From assembly GCF_024614185.1 (NCBI RefSeq), contig NZ_JAHTLF010000023.1:1-64000 (forward strand): a DNA stretch of 64,000 nt, written 5' to 3'. This DNA is from Nocardioides carbamazepini. Lineage in GTDB: Bacteria; Actinomycetota; Actinomycetes; Propionibacteriales; Nocardioidaceae. Both the position numbers and the translations under genes were made by a program. Positions 1 through 64,000 of the stretch are shown one piece after another (the stretch's first letter is position 1; each line of letters starts with the position of its first letter). A model generated the notes under the pieces. That model was not told the DNA's origin. It ran no database searches and saw nothing but the letters and a program-made list of their open reading frames with translations.

Positions 1-250
1 CCCGCGCCGGGGGGGGCGCCGCCCGCCGGGGCCCCCCCCCGCCCACCCCCGCCCCGCCCCCCGCCGCCGCCGCGCCCCCCCGCGCCCTCGTGGACCCCAG
101 GCCCGGCGCAACGGTCGTCCCCCGGGCCGCCCGGCCCGGGGGGTGACGCCCGTCCACCCCGCCCCGGTCCCCCCCCCCCCCCCGGACTAACGAGGGCGGC
201 GCGCCCCGGGCCGGTCCGCGCCGCCGGATGACGGCCGGGGTCCTGACCCC
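1..250. other. GC homopolymer-rich segment, probable contig end
   Basis: Almost only G and C, with long homopolymer runs, including a run of 15 C at 169-183. Codon structure is absent and composition differs from the rest of the window. No gene, promoter or repeat unit could be supported. It is most simply low-quality sequence at an assembly edge. Confidence 0.6.
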
Positions 251-1144
251 TCACGCCTCCTGGAGGAGACGGGTCGAGTCGACGAGCCCGACGAACTCGT
301 TCTCCGCTCCGATCAGGCCCCAGCTCGCGACCCAGTCGACGGTGCGGTTGAAGTGGTCCTCGGGATAGGGACCCGCGTGGATGTAGCGCAGCCGGCCCAG
401 CTTGAAGTCGTCCGGCTCGAGCTCGGCCACGGGGGCGGCCGTCTCGATGAAGTACTTGAGGTAGGGGCGGATGTCCTCGTGGATCTTGTCGACGCCTCGG
501 TTGACCGCCCGGGTGATGCGGGTGAGCTCGTCGGAGGTCAGGTTGTCCCCGGCGATCTCCGCGCCGAAGTAGTGCCCCTCGGCGAGGACCTTGTAGCCCT
601 GCTTCTCTGCCACGGTGATCCACGGCTCCATCACGGCGACCGCGTCGATGTCGCCGTCGCGGAGCGCCGCGAAGCGCTCCTTGCCCTTGATGCCGACCAG
701 GTTGATGTCGGTGCGGGGGAGGAAGCCCTCCAGCAGCTGCAGGACCAGGTAGTGCGAGCCATGGTGGAAGTTCACCCCGACCCGCACGCCCGCGAGGTCA
801 CCTGCCACGTTGTAGGGAGAGTCGGGCCGGACGATGATCGCCTGGCTGGCAACGGCCGAACGCCGCGCGACGACCTTGCCGTTGACCTGGCTGTCCTGGG
901 ACCGACGCAGCTGCCCCCACTCGCAGGCGTTGTAGAGCTGGCTGCGGCCGGCCTCGAACAGCTTGAAGCTGCTGAACGAGGAGACGACGTCGGGCCGTTC
1001 GACGAACCGCAGCTGCTGCTCGTCGGCGGCCGGCGTACGCAGGAGCTCGACGTCGAGGCCCTCGTCCTCGAAGTAGCCCTCCTCCTCGGCGACGTAGTAA
1101 GGCAGGTAGAAGACGGTGCCGGCCGCCTCGATCTTGATCGACAT
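251..1144 (-). CDS. NMT1/SsuA-type solute-binding-like protein lacking a signal peptide
   Basis: 297 aa. The ATG at 1144 is chosen because AAGGAG lies about 5 nt upstream. The protein opens directly with the mature fold of an NMT1/THI5/SsuA-like binding protein (segment 'FYLPYYVAEEEGYFEDEGLD', the usual 'ia...GyF..eGL' pattern) and carries a later 'DIDAVAVMEPW' segment typical of lobe 2. There is no hydrophobic leader or lipobox, so it is predicted to be cytoplasmic. Proteins of this fold without export signals can be enzymes or ligand sensors rather than importer subunits. It is transcribed divergently from the dipeptide-type ABC operon at 1322, with a palindrome between them. Function is unknown beyond the fold; a wrong start that hides a leader is unlikely because the in-frame upstream extension is also not leader-like. 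Confidence 0.7.
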   Translation of the reverse strand: MSIKIEAAGTVFYLPYYVAEEEGYFEDEGLDVELLRTPAADEQQLRFVERPDVVSSFSSFKLFEAGRSQLYNACEWGQLRRSQDSQVNGKVVARRSAVASQAIIVRPDSPYNVAGDLAGVRVGVNFHHGSHYLVLQLLEGFLPRTDINLVGIKGKERFAALRDGDIDAVAVMEPWITVAEKQGYKVLAEGHYFGAEIAGDNLTSDELTRITRAVNRGVDKIHEDIRPYLKYFIETAAPVAELEPDDFKLGRLRYIHAGPYPEDHFNRTVDWVASWGLIGAENEFVGLVDSTRLLQEA

Positions 1145-1176
1145 GATGCTCCTTATCGCTGGGTTCGCGTCTTGCA

Positions 1177-1189
1177 CTAGAAGTTCTAG
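1177..1189. promoter_or_regulatory. Palindromic operator in divergent promoter region
   Basis: A perfect CTAGAA-G-TTCTAG palindrome (13 bp) lies in the AT-rich gap between the divergent genes starting at 1144 and 1322. The flanks extend the symmetry imperfectly (CTTGC on the left, CAAG on the right). The core TAGAANTTCTA recurs at 7357-7367. A local regulator probably binds here; which one is not known. Confidence 0.5.
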
Positions 1190-1321
1190 CAAGAAACCTA
1201 GCGTTGTGTACATAAAAATAATGTGGGATGTTCATATAGTGAGATGATCAAGTCTAGTGATCTACTAGGCATTAATGTCGGATCGTCGCCCTGTGCCGAT
1301 CACCCCGAGAGAGCGAGTCCC

Positions 1322-2926
1322 ATGACGCGTCCCACGCGAGGCCGACCAGCCCTCGTCCTTGTCGCCCTGATTGCTGCCGCCACCCTTCTCAACGCCTGCG
1401 GCGGCGCCGCCGGTGGCCGTGAGGGCGGCGGAGGTTCCACCACTCCCGTCGAAGGCGGGGTGCTGAAGTACCGCACGACCGGCGCGAACCTCAGCTCGAC
1501 CGACCCTGGTGTCCACACCGGCTACGGGCCTGCCATTCCCGTGCGCGGGATCGTCGACTCGCTGGTGTTCCAGAACGAGTCCGGTGAGTTCGAGCCGTGG
1601 CTGGCGACCGAGTGGAAGGTGGACGAGACCGCGTCGCGCTACGAGTTCGTACTGCGCGACGACGTCACCTTCAGCAACGGTGAGGAGCTCGACTCCAGCG
1701 CGGTGAAGCAGAGCGTCGACGCGTTGGTGGAGCAGGGGGCCAAGTACGCCACGGTGAACCAGTGGATCGGCCGGCTGCGCGAGATCAGCACACCGGCTCC
1801 TACCACCGTCGTGTTCGAGTTCGCCGAGCCGAACTCCTCCTTCCTGCAGGCGGTCTCCACGACCTCCCTGGGGATCGTCGCCCCCGAGACCTCCGCCATG
1901 AGCTACGAGGAGCGTCAGGAGGGGACGACCATCATCGGCAGCGGGCCGTTCGTCGTCACCGAGTCCCGCGGCGAGGAGGGCTACGTGCTCGAGCGCCGCG
2001 AGGACTACGCCTGGCCCCCGGCCTCGGCCCAGAACCAGGGGCCGGCCCACCTCGAGGGCATCGAGGTGTTCACGACGCCTGACAACAGCATTGCCGCGGC
2101 TCAGTTGCGCGCCGGCGAGATCGACATGATGCACAACACCGAGCCCGTCGACAAGACGGAGTTCTCGAACAACCCCGACCTCACCATCAGGCGGGACCCG
2201 CTGCCCGGATCGGCGCTCGGCTTCACGGTCAACACCGAGGTTCCCGGACTCGACGAGCCGGAGGTGCGCCGGGCGCTGGCGCTCGCGATCGATCGCGACG
2301 CGGTGCTGGAGCGGGCTTCGGCGATCGACATCCCGCCGACCAGCCTCTTCGCGGCGAACAACCCGTACTGGACCGACCAGTCCGGTCTGATCTCGACGGA
2401 CGTCGATGAGGCCGCGAGGCTCCTCGACGAGGCGGGTTGGGAACGTGGCGAGGACGGGGTGCGCGCCAAGGGCGGCGCGCGGCTCTCCTTCGACCTGATC
2501 TACAGTCCGTCGACCATCTCCCACGAGCCCAACATCGCCGTGGTCCAGTCGCAGTGGAAGGACATCGGGGTCGAGCTCACGTTCGGCAGCCTGACCGCAG
2601 CCGAGCTCAACCAGCGCCTGGTCAGCGGCGACTACTCGTTCTCGTGGGGCAGCAGCACCCGGCCGGATGTGGACATCCTGCGCAGCACCTATGCCGGCCT
2701 CGACCCAGAGCTGGACAAGGTGTTCACCCAGTTGCAGGCCGAGCCGGACATCGAGGCCAAGCGGCCGCTGGCCGACGAGGCGGTGCGCCGGATCCTGGAG
2801 CAGGGCTACTTCGTCCCGCTCTACGACTTCATCCAGCCCCTGGCCTACCGCAACACGACGCACGTGCCGACGCTCGAGGCGAGCACCATCCCGATCCTGA
2901 GTGACGCGTGGCTGGACCGGTCATGA
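1322..2926 (+). CDS. ABC importer family 5 solute-binding lipoprotein (peptide/nickel/opine type)
   Basis: 534 aa, about the usual length for DppA/OppA-like proteins. The ATG at 1322 is chosen because it gives a lipoprotein signal: Arg-rich start, hydrophobic stretch, then lipobox L-N-A-C. Longer in-frame starts upstream give no leader. The body has the SBP_bac_5 layout: an N-terminal 'GGVLKYRTTG' strand, 'LATEWKVDETASRYEFVLRD' and a C-terminal 'PLYDFIQPLAYR' segment. It captures a peptide-like or other small amphipathic substrate at the outer face of the membrane and delivers it to the permeases encoded next. It is first in an operon with both permeases and a fused ATPase, each joined by 4-nt overlaps. 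The substrate cannot be read from sequence. Confidence 0.9.
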   Translation: MTRPTRGRPALVLVALIAAATLLNACGGAAGGREGGGGSTTPVEGGVLKYRTTGANLSSTDPGVHTGYGPAIPVRGIVDSLVFQNESGEFEPWLATEWKVDETASRYEFVLRDDVTFSNGEELDSSAVKQSVDALVEQGAKYATVNQWIGRLREISTPAPTTVVFEFAEPNSSFLQAVSTTSLGIVAPETSAMSYEERQEGTTIIGSGPFVVTESRGEEGYVLERREDYAWPPASAQNQGPAHLEGIEVFTTPDNSIAAAQLRAGEIDMMHNTEPVDKTEFSNNPDLTIRRDPLPGSALGFTVNTEVPGLDEPEVRRALALAIDRDAVLERASAIDIPPTSLFAANNPYWTDQSGLISTDVDEAARLLDEAGWERGEDGVRAKGGARLSFDLIYSPSTISHEPNIAVVQSQWKDIGVELTFGSLTAAELNQRLVSGDYSFSWGSSTRPDVDILRSTYAGLDPELDKVFTQLQAEPDIEAKRPLADEAVRRILEQGYFVPLYDFIQPLAYRNTTHVPTLEASTIPILSDAWLDRS

Positions 2927-3972
2927 GCCTGCCCTCGCCGGTCGACACCGAGCCGGAGCCGACGGTCGCGCTCGACCCGTCGGGGTCGCGGGGGCGCACG
3001 GTGGCGCGGGTCGTCGGCGTGCGCCTGCTGCATGCCGTCGCCGTGGTGGCGGTCGCCTACACAGCGTCGTTCCTGCTCCTGTTCGTACTGCCCGGCGACG
3101 CCGTTCTCGCCCGGATCGGTACGACCGACACCGTCGGGAACGCCGACCTCTCCGGCATGCAGCTCGACTCGCTGCGGGCCGAGGTCGGCCTCGACGCCAG
3201 CCTGGGCCGGCAGTACTGGAGCGGCCTGACCGGACTGGCGCGCGGCGACCTCGGCAGCTCGCTCATCAACGACCGGCCGGTCACCGCCCTGCTAGGGGAG
3301 GCGCTCCCCAACACGCTCACGCTGACCGGCCTGTCGCTGTTGTTCTCGGTGCCGCTCGGCTTCCTGCTCGCTCTCGTCGCCGTCGTGCCCCGCTCGCGTG
3401 CCGTGCGCTCTCTGGCAGCCCTGCTGCCCTCGGCCTACGTCAGTCTGCCGGTCTTCTGGATCGGTGTGCTCTTCATCTATCTCTTCGCCATCACGCTCGG
3501 CTGGTTCCCGTCCGGGGGCAGCCAGGGCGCTGCGTCGGCGGTGCTGCCCGTCGCCGTCCTGTCGCTGCTCGGCGCGGCGCAGTTCGCGCAGGTGCTGATC
3601 AGCAGCCTGCGCGCCGAGGTCGGCAAGACCTATGCCGCCGTCACCGCGCCCGCCAAGGGTGCCGGCCGCGCGTACACGGTGTTCCGGCACTGCCTGCGCA
3701 ACGCCGCCTTCCCGTTCCTGGCCGTCTTCGGACTGCGCGTGGGTGCCCTGCTCGCCGGGACGGCGGTGGTCGAGGTGGTCTTCGCCCGCAACGGGATCGG
3801 CCGGCTCATGGTCGAGTCCGTGCGCGCCGTCGACCTGACCGTGGTCCTGGGACTCGTCGTCGTGCTCGCCCTGGTCTACGTCGTGATCAACACGCTCGTC
3901 GATGTCGGGTACGCCCTGCTCGACCCGCGCCTGCGCCGGATGGCGCCCGTCCGTTCAGGAGGCGAGTCGTGA
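2923..3972 (+). CDS. ABC importer permease, DppB-type
   Basis: 349 aa. ATG at 2923 overlaps the preceding stop (ATGA), indicating translational coupling. The N-terminal ~40 residues are polar and proline/acid-rich, longer than usual, followed by a membrane helix 'LLHAVAVVAVAYTASFLLLF'. The rest shows the BPD_transp_1 pattern: several hydrophobic segments and a cytoplasmic coupling loop near 'KTYAAVTAPAKGAGRAY' (the EAA-like motif). The C-terminal 'GTAVVEVVFARNGIGRLMVESV' is typical of DppB proteins. It forms the membrane pore with the DppC-type partner. Confidence 0.9.
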   Translation: MSLPSPVDTEPEPTVALDPSGSRGRTVARVVGVRLLHAVAVVAVAYTASFLLLFVLPGDAVLARIGTTDTVGNADLSGMQLDSLRAEVGLDASLGRQYWSGLTGLARGDLGSSLINDRPVTALLGEALPNTLTLTGLSLLFSVPLGFLLALVAVVPRSRAVRSLAALLPSAYVSLPVFWIGVLFIYLFAITLGWFPSGGSQGAASAVLPVAVLSLLGAAQFAQVLISSLRAEVGKTYAAVTAPAKGAGRAYTVFRHCLRNAAFPFLAVFGLRVGALLAGTAVVEVVFARNGIGRLMVESVRAVDLTVVLGLVVVLALVYVVINTLVDVGYALLDPRLRRMAPVRSGGES

Positions 3973-4832
3973 CCGCGACCGCCGTACGCCCGGCCGAGAC
4001 CCTCACGCCGTCGGAGCCGCCGGAAGCGCGCGGGCCACGCCGGCGGCTCCGTGAGTTGCACGTGCACCTGGCGCTGCTCGCCGCTCTCGTGGCGATCGCG
4101 CTCCTCCCGTCTCTCATCGCGACCCACGATCCGCTCGCCCTCGACGGGCGCCCGTTCACCGCCCCGGGCGGCACCTACTGGTTCGGCACCGACGAGATCG
4201 GCCGCGACCTCTACTCACGGGTCGTCCACGGACTCCAGATCTCGTTCCTGTCGGCAGCACTCGCGGTGCTGGTGGCGCTGGTGCTCGGCGCCCTGGTCGG
4301 TGTGCTGTCCGGACTGCGCCCGGGCGGCGTACTCGATCGGGTGCTCAGTGTCCTCACCGAGGCGGTCATGGCGATCCCCGCGGTGCTCCTGGCGCTCGCC
4401 GCGATCACGGCCTACGGGCGCGGTGCCTACATCGCCGCCGTCGCCATCGGCGTCGCGGAGGCCACCGGCTTCGCCCGCCTCGTGCGCGGGCTGATGCTGC
4501 AGTCGCAGTCCCTGGTGTTCGTGGAGGCCGCTCGCACCTGCGGCACCAGCCCGTTCCGCGTGCTCGTGAGGCACGTCATCCCGACCGTCTATCACCCGGT
4601 GCTGTCCTACACCGCGATGCACTTCGGGCTGGCCATGCTGGCCATCGGCTCGCTGAGCTATCTCGGCTTCGGTGAGGCACCGCCCTCCCCGGAGTGGGGG
4701 GTGCTGATCAGCGGCGGTCAGAAGTACCTCGTGCACGCGTGGTGGGTGGCACTGATCCCCGGGATCGCGTTGACGGCGGTCGTCGTCCTCCTCAACCGCA
4801 TCGCCAACCTGCTGCAGGAGGGGCGCTCGTGA
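3969..4832 (+). CDS. ABC importer permease, DppC-type
   Basis: 287 aa. A GTG start at 3969 overlaps the previous stop. After a short polar N-terminus and one membrane helix it has the DppC hallmark 'YWFGTDEIGRDLYSRVVHGL', then four to five hydrophobic segments. The EAA-like loop is around 'VEAARTCGTSPFRVLVRHVIP', and the C-terminal 'SYLGFGEAPPSPEWGVLISGG' is conserved in the family. It pairs with the DppB-type protein to make the transmembrane channel. Confidence 0.9.
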   Translation: MTATAVRPAETLTPSEPPEARGPRRRLRELHVHLALLAALVAIALLPSLIATHDPLALDGRPFTAPGGTYWFGTDEIGRDLYSRVVHGLQISFLSAALAVLVALVLGALVGVLSGLRPGGVLDRVLSVLTEAVMAIPAVLLALAAITAYGRGAYIAAVAIGVAEATGFARLVRGLMLQSQSLVFVEAARTCGTSPFRVLVRHVIPTVYHPVLSYTAMHFGLAMLAIGSLSYLGFGEAPPSPEWGVLISGGQKYLVHAWWVALIPGIALTAVVVLLNRIANLLQEGRS

Positions 4833-6445
4833 CCGAGACACTGCTGGAGATCTCCGACCTCACCGTGACCTACGAGCGAGGGAGCACGGTCGACACCGCC
4901 CTTGCCGAGGTCGGGCTGAGCCTTCGACGCGGCAGCGTGACTGCCGTGATCGGGGAGTCGGGATCGGGGAAGAGCACCCTCGCGCACGCCGTGGTGCGGC
5001 TGCTTCCGGACAACGGCGCGATCACCCGGGGGACCGTCGTCCTCGACGGCGAGGACGTGCTGCGGCGCACCGAGCGTGAGTTCCGCCCGCTGCGCGGGCG
5101 CCACGTCGGGTTCGTCCCGCAGGACCCGATCGCCTCGCTCAACCCGACCAAGTCCATCGGCGCACAGGTCAAGGAGTCATTCGCGCTCGCCGGGTCGTCG
5201 CTGTCGGCGCGGCAGGTCGAGGAGCGGGTGGCGGGCGACCTGCGCGACCTCGGGTTCAGCGACCCCGAGGCGCTGCTGCGCTCCTATCCGCACGAGCTCT
5301 CCGGGGGAATGCGGCAACGTGTCCTGGTCGCCATCGCCTTCAGCCAGCGACCGCAGCTGGTGATCGCCGACGAGCCGACCAGCGCTCTCGATGTGCTCGT
5401 CGGGCAGGACGTGCTGCGGCGCCTGCACGCCCTCCGGGCGAAGCACGGCACCACGGTCCTGCTGATCACCCACGATCTCGCTCTCGCCAGCCGCAATGCC
5501 GACGACGTGGTCGTGCTGCAGCGGGGCCGGATCGTCGAGAGCGGCCCGATCGCCGAGGTCTTCGCCGACCCTCAACACACGTACACGCGCTCGCTGCTGG
5601 CCAGCTCGGCGCGCCTCGTCGCGGGGCGGGTGCTCGATGTCGGGGAGGCCTACCGGCGCTTCGCTCGCGCTGAGCCGGCCGACGTGGCGACCGTCGACCC
5701 GGTGATCGAGCTGGCCGGGGTCGCGCGCACCTTCCGGGCCGGTGGACGCGAGGTCGTCGCGGTCCGGGACCTGTCGCTGACCGTGCCGCGCGGAGCGACC
5801 TTCGCGCTGGTGGGGGAGTCGGGCTCCGGCAAGACCACCACCAGCCGGATCATCCTCGGCCTCGAGCGGGCTGACCGGGGCTCGGTCCGTGTGTTCGGCA
5901 ACGACGTGGTCGGGCTCGGGCGCGGCGGGATGAAGGCGCTTCGAAGGCGGATGCAGGTCGTCTACCAGAGCCCGTTCGAGTCGCTGAACCCGCGCCTGTC
6001 GCTCCGCGAGATCGTGGCCGAGCCGCTCGATGCCTACCGGGTCGGGTCGCGTCAGGAGCGTCGCGCGCGGGTGGTCGAGCTCCTCGACCGGGTGCAGCTC
6101 CCGCCGTCGTACGCCGAACGTCGCCCGCGGGAGCTGTCCGGCGGCCAGCGGCAGCGAGTGGCGATCGCGCGGGCGCTGGCCCTCGAGCCCGAGCTGCTCG
6201 TGCTCGACGAGCCGGTCTCGGCGCTGGACGCCACGATCCAGGCCCAGGTGCTCACGTTGCTCACCGAGCTGCAGCGCGACCTGGGGCTGACCTACTTCCT
6301 CGTCACCCACGACCTCGGCGTCGTCGCCGACGTCGCCTCGCAGGTGGCGGTGATGCGGCGCGGCCGCCTCGTCGAGCACGGTTCCACCGCCGAGGTCGTG
6401 CTCCGGCCCAAGCACGACTACACCCAGGCACTGCTCGCTGTCTGA
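4829..6445 (+). CDS. Fused DppD-DppF-type ABC importer ATPase
   Basis: 538 aa in one chain, from a GTG start that overlaps the preceding stop. Two complete nucleotide-binding domains are visible. The first (about 1-260) has Walker A 'GESGSGKST', Q-loop 'FVPQDPIASLNP', signature 'LSGGMRQRV' and Walker B 'LVIADEPTSALD'. The second (about 290-538) has 'GESGSGKTT', 'VYQSPFESLNP', 'LSGGQRQRVAIARAL' and 'LLVLDEPVSALD'. It energises the importer encoded upstream. In the other dipeptide-type operon of this window (41308-43172) the same two domains are separate genes, so this is a fusion variant. All catalytic motifs look intact. Confidence 0.93.
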   Translation: MTETLLEISDLTVTYERGSTVDTALAEVGLSLRRGSVTAVIGESGSGKSTLAHAVVRLLPDNGAITRGTVVLDGEDVLRRTEREFRPLRGRHVGFVPQDPIASLNPTKSIGAQVKESFALAGSSLSARQVEERVAGDLRDLGFSDPEALLRSYPHELSGGMRQRVLVAIAFSQRPQLVIADEPTSALDVLVGQDVLRRLHALRAKHGTTVLLITHDLALASRNADDVVVLQRGRIVESGPIAEVFADPQHTYTRSLLASSARLVAGRVLDVGEAYRRFARAEPADVATVDPVIELAGVARTFRAGGREVVAVRDLSLTVPRGATFALVGESGSGKTTTSRIILGLERADRGSVRVFGNDVVGLGRGGMKALRRRMQVVYQSPFESLNPRLSLREIVAEPLDAYRVGSRQERRARVVELLDRVQLPPSYAERRPRELSGGQRQRVAIARALALEPELLVLDEPVSALDATIQAQVLTLLTELQRDLGLTYFLVTHDLGVVADVASQVAVMRRGRLVEHGSTAEVVLRPKHDYTQALLAV

Positions 6446-6473
6446 GCGACGAACCCCCGAAAGGAGCCCGGCC

Positions 6474-6944
6474 GTGTCCGGATACGACTACGCGAGTGCG
6501 ATCACCGGCTGCACCACCGACGTGCACGGCAGGTTCGCGCTGCGCGGACCGTCCTTCGAGATGCTGGCCGACGGGTCCGTGGCCTCGGGCGGCCCAGGGC
6601 GCGCACCCGGCCCCCTCGACCTGCTGGTCTCGGCGCTGGTGGCCAACCTGCTCAATGTCCTGCACGACGGCCAGCTGGTCGACACAGGCCCGCGAGGTGA
6701 CGCGGCCGACGAGGACCGTGACGCCGTCCGGCGCGATGTGCAGGTGCGCGCACGGGTGACCCGCTATCCCGCGGGGCGGCTGAAGGTGGGGTTGTTGACG
6801 GTGGACGTCCGCATCGGCGGACATGACGACGCCTCGACCCGGCGCCTGCTGGCCGACTACCGGAACGGCTGCCGGGTGCTCCCGGCCGTCGAGACGGTGG
6901 TCGACGTCGCGCTGCAGCCCGCGGCGTCGGATGCCGCGGCCTGA
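6474..6944 (+). CDS. OsmC-like protein
   Basis: 156 aa. The GTG at 6474 follows AAAGGAG with good spacing. The segment 'GPGRAPGPLDLLVSALVANLLNVL' matches the OsmC 'P..LLL.ALg.C' helix, but the usual first Cys of the peroxidase pair is Asn/Leu here. The second cysteine region has 'YRNGCRVLPAVETVVDV', like the 'C.v...l...v.v' end of OsmC proteins. Family members reduce organic hydroperoxides; with one Cys apparently missing, peroxidase activity is doubtful. It lies 28 nt after the ABC operon and may be its last gene. Confidence 0.6.
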   Translation: MSGYDYASAITGCTTDVHGRFALRGPSFEMLADGSVASGGPGRAPGPLDLLVSALVANLLNVLHDGQLVDTGPRGDAADEDRDAVRRDVQVRARVTRYPAGRLKVGLLTVDVRIGGHDDASTRRLLADYRNGCRVLPAVETVVDVALQPAASDAAA

Positions 6945-7000
6945 GCGCGGTCGCCGCGTCCCACTAGGCTGCTGGTCGGCGGCCGAACAACGGGGAAGAG

Positions 7001-7342
7001 ATGGCGTTCGAGAAGAAGTACAGCGACGAGGTACGTGACGCTGCCGTGCGCAGGGTCGCCGAACGGCGCCAGAGCGAACCCGGCAACCGATCGATCCTGC
7101 GCGAGGTCGCCGAGGAGTTCGAGGTCGGCGAGCAGTCGCTCCGGATCTGGGTCAAGCGCCTCGACGACGGCATGTTCGACCCCGGTGAGGCGGCCCGGCT
7201 CCGCCAGGCGCCGCGCGAGCAGCTGCTCGCGCGGATCGCGGAGCTGGAGGCCGAGGCCGCCTCGCTGCGCGAGGACAACGAGGCGCTCAAGCGGGCCTCC
7301 ATCATCTTCGCGGCCGAGGCCGCCAAGCAGTTCACACACTGA
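7001..7342 (+). CDS. Orphan IS3-family OrfA-like HTH protein
   Basis: 113 aa. An N-terminal helix-turn-helix ('YSDEVRDAAVRRVAER', then 'ILREVAEEFEVGEQSLRIWVKR') is followed by a leucine-zipper-like coiled coil ending 'LREDNEALKRASIIFAAEAAK', the classic layout of IS3/IS911 OrfA. No OrfB integrase, frameshift site or terminal inverted repeats are seen on either side. The next 70 bp are the promoter of the monooxygenase gene. Either it is an IS remnant or a domesticated DNA-binding protein. GGGGAAGAG precedes the ATG. Codon use is like the neighbours, which argues for long residence. Confidence 0.75.
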   Translation: MAFEKKYSDEVRDAAVRRVAERRQSEPGNRSILREVAEEFEVGEQSLRIWVKRLDDGMFDPGEAARLRQAPREQLLARIAELEAEAASLREDNEALKRASIIFAAEAAKQFTH

Positions 7343-7356
7343 CTGCGATGCGACGC

Positions 7357-7397
7357 TAGAAATTCTACTGTGCCATATAGCATCTAACTAGAGTTAG
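7357..7397. promoter_or_regulatory. Operators before the luciferase-like monooxygenase
   Basis: Two palindromes lie in a local AT-rich stretch: TAGAA-A-TTCTA at 7357-7367 and CTAAC-TAGA-GTTAG at 7384-7397. The first matches the core of the site at 1177-1189. The second ends 17 nt before the ATG at 7415, a position that would block transcription or translation start. The binding protein is unknown. Confidence 0.5.
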
Positions 7398-7414
7398 TTG
7401 ATATAAATAAGGGT

Positions 7415-8503
7415 ATGCACTTCTCCCTTCACCTGAGTCCGCAGAGCAAGGATCCGGCCGACGACGCCGAGATCATCGAGACGCTGGTCGAGACCGCCCT
7501 GCGCGCCGAGCGACACGGCGTCGCGTCGATCGGGCTGACCGAGCATCACCTCGCGGGCTACAACACGTACGTCGACCCGTTCATGCTCGGCGCGCACCTG
7601 GCCGGCCGGCTGACGACGGCGCACATCTCGGTGACCGTGGCCCAGGTCGCCCTGGAGCACCCGGTCCGCCTGGTCGAGAAGTGCAACCTGCTCGATGTGC
7701 TCACCCGGGGCCGGCTCCTCGTCGCCCTGGCGGCGGGGTCCGCGTCCCCGGTCGAGCTCGAGGCGTTCGGGGCGGGCAAGGTGGACCGCGCCGTGGTCAC
7801 CGAGGAGCGGATCGAGGCGATGATGAAGATCTGGGCCCGCGAGGACGGCGATCCGCCGCTCGATGTCAGCACGAGCGTCGACCGCGGCGTCGTGGCGGCG
7901 CGTGTGGGACCCGCGTCCTACCGCCTGCCCCGACCGTTGGTCGCCCGCGCCACGCGGACCCCGGCGACCATCGCCCATCTCGGACGTCAGGGCATTCCGG
8001 TCGTCAACGGCCAGTGGTTGACCAAGGACGGCGACAACCGGGACCTGCTCGGTCTCTACGCCGACGCCCTCTTCGCCGGCGACTTCGACGAGCAGACCGT
8101 CGCCGACTGCCTCGCCTGGCACGGCTTCGGGCTGACGATCGTGATCGCGCCCACCCAGCGTGCCGCCGAGGAGCGGTGGGCGCGCTTCCTCGAGGTAGGC
8201 GGCGAGGGGCCGCAGCCGGGACGGCTCGGCGGCGCCGCCGTGTGGGAGAAGGAGTGGACCCACCGTGAGGTCGCTCGCTCCGCCGGCGCGCTCGTCGGCT
8301 CGCCGCAGCGCATCGTCGAGGAGATCGGGCTGATCCGCGAGCAGGGTGCGCGGCACGTGCGGATCATCCCGGCCATTCCGGCGGGCGCGGCCGAGGACCG
8401 CGACGAGATCTACGACCTGATCTTCGAGGAGGTCATGTCCCACGTGGATCCCGAGCCGTTGGCCGACCCCGTCCACGTGCGCCGCGCGACCGTGGCCGGC
8501 TGA
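7415..8503 (+). CDS. LLM-class (luciferase-like) flavin-dependent oxidoreductase
   Basis: 362 aa. The fold is the bacterial luciferase-like TIM barrel: 'MHFSLHLSPQ' first strand, 'AERHGVASIGLTEHHLAGY' (the common 'G...vw..EHH' motif), 'ISVTVAQVALEHPVRLVEKCNLLDVLTRGRLLVALAAGS', and C-terminal 'LVGSPQRIVEEIGLIREQGARHVRI'. It uses reduced FMN or F420 to oxidise an organic substrate in the cytoplasm; cofactor and substrate cannot be told. There is no clear Shine-Dalgarno sequence; the short AT-rich leader carries two palindromes. It may act on the compound imported by the ABC system upstream. Confidence 0.85.
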   Translation: MHFSLHLSPQSKDPADDAEIIETLVETALRAERHGVASIGLTEHHLAGYNTYVDPFMLGAHLAGRLTTAHISVTVAQVALEHPVRLVEKCNLLDVLTRGRLLVALAAGSASPVELEAFGAGKVDRAVVTEERIEAMMKIWAREDGDPPLDVSTSVDRGVVAARVGPASYRLPRPLVARATRTPATIAHLGRQGIPVVNGQWLTKDGDNRDLLGLYADALFAGDFDEQTVADCLAWHGFGLTIVIAPTQRAAEERWARFLEVGGEGPQPGRLGGAAVWEKEWTHREVARSAGALVGSPQRIVEEIGLIREQGARHVRIIPAIPAGAAEDRDEIYDLIFEEVMSHVDPEPLADPVHVRRATVAG

Positions 8504-8504
8504 C

Positions 8505-8518
8505 GTGCGGGTCCGCAC
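8505..8518. terminator. Small hairpin after the LLM gene
   Basis: GTGCGG-GT-CCGCAC is a perfect 6-bp stem beginning right after the stop codon of the monooxygenase gene. There is no T-tract, so it is at best a weak terminator or an mRNA-end stabiliser. Confidence 0.25.
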
Positions 8519-8675
8519 CCTCGAGGCCCCCGGGCTCGGCAACCGGAGAGCCATGTCGTCGACGCCTCGTTTCCACGAGCCACCGATCTGCGGCTGACCC
8601 GGGCCTCTGGCGAGTGGGGCGATCCGGCGCCGGGGTTGCCGATAGGTCGTCGAGCCGCGGGGCCGAGCGCGCTGG

Positions 8676-8690
8676 GTTGTGAGTTCCAAC
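8676..8690. promoter_or_regulatory. HxlR autoregulatory operator (degenerate)
   Basis: GTTGTG-AGT-TCCAAC shares the right half and the spacing of the two perfect GTTGGA-N3-TCCAAC sites at 9243 and 9264. It lies just upstream of a TACCAT -10 box (8696-8701). That box is 6 nt before the ATG at 8708, so the transcript is probably leaderless and bound protein would block its promoter. Confidence 0.6.
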
Positions 8691-8707
8691 TGACCTACCA
8701 TCGGGGT

Positions 8708-9151
8708 ATGACGTCAGAGGTCCGCGAGTGCTCGGTGGCTCGCACGCTCGAGTTGGTGGGAGCGAAGTGGACGCTGCTCGCCGTGCGGGAGCTGCTTCTC
8801 GGCAGCCACCGGTTCGAGGAGATCGTGCGCTACACGGGGGCGCCGCGGGACATCCTCACCGACCGCCTCCGCAGGCTCGAGGCGGAGGGGTTGGTGGTGC
8901 GCTCGCAGTACCAGGAGCGCCCGCCCCGTTTCGAGTACCACCTGAGCGACCTCGGCCGGTCGCTCATTCCCATCATCGCGACGATGCGCGAGTTCGGAGA
9001 CCGCCATCTCGCCGGTGCCGACGGCCCTCCGCTGCGACTCGAGCACTCCTGTGGCGAGGAGTACCACCCTGTGCTGGCGTGCAAGGCATGCGGAGAGGTC
9101 GTCGGCCGGGGCGAGGTCGGCGTGGTCGGCTTCCCTGCCGCCGCCAACTGA
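8708..9151 (+). CDS. HxlR-family winged-helix transcriptional regulator
   Basis: 147 aa. HxlR hallmarks: 'CSVARTLELVGAKWTLLAVRELLLGSHRFEEI' followed by 'DILTDRLRRLEAEGLVVRSQYQERPPRFEYHLSDLGRSL'. An unusual C-terminal extension holds CxxC-like cysteines ('HSCGEEYHPVLACKACGEVV'), which could bind zinc or sense oxidants. The ATG at 8708 is chosen because TACCAT lies exactly 6 nt before it. The operator before this gene and the pair before the thiolase gene suggest that it controls itself and the downstream thiolase/SDR genes. Confidence 0.88.
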   Translation: MTSEVRECSVARTLELVGAKWTLLAVRELLLGSHRFEEIVRYTGAPRDILTDRLRRLEAEGLVVRSQYQERPPRFEYHLSDLGRSLIPIIATMREFGDRHLAGADGPPLRLEHSCGEEYHPVLACKACGEVVGRGEVGVVGFPAAAN

Positions 9152-9242
9152 GTCGAGGAGCCCGGCTGCGGGGTGTCCCGTCCGGGGTGGCGCTGCCGTC
9201 GGATGTTCGTTCGTTGGTCCTGAGGGCCGCCCCTCCGATTGC

Positions 9243-9278
9243 GTTGGAATTTCCAACTGGTAAGTTGGAGAATCCAAC
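9243..9278. promoter_or_regulatory. Tandem HxlR operators before thiolase gene
   Basis: Two perfect inverted repeats, GTTGGA-ATT-TCCAAC (9243-9257) and GTTGGA-GAA-TCCAAC (9264-9278), have centres 21 bp apart, about two helical turns. This is the arrangement expected for cooperative binding of two dimers on one DNA face. A weak promoter (TTGCGT 9239-9244, TAAGTT 9261-9266) would be covered. The ATG of the thiolase gene is at 9321. Confidence 0.7.
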
Positions 9279-9320
9279 TGAGGGTTCCGGCTGGCGCCCT
9301 CGCGCACGAAAGGGCACACC

Positions 9321-10487
9321 ATGACCTCCGCAGTCATCGTCGATGCAGTCCGGACCCCCGTCGCCAAGGGCAAGCCCGGCAGCGCCTACTCCGAGATCCA
9401 TGCGGTCGACCTGCATGCTCATGTCCTCGCCGCGTTGGTCGAGCGCACCGGCATCGATCCCGTGGTCGTCGACGACGTGATCAGTGGCGCAGTCGGCCAG
9501 GTGGGGGAGCAGTCCGGCAACACCGCGCGGTGGGCGCTGCTCGGCGCGGGCTTCCCCGAGTCGGTCCCGGGCGTGACGGTCGACCGTCAGTGCGGCAGCT
9601 CGCAGCAGGCTCTCCACTTCGCCGCCCAGGGCGTGATCGCAGGGGCGTACGACGTGGCCATCGCGTCGGGCGTGGAGTCGATGAGCCGCGTCCCGATGGG
9701 CTCGCAGTTCCTCGGCAAGGACTTCTACGGCTCGAAGGTGAGTGCCCGCTACGACAACGGTCTGGTCTTCCAGGGGATCTCGGCGGAGCTGATCGCCAGC
9801 AAGTGGGATCTCTCTCGAGCGCAGCTGGATGAGTTCGCCGCCGAGTCCCACCAGCGTGCGGCGACGGCCTGGAAGGACGGGCTCTTCGAGTCGCAGGTGG
9901 CCTACGTCAACGACCTGCGCACCGACGAGACCATCCGGCCCGCCACGACGGTGGAGTCGCTGGCCGGCCTGCGACCGGCCTTCGAGGACGCGGCCTCCGC
10001 CGCCAGGTTCCCCGGCATCGACTGGCGGGTGACAGCCGGCAACAGCTCCCCGATCAACGATGGCTCGGCGGCGATCCTGGTCACGAGCGAGGAGGCGGCA
10101 GCACGTCTCGGGCTGACCGCGCGTGCGCGCGTGCACTCCTTCGCGGTGGTCGGCGACGACCCGGTCCTGATGCTGACCGGCATCATCCCTGCCACCCAGA
10201 GGGTGCTGTCCCGGGCGGGGCTGTCCATCGAGGACATCGACGTCTTCGAGGTCAACGAGGCATTCGCCTCGGTCGTCCTGGCCTGGCAGCAGGAGACCGG
10301 CGCCGATCTCGCCAAGGTCAACATCAACGGGGGCGCCATCGCGATCGGCCACCCGCTGGGCGGCTCGGGTGCGCGACTCATGACGACCCTGCTGAACAAC
10401 CTGGAGCAGACCGGCGGCCGCTACGGGCTCCAGGTCATGTGCGAGGCCGGCGGCCTGGCCAACGCCACCATCATCGAGAGGATCTGA
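9321..10487 (+). CDS. Thiolase (acetyl-CoA C-acyltransferase)
   Basis: 388 aa, normal thiolase length. The nucleophilic Cys lies in 'VTVDRQCGSSQQALHFAAQGV'; the His of 'EVNEAFASVV' and the C-terminal 'NINGGAIAIGHPLGGSGARL' and 'MCEAGGLANATIIERI' (catalytic Cys/His box) are all present. It cleaves 3-ketoacyl-CoA with CoA, or condenses acyl-CoAs, in the cytoplasm. An SDR gene follows 1 nt after its stop, suggesting a 3-hydroxyacyl-CoA dehydrogenase/thiolase pair in fatty-acid or aromatic side-chain breakdown. It is probably repressed by the HxlR protein through the double operator upstream. Confidence 0.92.
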   Translation: MTSAVIVDAVRTPVAKGKPGSAYSEIHAVDLHAHVLAALVERTGIDPVVVDDVISGAVGQVGEQSGNTARWALLGAGFPESVPGVTVDRQCGSSQQALHFAAQGVIAGAYDVAIASGVESMSRVPMGSQFLGKDFYGSKVSARYDNGLVFQGISAELIASKWDLSRAQLDEFAAESHQRAATAWKDGLFESQVAYVNDLRTDETIRPATTVESLAGLRPAFEDAASAARFPGIDWRVTAGNSSPINDGSAAILVTSEEAAARLGLTARARVHSFAVVGDDPVLMLTGIIPATQRVLSRAGLSIEDIDVFEVNEAFASVVLAWQQETGADLAKVNINGGAIAIGHPLGGSGARLMTTLLNNLEQTGGRYGLQVMCEAGGLANATIIERI

Positions 10488-10488
10488 C

Positions 10489-11193
10489 ATGACGACCCTG
10501 AGCGGAGCTGTCGTGCTCGTCACCGGAGCCAACGGCGGTCTGGGCACCCACTTCGTGGGCCAGGCCCTCGAACGTGGCGCCACCAAGGTGTATGCCGCCG
10601 CACGCACACCGCGCGAGTGGGAGGACGACCGCGTCGTGCCGTTGCGCCTCGACGTCACCGCCCCCGCGTCGATCGCCGCAGCGGCCGCGCAGGCCGACGA
10701 CGTCACCGTGCTGATCAACAACGCGGGCACCGCCAACGGCTCGAGCGTGGTGGGTGACCTCACCGCGACCCGCGAGCTGTTCGAGACCAACTTCTGGGGC
10801 GCCCTCGAGGTCGCCAACGCCTTCCTTCCCGCGCTGCGTTCCTCCCACGGCACCCTGCTCAACGTGCTGTCCGTGCTGAGCTGGCTCGGGATCGGCGACG
10901 CCTACAGCGCCACCAAGGCAGCTTTGTGGTCGGTCACCAACACCCAGCGGGTCGCCTGGGCCGCCGACGGCGTGCATGTCGCGGCACTGCACCTCGGGTA
11001 CACCGACACCCCGATGACCGCAGGACTCGACGTCGAGAAGAACGACCCGGCTGATGTCGTCCGCGCCGCCTACGACGGGATCGAGGCAGGCGCCTTCGAG
11101 ATCCTCGCCGACGACACCAGCCTCGCCGTCAAGGCCGCGTTGTCGGGCCCGGTCGAGAGTCTGTATCCGCAGCTTCAGGGCGCGGCTCGTTGA
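10489..11193 (+). CDS. Short-chain dehydrogenase/reductase
   Basis: 234 aa. NAD(P)-binding 'VTGANGGLGTHF', 'LINNAG' and the active-site Ser-Tyr-Lys ('VLSVLSWLG...YSATKAALWSV') are complete. It starts one base after the thiolase stop, so it is co-transcribed and probably coupled. The likely role is oxidation or reduction of a hydroxy/keto intermediate in the same pathway as the thiolase; the substrate is unknown. Confidence 0.88.
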   Translation: MTTLSGAVVLVTGANGGLGTHFVGQALERGATKVYAAARTPREWEDDRVVPLRLDVTAPASIAAAAAQADDVTVLINNAGTANGSSVVGDLTATRELFETNFWGALEVANAFLPALRSSHGTLLNVLSVLSWLGIGDAYSATKAALWSVTNTQRVAWAADGVHVAALHLGYTDTPMTAGLDVEKNDPADVVRAAYDGIEAGAFEILADDTSLAVKAALSGPVESLYPQLQGAAR

Positions 11194-11311
11194 ACCGCGA
11201 GCGGACCTCCACCGGGGACGACCCCATCGCCCCGGTCGCGGTTGCCATCTGCATCCTGTCGCGCTCCTCGTACTCGTCGACCCGGTGAGCGCCGGGCGGC
11301 AGGGGGCGCCC

Positions 11312-12562
11312 GTGGGCGACGGGCAGGCTGTCCTGAGCAGTCCCTCCTCGGCGCGATCCCGGGTCCGGGCTCGCGGCGGGTTCGTGCTGGCGCTCGCCGG
11401 TGCGCTGGCGATGATGGCGGGGGCGAGTGCTCCGTCGCCGTTCTATCCGGTGCTGCAGGAGCGGATCGGCTTCTCGGCCGGCACCATGACGATCATCTTC
11501 GCGGTCTACGCCCTCGCGCTGCTGGTGACGCTGCTCGTCGCCGGTTCGCTGTCCGATCACCTGGGACGGCGGCCGGTGATCAGTGCGGGCTTGTTGATCC
11601 TGTCGGCGAGCATGGTCGCGTTCTGGCATGCCGACAGCATCGGGGTGCTCATCGCGGCGCGGATCGTGCAGGGCGTCGCAGCGGGTCTCCTGATGTCCTC
11701 CCTGTCCGCTGCGGTCGTCGATCTCGAGCCGCCCACGCGACCGGGGTCGGCCGCGGTGCTCAACGCGGTGACGCCGCTGGCCGGACTCGCGGTCGGGGCG
11801 CTGGCCTCGGGCCTGGCGCTGGACCGGATCGACGACGACCCCCTTGCCGCGGTCTTCTCCGCGCTGTCCGTGCTGTTCGCGGTGCTCGGTGCCCTCGTCT
11901 GGCTGGCACCCGAGACCTCCTCCCGGGTCGCCGGCCTGCGCGCTTCGCTGCGGCCCGAGGTCGGCATCCCCGCGCCGGCGCGCGCCGAGTTCCTCCGGGC
12001 CCTGCCCGCGCTCGTGGCCGGGTGGGCGACCGGAGGGCTCTACCTCTCCCTGGGCGCACCGCTCGTCGCCCGTGAGCTCGACGGCAGCGGCCACCTCTCG
12101 CAGGGCCTCGTCGTCACCGCCCTCGCCGCCGCCGGCTCCTTGGCGTGCTTCGTCGCGCGGGGATGGAACGGCCACGCGACGACGCTGTACGGCACGACCG
12201 CGCTCGCCACGGGTACGGCGCTGTCTCTGGTCGCGCTCGGGTTCGGCAGCCTGCCGGGCTTCATTGCGGCAGCCGTGGTGGCGGGAACGGGCTTCGGCAC
12301 GTCGTTCCTGGGGATCATGCGGTCCATCACCCCCTTGGTCGGCATCCACCAGCGCGGCGAGCTGTTCGCAGCGGTCTTCGTGGTCAGCTACCTCGCCTTC
12401 GGCCTCCCCGCCGTCGTCGCGGGGTACGCCAGCACGGAGACGGGGCTCGCCGCGGCGGCCTATGCGTACGGCGGAGCCGTCGTACTCCTCGCGGCCGCCG
12501 CAACGATCCTGCGGCTCAGGTCAGAGCGCTCCCACCCGAGCTCGCAACACCATGGTCCATGA
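11312..12562 (+). CDS. MFS transporter
   Basis: 416 aa. About 12 hydrophobic segments are visible, with the MFS loop motif 'GSLSDHLGRRPVISAG' between segments 2 and 3. The GTG at 11312 follows AGGGGG by 5 nt and is preferred to the GTG at 11285, which has no ribosome site. It is probably a drug/metabolite:proton antiporter in the cytoplasmic membrane. It follows the thiolase/SDR genes by 118 nt and might export a product or toxic intermediate of that pathway. Confidence 0.85.
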   Translation: MGDGQAVLSSPSSARSRVRARGGFVLALAGALAMMAGASAPSPFYPVLQERIGFSAGTMTIIFAVYALALLVTLLVAGSLSDHLGRRPVISAGLLILSASMVAFWHADSIGVLIAARIVQGVAAGLLMSSLSAAVVDLEPPTRPGSAAVLNAVTPLAGLAVGALASGLALDRIDDDPLAAVFSALSVLFAVLGALVWLAPETSSRVAGLRASLRPEVGIPAPARAEFLRALPALVAGWATGGLYLSLGAPLVARELDGSGHLSQGLVVTALAAAGSLACFVARGWNGHATTLYGTTALATGTALSLVALGFGSLPGFIAAAVVAGTGFGTSFLGIMRSITPLVGIHQRGELFAAVFVVSYLAFGLPAVVAGYASTETGLAAAAYAYGGAVVLLAAAATILRLRSERSHPSSQHHGP

Positions 12563-12654
12563 GAGGCGCGGGCACGGGAGATGGTACTGAGGGCTGATCC
12601 GGATCATCCCGGCGTCTGATGTGCCGGCACCCGGCCGCTCGTAGCGTGGGTGCG

Positions 12655-13314
12655 GTGCGTATCGAGGGAACCGCTGGTGAAGCACCTGGCCGCTGGACGC
12701 TCGTGCTCGGCATCGCGACCGTCGCCCTTGCCGCGTTGCTTGTCCCGTTTCCGGGAAGCCTCAGCGTCGTCGTGACGAGGGCGCTGGCGACGGCGACGGC
12801 GGGTGCGCCGGGCATCGACCTGATCTCGGAGGTGGGACTCGTCGTCCTGGCTGTCGCGACGCTCGCCGCGCTGGTCCTCGCCCGACGGCTCTGGCCCCGC
12901 CGGCTCGCTCCCGCCGTCGCGGCGTCCGTGGGAGTGGTCGTCGCCTACGGGGTCAGCGAGCTGCTGAAGGACGTGTTCTCCCAAACGCGCCCCTGTGCGC
13001 GGTGGACGTTCGCGGGTGAGTGTCCGCCCGCCGGGGACTGGTCGTTCCCGTCGAACCACGCCACGCTCGCGTTCGGAGCGGTGCTCGTCATCGTGATCGC
13101 GACTCCTCGGCGCTGGGCGGCATGGGCCGTCGTGGCGCTCGCCGTCGTGGTCGCCGTCGGCCGGGTCGCGCAGGGCGTGCACTACGTCCACGACGTCGCC
13201 GCAGGGGCATTGCTCGGACTCGCCATCCCGGCGGCTTTCGGTCTTGTGCTGGGCTGGTGGGGTGTGTCGCGCCGACAGTGCGCGGTTCCGTCGTCAGGAG
13301 GGAAGGGCGGCTGA
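12655..13314 (+). CDS. PAP2-family membrane phosphatase
   Basis: 219 aa with about five hydrophobic segments. The PAP2 triad is present: 'KDVFSQTRP' (K...RP), 'WSFPSNHATL' (PSNH) and 'GRVAQGVHYVHDV' (R..G.H...D). It removes phosphate from a lipid pyrophosphate or phosphatidic acid at the outer membrane face. The GTG at 12655 is chosen because a TAGCGT -10 box (12643-12648) lies exactly 6 nt upstream, giving a leaderless transcript; no ribosome site is seen. Confidence 0.85.
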   Translation: MRIEGTAGEAPGRWTLVLGIATVALAALLVPFPGSLSVVVTRALATATAGAPGIDLISEVGLVVLAVATLAALVLARRLWPRRLAPAVAASVGVVVAYGVSELLKDVFSQTRPCARWTFAGECPPAGDWSFPSNHATLAFGAVLVIVIATPRRWAAWAVVALAVVVAVGRVAQGVHYVHDVAAGALLGLAIPAAFGLVLGWWGVSRRQCAVPSSGGKGG

Positions 13315-13356
13315 GCGAATCGAGTCGTCCCGATCGTCGGATTCGATCGCCCTCCA

Positions 13357-13968
13357 TCAACCTGCCGAGAACGGCCGGGAGTCACGCCGAGACCGACTCT
13401 GACCATGTCTCGGCCGAGGCCGCCACACCACGACCGCCGCCGCGCCGAGGGCACCGAGCACGCCGAGGGCCAGGTCCGCCAGGGTGTCCTCGTAGGGCGG
13501 GTCGTCGTTGGTGCCGTGCCGGATGAAGGTGTACCACTCCGCCAGCTCGTAGCCGATCGCCAGCAGGGCACCGATGCCGGCGACCAGCGTCGCGACCACC
13601 CATCGCTGCTCCAGGCCCGCGGTCACGATCAGTCCCAGGCCGGTGCACAGGAGGAACCAGGTCACCACGTGCGCAACGTCGTCGAAGACATCGACGGTGT
13701 CGTAGAGATCGAGGGTGTTGCCGGTGACGTCGAACAGGAACGGGGCCATCACCAGGGCGAAGGCGCCGTACGGCGGATCGCGGTCCTTGTCTCGGTTCCA
13801 GAACCACCACACCGCCGGAACGACGGCCATGCCTGGAGCGAACGTCGCCAACCGCCAGCCGAATGCCTTGCCCTCGAACTGGGAGAGGTCCGGGCCGAGC
13901 ACGGCAGCGACCAGCTGCACCGTCGTCAGCAGCCAGACGGCGATGGGAAGCCACGCACGTCGGCCCAT
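13357..13968 (-). CDS. YjdF-like (DUF2238) membrane protein
   Basis: 203 aa, about six hydrophobic segments. 'LYDTVDVFDDVAHVVTWFLLC' and 'AIGYELAEWYTF' followed by 'YEDTLADLALGVLGAL' match the conserved polar residues of YjdF/DUF2238 inner-membrane proteins; function is unknown. ATG at 13968 has AAGGGGG with good spacing. A much longer in-frame reading upstream lies antisense to hen1 and is not real. It is convergent with the PAP2 gene. Confidence 0.65.
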   Translation of the reverse strand: MGRRAWLPIAVWLLTTVQLVAAVLGPDLSQFEGKAFGWRLATFAPGMAVVPAVWWFWNRDKDRDPPYGAFALVMAPFLFDVTGNTLDLYDTVDVFDDVAHVVTWFLLCTGLGLIVTAGLEQRWVVATLVAGIGALLAIGYELAEWYTFIRHGTNDDPPYEDTLADLALGVLGALGAAAVVVWRPRPRHGQSRSRRDSRPFSAG

Positions 13969-14061
13969 CCTGCCCCCTTGCTGTGCGTGGGGAGTACCCG
14001 TCGCCAGAGGGGCTATGCGGGCGAGCGGTAAACCCGTTGCGGCGGCGGGGAGGATGGCGGG

Positions 14062-15480
14062 GTGCTGACCATCTCGACCACCCATCGTCCCGCGACGGAC
14101 CTGGGCTACCTCCTGCACAAGCACCCCGACCGGGTCCAGGAGTTCCCGCAGTCGTTCGGGACCGCGACCGTGCTCTACCCGGAGGCGGGGGAGGAGCGGT
14201 GCACGGCGGCGCTGCTGCTGGAGGTGGACCCGGTGCGGCTCGCCCGCCGGCTGGGCCGGAGCACGCCCGACTTCAGCCTGGCGCAGTACGTCAACGACCG
14301 TTCGTACGCCGCCTCCTCGCTGCTCGGCGTCGCCCTGGCCGGTGTGTTCAGCACGGCGCGCAGCGGCGTCTGCAAGGCTCGCCCCGACCTGGTGGAGCAG
14401 ACGCTCCCACTGGAGATCGCGATCCCGGTGCTGCCCTGCCGGGGCGGCCCGGAGATCGCGCGTCGGCTGTTCGAGCCGCTCGGGTGGTCCGTGGTGGCAG
14501 AGCCGATCGCGCTCGACGAGGGATTCCCGGAGTGGGGCGACGCACGCTACGTGCAGCTGGTGCTCACCGGACAGGTGCGCCTGGCCGATGCGCTGACGCA
14601 GCTGCACGTGCTGCTGCCCGTGCTCGACGAGTCCAAGCACTACTGGCAGGGACCGGACGAGGTGGACAAGCTGCTCCGCTCCGGCGGCGACTGGCTCGCG
14701 GGCCACCCCGACCGCACCCTGATCACCCGGCGCTATCTCGGTCGCCGGGGCGGCCTCACCCGGGTCGCGCTCGCTCGGCTGGCCGAGCTCGACGACCGCG
14801 ACGCCGCGGTCGACGAGGCGACCGACGCGCCCGCGGAGGAGGAGGTCCGCCCATCCGAGGAGAGGCGGCTGCCCCTCAACGCCCAGCGCCACGAGGCGGT
14901 CCTGCGGGTGCTGGCCGAGCTCGGCGCGCGATCGGTGATCGACCTCGGCTGCGGGCCGGGCCAGCTCCTCGGGCGACTGCTGAAGGTGCCCGGCATCGAC
15001 CGGGTCGCGGGCTGCGACGTGTCCACCCGCGCCCTCCAGCAGGCCGTCCGCCGGCTGCAGGTCGACCGGATGACCGAGCGGCAGGCCGACCGGCTGGAGC
15101 TCTTCCAGGGCGCCCTCACCTACGAGGACCCCCGCTTCGGCGGGTACGACGCCGCGGTGCTGATGGAGGTCGTCGAGCACGTCGACGCCCCCCGGCTCGA
15201 CGCGCTCGAGAGGGTGGTGTTCGGCGCCGCGCGGCCCGGGGCGGTCGTCGTGACGACGCCGAACCGCGAGTACAACGTCCTCTACGAGGGGCTGCGGGGC
15301 AGGCGGCACCCGGACCACCGCTTCGAGTGGGACCGCCCGGAGTTCGCCGCATGGTGCGAGCGGGTCGCGGCGACGTACGGCTACGACGTCGAGCGCCGAG
15401 GCGTCGGCGAATCGGACGAGACCCACGGAACCCCCACCCAGCTGGCGGTCTTCACGAGGAAGGAGGCGACCGATGCCTGA
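14062..15480 (+). CDS. hen1: Bacterial Hen1, 3'-terminal RNA ribose 2'-O-methyltransferase
   Basis: 472 aa. The N-terminal half (about 1-240) is the bacterial Hen1-specific domain ('YLLHKHPDRVQEFPQSFG', 'SLAQYVNDRSYAASSLLGVAL'). The C-terminal half is a SAM methyltransferase with 'VIDLGCGPGQLL' near residue 293 and the metal-binding Hen1 signature 'MEVVEHVD' plus 'HPDHRFEWDR'. It methylates the 2'-OH at the 3' end of cleaved RNA before ligation, protecting repaired tRNA from being cut again by ribotoxins. It overlaps the Pnkp gene by 8 nt, the standard RNA-repair pair. Confidence 0.96.
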   Translation: MLTISTTHRPATDLGYLLHKHPDRVQEFPQSFGTATVLYPEAGEERCTAALLLEVDPVRLARRLGRSTPDFSLAQYVNDRSYAASSLLGVALAGVFSTARSGVCKARPDLVEQTLPLEIAIPVLPCRGGPEIARRLFEPLGWSVVAEPIALDEGFPEWGDARYVQLVLTGQVRLADALTQLHVLLPVLDESKHYWQGPDEVDKLLRSGGDWLAGHPDRTLITRRYLGRRGGLTRVALARLAELDDRDAAVDEATDAPAEEEVRPSEERRLPLNAQRHEAVLRVLAELGARSVIDLGCGPGQLLGRLLKVPGIDRVAGCDVSTRALQQAVRRLQVDRMTERQADRLELFQGALTYEDPRFGGYDAAVLMEVVEHVDAPRLDALERVVFGAARPGAVVVTTPNREYNVLYEGLRGRRHPDHRFEWDRPEFAAWCERVAATYGYDVERRGVGESDETHGTPTQLAVFTRKEATDA

Positions 15481-17986
15481 GCTCAGCATCCCCGCGATGG
15501 GCCTGGTCGTGCTCGTCGGTGTGTCCGGCAGTGGCAAGTCGACCTTCGCCCGGGCGCACTTCAGGCCGACGGAGGTCGTGTCCAGCGACTTCTGCCGCGG
15601 GCTGGTCGCCGATGACGAGAACGACCAGGCGGCGACGCCCGACGCGTTCGACGTGCTCCACTACATCGTCGGCACGCGACTGCGCCGTGGCCTGCTCACC
15701 GTCGTCGACGCGACCAACGTCCAGCAGGCGGCGCGGGCCTCGCTGGTCCGGCTCGCGAAGAGCCACGACGTGATGGTCGACGCGATCGTGCTCGACGTGC
15801 CCGAGGCCCTCGCGGTCGAGTGCAACGAGAGCCGGCCCGACCGCACCTTCGGCAAGCACGTCGTCACGCGCCAGCACCGCGACCTCAAGCGGTCGCTGGG
15901 CCGGCTCCGCAAGGAGGGCTTCCGCCGCGTCCACGTGCTGCGCGGCACCGAGGAGGTCGCCGCGACGACGATCGTCCGGGAGCGCTCGTGGAACGACCGC
16001 CGCGACGTGTCCGGACCGTTCGACCTCATCGGCGACGTGCACGGCTGTGCGTCGGAGCTGCGGACCCTGCTGGGCGATCTCGGCTGGCAGCTCTCGTACG
16101 ACGCCACGGGCGCCGCGACGGGAGCGACCCACCCCGAGGGCCGGCAGGCGTTGTTCGTCGGCGACCTCGTCGACCGGGGACCGGACACGCCGGGCGTACT
16201 GCGGCTGGTGATGGGGATGGTCGCCGCCGGGACCGCCCTGTGCGTCTCGGGCAACCACGAGGCCAAGCTGGTCCGTGCCCTCAAGGGCGCCGACGTGAAG
16301 GTGACGCACGGACTGGCCGAGTCCCTCGAGCAGCTCGCGCGGGAGCCCGACGAGTTCCGGGCGCGGGCGCTGTCGTTCATGGACGGCCTGGTCAGCCACT
16401 ACGTCCTCGATGACGGCCGCCTCGTCGTCGCCCATGCCGGGCTGAAGGAGGCGTACCACGGCCGGGCGTCGGGACGCGTGCGGGCGTTCGCGCTCTACGG
16501 CGACACCACCGGCGAGACCGACGAGTACGGCCTGCCGGTGCGCTACCCGTGGGCCACGGAGTACCGCGGCGACGCGATGGTCGTCTACGGCCACACCCCG
16601 GTCCCTGCGTCGGTGTGGGTCAACAACACCATCTGCCTCGACACCGGCGTCGTCTTCGGCGGCGCCCTCACCGCGCTGCGCTACCCCGAGCGGGAGCTCG
16701 TGTCCGTGCCGGCCGAGCAGCAGTGGTACGAGCCGGTCCGGCCGCTGGCGCCCGCCGCCGGCGACCGGGAGCCGTCGGTCCTCGCCATCGACGACGTCGC
16801 CGGCACGCGCTGGATCGAGTCGCCGCACGCCGGCAAGGTCAAGGTGCCCGAGGAGAACGCCGCGGCCGCGCTGGAGGTGATGAGCCGGTTCGCGGTCGAC
16901 CCGCGCTGGCTGGTCTACCTGCCACCGACGATGTCGCCGGTGGCCACCTCGCGGGAGGAGGGCTTCTTGGAGCACCCCGCCCAGGCGTTCGACGAGTACG
17001 CCGGGTGGGGGGTCACCCACGTCGTGTGCGAGGAGAAGCACATGGGCTCGCGGGCGATCGCGGTCCTGGCGTGCGACCCTGCCGTGGCCGCGCGCCGGTT
17101 CGGCATCGGCGACGGCTCCTCGGGGGTCGTCCACACCCGCACCGGCCGGCCGTTCTTCGCCGACGCCGCCGTGGCCGACGAGCTGGTCGCCAGGCTCCGG
17201 GAGGCCGCGGCGCCGCTGTTCGCGTCGCTCGACACCGACTGGCTGGCGCTCGACTGCGAGCTGCTGCCCTGGTCGGCCAAGGCACTGGAGCTGATCAAGG
17301 ACCAGTACGCCGCCGTGGGTGCCGCCGCCCGCGAGGTGCTCCCGGCGGCCGCGGACGTGCTCGCCCGCGCCGCGGCCCGGGGGCTCGAGGTCGCGGCACT
17401 GGCCGAGCGCGTGCAGCGACGACAGGTCAACGCGGCGGCGTTCCGCGACGCCTATGCGTCGTACTGCCGACCGGCCGACGGCCTCGACGGCGTCACCGTC
17501 GCGCCGTTCCAGGTGCTGGCTGCCGAGGGGCGCGCGCTCGCGCACACCGAGCCGCACACCTGGCATCTCGACCGGCTTGCCGCGCTGGAGGGTGACCTGA
17601 TCACGCCGACCCGGCACCGCGTCGTCGACCTCTCCTCGCCGGCCGACCGGGAGGCGGCCACCCGGTGGTGGCTCGATCTCACCGCCGCGGGCGGTGAGGG
17701 CATGGTCGTGAAGCCGGCCCATCTCGTCGACAGTCGGGTGCAGCCGGGCCTGAAGGTCCGCGGCCGGGAGTACCTGCGGATCATCTACGGCCCCGACTAC
17801 ACCGACTCCCTCGACCTGCTGCGCCAGCGGCACCTCGGCAAGAAGCGGCAGCTCGCGCTGCGGGAGCACGGACTCGGCCTCGACGCACTCACGGCGTTCG
17901 TCGGCAACGAGCCGCTGTGGAAGGTGCACCAGGCGGTGTTCGCCGTGCTGGCGCTGGAGTCGGAGCCGGTCGACCCCCGGCTGTGA
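15473..17986 (+). CDS. pnkp: Polynucleotide kinase-phosphatase-ligase Pnkp (RNA repair)
   Basis: 837 aa, normal length. Three modules are visible. The 5'-kinase has P-loop 'GVSGSGKST' at residues 16-24. The 2',3'-phosphatase of the metallophosphoesterase type has 'GDVHGCASEL' near 187, 'GDLVDRGPDTPG', 'GNHEAK' and 'YGHTPV'. The ligase-like adenylyltransferase has 'EEKHMGSRAI' near 520, whose Lys is the AMP acceptor. The enzyme heals both ends of cut RNA and, with Hen1, seals them. All motifs look intact. ATG at 15473 lies inside the end of hen1, so expression is coupled. Confidence 0.96.
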   Translation: MPELSIPAMGLVVLVGVSGSGKSTFARAHFRPTEVVSSDFCRGLVADDENDQAATPDAFDVLHYIVGTRLRRGLLTVVDATNVQQAARASLVRLAKSHDVMVDAIVLDVPEALAVECNESRPDRTFGKHVVTRQHRDLKRSLGRLRKEGFRRVHVLRGTEEVAATTIVRERSWNDRRDVSGPFDLIGDVHGCASELRTLLGDLGWQLSYDATGAATGATHPEGRQALFVGDLVDRGPDTPGVLRLVMGMVAAGTALCVSGNHEAKLVRALKGADVKVTHGLAESLEQLAREPDEFRARALSFMDGLVSHYVLDDGRLVVAHAGLKEAYHGRASGRVRAFALYGDTTGETDEYGLPVRYPWATEYRGDAMVVYGHTPVPASVWVNNTICLDTGVVFGGALTALRYPERELVSVPAEQQWYEPVRPLAPAAGDREPSVLAIDDVAGTRWIESPHAGKVKVPEENAAAALEVMSRFAVDPRWLVYLPPTMSPVATSREEGFLEHPAQAFDEYAGWGVTHVVCEEKHMGSRAIAVLACDPAVAARRFGIGDGSSGVVHTRTGRPFFADAAVADELVARLREAAAPLFASLDTDWLALDCELLPWSAKALELIKDQYAAVGAAAREVLPAAADVLARAAARGLEVAALAERVQRRQVNAAAFRDAYASYCRPADGLDGVTVAPFQVLAAEGRALAHTEPHTWHLDRLAALEGDLITPTRHRVVDLSSPADREAATRWWLDLTAAGGEGMVVKPAHLVDSRVQPGLKVRGREYLRIIYGPDYTDSLDLLRQRHLGKKRQLALREHGLGLDALTAFVGNEPLWKVHQAVFAVLALESEPVDPRL

Positions 17987-18017
17987 CGGCGGCCGGCACG
18001 TCACCTCGCCGTCTCGA

Positions 18018-19580
18018 TCAGCTGATCGTGGGCAGCTCCTGCGCCGCGCCGAGCAGCGTGCGGAACGGGTCGCCGCGCTCGGCCAGCCGGTCCAGCACGG
18101 TCCGGATCGTCCAGCGATCGGGGCGCAGCCCGGGATCGTCCAGCTCGCCCCAGCCGATCGGCACCGAGACCGGTGCGCCGGCCGCGGCGCGCGGGGAGTA
18201 CGGCGCCACCAGGGTCTTGTTGACGGCGTTCTGGGTGTAGTCCAGCCGGGCCCGTCCGCCGCGGGCGCGGACCTCCCACTTCCAGCTCACCAGGTCGGGC
18301 ACCACCTTGCCGACGGTGCGGGAGAGCCGCTCCACCCACGCGCGGGTGTCGGTGAAGGTGGAGCCCGGCGCGACCGGGATCCAGATCTGGATGCCGGACC
18401 GTCCGGTCACCTTGGGCCGTGCCGTCACGCCGAGGTGGTCGAGTGCGGTGCGGTGCAGCCGCGCCAGGGTGAGCACCTCCTCCCAGGTCGTGCGCTCCCC
18501 GGGGTCGATGTCGACCAGGGCGTACGTCGGCTCGTCCGGTGCCTCGGCCCGGGAGGTCCACGGGTGCCACTCGAGGGCGCCGAAGCTCGCGGCCCAGACC
18601 AGTGCCGCCGGCTCGTCGGCGACGACGTACGTCGTGGTCTCGTCCGGATCGGCTGCCGGGTTGTCCCAGGCGCCGAGCCAGGCGGGGGCGTGCTCGGGGC
18701 GCTGCCGGTGCCAGAAGCCCTTGCCGGTGGCGCCGTCGGGGTAGCGGTGCAGGTTGAGAGGACGCCCCGCCAGGTAGGGGAGCGCGACCGGCGCGATCCG
18801 AGCGGTGTAGGCGAGGAGCTCCCGCTTGGTGACCGGCGGCTCGCCGGGGAAGAGCACCTTGTCGAGGTGGGTGAGCCTCAGCCGCCGGCCGAACACCTCC
18901 CAGGTGCCCTCCCGGTCGAGTGAGGCGAGCTCGTCGAGGGTCTCGTCCGGGAGCGGCTCCGGCAGCAGCGCCTCCTCGGCCTCGGCGGCAGGGGCCCCCG
19001 ACCGCCACCGGCGGTCCGGGTCCGCGGCGACGTCGTCGTTGGTGCGACCGGTCAGCACCGAGCGCGGATGGTCCTCGGGGTCCCAGCCGTCGACCGCGTG
19101 CGCGTCGTGCTTGTGCAGGAGCATCCACCGCTCGCGGTCCCCATCGGTGCCGGTCCGGACCAGCACGAGGCGGCCATGCAGCTTCTGTCCGTGCACCTCC
19201 GCGCGCAGCTCCCCGTCACGTACGGCGGCGCGCGGGTCCTCGGTCTTCACCGGCTCCCACGTCCCGGTGTCCCACACGATCACGTCGCCCCCGCCGTACT
19301 GCCCGGAGGGGATGACGCCCTCGAAGTGGAGGTACTCGACCGGGTGGTCCTCGACATGCATCGCGAGCCGCCGGACGCCCGGGTCGAGCGTCGGCCCCTT
19401 CGGCACCGCCCAGCTGACCAGGACGCCGTCGATCTCGAAGCGCAGGTCGTAGTGCAGCCGGCTCGCGCGATGACGCTGAACGACGAACCGGGCGCCGCCG
19501 GATGGCGGCGGCGCGCCGGCCGGCTCCGAGGTCCGCGTGAAGTCGCGCTTGCGTCGGTAGGTCGCCAGCAGGTCGCCCAT
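18018..19580 (-). CDS. LigD-like end-joining protein with PE and POL domains, no ligase
   Basis: 520 aa. The N-terminal ~200 residues form the 3'-phosphoesterase domain ('QRHRASRLHYDLRFEIDG', 'HFEGVIPSGQYGGGDVIVWD'). About 225-520 is the primase/polymerase domain ('LTHLDKVLFPGEP', 'YALVDIDPGERTTW', 'TGRSGIQIWIPV', 'DYTQNAVNKTLVAPYSPR'). The third LigD module, the ATP-dependent ligase, is absent, and no Ku gene is present in the window. It would trim and fill DNA ends for a ligase encoded elsewhere. The ATG at 19580 gives the conserved 'LLATYRRKRDFTRT' start; no strong ribosome site is seen. It is convergent with pnkp. Confidence 0.9.
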   Translation of the reverse strand: MGDLLATYRRKRDFTRTSEPAGAPPPSGGARFVVQRHRASRLHYDLRFEIDGVLVSWAVPKGPTLDPGVRRLAMHVEDHPVEYLHFEGVIPSGQYGGGDVIVWDTGTWEPVKTEDPRAAVRDGELRAEVHGQKLHGRLVLVRTGTDGDRERWMLLHKHDAHAVDGWDPEDHPRSVLTGRTNDDVAADPDRRWRSGAPAAEAEEALLPEPLPDETLDELASLDREGTWEVFGRRLRLTHLDKVLFPGEPPVTKRELLAYTARIAPVALPYLAGRPLNLHRYPDGATGKGFWHRQRPEHAPAWLGAWDNPAADPDETTTYVVADEPAALVWAASFGALEWHPWTSRAEAPDEPTYALVDIDPGERTTWEEVLTLARLHRTALDHLGVTARPKVTGRSGIQIWIPVAPGSTFTDTRAWVERLSRTVGKVVPDLVSWKWEVRARGGRARLDYTQNAVNKTLVAPYSPRAAAGAPVSVPIGWGELDDPGLRPDRWTIRTVLDRLAERGDPFRTLLGAAQELPTIS

Positions 19581-19624
19581 GGGCCATCGGTGCCCGCGAC
19601 CGGTCCGGCCATGCGGGAGGCGGC

Positions 19625-19694
19625 TGTAACTATCTGTTGTTGCCCCTACCGGGCCCGTAGACCGGGGCGGTAGTGGCAACAACAGGTAGTTACA
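19625..19694. repeat. 70-nt near-perfect hairpin with 27-nt arms
   Basis: Left arm 19625-19651 and right arm 19668-19694 pair over 27 positions with one T-G and one C-T mismatch; the loop is 16 nt. The arm begins TGTAACTA and includes CTGTTGTTGCC. It sits downstream of the cholesterol oxidase stop (19708, minus strand) and upstream of the LigD-like gene. No T-tract follows on either strand, so it could be a factor-assisted terminator, a roadblock or a mobile palindromic repeat. Confidence 0.75.
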
Positions 19695-19707
19695 CGTGTC
19701 GGCCGGC

Positions 19708-21393
<1,686 letters not shown>

Positions 21394-21426
21394 TCACTAC
21401 CTACTGGCGGGTAGTCTGCGGACGGC

Positions 21427-21993
21427 TCATCCCGCCTCGGCCGATTCGATCCGCGCGACGGCCACGCGGGCGACGCCGCTGAGCACGACCGGCTCGTCGC
21501 CGACCGCGACGTCTCCGGTCTCCAGCGTCGTGCCCGGAGCCAGCCGGACGGTGCCGTCGAGGACCACGAGCACCACCGTCCCCGAGGCAGGTACGACGAC
21601 CGGCGGCGCATCCTCGGCGAGGACCCGCACGTCCAGCGTGGCCCGCGCGACGCCCCGGCGGGTCATCACGTTGAGGTCGCGGGTCGGCTGCTCGACGGTG
21701 CACCGCACCGGCACGCCGCCGTCGAAGCCGAACGGCTCGTCGGGCCGCAGGACCTGCGTGTGGCCGGGCAGGTGCAGCGTCATCGCGGCGCCCTCGATGA
21801 GCACGATGATCCGGTCGATGCCCGGGAACGGCGAGAAGTCGCCGCTGCGCGCGACCTCGGCGAGGCTCACCCGCCAGCCGAAGTCGTCGGGATCCCCGCC
21901 GAGGGCGATCTCGGTGGTCATGCCCTGCCCGTTGCGCCACGGGACCCGCCGCAGGTCGCCGGCGCGCGTGATCGTCGTGCTCGTGGTGGTCAT
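21427..21993 (-). CDS. hutD: HutD-family protein
   Basis: 188 aa from ATG 21993, chosen because the family begins 'TITRAGDLRRVPWRNGQGMTTEIA'. Other HutD marks are 'GWRVSLAEVARSGDFSPFPGIDRIIVLIEG' and 'FGFDGGVPV'. HutD is a cupin-fold protein found with histidine-utilisation genes, where it is thought to limit pathway activity or sense ligand. No hut gene is nearby, so its role here is unclear. Confidence 0.8.
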   Translation of the reverse strand: MTTTSTTITRAGDLRRVPWRNGQGMTTEIALGGDPDDFGWRVSLAEVARSGDFSPFPGIDRIIVLIEGAAMTLHLPGHTQVLRPDEPFGFDGGVPVRCTVEQPTRDLNVMTRRGVARATLDVRVLAEDAPPVVVPASGTVVLVVLDGTVRLAPGTTLETGDVAVGDEPVVLSGVARVAVARIESAEAG

Positions 21994-22095
21994 CGTGTCC
22001 AGTGCACCCGATCGCGGACGCCGGCGGAACACCGGACGGGACCAGAGCGTCTGGCATCCCAGACATCGGCGGGATCGCCGGCCCGAGGGCGTGGG

Positions 22096-22536
22096 TCAGG
22101 CGATGGCCAGCTGTGCCCGGGTCGGGACGAACGGCGCGGCGAGCAGGCGCATCCCGGCCTCGCGCGGCGTCCGGTTGGCCTTGCGGCCGTTGCACGGGCC
22201 GCATGCGGCGACCGTGTTGAGCCAGGTCCAACCGCCGCCGCGGCTCTGCGGGAGCAGGTGGTCGATGGTCGAGGCGTGCCGGCCGCAGTAGGCGCAGCGG
22301 TGGCGGTCCCGCTTGAGCACGTTGGTCCGGGAGTACGCCGCCGGGCGGTACATCCACTTCGCCGCGACATAGCGGACCAGCCGGATCACCCGGGGCCAGG
22401 GGTGCGGCCCGATCATCCGGTCGTCGTGCGCCTCCTCGACGGTGGCGACCTCGCGGAACAGCATCCGCACGGCGTGCTGGAAGGTGACGGTCCCGAGGGG
22501 CTCGTAGGAGGCGTTGAGCAGCGTCACGGTCGTCAT
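22096..22536 (-). CDS. HNH endonuclease-family protein
   Basis: 146 aa. 'RHRCAYCGRHASTIDHLLPQSRGGGWTWLNTVAACGPCNGRKANRT' is a full zinc-supported HNH motif: two CxxC pairs and His-Asn-His. ATG 22536 lies 11 nt after GGAGG and is preferred to the GTG at 22548 that overlaps it. This small stand-alone type ('LLNASYEPLGTV' N-terminus) is common in actinobacteria as a chromosomal gene of unknown purpose and need not be a mobile-element gene. Confidence 0.85.
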   Translation of the reverse strand: MTTVTLLNASYEPLGTVTFQHAVRMLFREVATVEEAHDDRMIGPHPWPRVIRLVRYVAAKWMYRPAAYSRTNVLKRDRHRCAYCGRHASTIDHLLPQSRGGGWTWLNTVAACGPCNGRKANRTPREAGMRLLAAPFVPTRAQLAIA

Positions 22537-22740
22537 GGCCGCTGTCACCTCCTCCGGTCGCTTCGTCGTGCGGCGCCTGTCGGATATCTACAAGGTCCGC
22601 ATTTCCGTTCGGCCACGAAGGCATGAAGGACAGAAGACCTCTGCGCGAGGTCCGACGATCGAATGTACGTCGGCGCGCGCTCCGTCTCCACCGGTTTCCC
22701 CATTCCCGGCGTGCCCGGGAAGGCCGCACCGGGCGCACCC

Positions 22741-23883
22741 TCAGGGGAGGAACGGCGCGAGCTCCAGGGCGAGATGCAAGCGGAGCCGGTGGGTGCCGCG
22801 GGACAGGTCGTAGCCCGTGGCCCGCTCCACCTGACCGAGGCGGTGGTACACGGTCTGGCGATGGACGGCGAGCAGCGTCGCCGTACGCGAGGCGCTGCCG
22901 GCCTCGTCGAGCCAGACCCGCGCCGTGTGGAGGACGTCGGGGGTGGCCGTGGTGAGGAAGGCCCGCACCTGCGGGTCGATGACGGCCGCTGCGAGGTCGT
23001 CGTCGCGGGTCACGCCGAGCAGGGCGAGTGGGCCGAGGGACTCCCAGCGCACGACGGTCCCGGGCTCGGCGGTGCGGGCGACGCGCAGGCCGACCCGGGC
23101 GCCGCGGTGGGCGGCGGCCAGCGCGTCGATGCCGGCCACGGTGGGTCCGGTCGCGGCGCGGGTGACCCGGTCCAGGCTGTCGACGCGGCGGCCGAGGCCG
23201 AGGGCGCCGAGCAGGTCGGTGAGGCCGGCGGCGGGCTCGACGAGCGAGGCGCGGGTGACGGCGCAGGCCACGCCCGGGCTGGAGCGGACCCACACCACGC
23301 CGGGGCGCGAGGGACGGCTCGCGACCTGGTCGAGCAGCTCGGGGCGCTCGAGCAGCACGCAGGTGACGGGCTCGTGCAGGTCGAGGCCGCCGGCCTGGGC
23401 GAGGTCGGCCGCCGACTCCCGGGCCGCGAGCCGGCCGCCCTCGACCAGCTCGCGGAAGAGGGCGTCGCGGTGGGCCTGGCGGCGCTCGGCCACGTTGAGG
23501 AGCAGCGCCGCCGACTCGGCGATCCGGATCGCCTCCGGCCAGGTCGACTCGGCGATCCGGCCGTCCGGGTCGATGAGCCAGAAGTACCCGTGCACCCGGT
23601 CCAGGTGCCGGGCCGGGACGCAGAGCCGGGCGACGATCCCGAGCGCCTCGTCGGCGGGGGTGCGCAGCGGGCCGGGGGAGTCCTCGATGCCCTGGCCGCG
23701 GAACCACACGAGCACGTCCTCGGTGGAGCGTCGCTGCAGGATCGAGCGTTGCCGGATCGAGTCGATGACGTCGTCGCCGCGGTGGTCGGAGAAGCCGATC
23801 AGCCGGAAGTCCGGATCCTCGAGCGTGCACGGCGCGTCGGTCAGCCGGGCCATGTCCTCCACGAGGTCGTCGAGCGAGCTCAC
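22741..23883 (-). CDS. PucR-family regulator, probable activator of proline catabolism
   Basis: 380 aa. The C-terminal HTH ('DVLHTARVWLDEAGSASRTATLLAVHRQTVYHRLGQVERATGYDLS') is the PucR-type HTH_30; the N-terminal ~150 residues look like a ligand-sensing region ('LEDPDFRLIGFSDH'). It is divergent from pruB with 82 nt between. PucR-type proteins next to proline dehydrogenase genes in other actinobacteria activate them when proline is present. Two GACA-NN-TGTC sites lie between the genes. The proline link rests on context. Confidence 0.8.
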   Translation of the reverse strand: MSSLDDLVEDMARLTDAPCTLEDPDFRLIGFSDHRGDDVIDSIRQRSILQRRSTEDVLVWFRGQGIEDSPGPLRTPADEALGIVARLCVPARHLDRVHGYFWLIDPDGRIAESTWPEAIRIAESAALLLNVAERRQAHRDALFRELVEGGRLAARESAADLAQAGGLDLHEPVTCVLLERPELLDQVASRPSRPGVVWVRSSPGVACAVTRASLVEPAAGLTDLLGALGLGRRVDSLDRVTRAATGPTVAGIDALAAAHRGARVGLRVARTAEPGTVVRWESLGPLALLGVTRDDDLAAAVIDPQVRAFLTTATPDVLHTARVWLDEAGSASRTATLLAVHRQTVYHRLGQVERATGYDLSRGTHRLRLHLALELAPFLP

Positions 23884-23885
23884 CG

Positions 23886-23928
23886 GACAAGTGTCTCATC
23901 ATTGCCCGCAAATCCTGTGACAGATGTC
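23886..23928. promoter_or_regulatory. Paired GACA-NN-TGTC operators between pucR-type gene and pruB
   Basis: GACA-AG-TGTC (23886-23895) and GACA-GA-TGTC (23919-23928) are centred 33 bp apart, about three helical turns, and are extended outwards by CG on both sides in mirror fashion. They lie between the divergent starts and are the best candidates for binding of the PucR-type protein. Confidence 0.55.
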
Positions 23929-23953
23929 CGTTTCCCGTGAGCGGTGACGCTCC

Positions 23954-23959
23954 TAGCGT
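23954..23959 (+). promoter_or_regulatory. -10 box of leaderless pruB promoter
   Basis: TAGCGT is followed by exactly 6 nt and then the ATG of pruB at 23966. No Shine-Dalgarno sequence precedes the start. The transcript therefore probably begins at the A of ATG. Confidence 0.55.
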
Positions 23960-23965
23960 GGAGAC

Positions 23966-24913
23966 ATGCTCGACCAGGCACTCACCCGCACCTTGGGCCA
24001 CACCCTGAACCGCGCTTCGCGCAGCGCCCGTGCCCGCCGCGCGGTCGAGTCCCTCCCCCTCACCCGCAAGGTCGTCGACAGGTTCGTGCCCGGCGAGACC
24101 GCCGCCGACGCCGTCGACGCGACCCGTCGCCTGATCGCCACGGGCCGCACGGTCACCATCGACGTGCTCGGCGAGGACGTCCTCGACCTCGCCGGCGCCC
24201 GCGCGATGCGCGACGCGTACCTCGCCCTGCTGGCCGCGCTCGCCGAGGCGGACTGCGCCGCCGGTGCCGACGTCTCGCTCAAGCTCTCCGCGATGGGCCA
24301 GGCCCTGCCCGGCGGCACGACGATCGCCACCGACCACGCGGCCGAGATCGCCGCCGCGGCAGCCGCCCTCCGCTGCACGGTCACCCTCGACATGGAGGAC
24401 CACACCACCGTCGACTCGACGCTCGCGATCGGCACCGCCCTGCGCGCGTCGTACCCGTTCGTCGGCAACGTGCTGCAGACCAACCTCCGCCGTACCCCCG
24501 GCGACATCGCGGACCTCGACGGATCCGGTGCCCGGATCCGGCTGGTCAAGGGCGCCTACCGGGAACCCGAGGCGGTCGCCTTGCAGCGCAAGGCCGAGGT
24601 CGACCACGCCTACGAGCGCGCGATCGACGCGCTGATGACCTCCGACTGCTACCCGATGATCGCCACCCACGACCCGGCGATGCTCGACCGCGCGGTGGCG
24701 CAGGCACTCGGCGCCGGCCGCGGGGCGGACCGCTGGGAGGCGCAGATGCTGTACGGCGTGCGCCCCGAGCTCGAGCAGCGGATGGTCGACGGCGGGCACC
24801 GGATGCGTGTCTACCTCCCGTTCGGCACCGACTGGTACGGGTACTTCATGCGGCGGCTGGCCGAGCGCCCCGCCAATGTCGCCTTCTTCCTGCGCGCACT
24901 CGCGCACCGCTGA
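23966..24913 (+). CDS. pruB: Proline dehydrogenase
   Basis: 315 aa, the monofunctional size. It carries the PRODH barrel motifs 'DVSLKLSAMGQAL', 'VTLDMEDHTTVDSTL', 'GNVLQTNLRRTPGDI', 'RIRLVKGAYREP', 'CYPMIATHDPAM' and C-terminal 'RVYLPFGTDWYGYFMRRLAERPAN', including flavin- and substrate-binding residues. It oxidises proline to pyrroline-5-carboxylate with FAD and feeds electrons to quinones at the membrane. It is followed 26 nt later by pruA. Confidence 0.95.
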   Translation: MLDQALTRTLGHTLNRASRSARARRAVESLPLTRKVVDRFVPGETAADAVDATRRLIATGRTVTIDVLGEDVLDLAGARAMRDAYLALLAALAEADCAAGADVSLKLSAMGQALPGGTTIATDHAAEIAAAAAALRCTVTLDMEDHTTVDSTLAIGTALRASYPFVGNVLQTNLRRTPGDIADLDGSGARIRLVKGAYREPEAVALQRKAEVDHAYERAIDALMTSDCYPMIATHDPAMLDRAVAQALGAGRGADRWEAQMLYGVRPELEQRMVDGGHRMRVYLPFGTDWYGYFMRRLAERPANVAFFLRALAHR

Positions 24914-24939
24914 GCCCCTACCCCCCGAGAGGACCCGAC

Positions 24940-26577
<1,638 letters not shown>

Positions 26578-26588
26578 TCAGGTGGGGT

Positions 26589-26794
26589 TGAGTCGTCACA
26601 TCTGACCCGGTGAGTCGTCGCTTGTGACCCGGTGAGTCGTCGCTTGTGACCGCTTCAGTCGCCGCTTTCGGTCGTTGCCGGCGGCGAACGCCGAGGCTCA
26701 CGACCCGCCGCGAGGAAGCGACGACTCAAGCGGTCAGATCCGACGACTCAAGGGGTCAGATCCGACGACTCAAGCGGTCAGATGGGGCGACTCA
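26589..26794. repeat. Eight-copy 22-bp repeat array with exact dyad symmetry
   Basis: Four forward cores related to TGAGTCGTC start at 26589, 26611, 26633 and 26655 (last copy degenerate). Four inverted cores related to GACGACTCA start at 26720, 26742, 26764 and 26786. Spacing is exactly 22 bp within each half, and all four forward/inverted pairs share one centre at 26691/26692. TGACC recurs 10 bp after most forward cores and GGTCA before most inverted ones. The last unit abuts the -10 box of the gene at 26812. Confidence 0.9.
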
Positions 26795-26799
26795 ACGGG

Positions 26800-26805
26800 T
26801 ACGCT
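26800..26805 (+). promoter_or_regulatory. -10 box of leaderless promoter
   Basis: TACGCT lies exactly 6 nt before the GTG at 26812, and no ribosome-binding site is present. The adjacent 22-bp repeat array would occupy the -35 region. Confidence 0.5.
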
Positions 26806-26811
26806 GCCGAT

Positions 26812-27870
26812 GTGGCGAGCGCCGTGACCCAGGAGGTCCGCTTCTGCCGCACGGATGACGGTGTGCGGTTGGCGTGGGCGCGCCACGGGTCGGGTCCGCC
26901 GTTGCTCATCGTGTCTTGCTGGCTCAGTCACCTGCAGCACGACTGGCAGAGTCCGGTGTGGCGGCACTTCCTGGACGATCTCGGCGAGGTCGCGACCGTG
27001 GTGAGGTACGACGAGCGCGGGTTCGGGCTCTCGGAGTGGGAGGTCGCCGACTTCTCCCTCGAGCGGCGGCTCGCCGACCTCGAAGCGCTGGTGGAGGCCG
27101 CCGGTCTGGGCCGGTTCGCGGTGCTCGGGATGTCCGGCGGGGCGCCGGTCGCGGTCGCCTACGCACATGCCCATCCGGAGCGGGTGACGCGGCTGGTGCT
27201 CTACGGCGGCATGGCCGGCGGCGGAATCCAGCAGGAGGACGCGGCCGCCGAGGAGGCCTTCCAGGCGATGATCCGCGCCGGCTGGGCCCGGCCGGACCCG
27301 CTGTTCCGGCGGGTGTTCACGAACGCCTTCATCCCGGACGCCACCGAGGAGCAGATGGCCTGGATGGACGAGCTGCAGCGGACCTCGACCAACACCGAGA
27401 ACGCCGTGTGCAGCCGGGTCGCCCGGCACGAGGTCGACGTCCGCGGGCTGCTGCCCGCGATCTCCGCACCGACGCTGGTGCTGCACGCGGAGGGCGACCG
27501 GGTCGCTCCCGGCTGGGGCCCGCGGCTCGCGGCGGCCGTCCCCGACGCCCGGCTGGTCCTGCTCGACTCCCGCAACCACGTGCTGCTCGCCGACGAGCCG
27601 GCCTGGCCGGTGTTCCGTGCCGAGGTGACCGCCTTCCTCGCGGCGGACCGGGTCGTCGTACCGGTCGACCACCTCTCCGCCCGCGAGCGCGAGCTCCTGC
27701 TGCTGGCCGCCGAGGGGCTCGACAACACCGCGATCGCGGACCGGCTGACCCTGAGCGTGCGCACCGTCGAGCGGCACTTCCAGAACGTCTACCTCAAGCT
27801 CGGCCTGTCCGGGCGTACGGCGCGCGCGGCCGCCGTCTGTCGCGTGCTCGGCGTCGACCCGCGCGGCTGA
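26812..27870 (+). CDS. Alpha/beta-hydrolase domain fused to LuxR-type HTH
   Basis: 352 aa. Residues ~1-270 form an alpha/beta hydrolase: 'VRLAWARHGSGPPLLIVSC', 'VVRYDERGFGLSEW', nucleophile elbow 'GMSGG', then 'PTLVLHAEGDRVAP' and a late His in 'LDSRNHVLL'. The C-terminal ~65 residues are a LuxR/GerE HTH ('LSARERELLLLAAEGLDNTAIADRLTLSVRTVERHFQNVYLKLGL'). Such fusions are regulators whose hydrolase domain binds or cleaves a signal. GTG 26812 is preferred over the ATG at 26782, which lies within the repeat array, because TACGCT is 6 nt upstream. Target genes are unknown; the array suggests autoregulation. Confidence 0.88.
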   Translation: MASAVTQEVRFCRTDDGVRLAWARHGSGPPLLIVSCWLSHLQHDWQSPVWRHFLDDLGEVATVVRYDERGFGLSEWEVADFSLERRLADLEALVEAAGLGRFAVLGMSGGAPVAVAYAHAHPERVTRLVLYGGMAGGGIQQEDAAAEEAFQAMIRAGWARPDPLFRRVFTNAFIPDATEEQMAWMDELQRTSTNTENAVCSRVARHEVDVRGLLPAISAPTLVLHAEGDRVAPGWGPRLAAAVPDARLVLLDSRNHVLLADEPAWPVFRAEVTAFLAADRVVVPVDHLSARERELLLLAAEGLDNTAIADRLTLSVRTVERHFQNVYLKLGLSGRTARAAAVCRVLGVDPRG

Positions 27871-27958
27871 TCCACGCGTACGCGTGCACCGCCCGGCGGG
27901 GGCCGTGGCGGGTCGACGAGTGCGCGTCGGCACCGATGCCCGCGGGGGCCAGGGTTCC

Positions 27959-27964
27959 TAGCGT
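27959..27964 (+). promoter_or_regulatory. Probable -10 box for the DsrE-like gene
   Basis: TAGCGT, the same hexamer as at other promoters in this window, lies 45 nt before the ATG at 28010. That start has its own GAAGGAG site, so this transcript would carry a short leader. Confidence 0.35.
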
Positions 27965-28009
27965 CGGACCCATCGGCGAACACCCGCCGTACCGACGAAG
28001 GAGACGACG

Positions 28010-28375
28010 ATGTCGAACAAGGCAGTGGTCAGCCTGGCCACCGGGCTGGAGGACCCCGAGCGGGTCACGGTGGCGTTCCTGGTCGCGCTGGGCGCGGCCG
28101 AGCAGGGTCGTCCGACCCTGATGTTCCTGACGAAGGAGGCGGTCCGGCTCGCCGTGCCCGGCGTCGCGGTCGGCCGCTCCTGCGAGGGCTGCCCGTCGCT
28201 GCCCGAGCTGCTGGAGCGCTTCCTTGCCGCCGGCGGCACCTACCTGGTCTGTCCGCTGTGCTTCAACGCGAAGGCGCTCGACCCGGAGCGCCTGATCAAG
28301 GGCGCGGAGATCGGCGGCACGATCCCGATGTGGCAGTGGATCGGCGACGAGGGCGCGACCTCGTTCAGCTACTGA
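28010..28375 (+). CDS. DsrE/DsrF-like family protein
   Basis: 121 aa. 'KAVVSLATGLEDPERVTVAFLVALGAAEQGRPTLMFLTKEAVRLAV' is the DsrE fold start, and 'GGTYLVCPLCFNAKAL' carries a CxxC pair in the usual active loop; another Cys pair is in 'GRSCEGCPS'. DsrE-like proteins relay sulfur or bind thiol ligands in the cytoplasm. The partner is unknown. Its stop overlaps the convergent dehydrogenase gene by 7 bp. Confidence 0.8.
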   Translation: MSNKAVVSLATGLEDPERVTVAFLVALGAAEQGRPTLMFLTKEAVRLAVPGVAVGRSCEGCPSLPELLERFLAAGGTYLVCPLCFNAKALDPERLIKGAEIGGTIPMWQWIGDEGATSFSY

Positions 28376-29304
28376 GCCAGCTCCGGGATCGGCGTGCGCA
28401 GGGTGCCGTCGGCCAGCCAGGAGGCGAGGTTGTCGAGGGTGAGGGCGCGCATCGCCGCCCGGGTGACGTGGGTGCCGGAGGCGACGTGGGGGAGGAGCAC
28501 CACGTTGTCCATCGTGGTCAGCTCCTCGGGCACCCTCGGCTCGTCGGCGTAGACGTCGAGCCCGGCGCCGCCCAGCCGACCGTCCTGGAGGGCGGCGACG
28601 AGCGCGGGCTGGTCGACGACCGAGCCGCGGGCGATGTTGACCAGCACGCCGTCCGGGCCGAGGGCGTCGAGCACCGCACGGTCGATCAGCGCGGTGGTGT
28701 CGTCGCCGCCCGGGACGACCACGACCAGGCTGTCGGCGGCCGCGGCCAGCTCGGCGGGGGAGGCGGCGTAGTCGTACGGGACGTCCGCCAGCCGGTGCCG
28801 GTTGTGATAGCTCACGGTGCAGCCGAGGGCCTCGAGCCGGGTGGCGACGGCCTGGCCGATCCGGCCCAGGCCGATGATGCCCACCAGGCTGCCCGCGACC
28901 TGGTCGGTGAGGGGGAAGCTGCCGTCCAGCCACCGGCCGTCGCGGACGAAGCGGTCGGCGGCGACCACCTGGCGTCGTACGGCGAGCAGCAGGGCCAGTG
29001 CGGTCTCGGCGACCGCGTCGTCGAGGACGCCGGGCGTGTGGCTGACCGCGATCCCGCGGGCCAGCGCGGCGGGCACGTCGATGTTGTCGTAGCCGACGCC
29101 GTGGTTGGCGATCACGCCCAGCCGGGGGAGGGCGGCGATCAGGTCGGCGTCCACGGGGCTGGCATTGCTGCACACGATGGCGACGACATCGCCGCCGCGG
29201 GTATCGAGATCGGCGGGGTCCACGGCGTCGTACCGCTCGCCGACGGCGTCGTGGAGCTGGGGGCTCAGGGGTGGGACACGAAGGACGCTGCCGCTGTGGG
29301 TCAC
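28369..29304 (-). CDS. D-isomer-specific 2-hydroxyacid dehydrogenase
   Basis: 311 aa. NAD-binding 'GSLVGIIGLGRIGQAVATRLEALG' and the catalytic triad Arg ('VNIARGSVVDQ'), Glu ('DVYADEPRVPEEL') and His ('VVLLPHVASGT') are complete. The GTG at 29304 has GAGGAG just upstream; longer readings run antisense and are not real. It follows the DUF1116 gene by 14 nt and is probably the last gene of the FdrA-type operon. It may interconvert glyoxylate-type oxoacids made in that pathway; the substrate is not proven. Confidence 0.9.
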   Translation of the reverse strand: MTHSGSVLRVPPLSPQLHDAVGERYDAVDPADLDTRGGDVVAIVCSNASPVDADLIAALPRLGVIANHGVGYDNIDVPAALARGIAVSHTPGVLDDAVAETALALLLAVRRQVVAADRFVRDGRWLDGSFPLTDQVAGSLVGIIGLGRIGQAVATRLEALGCTVSYHNRHRLADVPYDYAASPAELAAAADSLVVVVPGGDDTTALIDRAVLDALGPDGVLVNIARGSVVDQPALVAALQDGRLGGAGLDVYADEPRVPEELTTMDNVVLLPHVASGTHVTRAAMRALTLDNLASWLADGTLRTPIPELAQ

Positions 29305-29318
29305 GCTCCTCAACCTAC

Positions 29319-30764
29319 TCAGGGAGCCGAGCGACGCGACTCCGCTCCGACGGTGTCGGCGAGCGTGATGATCGCCTGCTGGAAGGCCTCGATCGGCGGG
29401 TGCACGATGCCCGCGCCGATCATGCCGATGCCCGGGTCCTTGTGGGCGATCGCGGTGTTGATCAGCGGCAGGACGCCGGTCTCGATGACCTTGCGGACGT
29501 CGATGCCGGTCGGCACGCCCATGAAGTCCAGTGCCGGGATGGTGACATTGGGGTTGTTGGCCGCGGTGATGGCGTTCATCGTCCTCGAGTGGCCCATCGC
29601 CTCCTGCACGGTGCCGCCGACGAGGGCGACGATGGCGGGGGCCGCGGCCATGGCGAAGCCGCCGATGCCGTAGGTCTCGGTGATGGCCGAGTCGCCCATG
29701 TCGAGGCCGGAGTCCGCCGGGGTGTAGCCGGCGAACATCGGGCCGACGACCTGCTGCGCGGGACCGGTGAACCACCGGTCGCCGGTGCCCGCGACGCGGA
29801 TGCCGAAGTCGACGCCGTTGCGGCACATGGCCGTGACGACGGTGGAGTCCTGGATGCCCGCGGCGGCGTCCATGGCGGCCTTCGCGGTGACCATCCAGGT
29901 CGGGCCGGAGAAGTAGTCCGAGGACGCGACGAAGTCGAAGACCTCTCGCTTCTCCTGGGTGGAGAAGTCGGTCTCGACGATGTACGGCGTCAGCGCCTGG
30001 ATCAGCAGGGTCGTGCCGGCCACGTTGCGGTTGTGCGCCTCGTCGCCCATGTGCAGCGCCTGGGAGAGGAGCAGGCGCAGGTCGAGGCCGGCCTCGTTGA
30101 GCTCCATCGCGGCGGCCAGGACCGGGCCGAGGACGTCGCGCATCCAGTTGAGCCGGTCGATGACCGACCGGTCGTTGGCGCCGAACCGCAGGATCTTCGA
30201 GAGCTGCTCGGAGAGGTTCGTGTAGGCGGTGTTGCCGTGGGTGCGGTTGGTGACCTTGTGGACCCACATGCTCGCGCTGGTGACGCCGGCCATCGAGCCG
30301 ACCGACTGGTGCTCGTGGCAGGGGGAGAAGGCGATCTCGCCCGAGCCGGCGAGCTCGGCGGCCTCGTCGAGGTCCTTCGCGAGACCCTCGAAGACGAGCG
30401 CGCCGGTGACGGCACCCTTCATCGGGCCCGACATCCGCTCCCACGTGATCGGGGGGCCGGCGTGCAGGATGGTCGTCCTCGTCATCCCGGGCACGGTGTC
30501 GATCGCCTGGCCGAAGCCCTCGAGGAAGGGCTGCGCGGCGAGCACGCGGCCGACCGCCTCCTCGTTGGCGGTGTCGATCCTCTCGGCGACCTCGGGGCGC
30601 TCGAGGCGACCGAGGGCCGCGATCATCTCCGGGTCGCCGCCGCCCGGCGGGGTCCAGTCCATCCGGACCGGCGCCACGCCCTGGGCGGTGAGGTCCTCGG
30701 CGAACATGTCGAGACCGAGGTTGACCGGCTTGAGACCGGTCGAGAACAGGCTGGTGATGCTCAT
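29319..30764 (-). CDS. DUF1116 protein, AllG/YlbE-type oxamate carbamoyltransferase subunit
   Basis: 481 aa, family length. Conserved segments include 'PVRMDWTPPGGGDPEM', 'SPCHEHQSVGSMAGVTSASMWV', 'GDEAHNRNVAGTTLL' and 'GIGGFAMAAAPAIVALVGG'. In E. coli the DUF1116 protein (AllG) with FdrA (AllF) and a DUF2877 protein (AllH) makes carbamoyl phosphate and oxamate from oxalurate. All three homologues are present here in one operon. ATG overlaps the stop of fdrA. Confidence 0.88.
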   Translation of the reverse strand: MSITSLFSTGLKPVNLGLDMFAEDLTAQGVAPVRMDWTPPGGGDPEMIAALGRLERPEVAERIDTANEEAVGRVLAAQPFLEGFGQAIDTVPGMTRTTILHAGPPITWERMSGPMKGAVTGALVFEGLAKDLDEAAELAGSGEIAFSPCHEHQSVGSMAGVTSASMWVHKVTNRTHGNTAYTNLSEQLSKILRFGANDRSVIDRLNWMRDVLGPVLAAAMELNEAGLDLRLLLSQALHMGDEAHNRNVAGTTLLIQALTPYIVETDFSTQEKREVFDFVASSDYFSGPTWMVTAKAAMDAAAGIQDSTVVTAMCRNGVDFGIRVAGTGDRWFTGPAQQVVGPMFAGYTPADSGLDMGDSAITETYGIGGFAMAAAPAIVALVGGTVQEAMGHSRTMNAITAANNPNVTIPALDFMGVPTGIDVRKVIETGVLPLINTAIAHKDPGIGMIGAGIVHPPIEAFQQAIITLADTVGAESRRSAP

Positions 30765-32311
30765 CGGTGGTCACCCTTCGCAACGAATTCGCGGGCCAGC
30801 AGGCCGAGGTTGGTGGAGGAGGAGGCGATGGTCACGCCGGCGGCCTCGAGCTGCGCCACCTGGTCGGCGATGGCCGGGGTGTCGAGGTCGGTGCCGAGGA
30901 CGTAGCCGAGGATCTCCAGGTGCTGGCCGCGGTCGGCGGCCTTGGCCTTCGCCTCCTCGATGGCGGGGATGGTCACGCCGACCGGGTCCTCGTGGGCGCC
31001 GAAGCCGAGGACGAAGTCCATCGCGATGACGCCGACCTCGGGGTCGTCGGCCTCCCGGACGAGGCGCTGCAGGCGCAGCGACGGGTCGATCATCGGGTGC
31101 GGGCGGCCGTCGGTGAAGTCGTCGCCGCCCAGGTCGAGGAAGGTGTGCCCGCGCGAGGCGTCGGTCGCGCCGAGGACGTACGCCGGGTCCCGCTGGATGT
31201 TGGACCAGACGTCGTCGTACGTCGCCAGGGCCGCGAACATCGCCTCGTCGCAGAGGGTGCCGCCGCAGAACAGGCCGCGGACGTACTTCTGCTCGGGGGC
31301 CAGCCTGGCGCGGACCTCCTCGATCAGCGGCACGTTGAGGGCGTGCAGGTCGAGCGTCGACTCATCGACGCCGGTGGCGAGGACGGCGGCCAGTGCGGCG
31401 GGCTTGGTGCCCGACACCAGCTGCACGTCGGCGTAGCCCGACTCCGTGCGCGGCGAGCCGAGGAAGCAGACCACGGCCGGCTTTCCGGCCCCTCCCAGGA
31501 CGCCGAGCACCTTGTCGGCGACCTCCTCGGCCGGCGGCTTGGAGACGACCACGATGACCTCGGTCGCGGGATCGGCCGCGAGGGCCTCGATGCCGTCGAT
31601 CATCATCAGGCCGCCGACCTCGGCGGACAGGTCGCGACCGCCGGTGCCGATCAGCTGCGAGACGCCGCCGCCGAAGTCGTGCACGCGCACGGCGATCTCC
31701 TGGCTGCCGGTGCCCGAGGCGCCGACGATGCCGACCGAGCCGCGGCGGACGGCGTTGGCGAAGGCCAGGCCGGTGCCGTTGATGATCGCCGTGCCGCAGT
31801 CGGGGCCCATGAGGAGCAGGCCCCGGTCGTGGGCGAGCTCCTTGAGCTCGATCTCGTCCTCGACCGACACGTTGTCGGAGAAGACCATCACGTGCTTGCC
31901 GGCGACCAGCGCCTTGCGGGCCTCGCGGGCGGCGAAGGCGCCGTTGACCGAGATGAGCACCAGGTTGCTGTCCGGGACCTCGGTGAAGGCGCCGTCGAGC
32001 GTGCGGTGGCGGATCTCGGCGGTGCTCTCGGCGGCGCCGTTCCTGCGGGCGAGGATCTCGTCGACGGCCGCGATCGCGTCCTCGACGAGGTCGTCGGCAG
32101 CGTCGATCACGATCATCAGGTCGCTGGGCCTGGCCGCGTCGATGGCGGGGTCCCGCACGCCGACGTTGAGCAGCACCTCCTTGTTCATCGGCGTCGCCAT
32201 GCCGAGCAGGGCCCGGGTGACGCCTTCGACGGCGTTCGCCCTGGTGCTCATGGACATGAGCGAGACGGAGTCGAGGTAGGTGTTCTTGCGGATGTCGACG
32301 TACCTGGTCAT
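30761..32311 (-). CDS. fdrA: FdrA-family protein (AllF-type, acyl-CoA-synthetase fold)
   Basis: 516 aa. 'VRKNTYLDSVSLMSMS'-like N-terminus, 'LLLMGPDCGTAIINGTGLAFAN' and 'GIVGASGTGSQEIAVRVHDFGGGVSQLIGTGGRDLS' match FdrA and the succinyl-CoA-synthetase alpha-like fold. The usual phospho-His position is not obvious. It is predicted to be a subunit of the oxamate/oxalurate carbamoyltransferase with the DUF1116 and DUF2877 proteins. ATG 32311 overlaps the ankyrin gene stop and has AAGGA upstream. Confidence 0.9.
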   Translation of the reverse strand: MTRYVDIRKNTYLDSVSLMSMSTRANAVEGVTRALLGMATPMNKEVLLNVGVRDPAIDAARPSDLMIVIDAADDLVEDAIAAVDEILARRNGAAESTAEIRHRTLDGAFTEVPDSNLVLISVNGAFAAREARKALVAGKHVMVFSDNVSVEDEIELKELAHDRGLLLMGPDCGTAIINGTGLAFANAVRRGSVGIVGASGTGSQEIAVRVHDFGGGVSQLIGTGGRDLSAEVGGLMMIDGIEALAADPATEVIVVVSKPPAEEVADKVLGVLGGAGKPAVVCFLGSPRTESGYADVQLVSGTKPAALAAVLATGVDESTLDLHALNVPLIEEVRARLAPEQKYVRGLFCGGTLCDEAMFAALATYDDVWSNIQRDPAYVLGATDASRGHTFLDLGGDDFTDGRPHPMIDPSLRLQRLVREADDPEVGVIAMDFVLGFGAHEDPVGVTIPAIEEAKAKAADRGQHLEILGYVLGTDLDTPAIADQVAQLEAAGVTIASSSTNLGLLAREFVAKGDHR

Positions 32312-32925
32312 TCCGGGTCCTTTCCGAGGTAGCGCTCGATCACGGCGGCGAGATCGTCGAACCCGCGCTGGCGCGCGAGGTCGAGGGGCGTGATGCCCCA
32401 CTCGTCCGTCAGGCCGGGCTTGGCGCCGTGCTCGAGCAGCAGCTCGGCGGTCTGCTGGCGGACCGGGCCGCCGTCGCCGAGGATGATCGTCTCGATCAGG
32501 GCGGTCCACCCGAGGGTGTTGGTCAGGTTGACGTTGATGTCCGTGTGCTCGAGCAGGTAGCGGACGATCCCGAGGTGGCCCTTCTCGGCGGCCGGGGTGA
32601 GGCCGTTGCCGCCGAAGCGGGTGAGCCGCCTCAGGTCGGTGCCCGCCTCGACCATGATCCTCACCAGCTCGAGGTCGTCGTGGATGCAGCCGTGGAGGAA
32701 GGGGTTGAAGCAGGTCTGGTCCTGCGCGTCGATGTCGACGCCCTGGCCGATGAGGAAGCGGACCACGTCGTAGTGCCTGCCCCTCGCGGCGGCGAGGATC
32801 GCGCTCGCCTCCTCCCGGTCCCGGGCGTCCTTGTCCGCGCCGTCGGCGAGAGCGGCGCGGACGCCGTCGAGGTCGCCGGTCGCCGCGGCGGCGAGGTACC
32901 GCTCGTCGGCTGAGGGTGTGGTCAC
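32308..32925 (-). CDS. Ankyrin-repeat protein embedded in the FdrA operon
   Basis: 205 aa, made of about five to six ankyrin repeats ('DLDGVRAALADGADKDARD', 'HYDVVRFLIGQGVDIDAQD', 'GLTPAAEKGHLGIVRYLLEH', 'GWTALIETI', 'GITPLDLARQRGFDDLAAVIERYL'). No signal peptide or enzyme domain. The GTG start overlaps the stop of the DUF2877 gene and its own stop overlaps the fdrA start. This tight coupling suggests it is made in step with the enzyme subunits and may assemble or regulate them. Confidence 0.9.
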   Translation of the reverse strand: MTTPSADERYLAAAATGDLDGVRAALADGADKDARDREEASAILAAARGRHYDVVRFLIGQGVDIDAQDQTCFNPFLHGCIHDDLELVRIMVEAGTDLRRLTRFGGNGLTPAAEKGHLGIVRYLLEHTDINVNLTNTLGWTALIETIILGDGGPVRQQTAELLLEHGAKPGLTDEWGITPLDLARQRGFDDLAAVIERYLGKDPE

Positions 32926-33890
32926 GAGTTCTCCTTCGGGTGGGTGGGAGCCGCGAGGCGGTTCGCCTCGCGCAGGTCAGCCTCGAGGGTGAGGCCGAGG
33001 CGGAGGCCGGTGAGGATGTCGGCGCCGGAGGTGTGCCCGATGGCGCGTACCCGCAGGACGGCGTCGACCAGGGACGACCTGCCGCCGGAGCCGACGCCGC
33101 CAGCAGTGCCGGCCTCGCCCGTGCTGACGAGCGCGGTGACCAGGTCGTGGATCCGCTGGCGGGCGCGTCCCGCGACCGCCTCGGTCAGCGTGGCCGCGCT
33201 GACGGCGGTGGTGCGCTCCTCCAGGGGTGCATGGCCGAGGACCGCCTCCGCGAGCGCCGGCCGGATCCGGCCGAGCGCCATCCCGTCGGCGGCGGCGAGC
33301 ACGGCGAGCCCGGTGAGCAGGTCGTCGCCGCTCGGGGTGAGCCCGGCGCCCAGCCCGACCAGCCGGGCGGCCGCGGCGGTGACGGCGGTCGCGGCGTCGC
33401 CCCGGATCGCGTCGGCCAGCGCGGTCGTACGACGACCCAGCTCGTCGGCGCTCGCGACCTCGAACGGGGTGCGGTGGGCCGGGGTGAGGAGATGTCGCTC
33501 GACCGTGGCGGCGGCGTGCCGCAGCAGGTCGGGCGTCAGGGCGGACGTGTCGGCGGGGGAGGGCTGCCAGGGCGTGGCGCCGGCGAGGACGACGGTGGTG
33601 CCGTCGTACGCGTGGGTGAGTGCGGGGCCGAAGCGGACCGGGTCGTCGCGGTGCCACCCGATCCGCCCCCAGTCGGCGGCGGCGATCAGCACGGTGCGCG
33701 GCGCGTCGTCGAGCTCGTCGCTCGCCAGGCAGCAGAGCAGCCCGTCGGGGGTGCGCAGGTTGACGACCCTCGCGTGCACGGAGTGCACGGTGCCGGTGCG
33801 GCCGTCGATGGGCAGCGCAGCGGCGAGCCGGGCGTCGACGGACACGGCGTCCACCGGCCGTCCCGCGTGCTCTCCTGCTGTCGCCGTCAC
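32922..33890 (-). CDS. DUF2877 protein, AllH/YlbF-type subunit
   Basis: 322 aa. 'GLGAGLTPSGDDLLTGLAVLAA' is the hallmark of DUF2877, with a following 'GHTSGADILTGL'. GTG 33890 is chosen because AAGGAG lies 8 nt upstream; the ATG at 34022 would include the operator region. It is first in the operon DUF2877-ankyrin-fdrA-DUF1116-dehydrogenase. It is predicted to act with FdrA and DUF1116 as a carbamoyltransferase. Confidence 0.82.
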   Translation of the reverse strand: MTATAGEHAGRPVDAVSVDARLAAALPIDGRTGTVHSVHARVVNLRTPDGLLCCLASDELDDAPRTVLIAAADWGRIGWHRDDPVRFGPALTHAYDGTTVVLAGATPWQPSPADTSALTPDLLRHAAATVERHLLTPAHRTPFEVASADELGRRTTALADAIRGDAATAVTAAAARLVGLGAGLTPSGDDLLTGLAVLAAADGMALGRIRPALAEAVLGHAPLEERTTAVSAATLTEAVAGRARQRIHDLVTALVSTGEAGTAGGVGSGGRSSLVDAVLRVRAIGHTSGADILTGLRLGLTLEADLREANRLAAPTHPKENS

Positions 33891-33962
33891 CCGGGACTCC
33901 TTCGCTGGGCCGTCAGAGGGGTTCGTCAGGGGACTCGGTGAGCGCCCCGTTCCCGACCATTT

Positions 33963-33994
33963 TGGTATACCATTCTTCGAGAAATGGTATACCA
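33963..33994. promoter_or_regulatory. Twin GntR-type operators TGGTATACCA
   Basis: Two perfect TGGTATACCA palindromes at 33963-33972 and 33985-33994 are spaced 22 bp centre to centre, between the divergent operons starting at 33890 and 34040. A one-mismatch copy (TCGTATACCA) lies at 37622. Two FadR/FCD-type GntR genes are adjacent (35026, 35707), and this family commonly binds such T-GGT-ACC-A-like palindromes. Confidence 0.65.
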
Positions 33995-34039
33995 CCCGGA
34001 ATCCCAGAAGGTCGACCCCCATCGAGCAGGAGAAGGTCC

Positions 34040-34987
34040 ATGCGAGTCGTAGTGGCGCTGGGCGGCAACGCCCTGGCGCGTCGAGGCGAGCCGATGACGG
34101 CGGAGTTCCTGCGAACCAACGTCCGCTCCACCTGCCAGGCGCTCGCCGCGCTGGCGCGCACCGCCGAGCTGGTGATCACGCACGGCAACGGCCCGCAGGT
34201 CGGCCTGCTGGCGCTGCAGAACCTCGCCTACCAGGACGTCGCGGCGTACCCGCTCGACATCCTCGGCGCCGAGACCCAGGGCATGATCGGCTATGTCGTG
34301 CAACAGGAGCTCGCCAACGCGGTCGAGGGCGAGCGCGAGGTCGCCGGCATCATCACGACGACCGTCGTGTCCGAGGACGACCCGGCCTTCGACCGGCCCA
34401 CCAAGCTGATCGGCCCCCAGTACTCCGGGCACGACGCCGCCGAGGCCGCGGCGGCGTACCGCTGGACGATCGCCAGGGACGGCGCCGCCTTCCGTCGCGT
34501 GGTCCCGTCGCCGCGGCCGCTCGCGATCGTCCAGGCGCCCCTCATCCGGCGTCTGCTCGAGGGCGGCACCCTGTGCGTGTGCGTCGGCGGTGGCGGCGTC
34601 CCCGTCCGCCTCGACAGCCTGGGTCGCCACGTCGGGGTCCAGGCCGTCGTCGACAAGGACCAGGCGAGCGCCGCGCTGGCCGTCGAGATCGGTGCCGACG
34701 TGTTGATCATGCTCACCGACGGCGACTACGTGAGCGAGAGCTGGGGCACGCCCGAGCAGCGCGACATCGTCACCGCCTCGGCCGACGCGATCGCGAAGCT
34801 GGCCTTCGCCGAGGGCTCGATGCAGCCGAAGGTGGACGCCGCGATCCGCGTCGCCCGCGCCGGCGGCCGGGTCCTGATCGGTCCCCTGGACCGCCTCGAC
34901 GACCTGCTCGCCCGCAAGGTCGGCACCGAGATCGTGCCGTCCCTGGACGAGGGCATCCTCTTCCTCGAGCGCCGGCCGAGCGACTGA
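34040..34987 (+). CDS. arcC: Carbamate kinase
   Basis: 315 aa. Amino-acid-kinase fold: 'MRVVVALGGNALARRGEPM', 'ELVITHGNGPQVGLLALQN', 'VCVGGGGVPV', 'VDKDQASAALAVEIGADVLIMLTDGDYV' and 'SMQPKVDAAIRVA' are all typical. It makes ATP, CO2 and ammonia from carbamoyl phosphate. Divergent from the FdrA-type operon, it would use the carbamoyl phosphate that system releases, matching the E. coli allFGH-allK arrangement. ATG 34040 follows AGGAGAAGG. Confidence 0.94.
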   Translation: MRVVVALGGNALARRGEPMTAEFLRTNVRSTCQALAALARTAELVITHGNGPQVGLLALQNLAYQDVAAYPLDILGAETQGMIGYVVQQELANAVEGEREVAGIITTTVVSEDDPAFDRPTKLIGPQYSGHDAAEAAAAYRWTIARDGAAFRRVVPSPRPLAIVQAPLIRRLLEGGTLCVCVGGGGVPVRLDSLGRHVGVQAVVDKDQASAALAVEIGADVLIMLTDGDYVSESWGTPEQRDIVTASADAIAKLAFAEGSMQPKVDAAIRVARAGGRVLIGPLDRLDDLLARKVGTEIVPSLDEGILFLERRPSD

Positions 34988-35025
34988 CGTCGTACCCTCG
35001 TCCTCGCGAACGGAAGGCGGGCACG

Positions 35026-35679
35026 GTGAGTCGAGCTGCGGAGGGACCCAAGGAGTCCTCGCGCGTCGCGGACTGGCTCCGCAACCAGATCATCGACGGG
35101 GAGCGCGCGCCGGGCAGCAAGCTCGTCGAGCGCGACCTGGCCACGGAGTTCGGCGTCAGCCGGGTCCCGGTCCGCGAGGCCCTGACCCTGCTCGACGCCG
35201 AGGGGCTCGTGACGCTGCGCCCCCACACCTGGGCGATCGTGCGTGAGTTCTCGCCCGAGGACCTCGCCGAGCTCGACGAGGTCCGCGCGGCCCTGGAGGT
35301 CCTCACCTTCCGCCTGGCCGCCCAGCGCCGGACCACGGCCGGCCTGGCTCGGCTCCGTGACGCGCTCGGGGCCGAGCTGGCCGGTGCCCGCGCGGGCGAC
35401 CGCGTCGCCGCCCGCCGCGCGGCCGCCGACTTCCACGAGATCGTCACCGACCTGGCCGGCAACCGCCTGCTCAGTGAGCTCTCCCAGACCATGCGCAGTC
35501 GCCTGCGCTGGCTCCTCGGCCAGCACGACGACCTCCTGCACGTCAGCGAGGAGCACAACGTCCTGTACGACGCCATCGCCGGCGGCGACGTCGCGGGCAT
35601 CGAGGACCTCGTCCTCGCCCACATCGCGAGCAGCCATCGGCAGCGGGCCGAGCACCAGCGAGCGCTGCGGGACGGCTGA
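35026..35679 (+). CDS. GntR-family regulator, FCD subfamily
   Basis: 217 aa. N-terminal winged helix 'VADWLRNQIIDGERAPGSKLVERDLATEFGVSRVPVREALTLLDAEGLVTL' and a C-terminal all-helical FCD ligand domain ('ELDEVRAALEVLTFRLAA', 'FHEIVTDLAGNRLL', 'EEHNVLYDAIAGGD'). The GTG follows GGAAGG by 8 nt. It lies 38 nt after the carbamate kinase gene and may be in the same operon. It probably represses the adjacent operons through TGGTATACCA sites. Confidence 0.9.
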   Translation: MSRAAEGPKESSRVADWLRNQIIDGERAPGSKLVERDLATEFGVSRVPVREALTLLDAEGLVTLRPHTWAIVREFSPEDLAELDEVRAALEVLTFRLAAQRRTTAGLARLRDALGAELAGARAGDRVAARRAAADFHEIVTDLAGNRLLSELSQTMRSRLRWLLGQHDDLLHVSEEHNVLYDAIAGGDVAGIEDLVLAHIASSHRQRAEHQRALRDG

Positions 35680-35715
35680 GCCGCGACCGCGCCAGGGGAG
35701 CGGGGCTCAGCCGTC
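35671..35715. terminator. Inverted repeat holding both convergent stop codons
   Basis: Perfect 12-bp arms (35671-35682 and 35704-35715; core GGCTGAGCC/GGCTCAGCC) flank a 21-nt loop. The TGA of the gene at 35026 and the stop of the minus-strand gene at 35707 lie in the two arms. It probably ends transcription from both sides; no T-tract. Confidence 0.5.
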
Positions 35716-36390
35716 CAGCATCTTCCCCAGTGCCTCCAGCGTCGGCCGGCGCCCGCGGGCGACGTGGGCGTAGGCCAGGGCCGCCGCGATCTCCTCGTCG
35801 CCGTTGCGGATCGCGTCGAGCAGCGCGTCGTGCTCGGCCCGGTGTCCGTGGTCGCCGCGGAAGGTGGTGAGCCGGAACAGCCAGTGCACGCGGCCCGAGA
35901 CCACCCGCATCAGCGCCTTGAGGAGGCTGCTGCCCGTGAGCTCGAGCATCACCTCGTGGAACTGGGAGGTGGCCGCCGCGATCCGCCGCTGGTCGCCCGT
36001 CTCGTGGGCGCCCCCGGTCCGCTCGAGCGCCTCCTCGAGCCGGGCGATCCCGTGCTCGGAGATGTGCCGGGCGGCCAGCCGGGCGACCAGCACCTCCAGC
36101 GCCTCGCGGACGTCGAAGAGCTCCTCGACGTCGGCGATCGTCAGCTGCCGTACGGTCGCGCCGCGGCGCGGCCGGATCTCGACCAGGCCGTCGAACTCGA
36201 GGCGCCGAAGGGCCTCGCGGACAGGCACCCGGGAGACGTCGAGCAGGTCGGCGACGTGGGTCTCCCGCAGTCGCTCGCCGGGCGCGACGGCGCCGGAGAC
36301 GATCCGCTCCACGAGCTCGGCGTAGATGCGGTCGACGAGCAGGTCGTCGTTGAGGTCGTCGTCCCCGTCGGGGTGATGGATGTCGAGCAT
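35707..36390 (-). CDS. GntR-family regulator, FCD subfamily (second)
   Basis: 227 aa. 'VDRIYAELVERIVSGAVAPGERLRETHVADLLDVSRVPVREALRRLEFDGLVEIRPRRGATV' is the DNA-binding half; the FCD half follows ('LFDVREALEVLVARLAA', 'FHEVMLELTGSSLL', 'AEHDALLDAIRNGDEEIA'). It lies 3 nt after the M24-like gene, so the two are co-transcribed. It probably controls that operon and possibly the ABC operon at 37835. Only a weak ribosome site precedes the ATG. Confidence 0.9.
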   Translation of the reverse strand: MLDIHHPDGDDDLNDDLLVDRIYAELVERIVSGAVAPGERLRETHVADLLDVSRVPVREALRRLEFDGLVEIRPRRGATVRQLTIADVEELFDVREALEVLVARLAARHISEHGIARLEEALERTGGAHETGDQRRIAAATSQFHEVMLELTGSSLLKALMRVVSGRVHWLFRLTTFRGDHGHRAEHDALLDAIRNGDEEIAAALAYAHVARGRRPTLEALGKMLDG

Positions 36391-36393
36391 CGC

Positions 36394-37611
36394 CTACACC
36401 ACGTTGACCTGGAGGCAGAGCGCGTTGAGCTCCTCCACGCCGTCATCGGTCACGATCACCGTGCCCCCGATGCTCACCCGTGAGCGGTCCTGGCAGGCGT
36501 TGGGCTCGAACGCGAAGGCGATGCCCGACTCGATCACGAAGTCGCCGTCGCGCGGCGACGTGTGGGGGAGCGGTACGCCGGCCAGGCCGGTCTGCCGGTC
36601 GAGTCCGACGTGGGTCGCCCCGTTGTAGATCACGGGCGACACGGTCTGCACGACGGGTCCCATGTTCCAGGCACCTGCCTCCCGTAGCGGCTTCTCCATC
36701 ACCTCGCACAGCTCGGCAAAGGTACCGCCCACGTGCAGGTACTCCACACCGCGCCGGTAGGCATCGACGGCGACCTCCTCGAGCCGGCGATGCACGTCGT
36801 CGGGCCGGCCGATCGAGATCTCCACCTGCTGCTGGGACTCGAAGCCGCCGTAGAGCGTGAAGAGCTCGGCGCCGAAGACGTCTCCCTTGTCGAGGACCCG
36901 CGAGCCGCCGCCCATCCAGAGCCAGTCGGCGCCGGCCCAGCCGAGCCGCTCGGCTCCGCTGCGCTGCGGGCCGTTGAGCCACAGTCCCCCGGCGGCGGTC
37001 ACCGACTGCATCCCGGCGGCGACGATCTCCGACTCCCGTACGCCGGCGCCGGCTGCGGCGATCATCGCCGCGCACGCGGCCTCGCCGATCACCGCGGAGT
37101 GCCGGATCATCGCCAGCTCCGCCTCGCTGTGCACGAGCATCAGCTGCTCGAACTCGGCGTGCAGGTCGACGAACCTCGCCTCGGGGAGGCGATCGACGAC
37201 CCGCTGCCACGTGCCGAACGGGATGGTGCCGGCGACGCTGGCCGGTGCGCGGCTGCGCAGCCCGACCACGCCGATGGTGGCGGCGGTGAGCCCGAGGTCG
37301 GCGAGGACGTCGCCGAGCTGGTGGCCGGGCCGGGTGAGCCGCTGGTCGGCGACCCAGCGTTCGTAGCGGCCGCCGGGCTCGTCGTACCGGCCGAGGGTGA
37401 TGTTGCCGGTGGGTACGACGGAGACCGGGTTGCCGTGCCGGGGGAGGACGCAGTAGCTGCGGGTGCCCTCGTTGGTCAGGTAGCGGTCGAGCTGGTCGCG
37501 TCCCTGTCCCGAGACGAGCACGGCGTCGACGCCGACTCGGTCCATGAGGGCGCGGACGGACGCGTAGCGCCGGTCCCGCTCGGTGGTCGTCAGGGTGGGG
37601 AACTCGGTCAC
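36394..37611 (-). CDS. M24-family (creatinase/Xaa-Pro peptidase-like) protein with altered metal site
   Basis: 405 aa. GTG 37611 is chosen because GAGGAG lies 6 nt upstream. The N-terminal ~130 residues are the creatinase_N domain ('RRYASVRALMDRVGVDAVLVSG'); the rest is the pita-bread fold. The first two metal aspartates of M24 enzymes appear replaced by Glu and Gln ('FGAELFTLYGGFESQQQVEIS'), so it may be a metal-free hydrolase like creatinase, or inactive. It is paired with a GntR gene and divergent from a dipeptide-type ABC operon, so it may hydrolyse an imported C-N bond. A paralog is at 59237. Confidence 0.8.
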   Translation of the reverse strand: MTEFPTLTTTERDRRYASVRALMDRVGVDAVLVSGQGRDQLDRYLTNEGTRSYCVLPRHGNPVSVVPTGNITLGRYDEPGGRYERWVADQRLTRPGHQLGDVLADLGLTAATIGVVGLRSRAPASVAGTIPFGTWQRVVDRLPEARFVDLHAEFEQLMLVHSEAELAMIRHSAVIGEAACAAMIAAAGAGVRESEIVAAGMQSVTAAGGLWLNGPQRSGAERLGWAGADWLWMGGGSRVLDKGDVFGAELFTLYGGFESQQQVEISIGRPDDVHRRLEEVAVDAYRRGVEYLHVGGTFAELCEVMEKPLREAGAWNMGPVVQTVSPVIYNGATHVGLDRQTGLAGVPLPHTSPRDGDFVIESGIAFAFEPNACQDRSRVSIGGTVIVTDDGVEELNALCLQVNVV

Positions 37612-37621
37612 GATCGTCTCC

Positions 37622-37631
37622 TCGTATACCA
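37622..37631. promoter_or_regulatory. Third copy of GntR-type operator
   Basis: TCGTATACCA differs from the TGGTATACCA pair at 33963/33985 by one base. It lies 11 nt upstream of the M24-like gene start, overlapping its promoter or leader. Confidence 0.45.
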
Positions 37632-37773
37632 AATGGGTTCTGCGGGCCTGGGTGCGCTGTCGGCCGGTACGGCCCGATTCGCGCCCAAAGCCACCGTACC
37701 AAGCGGGAAGCAGATGTTTAAGACATTAGAAATTTACATGGAAGCCTTGTCTGCCTGCCGGTGGATGTGGTGT

Positions 37774-37785
37774 TGTATGTATACA
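37774..37785. promoter_or_regulatory. Palindrome TGTAT-GT-ATACA before ABC operon
   Basis: A perfect 5-2-5 inverted repeat, 49 nt upstream of the GTG at 37835. The ATAC half is shared with the neighbouring GntR-type sites; it may bind the GntR protein encoded at 35707. Confidence 0.4.
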
Positions 37786-37834
37786 GGTCACGTGAGGTGG
37801 CTCACAGGCCGACCCGAACAAGAAGGAGCACGGA

Positions 37835-39403
37835 GTGAGCACGTTTCGAACGAAGAGGGCGCTCGGCCTCGGCCTGGCCGCCCTCGCGCTGGGGACCGTC
37901 ACCGCCTGTGCTGCCGATCCCAGCGGCCCGGGCGCTGACGGCGACACGACCCTCACCTTCGGCGTGGACGGCACGGTGCCCAGCATCGACCCGGTGCTGG
38001 CGGACAACAGCACCGTCGACCAGTCGGTGGTGCCGATGTACGAGTCCCTCGTCGACTACGACCCCGACGGCACCCTCCAGGGCCGCCTCGCGACCGACTG
38101 GACCGTCGCCGAGGACGCCCACTCGGTGACCTTCACGCTGCGCGACGGCGCGGCCTTCCACGACGGCGCGCCGGTCACCGCCGAGGACGTCAAGTACACC
38201 TTCGACCGGGCCAAGGCGCTCGGCGTCGGTGTCGCCCAGTTCCTCTCGGACTACGAGTCGGCCGAGGTCGTCAGCGACACGGAGATCAAGATCAACCTGC
38301 TCAGCCCCTCGTCCCTCTTCCTCGGCGGCCTCGCCAAGGTCTACATCGTCAACTCCGCGCTGGTGGAGAAGAACGCCGGCGACGACCAGGGACAGTCGTG
38401 GCTCGCGTCCAACGAGGCGGGCAGCGGCCCGTACACGCTCGACGACTTCAAGCCCAACCGCCAGATCATCTTCAGCAGGTACGACGACTTCACCGGTGCC
38501 GTCAACGAGGACGCTCCCGAGAAGATCGTCTACCGGCTGATCCCCGAGAGCTCCACGCAGCGCGAGGAGATGCTGGCCGGCAACATCGACGTGGCCGACG
38601 GCATCGAGCCCCAGGACCTGCAGGCCGTGCTCGAGCAGGACCAGCTGACCTCGGTGGAGCTCGCCAAGGCGCAGGGCCTCTACGTCTACTTCAACACCCA
38701 GCGGGCGCCGTTCGACGACCCCAAGGTCCGCGAGGGGATCCGGCACGCCTACGACTACCAGGCCCACGTCGCCACGATCCTCGGCGGCCACGGCTCGGTC
38801 GCGAGCGGCGTCGCGCCCGCGGTGATGGACTGCCGGCCGGAGATCGCCCCCTTCGAGCAGGACCTCGACCAGGCGCGCACGCTGCTGTCCGACCTGGCCG
38901 CGAGCGGCAAGGAGCTGACCTTGGCCTACCAGTCGGTCTTCGCCGAGCAGGCGGACGCGGCGACCGCGCTGCAGTCGGTCCTGCGCGACCTCGGGGTCAC
39001 CGTGAAGCTCAAGACGGTCGACTACCCCACCTACATCGAGTCGCTCGGCGCCATCACCACCACCCCGGACATGGCCGTGATCTGGGACAACCCGCCGACG
39101 CCGGACGTCGGGAGCCTGCTCACCACGCGCTACCACTCGAAGTTCCGGGAGACCTCCACCAACTTCGGGCAGTACGCCGACCCGGAGATCGACGAGCTCC
39201 TCGACCGGGCGAACGCGATGGGCGACGACGACGCGCGCTGCGAGATCTACGAGGAGGTCGAGCAGCGGCTCGTCGACGACTCGGCCTCGATGCCCGTCGC
39301 CGACGAGGTGACCACGGTCGTCGTGCCGAAGACCGTCTCCGGCGTCGAGCTCTATCCCGCCCACACCGGCTACATGCCGCAGACCTACAAGATCGAGGAC
39401 TGA
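37835..39403 (+). CDS. ABC importer family 5 solute-binding lipoprotein
   Basis: 522 aa. Signal 'KRALGLGLAALALGTVTAC' has a V-T-A-C lipobox. The body shows SBP_bac_5 marks: 'LTFGVDGTVPSIDPVLADNS', 'LATDWTVAEDAHSVTFTLRDGAAFHDGAPVTAEDVKYTFDRA' and a C-terminal 'TRYHSKFRETSTNFGQYADPEID'. The GTG follows AGAAGGAG. It is first of a tight five-gene importer operon that continues into TIM-barrel and FAD-oxidase genes, implying import of a substrate for those enzymes. The substrate is unknown. Confidence 0.93.
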   Translation: MSTFRTKRALGLGLAALALGTVTACAADPSGPGADGDTTLTFGVDGTVPSIDPVLADNSTVDQSVVPMYESLVDYDPDGTLQGRLATDWTVAEDAHSVTFTLRDGAAFHDGAPVTAEDVKYTFDRAKALGVGVAQFLSDYESAEVVSDTEIKINLLSPSSLFLGGLAKVYIVNSALVEKNAGDDQGQSWLASNEAGSGPYTLDDFKPNRQIIFSRYDDFTGAVNEDAPEKIVYRLIPESSTQREEMLAGNIDVADGIEPQDLQAVLEQDQLTSVELAKAQGLYVYFNTQRAPFDDPKVREGIRHAYDYQAHVATILGGHGSVASGVAPAVMDCRPEIAPFEQDLDQARTLLSDLAASGKELTLAYQSVFAEQADAATALQSVLRDLGVTVKLKTVDYPTYIESLGAITTTPDMAVIWDNPPTPDVGSLLTTRYHSKFRETSTNFGQYADPEIDELLDRANAMGDDDARCEIYEEVEQRLVDDSASMPVADEVTTVVVPKTVSGVELYPAHTGYMPQTYKIED

Positions 39404-39410
39404 TCGGCTG

Positions 39411-40451
39411 ATGGAGAAGTCGCTTCTCGCCCGGTATCTCGCGCGAAGGCTCGCGCTGCTGGCCACGACCCTGTGGGGGGTCGTCACCATCGTCTTCCTC
39501 CTGATCAAGGCGATCCCGGGCGACGAGGCGCAGGCCGCCGCCGGCGTCACGGCCACCCCCGAGCAGGTGGAGGTCGTGCGCCAGCGGCTGGGCCTGGACG
39601 AGTCGGTCCTCCACCAGTACGTCAGCTATCTGGGACGGCTGCTCCACGGCGACCTCGGCACGTCCATCTTCACCTTCCAGCCGGTGCTGGGCGACCTGCA
39701 GCAGCTCATCCCCTACACCATGGAGCTGGTCGGGCTCGCGATGGTCATCAACCTGACCTGCGGCGTCCCCCTCGGTGTGTGGGCCGCGGCCCGGCACCGG
39801 ACCCGCACCGACAACGCGGTGCGGCTCACCGCGATCTTCTGCGGGGCGCTGCCGACCTTCTGGCTGGCCATGATCGCGCAGACGACGATCGGACGGCAGC
39901 TCGGTGCGGTGCCGATCTCCGGGGTCTCGACGCTCGGCGTCGAGGTGCCGCGCCGCACCGGCTTCCTCACCGTCGACAGCCTGCTCGCCGGGGACCTCGC
40001 GGCGTTCTCCGACGCGCTCGCGCACCTCGTCCTGCCCGCGGCGGTGCTCGCGATCCCGTTCATGTCGTTCGTCATCCGCGTCGTGCGGGGCTCGATGGTG
40101 ACCGCGCTCGAGGCCGACCACGTGACGGCGGCGCGGGCCAAGGGCGCGCGGGAGCGCACCGTCCTCCTGCAGCACGGCCTCCGCAACTCCGTCGCGCCGG
40201 TCACCACACTGATCGGCCTGCAGGTCGGCTGGATGATGGGCGGCGCGGTGATGGTGGAGACCGTCTTCAGCCGCCCGGGATTCGGCAGCTACCTGACCCA
40301 GGCGGTCGCGCAGAAGGACACCTTCGCGGTCATCGGCATGGTGCTCGTCGTCGGCGTGATCGTCACCTTCGTCGGCCTCGTCGTCGACCTCGTCCAGCTC
40401 GCCGCGGACCCCCGGGTCCGCCTCCTCGAGACCCGGAGGGCCACCGCATGA
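39411..40451 (+). CDS. ABC importer permease, DppB-type
   Basis: 346 aa. 'YLARRLALLATTLWGVVTIVFLLIKAIPGD' N-terminus, 'LGLDESVLHQYVSYLGRLLHGDLGTSIFT', EAA-like 'TAARAKGARERTVLLQHGLRNSVAPVTT' and 'VMVETVFSRPGFGSYLTQAV' are all typical. It starts 7 nt after the binding-protein gene and overlaps the next gene by 4 nt. Confidence 0.94.
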   Translation: MEKSLLARYLARRLALLATTLWGVVTIVFLLIKAIPGDEAQAAAGVTATPEQVEVVRQRLGLDESVLHQYVSYLGRLLHGDLGTSIFTFQPVLGDLQQLIPYTMELVGLAMVINLTCGVPLGVWAAARHRTRTDNAVRLTAIFCGALPTFWLAMIAQTTIGRQLGAVPISGVSTLGVEVPRRTGFLTVDSLLAGDLAAFSDALAHLVLPAAVLAIPFMSFVIRVVRGSMVTALEADHVTAARAKGARERTVLLQHGLRNSVAPVTTLIGLQVGWMMGGAVMVETVFSRPGFGSYLTQAVAQKDTFAVIGMVLVVGVIVTFVGLVVDLVQLAADPRVRLLETRRATA

Positions 40452-41311
40452 CCACCGTCGCCACCACCCACGCCGTGCCGCGGGTGCGCCGTACACGCCG
40501 CCGGCTCCCGTGGCTGGACCGGATCGCCTACGGCACCGTGGTGCTGCTCCTCGGGCTCGCGATCCTCGGGCCGCTGCTCACTCCGCACGACCCGTACGCC
40601 GTCGACCTCGGCCAGGCGCTCCAGGCGCCGTCCGGCGGCCACCTGCTCGGCACCGACGGCCTCGGCCGCGACGTGCTGAGCCGGGCGCTGGCAGGTGCCC
40701 GGTCCTCGATCCTCGGAGCGCTCCTGGCCGTCGCCGGCGCCGCCGCGATCGGCATCCTGGTGGCCTGCGTCGCGACGATCGGCGGCCGCTGGGTCGACGA
40801 CGTCGTGATGCGCTTCTGCGACATCACCCTGTCGCTGCCCGTCATGGTCATGGCGCTCGGCGTCGCCGTCGCCCTCGGCCCGAGCCTGCGCTCGGCGGTC
40901 ATCGCGATGGTCGTGGCCTGGTGGCCCGGCTTCGCCCGCATCGCCAGGGCCGAGATGCGCACGGTGATCACCTCGCCCTATGTCGAGGCCGCCCGCGTCC
41001 TCGGTGCCAGCCGGTGGCGGGTGATGCTGCGTCACGTCCTGCCCAACTCGCTCGACGGCGTCTACGTGCAGGCCACCTTGGAGATCGGCGGCGCCACGCT
41101 GATCATGGCCGGCCTGTCCTTCGTCGGTGCCGGCGCACAGCCGCCGAGCGCCGAATGGGGCGCCATGGTCGAGACCGGTGCCCGCTATCTCACCAGCGCC
41201 TGGTGGATCTCGGTGGTCCCCGGCCTGCTGATCACCCTCACCGCGCTGGCCTTCGCGATCAGCGGCGACTCCCTGCGCACCCGCAACCACCCCGACGCGG
41301 CCCTGACATGA
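40448..41311 (+). CDS. ABC importer permease, DppC-type
   Basis: 287 aa. 'HLLGTDGLGRDVLSRALAGAR' is the DppC hallmark; about six hydrophobic segments follow. EAA-like loop 'YVEAARVLGASRWRVMLRHVLPNS' and 'GLSFVGAGAQPPSAEWGAMVETG' near the C-terminus. ATG overlaps the previous stop. Confidence 0.94.
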   Translation: MTTVATTHAVPRVRRTRRRLPWLDRIAYGTVVLLLGLAILGPLLTPHDPYAVDLGQALQAPSGGHLLGTDGLGRDVLSRALAGARSSILGALLAVAGAAAIGILVACVATIGGRWVDDVVMRFCDITLSLPVMVMALGVAVALGPSLRSAVIAMVVAWWPGFARIARAEMRTVITSPYVEAARVLGASRWRVMLRHVLPNSLDGVYVQATLEIGGATLIMAGLSFVGAGAQPPSAEWGAMVETGARYLTSAWWISVVPGLLITLTALAFAISGDSLRTRNHPDAALT

Positions 41312-42348
41312 AAGGTCTCGACATCGTGAGCCTCAACGTGGAGGTACCCGTCCCGGCAACGGGCGAGGACCTCGCACCCCGTCCCCTCCTCGAGGTGAGG
41401 GACCTGACGGTCAGCTACCCCGGCATCGGCGGTCCGGTGGAGATCGTCTCCGGCTTCGACCTGACCGTCGCCCGGGGCGAGCGGGTGGCCCTCGTCGGCG
41501 AGTCCGGATCGGGCAAGTCCGTGACGGCCCGCGCCCTGCTCCGCCTCGACCACCGGGCGTCGGTCAGCGGCCGGGTGCTCCTCGACGGCACCGACCTGCT
41601 CGCCCTCGGCGACGCGGAGATGCGGGCCCGTCGCGGCAGCCGGATCGGGCTGATGCTGCAGGACCCGATGACCACGCTCAACCCGGTGCGGACCATCGGC
41701 AGCCAGGTCATGGAGTCGCTGCGCGTCCACGGGATCGGCCGGGCAGAGGCCCGGCGCCGCTCGGTCGAGACCCTCGACAAGCTGGGCATCCCGGACGCCG
41801 CGCGCCGGATGCGGGCCTATCCGCACGAGTTCTCGGGCGGCATGCGCCAGCGGGTCTGCCTCGCGATGGCGATCGTGGCCCATCCGGACCTGCTGATCGC
41901 CGACGAGCCGACCACCGCGCTCGACGTCCGGGTGCAGGAGCAGGTGCTCTCCCTCATCGACTCGCTCGTCGCCGAGCTCGGCATGGGCGTCGTGCTGATC
42001 ACCCACGACCTCGGCCTCGTCGCCGGCTTCGCCGACCGGGTCGCCGTGATGTACGCCGGCCGCGGCGTCGAGACCGGTCCGGTCAGCGAGCTCTACCGAA
42101 CGCCGCGCCACCCCTACACGTCCGGGCTGCTCGCCTCCGTGCCTCGCGTCGACCGGGACGGCGCCCTCGCCCCGATCGCCGGCAGCCCCGCGCAGCCGAC
42201 GTCGCGACCCGGTGGCTGCGCCTTCCACCCGCGCTGCGCGCGGGCCGAGGCGGACTGCACCCGGGACCGTCCGGAGGTCCGCCCCATCGGCGGCGCCGAC
42301 GTCGCCTGTCACCACCCGCTCGCGATGGCGGGGGAGGGGGCCCGATGA
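41308..42348 (+). CDS. ABC importer ATPase, DppD-type
   Basis: 346 aa. Walker A 'VGESGSGKS', Q-loop '[13 protein letters not shown]', signature '[15 protein letters not shown]' and Walker B '[12 protein letters not shown]' are present. The C-terminal oligopeptide-transporter extension has the Cys pattern '[16 protein letters not shown]', which in relatives binds an Fe-S cluster. ATG overlaps the permease stop. Confidence 0.94.
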
Positions 42349-43172
42349 GCGGGCCGATCCTGGCGGCGCGCGGCCTGACCAAGTCCTTCGGGCCACGCCG
42401 GGACGCGCGACGCGTGGTCGACGACGTGAGCTTCAGCGTCGGGCCGGGGGCGATCCTCGGCATCGTCGGCGAGTCCGGCAGCGGCAAGTCGACGACGCTG
42501 CGCTGCGTCGTCGGCCTGGAGCGGGCCGACGCGGGCGAGGTCCTCTTCGACGGCGTGCCGCTCGCCGGCGCGGACCGCGAGATGCGGCGCAGCTTCCGCC
42601 GCGACGTCCAGATGGTCTTCCAGGACCCGTACTCCAGCCTGAACCCCCGGATGACCGTCGAGACGATCGTCGGCGAGGGGCTGGACATCCACCGCGCGGC
42701 CGCCTCGAAGCAGGGTCGTCGCGACCGCGTGGTCGAGGTGCTCGAGCTCGTCGGCCTGGACGCCACGATCCTGGAGCGCTTCCCGCGGTCGTTCTCGGGT
42801 GGCCAGCGGCAGCGGATCGCGATCGCCCGGGCGCTCGCCGTCGGACCGCGCGTGCTGGTCTGCGACGAGCCGGTCTCGGCCCTCGACGTCTCGGTCCAGG
42901 CGCAGGTCGTCAACCTGCTGCTCGACATGCAGCAGCAGCTGGGCCTCGCGGTCGTCTTCGTCGCGCACGACCTCGCACTGGTGCGCCACCTGTGCCACGA
43001 GGTGATGGTGATGCAGCACGGTGTCGTGGTGGAGGACGGCGCGTGCGCCGACGTCTTCGACCGGCCCCGGCACGACTACACCAAGAGCCTGCTCGCCGCG
43101 ATCCCGATCCCCGACCCCGAGCGCGACCGGGCCCGCCGCGCTGCCGCGGCCGTGGACCGGAGGTCGGCATGA
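42345..43172 (+). CDS. ABC importer ATPase, DppF-type
   Basis: 275 aa. '[28 protein letters not shown]', 'MVFQDPYSSLNPRMTV', signature 'FSGGQRQRIAIARAL' and 'VLVCDEPVSALDVSVQAQVVNLL' are complete. It lacks the C-terminal Cys extension of its DppD partner. Its stop overlaps the start of the first TIM-barrel gene, tying transport to metabolism. Confidence 0.94.
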   Translation: MSGPILAARGLTKSFGPRRDARRVVDDVSFSVGPGAILGIVGESGSGKSTTLRCVVGLERADAGEVLFDGVPLAGADREMRRSFRRDVQMVFQDPYSSLNPRMTVETIVGEGLDIHRAAASKQGRRDRVVEVLELVGLDATILERFPRSFSGGQRQRIAIARALAVGPRVLVCDEPVSALDVSVQAQVVNLLLDMQQQLGLAVVFVAHDLALVRHLCHEVMVMQHGVVVEDGACADVFDRPRHDYTKSLLAAIPIPDPERDRARRAAAAVDRRSA

Positions 43173-44257
43173 GTGCCCCGGTGGGCGCCGACGTCAAGCT
43201 GCCCTCGCCGCACCGCGCCCTCAAGGGCGCCGTCGACGCGCCCTGGCAGCAGGTGCTCGCGGACACCGCGGCGCAGGGGCTGGACGGTGTCCTGCTCCGC
43301 ACGCTCTACGAGCTCTCGCCCACCCTCGACGCGGGGTTGCTGCGCGAGGTCGCCGACACGGCCGCCGGGCTCGGCCTCTACCTCGAGCTCGGCGTCGGCA
43401 AGGTCAACCCGTACATGACCGCGGAGCTGCCGGAGATCCGCAGGCTCGGCGACGGCAGCTACCTGGCCGGCATGGAGCGGATGATCGAGGCCGCGGCCGC
43501 GATCGGCTGCCACGAGCTGTGGACCGCAACCGGCAACTTCCAGGCCGGGCTGCCGGGACTCCACAAGAACGACCGCTACCGGCGCGACGCCCCGTGGACC
43601 GACCAGCTGGCGGCGACGGAGCGGCTGCTCGCCCGGCTCGCCCCGGTCCTGCGGGCGTGCGGTTCGCACCTCAACCTCGAGACCCACGAGGAGATCACCA
43701 CGCTTGACGTGGTGCGCCTGGTCGAGGCGGTCGGGCCCGACGTCATCGGGATCACCTTCGACAGCGGGAACGTCTACGTGCACGGCGAGACCGCCGAGGC
43801 GGCAGCCCGTCGCGTGGCGCCGTACACCCGGATGTGCCACCTGCGCGACGTCGCGATCGTCCCGGGGCCGGATGCCCCCGACCGCTATCTCGTCCCCTGC
43901 GGCGAGGGCGTGATTGACTGGGCCGCGGTGCTCGGCGTCCTGCTCGAGGCCCGGCCCGGTCTCCATCTCACGGTCGAGCCGGCCGGTCCGCACCAGCCGG
44001 CCATGCAGATCTGGTCCGACGACCCGCGCTGGCGGGCCGCGCATCCGGACCTGGATCCCCACGAGCTTGGCGCGGTCCTCGACTGCGTCGGTGCCTATGA
44101 GCACCACGTCCGCTCATTCGACCGACCCGACGCAGCGACGCTGCGGGCGGGCGGGCTGTTCATGCGGGAGGACTTCCTCCGCCGAAGTGCCGGGCACCTC
44201 CGCAGCGTGACCGCTGCCGGAGACCACACCCCACCCATGAAGGAGTACATCCGATGA
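43169..44257 (+). CDS. Xylose-isomerase-like TIM-barrel enzyme (paralog 1)
   Basis: 362 aa. AP-endonuclease-2/sugar-isomerase fold. The likely metal ligands are in order: Glu in 'HLNLETHEEITT', Asp in 'GITFDSGNVYV', His in 'RMCHLRDVA' and Glu in 'LTVEPAGPHQPA'. It shares 'ELSPTLD', 'EIRRLGDGSYL' and 'THEEITT' blocks with the paralog at 45737. Isomerase, epimerase, dehydratase and C-glycoside-cleaving enzymes all occur in this fold, so the reaction is open. ATG overlaps the ATPase stop. Confidence 0.8.
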   Translation: MSAPVGADVKLPSPHRALKGAVDAPWQQVLADTAAQGLDGVLLRTLYELSPTLDAGLLREVADTAAGLGLYLELGVGKVNPYMTAELPEIRRLGDGSYLAGMERMIEAAAAIGCHELWTATGNFQAGLPGLHKNDRYRRDAPWTDQLAATERLLARLAPVLRACGSHLNLETHEEITTLDVVRLVEAVGPDVIGITFDSGNVYVHGETAEAAARRVAPYTRMCHLRDVAIVPGPDAPDRYLVPCGEGVIDWAAVLGVLLEARPGLHLTVEPAGPHQPAMQIWSDDPRWRAAHPDLDPHELGAVLDCVGAYEHHVRSFDRPDAATLRAGGLFMREDFLRRSAGHLRSVTAAGDHTPPMKEYIR

Positions 44258-45750
44258 GCACGACCGCGAACGCCACGCAGGCGGACCTCGCCGGGCTCAA
44301 GAGCGCCGTCGACTGCCCCGTGATCCTGCCCGGCGAGCGGCACTACGACCTGGAGCGGCACGTCTGGAACGCCGACATCGACCGCAGCCCGGCGGCGGTC
44401 GTCCTGTGCCGGACCGCCCAGGACGTGTCCAGGGCGTTGACCTGGTCGCTCGCGAACGGTCACGAGGTCACCGTCCGCGGCGGAGGGCACAACCTCGCCG
44501 GCACCGCCGTCATCGACGGTGCGGTGCTGCTCGACACGGGCCCGATGAAGGACGTCAGCTTCGACCACGAGACCGGGACGGTCACGGCCGGTGCCGGCTG
44601 CCGGCTGGGCGACCTCGACCGCGCGTGCGCCGAGCACGGCGTCGTCGTACCGGCGGGCACGGTGTCGCACACCGGCGTCGCCGGGCTGACCCTCGGCGGC
44701 GGGACCGGCTATCTGTCGCGGATGTACGGGCTCACCACCGACCACGTCGTCGAGGTGGAGTTCGTCGTCGCCGACGGCCGGATCCTCACCGTCAACGAGA
44801 ACGAGCACCCGGAGCTGTTCTGGGCGGTGCGCGGCGCGGGCCACAACTACGGCATCGCGACCAAGTTCACCTTCCGCTACACGCCGTTCACGATGAAGGC
44901 CAACGTGCGCCAGGCGTTCTACGTCGGCGAGGACCGCAAGCGCGTCCTGCAGCACTTCCGCGACTGGAGCTACGACGCCGAGGACAACGTCGTCACCTAT
45001 GCCCGGACCGTGGAGGTGCCGGACTTCTGGACCGTCGTGCCCGCGAAGTACCGCGGCAGCCAGGTCGTCTCGGTCGCCACCATCCACTGGGGCGACGCCG
45101 AGGAGGGCCGCCGGCTCACCGACGACATGATGGGCGCGGGATCGCCGGTCTGGCAGACCGAGTACCAGCTGCCGCACGTCGAGCTCCAAGGTGCGTGCGA
45201 CGACGACTTCCGGTACGGCGTGCGCCGCTACTGGAAGAACAGCATGCTCAACGAGTTCCCCGACGAGGCGATCGAGACCGTGCTCAAGTGGTCGGACGCG
45301 TATCCCGGCCGACCGCTGCAGGCCCGCTCGACGATCGCGCCCCACTTCGCGTGTCCCTACCAGCTCTACCCTCGCGGCGGACAGGCGGCGCGGGTCGACC
45401 CGATGGCGACCTCGACCAGCGACCGCACCTCGGCGAGGTTCATGGCGAGCGCGGGTGCCGAGTGGGAGTTCCCGTCGGAGGCGCCGGAGCTGATGGACTG
45501 GGTGTCGGCGTTCGACGCGGAGATGGACCCCTACAAGAACGGCACCTACATCAACTTCACCAGCGTGGCCGGCGACGAGTCGGCCGCCCGCTACGCCTAC
45601 GGCGACAAGTACGACCGGCTGGTGGCCGTGAAGCGGGAGTACGACCCGCACAACGTGTTCCGCCGCGGTCTCGTGGACCTGTCGGACCACACGGACGACG
45701 CGGACGACGCGGACAGCGCAGGTGGGGGAACCGCCGATGCCGGTGCCTGA
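44254..45750 (+). CDS. Berberine-bridge-type FAD oxidoreductase
   Basis: 498 aa. FAD_binding_4 motif 'EVTVRGGGHNLAGTAVIDGAVLLDTG' contains the His that in BBE-type enzymes carries covalent FAD. 'HTGVAGLTLGGGTGYLSRMYGLTTDHV' follows; it has no Cys, so FAD would be held by one bond only. The C-terminal 'YGDKYDRLVAVKREYDPHNVFR' is the BBE domain. Such enzymes oxidise sugars, alcohols or aromatic C-H bonds with O2. There is no signal peptide, so it acts in the cytoplasm. It is coupled by overlaps to TIM-barrel genes on both sides. Confidence 0.9.
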   Translation: MSTTANATQADLAGLKSAVDCPVILPGERHYDLERHVWNADIDRSPAAVVLCRTAQDVSRALTWSLANGHEVTVRGGGHNLAGTAVIDGAVLLDTGPMKDVSFDHETGTVTAGAGCRLGDLDRACAEHGVVVPAGTVSHTGVAGLTLGGGTGYLSRMYGLTTDHVVEVEFVVADGRILTVNENEHPELFWAVRGAGHNYGIATKFTFRYTPFTMKANVRQAFYVGEDRKRVLQHFRDWSYDAEDNVVTYARTVEVPDFWTVVPAKYRGSQVVSVATIHWGDAEEGRRLTDDMMGAGSPVWQTEYQLPHVELQGACDDDFRYGVRRYWKNSMLNEFPDEAIETVLKWSDAYPGRPLQARSTIAPHFACPYQLYPRGGQAARVDPMATSTSDRTSARFMASAGAEWEFPSEAPELMDWVSAFDAEMDPYKNGTYINFTSVAGDESAARYAYGDKYDRLVAVKREYDPHNVFRRGLVDLSDHTDDADDADSAGGGTADAGA

Positions 45751-46804
45751 GCCGGCCTTCCGGATCGGGACCGACAGCTCGAAGTTCCCCGCTCCCGAGG
45801 GCACCGACGCGGCCTGGCTGCTGGAGCGTGCGGCGAAGGTCGGCCTGGAGGGTGTCTTCTTCAGGTCCGCCCTCGAGCTCAGTCCCACCCTGGACGTCGG
45901 TGAGCTCGCCGCCCTGCGTCAACAGGCCGACGACCTCGACCTGTACCTCGAGGTCGGGGCCGCGAAGATCAACCCCTTCGCGGCCCCGGAGGCGCCGGAG
46001 ATCCGGGCCCTCGGCGACGGCGACTACCTGTTCGGCATCGAGCGGATCGTGGCGGCCTGCGCGGCCGCGGGAATCCACGAGATCTGGGCGGCCACCGCGA
46101 ACTACAAGTTCGACCTGGCCGGCCGGCTCGCCTGCGACCGGTACCGCACCGACGTCACCTGGCACGACCAGCTGAGGGCGACCGCGAAGGTGATGGCCGA
46201 GCTCGCTCCCGTCCTGCGCGCGCACGGCTCGCACCTCAACATCGAGACGCACGAGGAGATCACGACCTTCGAGCTGGTCCGGCTCGTGGAGGAGGGTGGG
46301 CCGGACGCGTTCGGGATCACCTTCGACACCGCGAACGTGCTGATCCGCGGCGAGGATCCGGTCGCGGCCGCGCACCGGGTGGCGCCGTACACGCGGCAGA
46401 CGCATGTGCGCGACGGCGCGCTCTTCTTCACCGACCAGGGGCTGTGCCGGGTGCTGGCGCCCTGCGGGCAGGGCGTCATCGACTGGTCGGCGCTGCTGTC
46501 GGCGCTCCTCGTGGCGCCCCGCCGGGCGTTGTCCATCGAGGGGATCATGGGCCGCCGCTTCCAGCTGCCGATCCCGATCCACGACCCGCTGTGGCACGCC
46601 GGGCAGCCGGACATGACCACCGTGGAGCTGGCGGAGCTGGTCCGGCTCGCCCGCGGGTACGAGGCGGCGGTCGCCCGCGGCGAGCGCCGCACGCTCGCCT
46701 CCCTGGCCGAGCCGGCCGACGACGCCGAGCGCCAGCAGTTCGTGCTCGACAGCGTCGCCCACCTGCGCGCCGCCGCCGCGCGGATCGGGGCGGGCCCGGA
46801 GTGA
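45737..46804 (+). CDS. Xylose-isomerase-like TIM-barrel enzyme (paralog 2)
   Basis: 355 aa. Ligand residues match paralog 1: Glu in 'HLNIETHEEITT', Asp in 'GITFDTANVLI', His in 'QTHVRDGAL', Glu in 'LSIEGIMG'. ATG 45737 follows GGGGG by 8 nt and lies inside the end of the oxidase gene; an alternative GTG is at 45722. It is the last gene of the operon. Keeping two diverged copies beside one oxidase suggests successive steps or a hetero-oligomer. Confidence 0.8.
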   Translation: MPVPEPAFRIGTDSSKFPAPEGTDAAWLLERAAKVGLEGVFFRSALELSPTLDVGELAALRQQADDLDLYLEVGAAKINPFAAPEAPEIRALGDGDYLFGIERIVAACAAAGIHEIWAATANYKFDLAGRLACDRYRTDVTWHDQLRATAKVMAELAPVLRAHGSHLNIETHEEITTFELVRLVEEGGPDAFGITFDTANVLIRGEDPVAAAHRVAPYTRQTHVRDGALFFTDQGLCRVLAPCGQGVIDWSALLSALLVAPRRALSIEGIMGRRFQLPIPIHDPLWHAGQPDMTTVELAELVRLARGYEAAVARGERRTLASLAEPADDAERQQFVLDSVAHLRAAAARIGAGPE

Positions 46805-46812
46805 CGCGCCGG

Positions 46813-47355
46813 CTACTGCCGCGCGGCCAGGATCGAGTCCTCCAGGCGCTGCAGCAGCGCGGCGAGCTGGTCGGCGTCGGCGTCGTCGACGCCGGCCAGC
46901 AGCCGGTGCTCGTTGTCGAGGTGCGCGGCGATGGCCTCGTCGATGAGGGCCAGGCCCTCGGGGGTGAGCTGGGAGTGGACCACCCGTCGGTCCTGGGTGT
47001 CCCGGATGCGCGTGATCAGCCCGGCCTGCTCCAGCTTGTCGAGCCGGAAGGTGATGCCGGCCGAGGAGAGCAGCGACTCGGCGGCCAGCTCGGTGCCGGT
47101 CATCCGGTACGGCGCGCCCGCCCGCCGCAGCGCCGCGAGCACGTCGAAGGACGCCGGGTTGAGCCCGAAGTCCTCGAAGCACTTCGTGATGACCGCCTGG
47201 TAGCGCAGGTAGACCCGGTGCACGCGACCGAAGAGCGCGATCGGCGACGGGTCGAGGTCGGGGCGTTGCTCGCGCCACTGCTGGACGAACCGGTCGACGT
47301 CGGAGAGAGCGGAGCCGGCGGAGTCGTCGGGGACGTCAGCGTCCTGGTGAGCCAT
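46813..47355 (-). CDS. MarR-family regulator (first of two paralogs)
   Basis: 180 aa. 'NPASFDVLAALRRAGAPYRMTGTELAAESLLSSAGITFRLDKLEQAGLITRIRDTQDRRVVHSQLT' is a MarR winged helix. ATG 47355 is preceded by TAGCAT and 7 nt, so the transcript is probably leaderless. It is divergent from the ring-cleavage operon and probably represses it through sites at 47410-47437 until an aromatic ligand binds. Close in sequence to the MarR protein at 55995. Confidence 0.9.
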   Translation of the reverse strand: MAHQDADVPDDSAGSALSDVDRFVQQWREQRPDLDPSPIALFGRVHRVYLRYQAVITKCFEDFGLNPASFDVLAALRRAGAPYRMTGTELAAESLLSSAGITFRLDKLEQAGLITRIRDTQDRRVVHSQLTPEGLALIDEAIAAHLDNEHRLLAGVDDADADQLAALLQRLEDSILAARQ

Positions 47356-47402
47356 GACGGGGATGCTAGCGACGCCTCGCCGACTTCTTCTAGGCAACAT
47401 GC

Positions 47403-47437
47403 TTGACAGTTAGTATCTAAGCACTTAAAGATTAAGT
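47403..47437 (+). promoter_or_regulatory. Promoter with overlapping MarR operators
   Basis: A consensus -35 TTGACA (47403-47408) is followed after 17-18 nt by a -10 like TAAAGA(T). Two palindromes cover this promoter: TTAG-TAT-CTAA (47410-47420) and ACTTAA-AGA-TTAAGT (47423-47437). Binding would occlude RNA polymerase. GGAGGCGGAC then precedes the ATG at 47461. Confidence 0.7.
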
Positions 47438-47460
47438 CCTGAGAGAAAAAGGAGGCGGAC

Positions 47461-48402
47461 ATGGAACAGCCCGTCGTACGACTGCACTCGCTGCGGTCGG
47501 TCCAGCTCGGCGTCCCGGACGTCGCCGCGTGCAGCGACTTCTACTCCGAGGTGTGGGGGCTGTCGGTCGTCGAGCGCGACACCGACGACGCCTGGCTGCG
47601 CGGCACGGGCCCGCAGCACCACGTGCTCCAGCTCAGCCGCTCCGAGCGCAACGCGCTGGGGCGGATCAGCTTCGCCGTCCGGACGCCCGCCGAGGTCGAC
47701 GCGGCGGCGCGCCGGCTCGTGGCCCAGGGCGTTCCGCTGCTGCGCGAGCCCGGGCCGCTCGACGACGCCGGCGCCGGCTACGGCCTGGTGCTCGTCGACC
47801 CCGAGGGCCGCCGGATCGAGCTCAGCTGCGACGTCCACTCCGTGACGCCGCGGAGCAGGGACATCCCGGTCCCGATCGGCGTGACCCACGTGGTGCTCAA
47901 CACCGTCGACATCGACCGTGCGGTCGCGTTCTACACCCAGGTCCTGGGCATGCGGGTCTCCGACTGGTCGGAGCACCAGATGGCGTTCCTGCGCTGCAAC
48001 ACCGATCACCACAGCATCGCCTTCAACCAGGCCGCGTGGACGTCGGTCAACCACGTCGCCTACGAGATGGCCTCGATGGACCATTTCATGCGCGGCATCG
48101 GCTCGCTCAAGCACCACGGCATCACGCCGCTGTGGGGGCCGGGTCGGCACGGTCCGGGCAACAACACCTTCTCCTACTTCGCCGACCCCGCCGGACTGGT
48201 GTGCGAGTACACCTCCGACGTCGCGCAGATCGTCGAGGACCAGTGGCTGTGCCGCGTCTGGCGCCGGGTGCCGGAGCTCTCCGACCTCTGGGGGACCGCC
48301 GGGCCGCCCTCGACGGACGTGCGCTCGCACATGGCCGGCGTGGAGGACCGCGGTGCCCTCGACGCACCCGCGCCGGTGACCGTGCCGGTGACCGCGCCAT
48401 GA
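47461..48402 (+). CDS. VOC-family extradiol ring-cleavage dioxygenase
   Basis: 313 aa, two glyoxalase-like modules as in 2,3-dihydroxybiphenyl dioxygenase. Likely Fe(II) ligands in the second module are His in 'IGVTHVVLNTVD', His in 'SVNHVAYEMAS' and Glu in 'AGLVCEYTSD'. It opens a catechol-type ring next to the hydroxyls using O2. It is first in a seven-gene operon with a hydrolase and a FAD monooxygenase that fit a meta-cleavage route. Strong Shine-Dalgarno GGAGG. Confidence 0.9.
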   Translation: MEQPVVRLHSLRSVQLGVPDVAACSDFYSEVWGLSVVERDTDDAWLRGTGPQHHVLQLSRSERNALGRISFAVRTPAEVDAAARRLVAQGVPLLREPGPLDDAGAGYGLVLVDPEGRRIELSCDVHSVTPRSRDIPVPIGVTHVVLNTVDIDRAVAFYTQVLGMRVSDWSEHQMAFLRCNTDHHSIAFNQAAWTSVNHVAYEMASMDHFMRGIGSLKHHGITPLWGPGRHGPGNNTFSYFADPAGLVCEYTSDVAQIVEDQWLCRVWRRVPELSDLWGTAGPPSTDVRSHMAGVEDRGALDAPAPVTVPVTAP

Positions 48403-49205
48403 GCCGGACCGCGGAAGGGCCGGTGCGGGTCGTCGTCATCGGTGGTGGCGCGATCGGCGCCAGCGTGGTGGCGAGCCTCCTGCGGGGGGACCTGCCGGGC
48501 GTCGTACCCGTCGCGGTCGTGGACGGGCAGCCCGTCGGCGACCTCGGCGTGCCGCAGCTGCGACTGGACGCGGCTCTCGACCTGGCCGATGTGGTCGTCG
48601 AGTGCGCCGGGCAGGCGGTCGTCGCCCAACGTGCCGTCGACATCCTCGAGCGCGGGATCGACCTGCTCATCACCTCGGTGGGCGCCCTCGCCGACGCCGA
48701 CCTGGCGACCGCGATCCGTGTCGCCGGTCCCGGCCGGTTCCTGCTGACGGCGGGGGCGATCGGCGGCCTCGACATCCTCTCCTCGGCCGCCGCCCAGGGA
48801 CCGCTCACCCGGGTCGAGGTGACCACCACCAAGCTCCCCACCACCCTGGTGCAGCCGTGGATGGACGACCACGACGCCGACCTGCTGCGCGTCGCGACCG
48901 AGCCGGTCGAGGTGTTCCGCGGCAATGCCCGTGAGGCGACCCGGCTGTTCCCGCGCTCGCTCAACGTCGCCGCGACGCTGGGCTGGGTCGCCGGCGACTT
49001 CGACCTCGTCGACGTGCGGCTGGTCGCCGACCCCGCCGCGGAGCTGACCTGCCACCGGGTGGTGGCCGAGGGCGTCGCCGGCCGCTACACGTTCGAGATC
49101 CAGAACCTGCCGTCGCCGGACAACCCGCGCACCAGCGGCGTCGTCCCGCATGCCGTGCTCCGCTCCCTGGCCGCCCTGGTCGGTCGTCCGAGCGGAGTGA
49201 TCTAG
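48399..49205 (+). CDS. Aspartate-dehydrogenase-like (DUF108) oxidoreductase
   Basis: 268 aa. 'RVVVIGGGAIGASVVASLLRGDL' NAD site, 'ADVVVECAGQAVV', 'SVGALAD', 'GAIGGLDILSSAAAQGPLTRVEVTTTK' and 'RSLNVAATLGWVAGDFDLVDVRLVADP' follow the NadX/L-aspartate dehydrogenase pattern. NAD synthesis genes are absent, so a role in aromatic breakdown is more likely; related genes occur in other aromatic operons. ATG overlaps the dioxygenase stop. Confidence 0.85.
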   Translation: MSRTAEGPVRVVVIGGGAIGASVVASLLRGDLPGVVPVAVVDGQPVGDLGVPQLRLDAALDLADVVVECAGQAVVAQRAVDILERGIDLLITSVGALADADLATAIRVAGPGRFLLTAGAIGGLDILSSAAAQGPLTRVEVTTTKLPTTLVQPWMDDHDADLLRVATEPVEVFRGNAREATRLFPRSLNVAATLGWVAGDFDLVDVRLVADPAAELTCHRVVAEGVAGRYTFEIQNLPSPDNPRTSGVVPHAVLRSLAALVGRPSGVI

Positions 49206-50558
49206 GTGGTCCTCGCGTTCCGCCGGGCCGGCACGGGTGCGCCGACGCTCCTGTTGCACGGCATCGGGTCGTCCTCGCTCGCCTTCGTGCCCCAGCTCTC
49301 CGCGCTCGCCGACGAGCTGCGGATGGTTGCGTGGGACGCACCCGGCTATGCCGCGTCGTCCGACCTGGCGGCGCCCCTCGACCTCGACGGGTACGTCGAG
49401 CAGGTCGCGGCGCTCGCCCAGGACCAGTTCGGCGACGAGCCGGTGCACCTCGTCGGTGTCTCGTGGGGTGGCGTGCTCGCCCTGCGCACCGCGGCCACGC
49501 GTCCCACGCTGGTCCGCAGCCTCACCGTCCTCGGCGCCAGCCTCGGCTCGGGTGCCGACCCGGCACGCGCGGCGCAGATGCGCGAGCGGGCCGGCGAGCT
49601 GGTCCGGCTCGGCAACGACGAGTTCGCGCGACGGCGTGGCCCCAGGCTCCTCGCGCCCGACGCCGATCCCGGGCTCGTCGCACAGGCCGTCGCCACGATG
49701 GCCGCCGCCGTCCGCCCGGCGGGCTATGCGTCCGCCGCCGAGGTGATGGCGGCCGCCGACCTGTCCGCGGACCTGCACCGGATCACCGCCCCCACCCTCG
49801 TCCTGGCCGGCGCCGCCGACCGGGTGACCGGGCCCGAGCGGGCCCGAGAGATCGCGGACCGGATCCCGGGAGCGGCCCTGGCGCTGATCCCGGGAGCCGG
49901 TCACCTCGCCAACCAGGAGCGCCCCGCCCTGGTGAACGCGTGGCTGCGCGGGTTCACCCGCGCAGCCGACCTCCTGGCCGCCGCACTGCCCGGTGACCTC
50001 GAGCCCACCGCACGCATCCATGCCGTGCCCATCCAAGAAAGGGAAGATCCGATGACCCTGCACTACGACGACGCCGACCTGGCGGAGTTCACCGACTCGC
50101 TCATCCTCACCCAGGCCAGCCGGCACGAGGACTGGGACACCCTGGGCTTCCAGGCCAAGGCCGGAGACCAGTTCCGCCGCGCCCAGATCCGCTACGTCGG
50201 CTCCGGCGCGACCGGCAACCACGAGACCGACCGCCGGACCATCGCGTCCCGGGGCTTCACCTTCTCCAACATGCTGCTGCCGTCGGGCGCCGAGGGCCCC
50301 GAGCACACGCACCACGACGCGGAGGAGGCATTCTTCGTGCTCGAGGGCGAGGTCGAGGTCGGCATCCACCGGGACGGACAGGTGGTCAAGCGGACCCTCG
50401 GCTACCGCGACATGATCGTGGTCCCGGCCGGCGTGCCGCGCAGCCTGAAGAACAACGGCGACAAGGACGCGCTGTTCTGCGTGATCATCGGCGCCCAGAA
50501 GCCGCAGGTGCCGACCTACCCCGAGACGTCGGCGATGCACGGCGTGACCCGGGACTGA
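49206..50558 (+). CDS. Alpha/beta hydrolase fused to a C-terminal cupin
   Basis: 450 aa in one frame. Residues ~1-265 are a meta-cleavage-type hydrolase: 'LLLHGIGSSSLAF', 'VAWDAPGYAASSD', nucleophile 'GVSWGG', 'APTLVLAGAADRVT' and late His 'IPGAGHLANQERP'. Residues ~283-450 are a cupin ('LPSGAEGPEHTHHDAEEAFFVLEGEVEVGIHRDG') with a His-rich metal site. The ATG at 50052, at the junction, has AAAGGGAAG upstream, so the cupin could also be made alone (168 aa). The GTG at 49206 immediately follows the preceding TAG stop. Confidence 0.85.
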   Translation: MVLAFRRAGTGAPTLLLHGIGSSSLAFVPQLSALADELRMVAWDAPGYAASSDLAAPLDLDGYVEQVAALAQDQFGDEPVHLVGVSWGGVLALRTAATRPTLVRSLTVLGASLGSGADPARAAQMRERAGELVRLGNDEFARRRGPRLLAPDADPGLVAQAVATMAAAVRPAGYASAAEVMAAADLSADLHRITAPTLVLAGAADRVTGPERAREIADRIPGAALALIPGAGHLANQERPALVNAWLRGFTRAADLLAAALPGDLEPTARIHAVPIQEREDPMTLHYDDADLAEFTDSLILTQASRHEDWDTLGFQAKAGDQFRRAQIRYVGSGATGNHETDRRTIASRGFTFSNMLLPSGAEGPEHTHHDAEEAFFVLEGEVEVGIHRDGQVVKRTLGYRDMIVVPAGVPRSLKNNGDKDALFCVIIGAQKPQVPTYPETSAMHGVTRD

Positions 50559-50563
50559 GCGAC

Positions 50564-51370
50564 GTGGACCTGGAGCTGCGCGGCCGCACCTACCTCGTCA
50601 CCGGGGGCAGCTCGGGGGTGGGACTCGCCACCGTCGAGCTGCTCCTGGGCGAGGGTGCGCGTGTCGTCACCTGCGGTCGCCGGGCTGCCGCGCTCGACAG
50701 CGCGGCGGCGGGATTGGCCGCGTCGCTCGGGTCCGCTGAGCTGTCGGGCAGCCTGCTCGCCCGGGCGTGCGACGTACGCGATGCCGATGCCGTCGCCGCC
50801 CTCGTCGCCGAGGCCGGTCAGGTCTTCGGCGGCATCGACGGTGTGGTCAACAACGCCGGCCAGTCCCGGATGGCCGGGCTGGCGGAGGTGCGCACCGCCG
50901 ACTTCCTGGACGAGCTGGACCTGAAGTTCAGCAGTGTGCTCAACGTGCTCGACGCCGCGCTGCCCTGGCTGGACAGGTCGTCGGCCGCCGCGGTCGTCAA
51001 CGTCAACGCGGTGCTGGCCAAGCAGCCCGAACCGCGGTTGGTGACCACCTCCGCCGCGCGCGCCGGCCTGCTCAACCTGACCAAGTCGATGTCGATGGAG
51101 TACGCCGCCCGCGGCGTGCGGGTGAACTCCGTGTGCCTGGGCCTCGTCGACACCGGCCAGTGGCGCCGCCGCTACGAGGGCTCCGGCGACGACCGGGACT
51201 ACGCCGCCTGGGAGCGGGAGATCGCCGCCGACCGCGGCATCGCGCTCGGGCGCTTCGGCCGGGCGGAGGAGGTCGCCTCGGCGATCGCCTTCCTGCTCTC
51301 GCCGCGCTCGTCGTACGTCACCGGCGCGGCCCTCGACGTCTGCGGCGGCGTCGCCCGCGGCCTGTTCTGA
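50564..51370 (+). CDS. SDR-family protein lacking the usual catalytic Tyr/Lys
   Basis: 268 aa. The cofactor motif 'LVTGGSSGVGLATVELLL', 'NNAGQSRMAGL' and C-terminal 'RFGRAEEVASAIAFLLSP' are normal. In the active-site helix 'TTSAARAGLLNLTKSMSMEY' the usual Tyr and Lys of YxxxK appear as Thr and Arg, and the preceding Ser is Asn ('VVNVNAVLAKQPEP'). It may bind NAD(P) without classical dehydrogenase chemistry or use a different mechanism. GTG start 5 nt after the hydrolase-cupin gene. Confidence 0.85.
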   Translation: MDLELRGRTYLVTGGSSGVGLATVELLLGEGARVVTCGRRAAALDSAAAGLAASLGSAELSGSLLARACDVRDADAVAALVAEAGQVFGGIDGVVNNAGQSRMAGLAEVRTADFLDELDLKFSSVLNVLDAALPWLDRSSAAAVVNVNAVLAKQPEPRLVTTSAARAGLLNLTKSMSMEYAARGVRVNSVCLGLVDTGQWRRRYEGSGDDRDYAAWEREIAADRGIALGRFGRAEEVASAIAFLLSPRSSYVTGAALDVCGGVARGLF

Positions 51371-51391
51371 CCACCCACACGAGGAGAGACC

Positions 51392-53041
51392 ATGACCAGC
51401 CCGGACCGCACCGGCGGCGACCTGCTCGTCGACCTGCTGCGCCGCCATGACGTCGACACCGTCTTCGGCATCGTCAGCGTCCACAACCTGCCCCTGGTCG
51501 AGGCGGTCGCCCGGGACCTGAGGTTCGTGCCGGTCCGCCACGAGGCGAGCGCGGTCAACGCGGCCGACGGCTATGGCCGGGCCCGCGGTGGCCTGGGCTG
51601 CGCGCTCACGAGCACCGGGACCGGCGCCGGCAACGCGGCGGGCTCACTCGTGGAGTCGCTCAGCGCCGGCACCTCCGTGCTGCACGTGACCGGGCAGGTG
51701 GACACGCCCCATCTCGGCTCGGGGCGCGGGTTCATCCACGAGACCAAGGACCAGCTCGGCATGCTGACCGCGGTCTCCAAGCACGCGGTCACCGTCCCGG
51801 ACGCCGCCTCCGCCGGCGCGGTGCTGCAGGAGGCGGTGGAGCGGGCCCTCGCCCGCCCCGGGGGACCCGCCAGCGTGGAGTGGCCGATCGACCTCCAGTA
51901 CGCCGTGCCCGGCGCGCTGCCCGCCCCGGCCGAGCCCGCGGCGGCGCCGGCCGCCGACCCGGTGCGGATCGCCCGGGTGGTCAGCCTCCTGCGGGCCAGC
52001 GAGCGCCCCGCGATCTGGGCCGGCGGGGGTGTCGCCGAGGCGGGGGAGCAGCTGCGTCGGCTGGTCGAGCTCACCGGAGCCGCGCTGTTCACCAGCAACT
52101 CCGGGCGGGGCGCCGTCCCCGAGGACCACGAGCTCTGCGTCGGCAACTACGCCACGACGCCGGCAGGACGGGCGCTGCTGGGCGATGCCGACCTGCTGCT
52201 GAGCATCGGCACGCACTTCCGGTCCAACGAGACCGGCGACTACGCGCTCGTCGTACCGGACACGCACGTGCAGGTCGACCTGGACCCGGCCGCGCTCGGC
52301 CGGGTCTACCCCGCCACGCTGGGCGTCGTCGGCGATGCCGCGACCTTCCTGGATGCGGTGCTCGACGGCCTGGTCGCCGCCGAGGTGGAGCCGCGCGCGG
52401 CCTGGGCGGAGCGGGTCCGGGTCACCCGGGCCACGGTCCGCGAGACCCAGCGCGCGGGACTGGGGGAGCACGCCGCGTTCGCGGACGCGCTGCGCAAGGT
52501 GCTGCCGCGCGACGCGGTCGTCGCTCGCGATGTCACCATCGCGTCGAGCTCCTGGGGCAACCGGCTGCTCGAGATGTACGACCCCCGTAGCAACGTCTTC
52601 CCGCGCGGCGGCGGCATCGGCCAGGGCCTGGGCATGGCGATCGGCGCCGCTCTCGCCCGGCCGGACCGGCCGACGGTCGGGATCGTCGGCGACGGCGGCC
52701 TGGCGGTCCATCTCGGGGAGCTGACCACGCTGGCGCAGGAGGCGCCCTGGCTGGTCCTCGTCGTCTTCAACGACGGCGGCTACGGCGTCCTGCGCAACAT
52801 GCAGGAGTCGCTGGGCAGTCCGCGCTCCGGCGTCGACCTGCTCACCCCGGACTACGCGACGCTGTGCCGCTCGCTCGGCCTGCCGCACCTGCGGATCGCC
52901 GAGCCCGGCGCCGTTGCGGCGACCCTCGGGAGTGCCGTCGCCCGCGGCGGTCCGGTCGTCGTCGAGGTCGACCTGGCGGCGTACCCGCCGATGCCCCGCC
53001 CCTTCACCCCGCCCGTCCACGTGCCCGGAGCCCCGTCATGA
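51392..53041 (+). CDS. Thiamine-diphosphate enzyme (acetolactate synthase/benzoylformate decarboxylase-like)
   Basis: 549 aa. N-terminal 'FGIVSVHNLPLVEAV' and 'VRHEASAVNAADGYGRARG' carry the catalytic Glu. The ThDP motif 'GIVGDGGLAVHLGELTTLAQE' continues to 'VVFNDGGYGVLRNMQ' (GDG to N). No FAD-only features are clear. It decarboxylates or condenses a 2-oxoacid; followed directly by an aldehyde dehydrogenase, a 2-oxoacid-to-acid route is likely. GAGGAGAG precedes the ATG. Confidence 0.88.
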   Translation: MTSPDRTGGDLLVDLLRRHDVDTVFGIVSVHNLPLVEAVARDLRFVPVRHEASAVNAADGYGRARGGLGCALTSTGTGAGNAAGSLVESLSAGTSVLHVTGQVDTPHLGSGRGFIHETKDQLGMLTAVSKHAVTVPDAASAGAVLQEAVERALARPGGPASVEWPIDLQYAVPGALPAPAEPAAAPAADPVRIARVVSLLRASERPAIWAGGGVAEAGEQLRRLVELTGAALFTSNSGRGAVPEDHELCVGNYATTPAGRALLGDADLLLSIGTHFRSNETGDYALVVPDTHVQVDLDPAALGRVYPATLGVVGDAATFLDAVLDGLVAAEVEPRAAWAERVRVTRATVRETQRAGLGEHAAFADALRKVLPRDAVVARDVTIASSSWGNRLLEMYDPRSNVFPRGGGIGQGLGMAIGAALARPDRPTVGIVGDGGLAVHLGELTTLAQEAPWLVLVVFNDGGYGVLRNMQESLGSPRSGVDLLTPDYATLCRSLGLPHLRIAEPGAVAATLGSAVARGGPVVVEVDLAAYPPMPRPFTPPVHVPGAPS

Positions 53042-54540
53042 CCGATCTGCTCAGCGCCGACCCGGCGACCCGCCTCGCCCCCAAGGGGCGGATCCTCGTG
53101 GGCGGCGCATGGGTGACGGGCTCCGGCGAGGACATCGTCGCCACCGACCCCGCCGACGGCAGCACGGTCGCGACCCTGGCCGGCGCGACGCCGGCCGACG
53201 TCGAGGTCGCCGTACGCCGTGGCGAGGCGGCGCGCTCGGCGGCGGCCTGGCGCGCGATGCTCCCGCACCAGCGGGCCCGCCACCTGTCCCGCGTCGCCGA
53301 CCTGATCGAGACCCGCAGCGAGCAGCTGGCCGTGCTGCAGAGCCGCGACAACGGCAAGCCGATCGCCGAGACCCGGACCCTGGTCGCGAGCGCTGCCGGG
53401 ACGTTCCGCTACGTCGCGGCCCTGCTGGAGACCCAGGAGGGCGCGATCCCGCCCTCGCGCGGTGACCACCTGGCGTTCTCGGTACACGAGCCGATCGGCG
53501 TGGTCGGGGCGATCACCCCGTGGAACAGCCCGATCGCCTCGGACGCCCAGAAGGTCGCCCCGGCACTCGCCGCCGGCAACGCCGTGATCCTCAAGCCCGC
53601 CGCCTGGACGCCGCTGCTCGCCCTGGAGCTCGGCGCGCTGCTGCTCGAGGCCGGCCTGCCCGAGGGGCTGGTCAGCGTGCTGCCGGGCCCCGGCCGCACC
53701 GTCGGCCAGGCACTGGTCGAGCACCCCGGCGTCGGCCACCTCTCCTTCACGGGCGGCACCGACACCGGCCGCGAGCTGGCCGCCACGGCCGCCCGGCTGC
53801 TGAAGACGACCTCTCTCGAGCTCGGCGGGAAGTCGCCGACCATCGTGCTCCCGGACGCCGACCTCGACGTCGCGGTCAACGGCATCCTGTTCGGGATCTT
53901 CAGCTCCCAGGGCCAGTCCTGCATCGCCGGCTCCCGCCTGTTCGTCCACGACAGCGTGTACGACGAGGTGGTGGCCCGCGTGGCCGAGCGCGCCGACGCG
54001 CTGCGGGTCGGCCACCCGCGGGCCGCCGGCACCCAGCTCGGTCCGCTCATCACGCCCGCGCACCGCGACTCCGTCGAGCGGTTCATCGCCGACGGGCTCG
54101 CCGCCGGGGGCACCCTCCGGGCCGGCGGCGTGCGGCCCTCCGACCCGGACCTGCGGGCCGGCAGCTATCTGCGGCCCACCGTGATCGACGGCCTCCCGGC
54201 CGACGCGCGGATCGTGCGGGACGAGATCTTCGGCCCGGTGCTCGTCGCCCTGCGCTGGCGCGACGAGGAGGAGCTGGTCGCGGCGGCCAACGACACGACC
54301 TACGGGCTGGCGTGCGGCATCTGGACCCGCGACTTCGCCCGGGCGTGGCGGATCGCCCGGGCCATCGACGCCGGCACGGTCTGGGTCAACACCTACAAGC
54401 AGCTGTCGATCGCGACGCCGTTCGGCGGAGTGAAGGACAGTGGCTCCTCCCGCGAGAAGGGGCTCGGCGCGATCCGCGCCTACCAACGGCAGAAGAGCAT
54501 CTACCTCGGGACGTCCGGGCCAATCGCCTGGGCCGACTGA
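53038..54540 (+). CDS. NAD(P)-dependent aldehyde dehydrogenase
   Basis: 500 aa, normal length. Catalytic Cys in 'FSSQGQSCIAGSRLFV', base Glu in 'TSLELGGKSPTIVLPDADLDVAV' and the cofactor-site 'VVGAITPWNSPIASDAQKVAPALAAGNAVILKPA' are intact. It oxidises an aldehyde to the acid, probably that made by the ThDP enzyme whose stop overlaps this ATG. Confidence 0.93.
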   Translation: MTDLLSADPATRLAPKGRILVGGAWVTGSGEDIVATDPADGSTVATLAGATPADVEVAVRRGEAARSAAAWRAMLPHQRARHLSRVADLIETRSEQLAVLQSRDNGKPIAETRTLVASAAGTFRYVAALLETQEGAIPPSRGDHLAFSVHEPIGVVGAITPWNSPIASDAQKVAPALAAGNAVILKPAAWTPLLALELGALLLEAGLPEGLVSVLPGPGRTVGQALVEHPGVGHLSFTGGTDTGRELAATAARLLKTTSLELGGKSPTIVLPDADLDVAVNGILFGIFSSQGQSCIAGSRLFVHDSVYDEVVARVAERADALRVGHPRAAGTQLGPLITPAHRDSVERFIADGLAAGGTLRAGGVRPSDPDLRAGSYLRPTVIDGLPADARIVRDEIFGPVLVALRWRDEEELVAAANDTTYGLACGIWTRDFARAWRIARAIDAGTVWVNTYKQLSIATPFGGVKDSGSSREKGLGAIRAYQRQKSIYLGTSGPIAWAD

Positions 54541-54599
54541 ACCGACCGGCTGACAGAGCAGACCGGGCTGACTGAGCTGACTGAGAGAGGCGAAGAGAC

Positions 54600-55730
54600 A
54601 TGAGCGTGCACGTGGGCATCGTCGGGGGCGGCATCGGCGGCCTGGCCGCCGCCATCGGCCTCCGCGCGCAGGGGGTCGAGGTGACCGTCTTCGAGCAGGC
54701 ACCCGAGTTCGGCCGCGTCGGCGCGGACATCAACCTGACCCCCAACGCGGTCCGGGCCCTCGACGGCCTGGGCGCAGGAGTCGGTGCGGCGATCCGGGAC
54801 TCGGCCGCGCGGCCGTCGTACCGGATCAGCCGGACCTGGGACACGGGGGAGGAGACGTCGCGGTTGGAGATGGGTGCCGCCGCCGAGCAGAAGTACGCCG
54901 CGCCCCAGCTGACCATCCACCGCGCCGACCTCCTGGCGGCCCTCGAGACCGCACTTCCGGACGACGTGATCCGCCTCGGGCAACGGCTGACCGCCCTCGA
55001 GCAGACCCCCGGTGAGCCGGTGCGCCTCGGCTTCGACGGCGGCGTGACGGCCGAGGTCGACGTCGCGGTCGGCGCGGACGGCATCCACTCCAGCGTCCGC
55101 TCGGAGCTCTTCGGCAAGGAGAGCCCGGAGTTCACCGGGGTCGTCGCGTTCCGCGCGGTCGTCCCGTCCGACCGGCTCGACGTCCCCAACCTGGACGCGT
55201 TCACGAAGTGGTGGGGACCCGACGCCGAGACGCAGATCGTCACCTTCCCGCTCAACCGCGGGCGGGACACGTTCATCTTCGCGACCACCCCGCAGGAGTC
55301 GTGGACCGAGGAGTCCTGGACGACGCCGGGCGACGTGGTCGAGCTGCGGGCGATGTACGAGCGGTTCCACCCGGAGGCACGCGCGCTGCTGGCGGCGTGT
55401 GACTCGGTGCTGAAGTCCGCGCTCTACGTCCGGGACCCGCTGCCGCAGTGGTCCCTCGGCCGGGCCACCCTGCTCGGCGACGCGGCGCACCCGATGATGC
55501 CGTTCATGGCCCAGGGCGCGGCCATGTCCATCGAGGACGCGGTCGTGCTCACCCGGACGCTCACGCTGGGCGGACCCGACGTCGAGCAGGCGCTCAAGGC
55601 CTACGAGTCCGCGCGCCTGCCCCGCGCCAGCCGGATCCAGATCGGCTCACGCGGCAACACCTGGCTGAAGTCGAGTGCGGACGCCGACTGGGTCTACGCC
55701 TACGACGCCTGGACCACCGACCTGGCCTGA
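54600..55730 (+). CDS. FAD-dependent aromatic-ring monooxygenase (salicylate hydroxylase-like)
   Basis: 376 aa. 'VGIVGGGIGGLAAAIGLRAQGVEVTVFEQA' (GxGxxG), 'VGADGIHSSVRSELFG' (DG motif) and 'LGDAAHPMMPFMAQGAAMSIEDAVVL' (GD motif) define a class A flavin monooxygenase. It would hydroxylate a phenolic ring with NAD(P)H and O2, making the substrate for the dioxygenase at 47461. It follows the aldehyde dehydrogenase by 59 nt containing short GCTGACTGA-like repeats. Confidence 0.92.
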   Translation: MSVHVGIVGGGIGGLAAAIGLRAQGVEVTVFEQAPEFGRVGADINLTPNAVRALDGLGAGVGAAIRDSAARPSYRISRTWDTGEETSRLEMGAAAEQKYAAPQLTIHRADLLAALETALPDDVIRLGQRLTALEQTPGEPVRLGFDGGVTAEVDVAVGADGIHSSVRSELFGKESPEFTGVVAFRAVVPSDRLDVPNLDAFTKWWGPDAETQIVTFPLNRGRDTFIFATTPQESWTEESWTTPGDVVELRAMYERFHPEARALLAACDSVLKSALYVRDPLPQWSLGRATLLGDAAHPMMPFMAQGAAMSIEDAVVLTRTLTLGGPDVEQALKAYESARLPRASRIQIGSRGNTWLKSSADADWVYAYDAWTTDLA

Positions 55731-55921
55731 ACCCACTGCCGAGGCGTCGCGGCCTCCCGGTCAGGAGACCGGTGTCACGGGACCCGGATGGCGCTGCGCC
55801 GTCCGGGTCTTCGGCGTCTCCGGCGGACGCGCCCGGGCCGCGGACCAGTGGGCCGGGAGCGACCGGGGCGACCGGGGGCGGGCCCGGGCCGGCGAGATCG
55901 GCATCACCTTCGTCAGCGATC

Positions 55922-55956
55922 GTACTAGTACTAAGATACTTGCAACCAAAGTATCT
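55922..55956. promoter_or_regulatory. Operators before the second marR gene
   Basis: GTACTAGTAC (55922-55931) and AGATACTT-N7-AAGTATCT (55934-55956) are perfect palindromes 39 nt before the MarR start at 55995. The eleven bases CCAAAGTATCT recur in the minus-strand operator region at 60535-60546. Confidence 0.65.
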
Positions 55957-55994
55957 CGCGCGACTCGGAGTCGCCGTGTGAAGGAGCGCTCGCG

Positions 55995-56558
55995 ATGTCA
56001 GACCAGAGCCGCCCGCGTCGGGGGCGTCCCGCCGCAGTCGAGCCGGACGAGGTCGACGCGATCCTCGCGGACTGGGCGGTCCAGCGGCCCTCCCTGGAGT
56101 CCTCGCCGATCGGGGTCTTCGGCCGGATCAGCCGGATCAACACGGTGCAGCGCTCCATCCTGCGCGACGTCGACGATCGCTACGGCCTGACGCTGGCGTC
56201 CTTCGACGTCCTGGCCAACCTCCGGCGCTCCGGGCCGCCCCATCGCAAGACGGCCGGCCAGCTGGCGGAGTCCTCCCTCCTCACGACGGGGGGCATCACG
56301 CTGCGCCTGGACAAGGCGGAGGCCGACGGCCTGGTCCGGCGGGTCCGGTCCGAGGAGGACCGCCGGGTCGTGCATGCCGAGCTCACCGACCGCGGCCGCG
56401 AGCTCATCGACAAGGTCGTCGACGCCCACGTGAGCACGGAGCGCGAGATGCTCGCCGAGCTCAGCGACGACGACGTCGAGGTGCTGTGCGACCTGTTGCG
56501 CTCGCTGGGCAGGTCGCTGCAGGCCCACACGCGACGAGCCGGCCGGTCACCTGAGTGA
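55995..56558 (+). CDS. MarR-family regulator (second paralog)
   Basis: 187 aa. 'LTLASFDVLANLRRSGPPHRKTAGQLAESSLLTTGGITLRLDKAEADGLVRRVRSEEDRRVVHAELT' is the winged helix, closely related to the protein at 46813. A basic, disordered-looking N-terminus comes first. AAGGAGCG precedes the ATG. It probably controls itself and the minus-strand M24/ABC operon (60460-56617), whose promoter shares its operator motif. Confidence 0.9.
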   Translation: MSDQSRPRRGRPAAVEPDEVDAILADWAVQRPSLESSPIGVFGRISRINTVQRSILRDVDDRYGLTLASFDVLANLRRSGPPHRKTAGQLAESSLLTTGGITLRLDKAEADGLVRRVRSEEDRRVVHAELTDRGRELIDKVVDAHVSTEREMLAELSDDDVEVLCDLLRSLGRSLQAHTRRAGRSPE

Positions 56559-56569
56559 CCGGCCGGCTC
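56536..56569. terminator. Hairpin at the end of the second marR gene
   Basis: Perfect 15-bp stem, left arm 56536-56550 and right arm 56555-56569 (core CCGGCCGGTCAC), loop CTGA. The marR stop codon lies within the right side. No T-tract; probably a terminator between convergent genes. Confidence 0.6.
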
Positions 56570-56580
56570 GGCCGTGCTGG

Positions 56581-56615
56581 CCGGGTCTCCGAGGGTCGGG
56601 CCCTCGGCGACCCGG
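56581..56615 (-). terminator. Hairpin after the SsuA/TauA-type binding-protein gene
   Basis: CCGGGTC-T-CCGAGGG pairs with CCCTCGG-C-GACCCGG around a 5-nt loop (one T-C mismatch). It begins 1 nt after the stop of the minus-strand gene ending at 56617. Confidence 0.6.
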
Positions 56616-56616
56616 C

Positions 56617-57615
56617 TCAGCCCTGCGGGAGGTGCGCGTTGGTGAAGAAGGTGCTCACGTCCTTGCCTTCGGGGACGTCCGTGTGGGCGACGAGGAAGTC
56701 GTAGCCGCTGCGGAAGAGATCCTCGGAGATGGCGCCGACCGGCGAGCCGTCCGCCGGTGCCGTGAACAGCTCGCTCACCAGCGCGAACTCCTTCTCGGCA
56801 CCGCTGGCCGGATAGGCGGAGTTGGCCTTGGTGAAGGCGGCGACCGCCGCGTCCGGGTCCTCCATCGCGGCCTCCTTGGCGCAGGCCGTGGCCGCGACGA
56901 ACCGGTCGACGAGGTCGGGGTCCTTCTCGATCAGCGCGTCGCTGGTGATGATGACGTCGCCGGGCAGGTTCACCCCGTGGTCGGCGTACAGCAGGGGCTC
57001 GGACTCCAGGCCCTTCTCGGACAGGTTGGCCGCCATGAAGCTGAGGCCGAGCATGGCGTCCACCTTGCGCTGGAGGATGGCGGTCATCTTCACCTGGATG
57101 TTCATGTTGACCATCTCGACCCGGTCCTCGGCGAGGTCGTTGACCTCGGCCAGGGCCGGGAAGAGCGTGCTGGGCGAGTCGCCCGCCGTGAAGGCGAGCT
57201 TCTTCCCCTCGAGGTCGGAGAGGTCGGTGATGTCGCTGTCGCGGGGGACCAGCACCGACAGCGGGCTGATGTCGAGGTACGACATCACGGCCTTGACCTC
57301 CGCCCCCTTCGCGGCGAGCCCGATCATCGTCGACGGGTCCGCCTGGCCGAACTCGTCCGCGCCGCTGGCGACGGTCTGGACGGTCGAGCTCGATCCCTTG
57401 CCCTCGGCGAGGTCGAGCTCGATGTCCTGGTCGGCGAAGCAGCCGCGCTCGATGCCGAGGAAGTACGGGGCCTCCTTGGCGGTCAAGATGGCGCCGAGGC
57501 GCAGGGTCACCTTGTCGGTCGAGGCGTCCGCGCCGTCGCCGGAGCCCCCACCGCATGCGCTGAGCGCACAGGTGAGGACGGCGGCGCCCGCGACGGTGGC
57601 GATCGTACGTGTCAT
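56617..57615 (-). CDS. ABC importer solute-binding lipoprotein, NMT1/SsuA/TauA type
   Basis: 332 aa. Lipoprotein signal 'ATVAGAAVLTCALSAC' with L-S-A-C lipobox. The mature part starts 'LRLGAILTAKEAPYFLGIERGCFADQDIELDLAEG', with lobe marks 'DEFGQADPSTMIGLAAKGAEVKAVMSYLD' and 'GKKLAFTAGDSPSTLFPAL'. It binds a small organic ligand outside the cell. ATG 57615 follows AAAGGC. Last of the operon M24-ATPase-permease-SBP; the substrate is probably aromatic given the shared MarR operator. Confidence 0.9.
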   Translation of the reverse strand: MTRTIATVAGAAVLTCALSACGGGSGDGADASTDKVTLRLGAILTAKEAPYFLGIERGCFADQDIELDLAEGKGSSSTVQTVASGADEFGQADPSTMIGLAAKGAEVKAVMSYLDISPLSVLVPRDSDITDLSDLEGKKLAFTAGDSPSTLFPALAEVNDLAEDRVEMVNMNIQVKMTAILQRKVDAMLGLSFMAANLSEKGLESEPLLYADHGVNLPGDVIITSDALIEKDPDLVDRFVAATACAKEAAMEDPDAAVAAFTKANSAYPASGAEKEFALVSELFTAPADGSPVGAISEDLFRSGYDFLVAHTDVPEGKDVSTFFTNAHLPQG

Positions 57616-57659
57616 GAGTGTCGTGCCTTTCGTGTGAGACGTGCCCGGGGTACGAGTCG

Positions 57660-58442
57660 TCAGTGGGGTTGCCGCTGGGAGGAGTGCCAGGGGACGACGA
57701 GCCGCTCGACGGCGGCGACGAGGTAGAAGAAGGCGGTCGCGACGGCGGAGAGCAGGATCATCACGGCGAAGATCAGCGCCGTGTCGAGCTGGCCGCCCGC
57801 GGAGACCAGCACGTAGCCCCAGCCGCGGTCGGACGCGATGAACTCGCTCACGAGCGCGCCGATGACGGCAAGACTGGTCGCGACCTTGAGACCGGCGAAG
57901 ATGCTCGGCAGCGCATGCGGGAGCCGGACCTTCAAGAACAGCCGCAGGCGGGTCGCCGCCATGACCCGCGCGAGGTGGATCATCTCGGCGTCGACGCTGC
58001 GCAGTCCCATCACCGTGTTGACCAGCAGCGGGAAGAACGTCACCAGCGCGGTCATCGCGATCGTCGGTGCCATGCCGAAGCCGAACCAGACGACGAACAG
58101 CGGGGCGAGGCCCACCTTGGGCACGCTGTTGAGGGCGACGATCGGCGGGTACAGCAGCCGCTCGAGCAGACGAGAGGTCACGATGACCATCCCGAGGGGG
58201 ATCGCGATCAGCGCGCTCAGCGCGAAGCCGCCGACGATCTCCAGGATCGTCCACCGGCCGTGCGTGATCAGCAGGTCACGGGTCTCCCAGCCGCGCTCGA
58301 CCACCTGGCTGACCGACGGGAGCATGTAGTCGGGCACGCCCCCGAGCTGGGCGACGAGCTCCCACGCGAGCAGGATCGCGCCGAAGGAGATGAACGGCCA
58401 CAGGGCGTTGCCGAGGGCGCGGCGGATCACGTCAGTCCTCAT
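57660..58442 (-). CDS. ABC importer permease, SsuC/TauC type
   Basis: 260 aa with about six hydrophobic segments. The SsuC-like 'NSVPKVGLAPLFVVWFGFGMAPTIAMTALVTFFPLLVNTVMGLRSVDAEMIHLARVMAATRLRLFLKVRLPHALPSIFAGLKVA' region includes the EAA loop. The start overlaps the ATPase stop by 11 nt. Confidence 0.93.
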   Translation of the reverse strand: MRTDVIRRALGNALWPFISFGAILLAWELVAQLGGVPDYMLPSVSQVVERGWETRDLLITHGRWTILEIVGGFALSALIAIPLGMVIVTSRLLERLLYPPIVALNSVPKVGLAPLFVVWFGFGMAPTIAMTALVTFFPLLVNTVMGLRSVDAEMIHLARVMAATRLRLFLKVRLPHALPSIFAGLKVATSLAVIGALVSEFIASDRGWGYVLVSAGGQLDTALIFAVMILLSAVATAFFYLVAAVERLVVPWHSSQRQPH

Positions 58443-59256
58443 GGATGACCCCCAGCGCCTCGAACTGCTGGCGGATGGTCCGGACGTAGCCCAGGAACTC
58501 CGGTGTCTCCTTGACCTCCAGTCGCCGGGGGAAGGGCAGCTCGATCGGGATGTCGGCGTGGATCCGCCCCGGGCGCGGCGTCATCACGATCACGCGCTGG
58601 GCGAGGAAGACCGCCTCCTCGATGTCGTGGGTGACGAGTACGGCCGTCTTGCGGTCGCGCGACCAGATCCGCTGGATGTCGATGCGCAGCTGGTCGCGGG
58701 TCAGCGCGTCCAGCGCGCCGAGTGGCTCGTCGAGGAGCAGCAGGGGAGGGTCGTGCACCAGCGCCCGGCAGATCGCCACCCGCTGCCGCATCCCGCCCGA
58801 GAGCTCGTGCGGGAGCCGTCGCTCCATGCCCTCCAGGCCGACGGAGTGGAGCAGTCGGAGGGCGGTCTCGCGATGCCGGTCGGTGCGCTGGCCCCTCATC
58901 TCGAACTGGACCAGCACGTTGGACAGGACGTCGCGCCACGGCAGGAGGAGGTCCTTCTGGAACACGAAGCCCAGGTCGGTCAGGGGCGCCGTGACGGCTC
59001 GGCCGTCGACGACGACGTCGCCGCTGGTCGCCGGGGTGAGGCCGGCGATCATCGAGAGCAGGGTGCTCTTGCCGCATCCGCTGGGCCCGAGCAGCGCGAC
59101 GAACTCGCCCTTGTCGACGGTCAGGCCGATCGGGTCGACGGCGTGCACCTTGTCGCGACCGCGCACGTCGAAGACCTTGGTGACGTCGCGCGCGGCGATG
59201 TAGCTCGGCGCCATCGCGCTCGGTGGGGCCATCGCCTCAACCTCCGTGCTGGACAT
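58432..59256 (-). CDS. ABC importer ATPase, SsuB/TauB type
   Basis: 274 aa. 'LLGPSGCGKSTLLSMIAGL', Q-loop 'FVFQKDLLLPWRDV', signature '[15 protein letters not shown]' and Walker B 'LLLLDEPLGALDALTRDQL' are intact. Two starts are possible: ATG 59256 with GAGGTGAG, inside the preceding gene, or ATG 59232 with GGAGG 8 nt upstream just after that gene's stop. Both are well placed, so the N-terminus is uncertain by 8 residues. Confidence 0.93.
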   Translation of the reverse strand: MSSTEVEAMAPPSAMAPSYIAARDVTKVFDVRGRDKVHAVDPIGLTVDKGEFVALLGPSGCGKSTLLSMIAGLTPATSGDVVVDGRAVTAPLTDLGFVFQKDLLLPWRDVLSNVLVQFEMRGQRTDRHRETALRLLHSVGLEGMERRLPHELSGGMRQRVAICRALVHDPPLLLLDEPLGALDALTRDQLRIDIQRIWSRDRKTAVLVTHDIEEAVFLAQRVIVMTPRPGRIHADIPIELPFPRRLEVKETPEFLGYVRTIRQQFEALGVIHED

Positions 59257-60460
59257 GAGGACTCACCTCGTTGAGCTCCCGGCAACCGCTGCCGGTCGCG
59301 ACCACGACGCCACCGACCAGCGCCCAGTGGCGCCCGAGGCGGGCGTCGGGCTGGAGGGAGAAGGTCATGCCCTCCTGGATCTCGAAGTCGAAGAGCGCGT
59401 TCTCGGTGTCGACGTGGGGGAAGCGCTCGGCGAACCCCGGGACCTGGCGGTCGATGCCGACGTCCAGCCCGCCGCCGGCCAGCAGTGGGTTGAGCGCGGC
59501 CACGTGCGGGGTGATGTGCCACGCGCCGGCCTCCGCGAGCGGCTCCTCCATCGCCTCGGCCACCTCCCGGAACGAGCGTCCGGGGGCGAGCAGGTCCCGG
59601 CCCACCTCGTACGCCGTCCGCGCGATCTCCGCGCACCGCAGGGTCGCGGCCGGCGGCTCGCCGACGAGCACGGAGCCGTTGATGTGGGTGTTGAGCTCCG
59701 CGAAGGTCGGGAACATCTCGAAGCCGACGATGTCCTGGTCCTCGAGGATGCGGGAGGGCTCCTCGCGGATGAGCCAGGAGGGCTCGCCCCAGGCGTAGTT
59801 GTCGAGGCCCGACTGCATCAGCATCCAGGTCACCCGCATGCCGTCGGCCAGCATCGACGCGTAGGCCGCGGCATACAGCTCGCGCTCGGAGACGCCGGGC
59901 TTGGCCAGCTCGCGCACGACGCGCACCGCCTGGTCGCCGGCGGCGGCGGCGCGCGCGAGCCGGCTCAGGTCGCGCTCGCTGCGGCAGGCCATGAGCAGGC
60001 CGAAGTCCGCGGTCACGTCGACGAACTCGGTGCCTTCGAGGCGGGAGGAGATCGCCTCCCAGGTCGGCTTCGGGACCCAGCCGCCCGCGGCGAACGGCGA
60101 GCCCCAGCCCAGTCCGATCACGCCGAGCCGGCGCCCAGCGAGCCCGAGCTCCTCGGCCACCTGGGGCATCAGCGCGGTGTGCCGGCCGATGCGCAGGTCG
60201 TCGATCCAGCTGTCGAGCTCCCGCTCCTTGCTGAGCATGTTCTGCGCGGCGACCTGGGCGGAGAACCCGATCATCACCGGCTCGCCGTCCCGGGGCACGA
60301 CGAGGTGCTGGTAGCGGCGGTCGTTCCCGAGGTACTGCCCTGCGTCGTAGCGGTCGCTGCGGTCGCTTCCGAACACCAGGAGGCCGTCGAGGCCCCGTTC
60401 GTCCATGAAGGCGTGGGTGCGGCTCCACCGGTAGCTGCGCTCGGGCTGCGCGGTTGTCAC
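59237..60460 (-). CDS. M24-family (creatinase/Xaa-Pro peptidase-like) protein, second copy
   Basis: 407 aa. Creatinase_N domain first ('RTHAFMDERGLDGLLVFGSDRSDRYDAGQYLGND'), then the pita-bread domain. Where M24 enzymes have their first metal aspartates this protein reads 'VGFEMFPTFAELNTHINGSVLVGEPP', so canonical ligands are missing. It resembles the protein at 36394 ('AGAWHITPHVAALNP', 'VGIDRQVPG'). It heads the minus-strand operon that encodes an SsuABC/TauABC-type importer, so it likely hydrolyses or binds the imported compound. Confidence 0.8.
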   Translation of the reverse strand: MTTAQPERSYRWSRTHAFMDERGLDGLLVFGSDRSDRYDAGQYLGNDRRYQHLVVPRDGEPVMIGFSAQVAAQNMLSKERELDSWIDDLRIGRHTALMPQVAEELGLAGRRLGVIGLGWGSPFAAGGWVPKPTWEAISSRLEGTEFVDVTADFGLLMACRSERDLSRLARAAAAGDQAVRVVRELAKPGVSERELYAAAYASMLADGMRVTWMLMQSGLDNYAWGEPSWLIREEPSRILEDQDIVGFEMFPTFAELNTHINGSVLVGEPPAATLRCAEIARTAYEVGRDLLAPGRSFREVAEAMEEPLAEAGAWHITPHVAALNPLLAGGGLDVGIDRQVPGFAERFPHVDTENALFDFEIQEGMTFSLQPDARLGRHWALVGGVVVATGSGCRELNEVSPHVQHGG

Positions 60461-60510
60461 GTCGTCTCTCCTCCGCCCGGCCGCCGTCTCCGGACGGCCC
60501 GTCGATTTGC

Positions 60511-60546
60511 CTTAGTGATGATTAGCTTATCACTAAGATACTTTGG
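60511..60546. promoter_or_regulatory. Operators before the M24/ABC operon
   Basis: CTTAGTGAT-N9-ATCACTAAG (60511-60537) is a perfect 9-bp-arm inverted repeat. It overlaps AAGATACTTTGG (60535-60546), whose complement CCAAAGTATCTT matches the marR operator at 55946-55956 over eleven bases. It lies 51-86 nt before the ATG at 60460. Confidence 0.65.
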
Positions 60547-60588
60547 ATGGAAGAGAAACGTGGATGCTCCGCGCCGTCGGCGGACCGG

Positions 60589-60631
60589 AAAAAAGCCTCG
60601 TGGCCCCTCCCGGGTGGGAGGGGCCACGAGG
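60589..60631 (-). terminator. Rho-independent terminator of fprA
   Basis: On the minus strand a perfect 16-bp stem (arms 60596-60611 and 60616-60631, loop of 4) is followed after one base by six T. It lies 30 nt after the FprA stop. The clearest intrinsic terminator in the window. Confidence 0.9.
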
Positions 60632-60661
60632 GGCGGATCGGCCCGCCGGAGCGGTGTCGGA

Positions 60662-61996
60662 TCAGTCCCGGCAGGCGCTCAGCATCTCCTCGCGGGTCGC
60701 GACCTTCACGCGGACGCGTCCCTCGGCCTCACCGAGCGCGATCTCATGGGCGTCGAGCCGCTCCCATGAGGTGTGGGTGACCACCTCGACGTCGCGCTCG
60801 GCGAAGTAGGCGTCGACGTCCTCGGGGCGGCGGGCGGTGGCGGTCGGGGTCGTGTCGGCGAGCAGGTGAGCGACGGTCTCGGCGGCGTCGCTCTTGGTGT
60901 GGCCGATCAGGCCGACCGGGCCGCGCTTGATCCAGCCGGTGACATAGGTGCCGGGGACCGGTTCGCCGTCGAGGTCGAGGACCCGGCCGCCGGCGTTCGG
61001 GATCACGGCGGCGCGGTCGTCGAACGGCAGGCCCGGCAGCGCACTGCTGCGGTAGCCGACGGCGCGGTAGACCTGCTGCACGTCCCAGTCGGTGACCTCC
61101 CCGGTGCCCTCCACCCGGCCGTCGGCGTTCGGCGAGTGGGTCCGCTCGGTGCGCAGGGTGGTCACGCGCCCGGCGTCGTCCGCGACGATCTCGGCGGGCG
61201 CCTCGGCGAAGTGGAGGTGGATCCGGTGCGGCTTGCCGACCGGGTCGGCGCCGACCCAGCTGGTGAGGGTGTTGAGCACCATCTTCTGGGACTTGTGCTC
61301 GGCGATGTGGGCCATCCCGTGCTCGTCGACGTCGAAGCCCTCGGGGTGCACGATCACCTCGACGTTGGGCGAATGGTTGAGCTCGCGCAGCTCCAGGGGC
61401 GAGAACTTCGCGTACGCCGGGCCGCGGCGCGCGAACACGTGCACGTCGGTGATCGTCTTGGCCTTCAGGGCCGCGTGCACGTGGGGCGGGATGTCGGTCA
61501 CCAGCATCTCGTCGCCGGTCTTGGCGAGCACGCGGGCGACGTCGAGGGCGACGTTGCCGACGCCGAGGACGGCGACGCTGGTCGCCTGGAGGGGCCACTC
61601 CTGCGGGACGTCCGGGTGGGCGTCGTACCAGGAGACGAAGTCGGCGGCGCCGAGCGAGTGCTCCTCGCCGGGGATGCCGAGGTCGCGGTCCGCCATGGCG
61701 CCGGTGGAGACGACGACCGCGTCGTAGAACTCGCGCAGGTCCTCGAGCTTCACGTCGACGCCGTACTCCACGTTGCCGAGGAAGCGGACCTCCGGCTTGG
61801 CGATCACCCGCTGGAGCGCCTTGATGATCTCCTTGATCCGCGGGTGGTCCGGGGCGACGCCGTACCGGACCAGGCCGAAGGGTGCCGGGAGCCGCTCGAG
61901 GATGTCGACCGAGACGTCGGCCTCGGCCTTGGTGAGGATGTCGGCGGCGTAGATGCCGGCGGGGCCGCCGCCCACGATCGCTACACGGAGAGTCAT
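60662..61996 (-). CDS. fprA: Ferredoxin/adrenodoxin-type NADP+ reductase, FprA-like
   Basis: 444 aa. FAD site 'RVAIVGGGPAGIYAADILTK', then 'LPAPFGLVRYGVAPDHPRIKEI', NADP site 'VAVLGVGNVALDVARVLAKT' and C-terminal 'VTGWIKRGPVGLIGHTKSDAAETV' match mycobacterial FprA and mitochondrial adrenodoxin reductase. It moves electrons from NADPH to ferredoxins, for example for P450s. It is divergent from a LysR gene. Confidence 0.95.
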   Translation of the reverse strand: MTLRVAIVGGGPAGIYAADILTKAEADVSVDILERLPAPFGLVRYGVAPDHPRIKEIIKALQRVIAKPEVRFLGNVEYGVDVKLEDLREFYDAVVVSTGAMADRDLGIPGEEHSLGAADFVSWYDAHPDVPQEWPLQATSVAVLGVGNVALDVARVLAKTGDEMLVTDIPPHVHAALKAKTITDVHVFARRGPAYAKFSPLELRELNHSPNVEVIVHPEGFDVDEHGMAHIAEHKSQKMVLNTLTSWVGADPVGKPHRIHLHFAEAPAEIVADDAGRVTTLRTERTHSPNADGRVEGTGEVTDWDVQQVYRAVGYRSSALPGLPFDDRAAVIPNAGGRVLDLDGEPVPGTYVTGWIKRGPVGLIGHTKSDAAETVAHLLADTTPTATARRPEDVDAYFAERDVEVVTHTSWERLDAHEIALGEAEGRVRVKVATREEMLSACRD

Positions 61997-62025
61997 GACC
62001 GCAAGTCTGGTCGCCGCCGCGTCCT

Positions 62026-62071
62026 CACAGAACGAGGTTGTGGTTGGGTGCTCACAAGGTTAGGTTGTGAG
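62026..62071. promoter_or_regulatory. LysR-type operators between fprA and lysR
   Basis: CTCACAA-N7-TTGTGAG (62051-62071) is a perfect inverted repeat containing the -10 box TAGGTT (62061-62066) of the lysR gene, which starts 6 nt later. A weaker copy with the same CACA-N9-TGTG spacing lies at 62026-62042, centred 27 bp away. This is the usual two-site layout of LysR regulators. Confidence 0.65.
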
Positions 62072-62072
62072 G

Positions 62073-62999
62073 GTGTTGGCTCCCCACGTACCCGATCTCC
62101 GGGCGCTGGAGCTGCTCGTCGTCGTGGCGCGGACCGGCAGCCTCGGGGCCGCCGCGACGGAGCTCGGCATCAGCCAGCAGGCGGCCTCCTCGCGGGTGCG
62201 GACCATGGAGGCGCTCGTCGGCGAGCCACTGGTCGCCCGCAGCAAGCGGGGGTCCGAGCTGACGCCGACCGGCGAGCTCGTCGTCCAGTGGGCCGACCGG
62301 GTGCTCGACGCGGCGCAGGAGCTCGATGCCGGCATCGCCGCGCTACGGGCCGATCGGCGCGGTCATCTCGCCATCGCGGCCAGCCTCACGATCGCCGAGC
62401 ACCTGCTGCCCGGCTGGATGGTCGGCCTGCGCACCCACCAGGTGCAGCGCGGCCAGCAGCCGACCGAGATCACCATGACCGCCACCAACACCGAGCGGGT
62501 CACCGAGCTGGTGCAGGCCGGCGAGGTGGCGCTCGGCTTCGTCGAGGGTCCCGAGGCGCCGCGGGGACTGCGCCGGCGTCTCGTCGGCACCGACGAGCTG
62601 CTGGTCGTCGTCGGTCCCGGTCACCCGTGGGCGCAGCGGTCCCGTCGGCGGGTGAGTGCCGAGACGCTCGCGGCCACGCCGCTCGTCGTCCGCGAGGCCG
62701 GGTCGGGCACCCGCACCGTGCTGGAGCGGGCTCTCGCCGACCTGCCCCGCGCGACGCCGGTGCTCGAGCTGTCCAGCACGGCGGCGGTGCGTGCCGCCGT
62801 CGCGGCCGGAGCGGGTCCGGCGGCCGTCGGTGCGCACGCGGTGCGCGACGACCTCGCCACCGGGCGGTTGGTGCGGGTCACCGTGACCGGACTCGACCTG
62901 ACCCGCCACCTGCACGCGGTGTGGATGGGCGGCCCGCACCCGCCGGAGGGACCGGCGCGGGAACTGGTCGCCTGGGCGGCGCGGGGCGCTCGTAGCTGA
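62073..62999 (+). CDS. LysR-family transcriptional regulator
   Basis: 308 aa. N-terminal HTH 'LRALELLVVVARTGSLGAAATELGISQQAASSRVRTMEALVGEPLVARSKRGSELTPTGELVV' is a clear LysR domain; the C-terminal part is a periplasmic-binding-like effector domain. GTG 62073 is preferred to GTG 62067 because TAGGTT ends exactly 6 nt before it, giving a leaderless transcript. It probably regulates itself and fprA through the shared operator. Confidence 0.92.
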   Translation: MLAPHVPDLRALELLVVVARTGSLGAAATELGISQQAASSRVRTMEALVGEPLVARSKRGSELTPTGELVVQWADRVLDAAQELDAGIAALRADRRGHLAIAASLTIAEHLLPGWMVGLRTHQVQRGQQPTEITMTATNTERVTELVQAGEVALGFVEGPEAPRGLRRRLVGTDELLVVVGPGHPWAQRSRRRVSAETLAATPLVVREAGSGTRTVLERALADLPRATPVLELSSTAAVRAAVAAGAGPAAVGAHAVRDDLATGRLVRVTVTGLDLTRHLHAVWMGGPHPPEGPARELVAWAARGARS

Positions 63000-63071
63000 C
63001 GGAACCGTCGTGGGACCGGCGGCAAGGTCAGGCGGTGGGGGAGTGGATCCGTCAGGTACGACCAGCCGGGG

Positions 63072-63968
63072 TCAGGCGTGGGCAGGTGTGCGCGCGAGGA
63101 TCGCGGCGATCGAGTCGTCGGTGCACTCGGCCCAGAAGGTGCCCACGACGTCCTCGAGCTGGGTGAACGAGTCCGCGACGTACAGGACGTCCTGGTAGTC
63201 GGTGATGTCGTAGAGCTGGGTGCCCATCGTGGCGATCTCGAGCGGCCGGATGGTCATCCCGCGGAACGCCTCGATCTCGCCGGGGGAGGACAGGATGCCG
63301 GCGCCGTAGGCCTTGAGCTCGCCGGCCTCCCAGAGCACCCCGAACTCGAGGGTGAACCAGAAGACCTTGCTGACGAACTCCAGCGCCTCGGTCGTCCGCA
63401 CCCGGCGCGAGGCCCGGCCGGCGAGCTCGTAGAGCGCGGTGAAGCGCGGGTTGGCCAGGGTGTTGCCGTGTCCCACCACCTCGTGCAGGACGTCCGGCTC
63501 GGGCGTGTAGAGCGGCACCGAGTGGTGGCGGACGTACTGGGTGGACCAGAAGGCCTTGTCGGCGAGGGAGCCGTAGAACTCGCGCAGCGGGACCAGGCCG
63601 GCGGCCGGTCGGTAGCTGAAGCCGGTCAGCGGCGCGAGCCACTCGTCGACCTCGGCCAGCTGGGGGATCCGGTCGATCGGCAGGCCCAGGGACTCCTTGC
63701 CGTCGAGGAACTCACGACAGCCGTACGCGCGGTGCTTGGTCACCAGTGCCTCGCTGACCACGCGCCACACCTCATGCTCCTCGTCGGTGTACTCGGCGGT
63801 GGGGCAGGGCCGGCCGGGACGCCAGTTGCTGGCGAGGGTGGCGAGGGCGTCGCGCCGGGCGCGGTACGCCGGGTCGGCGAAGCCGGGGTGGTCGGCGCCG
63901 AGATGGACCTTGAGCGAACCGTCCTCGTCGGCGGTCACGGGGGCGAAGTACTGGCCTTCCTCGAACAT
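63072..63968 (-). CDS. phhA: Phenylalanine 4-monooxygenase
   Basis: 298 aa, the bacterial catalytic-core size without an ACT regulatory domain. Iron ligands are in 'EPDVLHEVVGHGNTLANPRFTALYE' (His, His, Glu). Pterin/substrate regions 'FSYRPAAGLVPLREFYGSLADKAFWSTQYVRH' and 'SKVFWFTLEFGVL' are typical. It converts phenylalanine to tyrosine using tetrahydrobiopterin and O2. It is convergent with lysR; its upstream region is cut by the end of the window. Confidence 0.95.
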   Translation of the reverse strand: MFEEGQYFAPVTADEDGSLKVHLGADHPGFADPAYRARRDALATLASNWRPGRPCPTAEYTDEEHEVWRVVSEALVTKHRAYGCREFLDGKESLGLPIDRIPQLAEVDEWLAPLTGFSYRPAAGLVPLREFYGSLADKAFWSTQYVRHHSVPLYTPEPDVLHEVVGHGNTLANPRFTALYELAGRASRRVRTTEALEFVSKVFWFTLEFGVLWEAGELKAYGAGILSSPGEIEAFRGMTIRPLEIATMGTQLYDITDYQDVLYVADSFTQLEDVVGTFWAECTDDSIAAILARTPAHA

Positions 63969-64000
63969 GTCTGCAGTCTGAGATGCGGTCCATGAAATTG

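Follow-up and report, generated by a model that had tools for sequence, protein, structure and literature searches.

The window is a 64,000-nucleotide stretch of the Nocardioides carbamazepini genome. Between a pruA-type gene and a gene for a hydrolase-LuxR fusion protein it contains an array of short repeats, in which direct units are followed by inverted ones. The features at this junction are:

24940–26577, forward strand: pruA-type L-glutamate gamma-semialdehyde dehydrogenase (TIGR01236), with its stop codon 10 bp before the array
26588–26667, forward strand: left arm of the array, four direct 22-bp units with cores starting at 26589, 26611, 26633 and 26655
26668–26709, no strand: centre between the arms, with the dyad at 26691.5
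26710–26796, reverse strand: right arm of the array, four inverted 22-bp units with cores at 26720–26728, 26742–26750, 26764–26772 and 26786–26794
26799–26811, forward strand: conserved stretch upstream of the hydrolase-LuxR gene, with a -10-like TACGCT (26800–26805), outside the array
26812–27870, forward strand: alpha/beta hydrolase with a fused GerE (LuxR) domain and a GTG start; taken to be a neighbour outside the system

The array in the window

The earlier note had described four forward and then four inverted cores at exact 22-bp steps, and both direct reading and a repeat search bore this out. The fourth forward core, at 26655, is degenerate (TCAGTCGCC), as is the fourth core pair; the last inverted core (26786–26794) is also degenerate (GGCGACTCA), and so is the innermost unit of the right arm. 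A TGACC/GGTCA half, which had been noticed in most units, is present in six of the eight and absent from the two innermost. The core pairs do share one dyad, placed by the note at 26691/26692, but with both arms spaced at 22 bp a single centre for all pairs is bound to result, and it does not count as independent support. The array was also said to run up to the -10 box of the next gene; it stops at about 26796, and the -10-like sequence lies outside it.

The RNA of positions 26578–26806 folds into one long hairpin of -147.5 kcal/mol (z -9.5), and no shuffled sequence folded as well. The window array thus has a stable hairpin behind a stop codon, a trait of intrinsic terminators. A terminator scan of positions 26400–27000, run on the window only, found 0 sites with a T-run after the stem. 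A search of Rfam with 10 loci gave five weak matches to unrelated families (miRNA and viral models), all below the gathering scores. Elsewhere in the window, a 27-bp near-perfect hairpin at 19625–19694, unrelated in sequence to the array, lies next to where an oxidoreductase-like gene ends.

DNA conservation with the closest hydrolase-LuxR orthologues begins at 26799, behind the array. A consensus promoter scan found no sigma-70-type promoter before 26812. The conserved GTACGCT and GTG start (26799–26812), with no visible ribosome-binding site, suggest that the hydrolase-LuxR transcript is leaderless.

A dispersed family and its dialects

In the genome from which the window comes (G000; 6.30 Mb, 25 contigs), the exact 22-bp unit pattern has 62 matches and the reversed control pattern has 0, far beyond chance. 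With up to two mismatches there are at least 115 matches against 2 for the control, a few of the 115 being tRNA or isolated matches. Twenty-nine further places were read together with the window copy: 26 are arrays, and four (L046–L049) are not, as L047 and L048 are tRNA-Met genes and L046 and L049 are isolated matches. L277 was left out of the analysis. The genome holds at least 26 dispersed arrays, window copy included, and across these 26 loci there are 132 chained units of the 22-bp family. The step within an arm is 22 bp in 72 of the 82 intervals, 21 bp in nine and 43 bp in one, with all of the 21-bp steps in L037 and the in-frame L042. The number of units per arm ranges from 0 to 6 and is often unequal within an array.

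The units of L042 (964–2946) lie inside a cobaltochelatase/Mg-chelatase-like gene, in a variable linker, in frame and at a 21-bp step (SDDSTVT SDDSTAT SDDSTVE). In L040 (2000–3190, contig C21) the left and right arms of a single array flank an AbiEi_4/DUF559 endonuclease-like gene; the stretch of G216 that matches L040 is divided between two contig ends (L147/L148).

The earlier note had proposed a search of related genomes for the unit. Among 215 genomes of the genus, the exact unit was found in three – its own genome (57 matches) and two others, G216 (28) and G209 (1). Fifteen of the 18 array regions in G216 (14 sites) could be aligned, across long flanking stretches, to array loci of G000, often with a different number of units, and three do not. 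The single unit of G209 sits at the L036 site. Five sites with arrays only in G000 were traced in G216: one is a hybrid of two dialects, one has a dialect B array, and three are array-free. In this tracing no counterpart was located for L132, and the flanks of L139 are 1,238 bp apart in G000. L030, L031, L037, L038, L039 and L141 had no counterpart in the sequence pieces compared.

The same layout is found in other lineages with other unit wording, here called dialects, a 32-bp family among them. This is seen at the site behind pruA, which was read in 20 relatives. G033 and G060 have arrays of dialect B (TTGAGTTGCC type) there; G166, G167 and G120 have arrays of the 32-bp dialect C (GACCCGGCAGAAAGTGGC); G149 has a tandem of another 22-bp unit, and G174 a different repeat. 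G216, G209, G144, G143 and G182 have no array, and the remaining relatives have other short sequence. One gene end in related species thus carries differing dialects or no array. Among the relatives examined, only G033 has pruA and the hydrolase-LuxR gene adjacent (166 bp), the junction that is marked by the array in the window; in the others the two genes are about 1–20 kb apart or on separate contigs. Another dispersed-looking repeat, of the GGTTGAGG...CCTCGAAACC type, was observed at or near the same gene end in L193 (G174) and L195 (G034).

Exact cores of dialect C occur in five of the 215 genomes (40, 20, 19, 12 and 3 matches), and exact dialect B also in five, with 1–4 matches each. Pairs of GACCCGGC at 32 bp are more widespread, occurring in 75 of the 215 genomes, but at least ten matches are found in just 16. 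The counts are 153 in G120, then 136, 133, 129, 116 in the genome of the window, and so on down to 11, against 0–5 for the reversed controls. With its 116 tandem 32-bp pairs, this genome therefore holds a second, larger repeat family. At five of its 32-bp loci the right half, which is AAGTGGC in dialect C, reads approximately GATTGAAC. An inverted arm is missing from two of these five loci (L316 and L319) and degenerate in L318. The dispersed arrays support in substance the new palindromic repeat family that the earlier note had offered as an alternative, although the palindrome is not obligatory, as the two single-armed arrays show.

Two 32-bp units were also observed in the linker of cobB in three species (L274, L241 and L272), with differing right halves; the genomes are G167, G144, in which the first core is degenerate, and G000, which has another right half.

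Gene ends, hairpins and conserved positions

Gene contexts were taken from a purpose-made simple gene finder at three score thresholds. The 22-bp arrays have 25 intergenic contexts, of which 13 are convergent and 11–12 tandem; the context of L022 turns divergent under stricter gene calling. For dialect C (n = 37), 24 arrays are convergent, 10 tandem and three inside genes, which means that 24 of the 34 intergenic arrays are convergent. The background of 180 junctions consists of 20 convergent, 142 tandem and 18 divergent ones, and for gaps above 40 bp (n = 81) of 10, 55 and 16. Of 38 cases in the 22-bp family, 31 have the array edge at most 20 bp from the adjacent 3' end, as do 52 of 58 in dialect C; the outermost unit contains the stop codon in 11 of 35 cases for the 22-bp family and 25 of 53 for dialect C. 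The arrays are thus a few bases from stop codons and enriched between convergent genes, with four intragenic exceptions (L042, L241, L272 and L255).

The 3' site of erpA was read at 30 loci. Fourteen have stems of 35–70 bp, near perfect palindromes, and at several others the hairpin is an ordinary one of 15–21 bp. For a lag test, 14 arms were picked by eye for long stems from the 30 loci, with L102 dropped as a near copy of L103. The arms differ strongly between species, yet they are self-similar at lag 22 (0.50 for the 14 arms); in nine arms without dialects A or B the lag-22 match is 0.456, and other lags give 0.18–0.30. At the erpA site, long hairpins with a 22-nt period replace ordinary short hairpins.

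Cores and spacing are conserved in the arrays, and the variable positions are free. At the variable positions of the 22-bp family, identity is 0.560 between facing units and 0.548 between non-facing units (permutation p 0.44; L037, L040 and L042 left out). The spacers of dialect C, with the innermost units left out, give 0.548 and 0.555, and adjacent units of the same arm 0.638. Facing units do not co-vary at the variable positions in either family, so the expanded arrays show no visible selection for pairing itself, although the stems at the erpA site are near perfect; base-pairing was rejected as the selected property at these positions. Folded singly, one unit of each family formed no hairpin (z -0.18 for the 22-bp unit, 1.45 for the 32-bp unit), and the left core of the 32-bp unit holds a short GCCG-ACC-CGGC complement that is visible by eye.

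Origin and role of the arrays

As described in PMC3733652, REP elements are dispersed, extragenic, near the 3' ends of mostly convergent or unidirectional genes, present in many copies, inverted, and have lineage-specific variants. The arrays resemble REP, BIME and REPIN elements in being dispersed, multi-copy, inverted and lineage-specific, and in being extragenic near the 3' ends of convergent or unidirectional genes, bar the four intragenic loci. Unlike REP and REPIN elements, they have unfolded units, a fixed tandem step of 22 or 32 bp, and apparently no GTAG-tagged hairpin; CGTC, a REP tag, lies inside the 22-bp unit and not at the foot of any unit hairpin. A Y1/HUH transposase (RAYT, PF01797) was found in none of 30 genomes, 16 of which have at least ten 32-bp pairs; a control of this search was positive in 5 of 14, one of them E. 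coli. Since the units are not hairpins and these 30 genomes have no Y1 transposase, the arrays do not belong to the REP/REPIN-RAYT system. A literature search at the level of search results found no description of such arrays.

The reading that we prefer, tentatively and with somewhat less than even confidence, is that the window array belongs to a dispersed, lineage-specific, REP-like family of 3'-end arrays, which is in concerted evolution and acts as a terminator or mRNA end. Each array consists of bipartite sites in a row at a fixed 22-bp step, every site having a left and a right core around three variable bases; usually the row is then repeated in inverted order, and the whole is placed directly behind a stop codon. 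Transcribed from either side, an array would fold into a long hairpin that follows each of the two converging genes, serving as a terminator or mRNA end, and a trans-acting factor would copy or read the dialect. The family would spread to gene ends and persist there as REP elements do, without a RAYT transposase, and since copies within a genome would be kept alike by concerted evolution, each lineage would have its own dialect. Transcription of pruA would stop at the window array, and the hydrolase-LuxR promoter would be shielded from it.

A role in ending transcripts is suggested by the position of the arrays, their replacement of ordinary hairpins and their fold, while the conserved cores with free spacers, the fixed step, the single-arm arrays and the turnover of dialects point to sequence-specific recognition or copying of the unit. 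The arrays resemble intrinsic terminators in lying between convergent genes and in that short GC hairpins can take their place behind erpA; they differ in that their units are common to many loci of a genome, in their stems of 35–70 bp and in having no T-run in the window. The absence of that T-run, the lack of co-variation between facing units, the single-arm arrays and the intragenic arrays all speak against a terminator.

A purely selfish miniature element – non-autonomous mobile repeats moved by a putative enzyme, with no host function – is a rather unlikely explanation. Because the arrays bring a stop codon and would do little harm at gene ends, they could be tolerated there. The patchy distribution and copy numbers, the orthologous sites that are occupied in one genome and array-free in another, the stop codons supplied by arrays and the arrays in protein linkers would all be expected of such an element. 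Against this, there is no Y1 transposase in the 30 genomes, sites persist while the dialect changes, and no target-site duplication, a trait of MITEs of DDE transposons, was seen by eye in the array flanks examined. IMG/VR had no match to the 22-bp tandem pattern or to a triple 32-bp pattern, plasmids had no copies of either family, and phages had none of the 32-bp family, so dispersal by phages or plasmids was rejected. The DUF559 gene of L040 was likewise rejected as the mobilising enzyme, as only one of the three DUF559 genes found, that of L040, lies between arms, and neither 22-bp units nor 32-bp pairs accompany the other two in the sequence examined; it is probably a passenger.

The arrays could also be double-stranded DNA sites for a fast-evolving, sequence-specific protein that acts as a road-block or insulator, with the hairpin a by-product of the inverted order. 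The conserved cores and step with free variable bases fit such a protein, as do the single-arm arrays, the steps of 22 and 32 bp (about two and three turns of B-DNA) and the dialects that shift together genome-wide. However, no candidate protein was found, and the narrow inner distance in dialect C (37–39 in 22 of 28 arrays) and the near-perfect palindromes at the erpA site look like selection for a hairpin; we judge this reading unlikely.

DNA uptake sequences (DUS) of Neisseriaceae have species dialects of a short motif and form inverted pairs at terminators (PMC3630211). The arrays have lineage dialects, inverted pairs at gene ends and a TGA within the unit, but for DUS that paper gives thousands of dispersed single copies, with counts such as 3770, against about 130 22-bp units in 26 loci, nearly all in fixed-step arrays. 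With hundreds of units instead of thousands, an uptake function is very unlikely. The resemblance to plasmid iterons that the earlier note had seen stands for the 22-bp direct repeats and goes no further, as the arrays are chromosomal, inverted and at many loci, with no replication gene beside the loci read.

The note's first proposal, a multi-dimer operator of the hydrolase-LuxR protein, was rejected as extremely improbable: although the window array adjoins a -10-like box in its own genome, the same array – in the note's own terms an argument against an operator if present at many unrelated loci – recurs at 25 other loci there, and in 18 of 19 orthologues the 300 bp upstream contain no array in dialect A, B or C. 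The orthologue in G216 is among the array-free ones although G216 has the dialect of the window array elsewhere, and the sole orthologue with an upstream array, in G033, has it in dialect B.

The arrays may belong to a genus-wide system, a reading that we consider doubtful. A fast-changing, sequence-specific factor, either a protein or a template, would write or read bipartite sites at a fixed step at gene ends, with a dialect for each lineage, and these would replace ordinary terminators. This would be a factor-dependent gene end or a class of spreading repeats in actinobacteria that does not use RAYT, and would be new either way. If so, gene ends in these bacteria hold repeats whose sequence turns over by lineage while their place and step stay constant. 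They would provide a natural experiment on what keeps dispersed repeats alike in the absence of any known transposase, and matching dialects to proteins would be a route to the factor for termination, insulation or copying.
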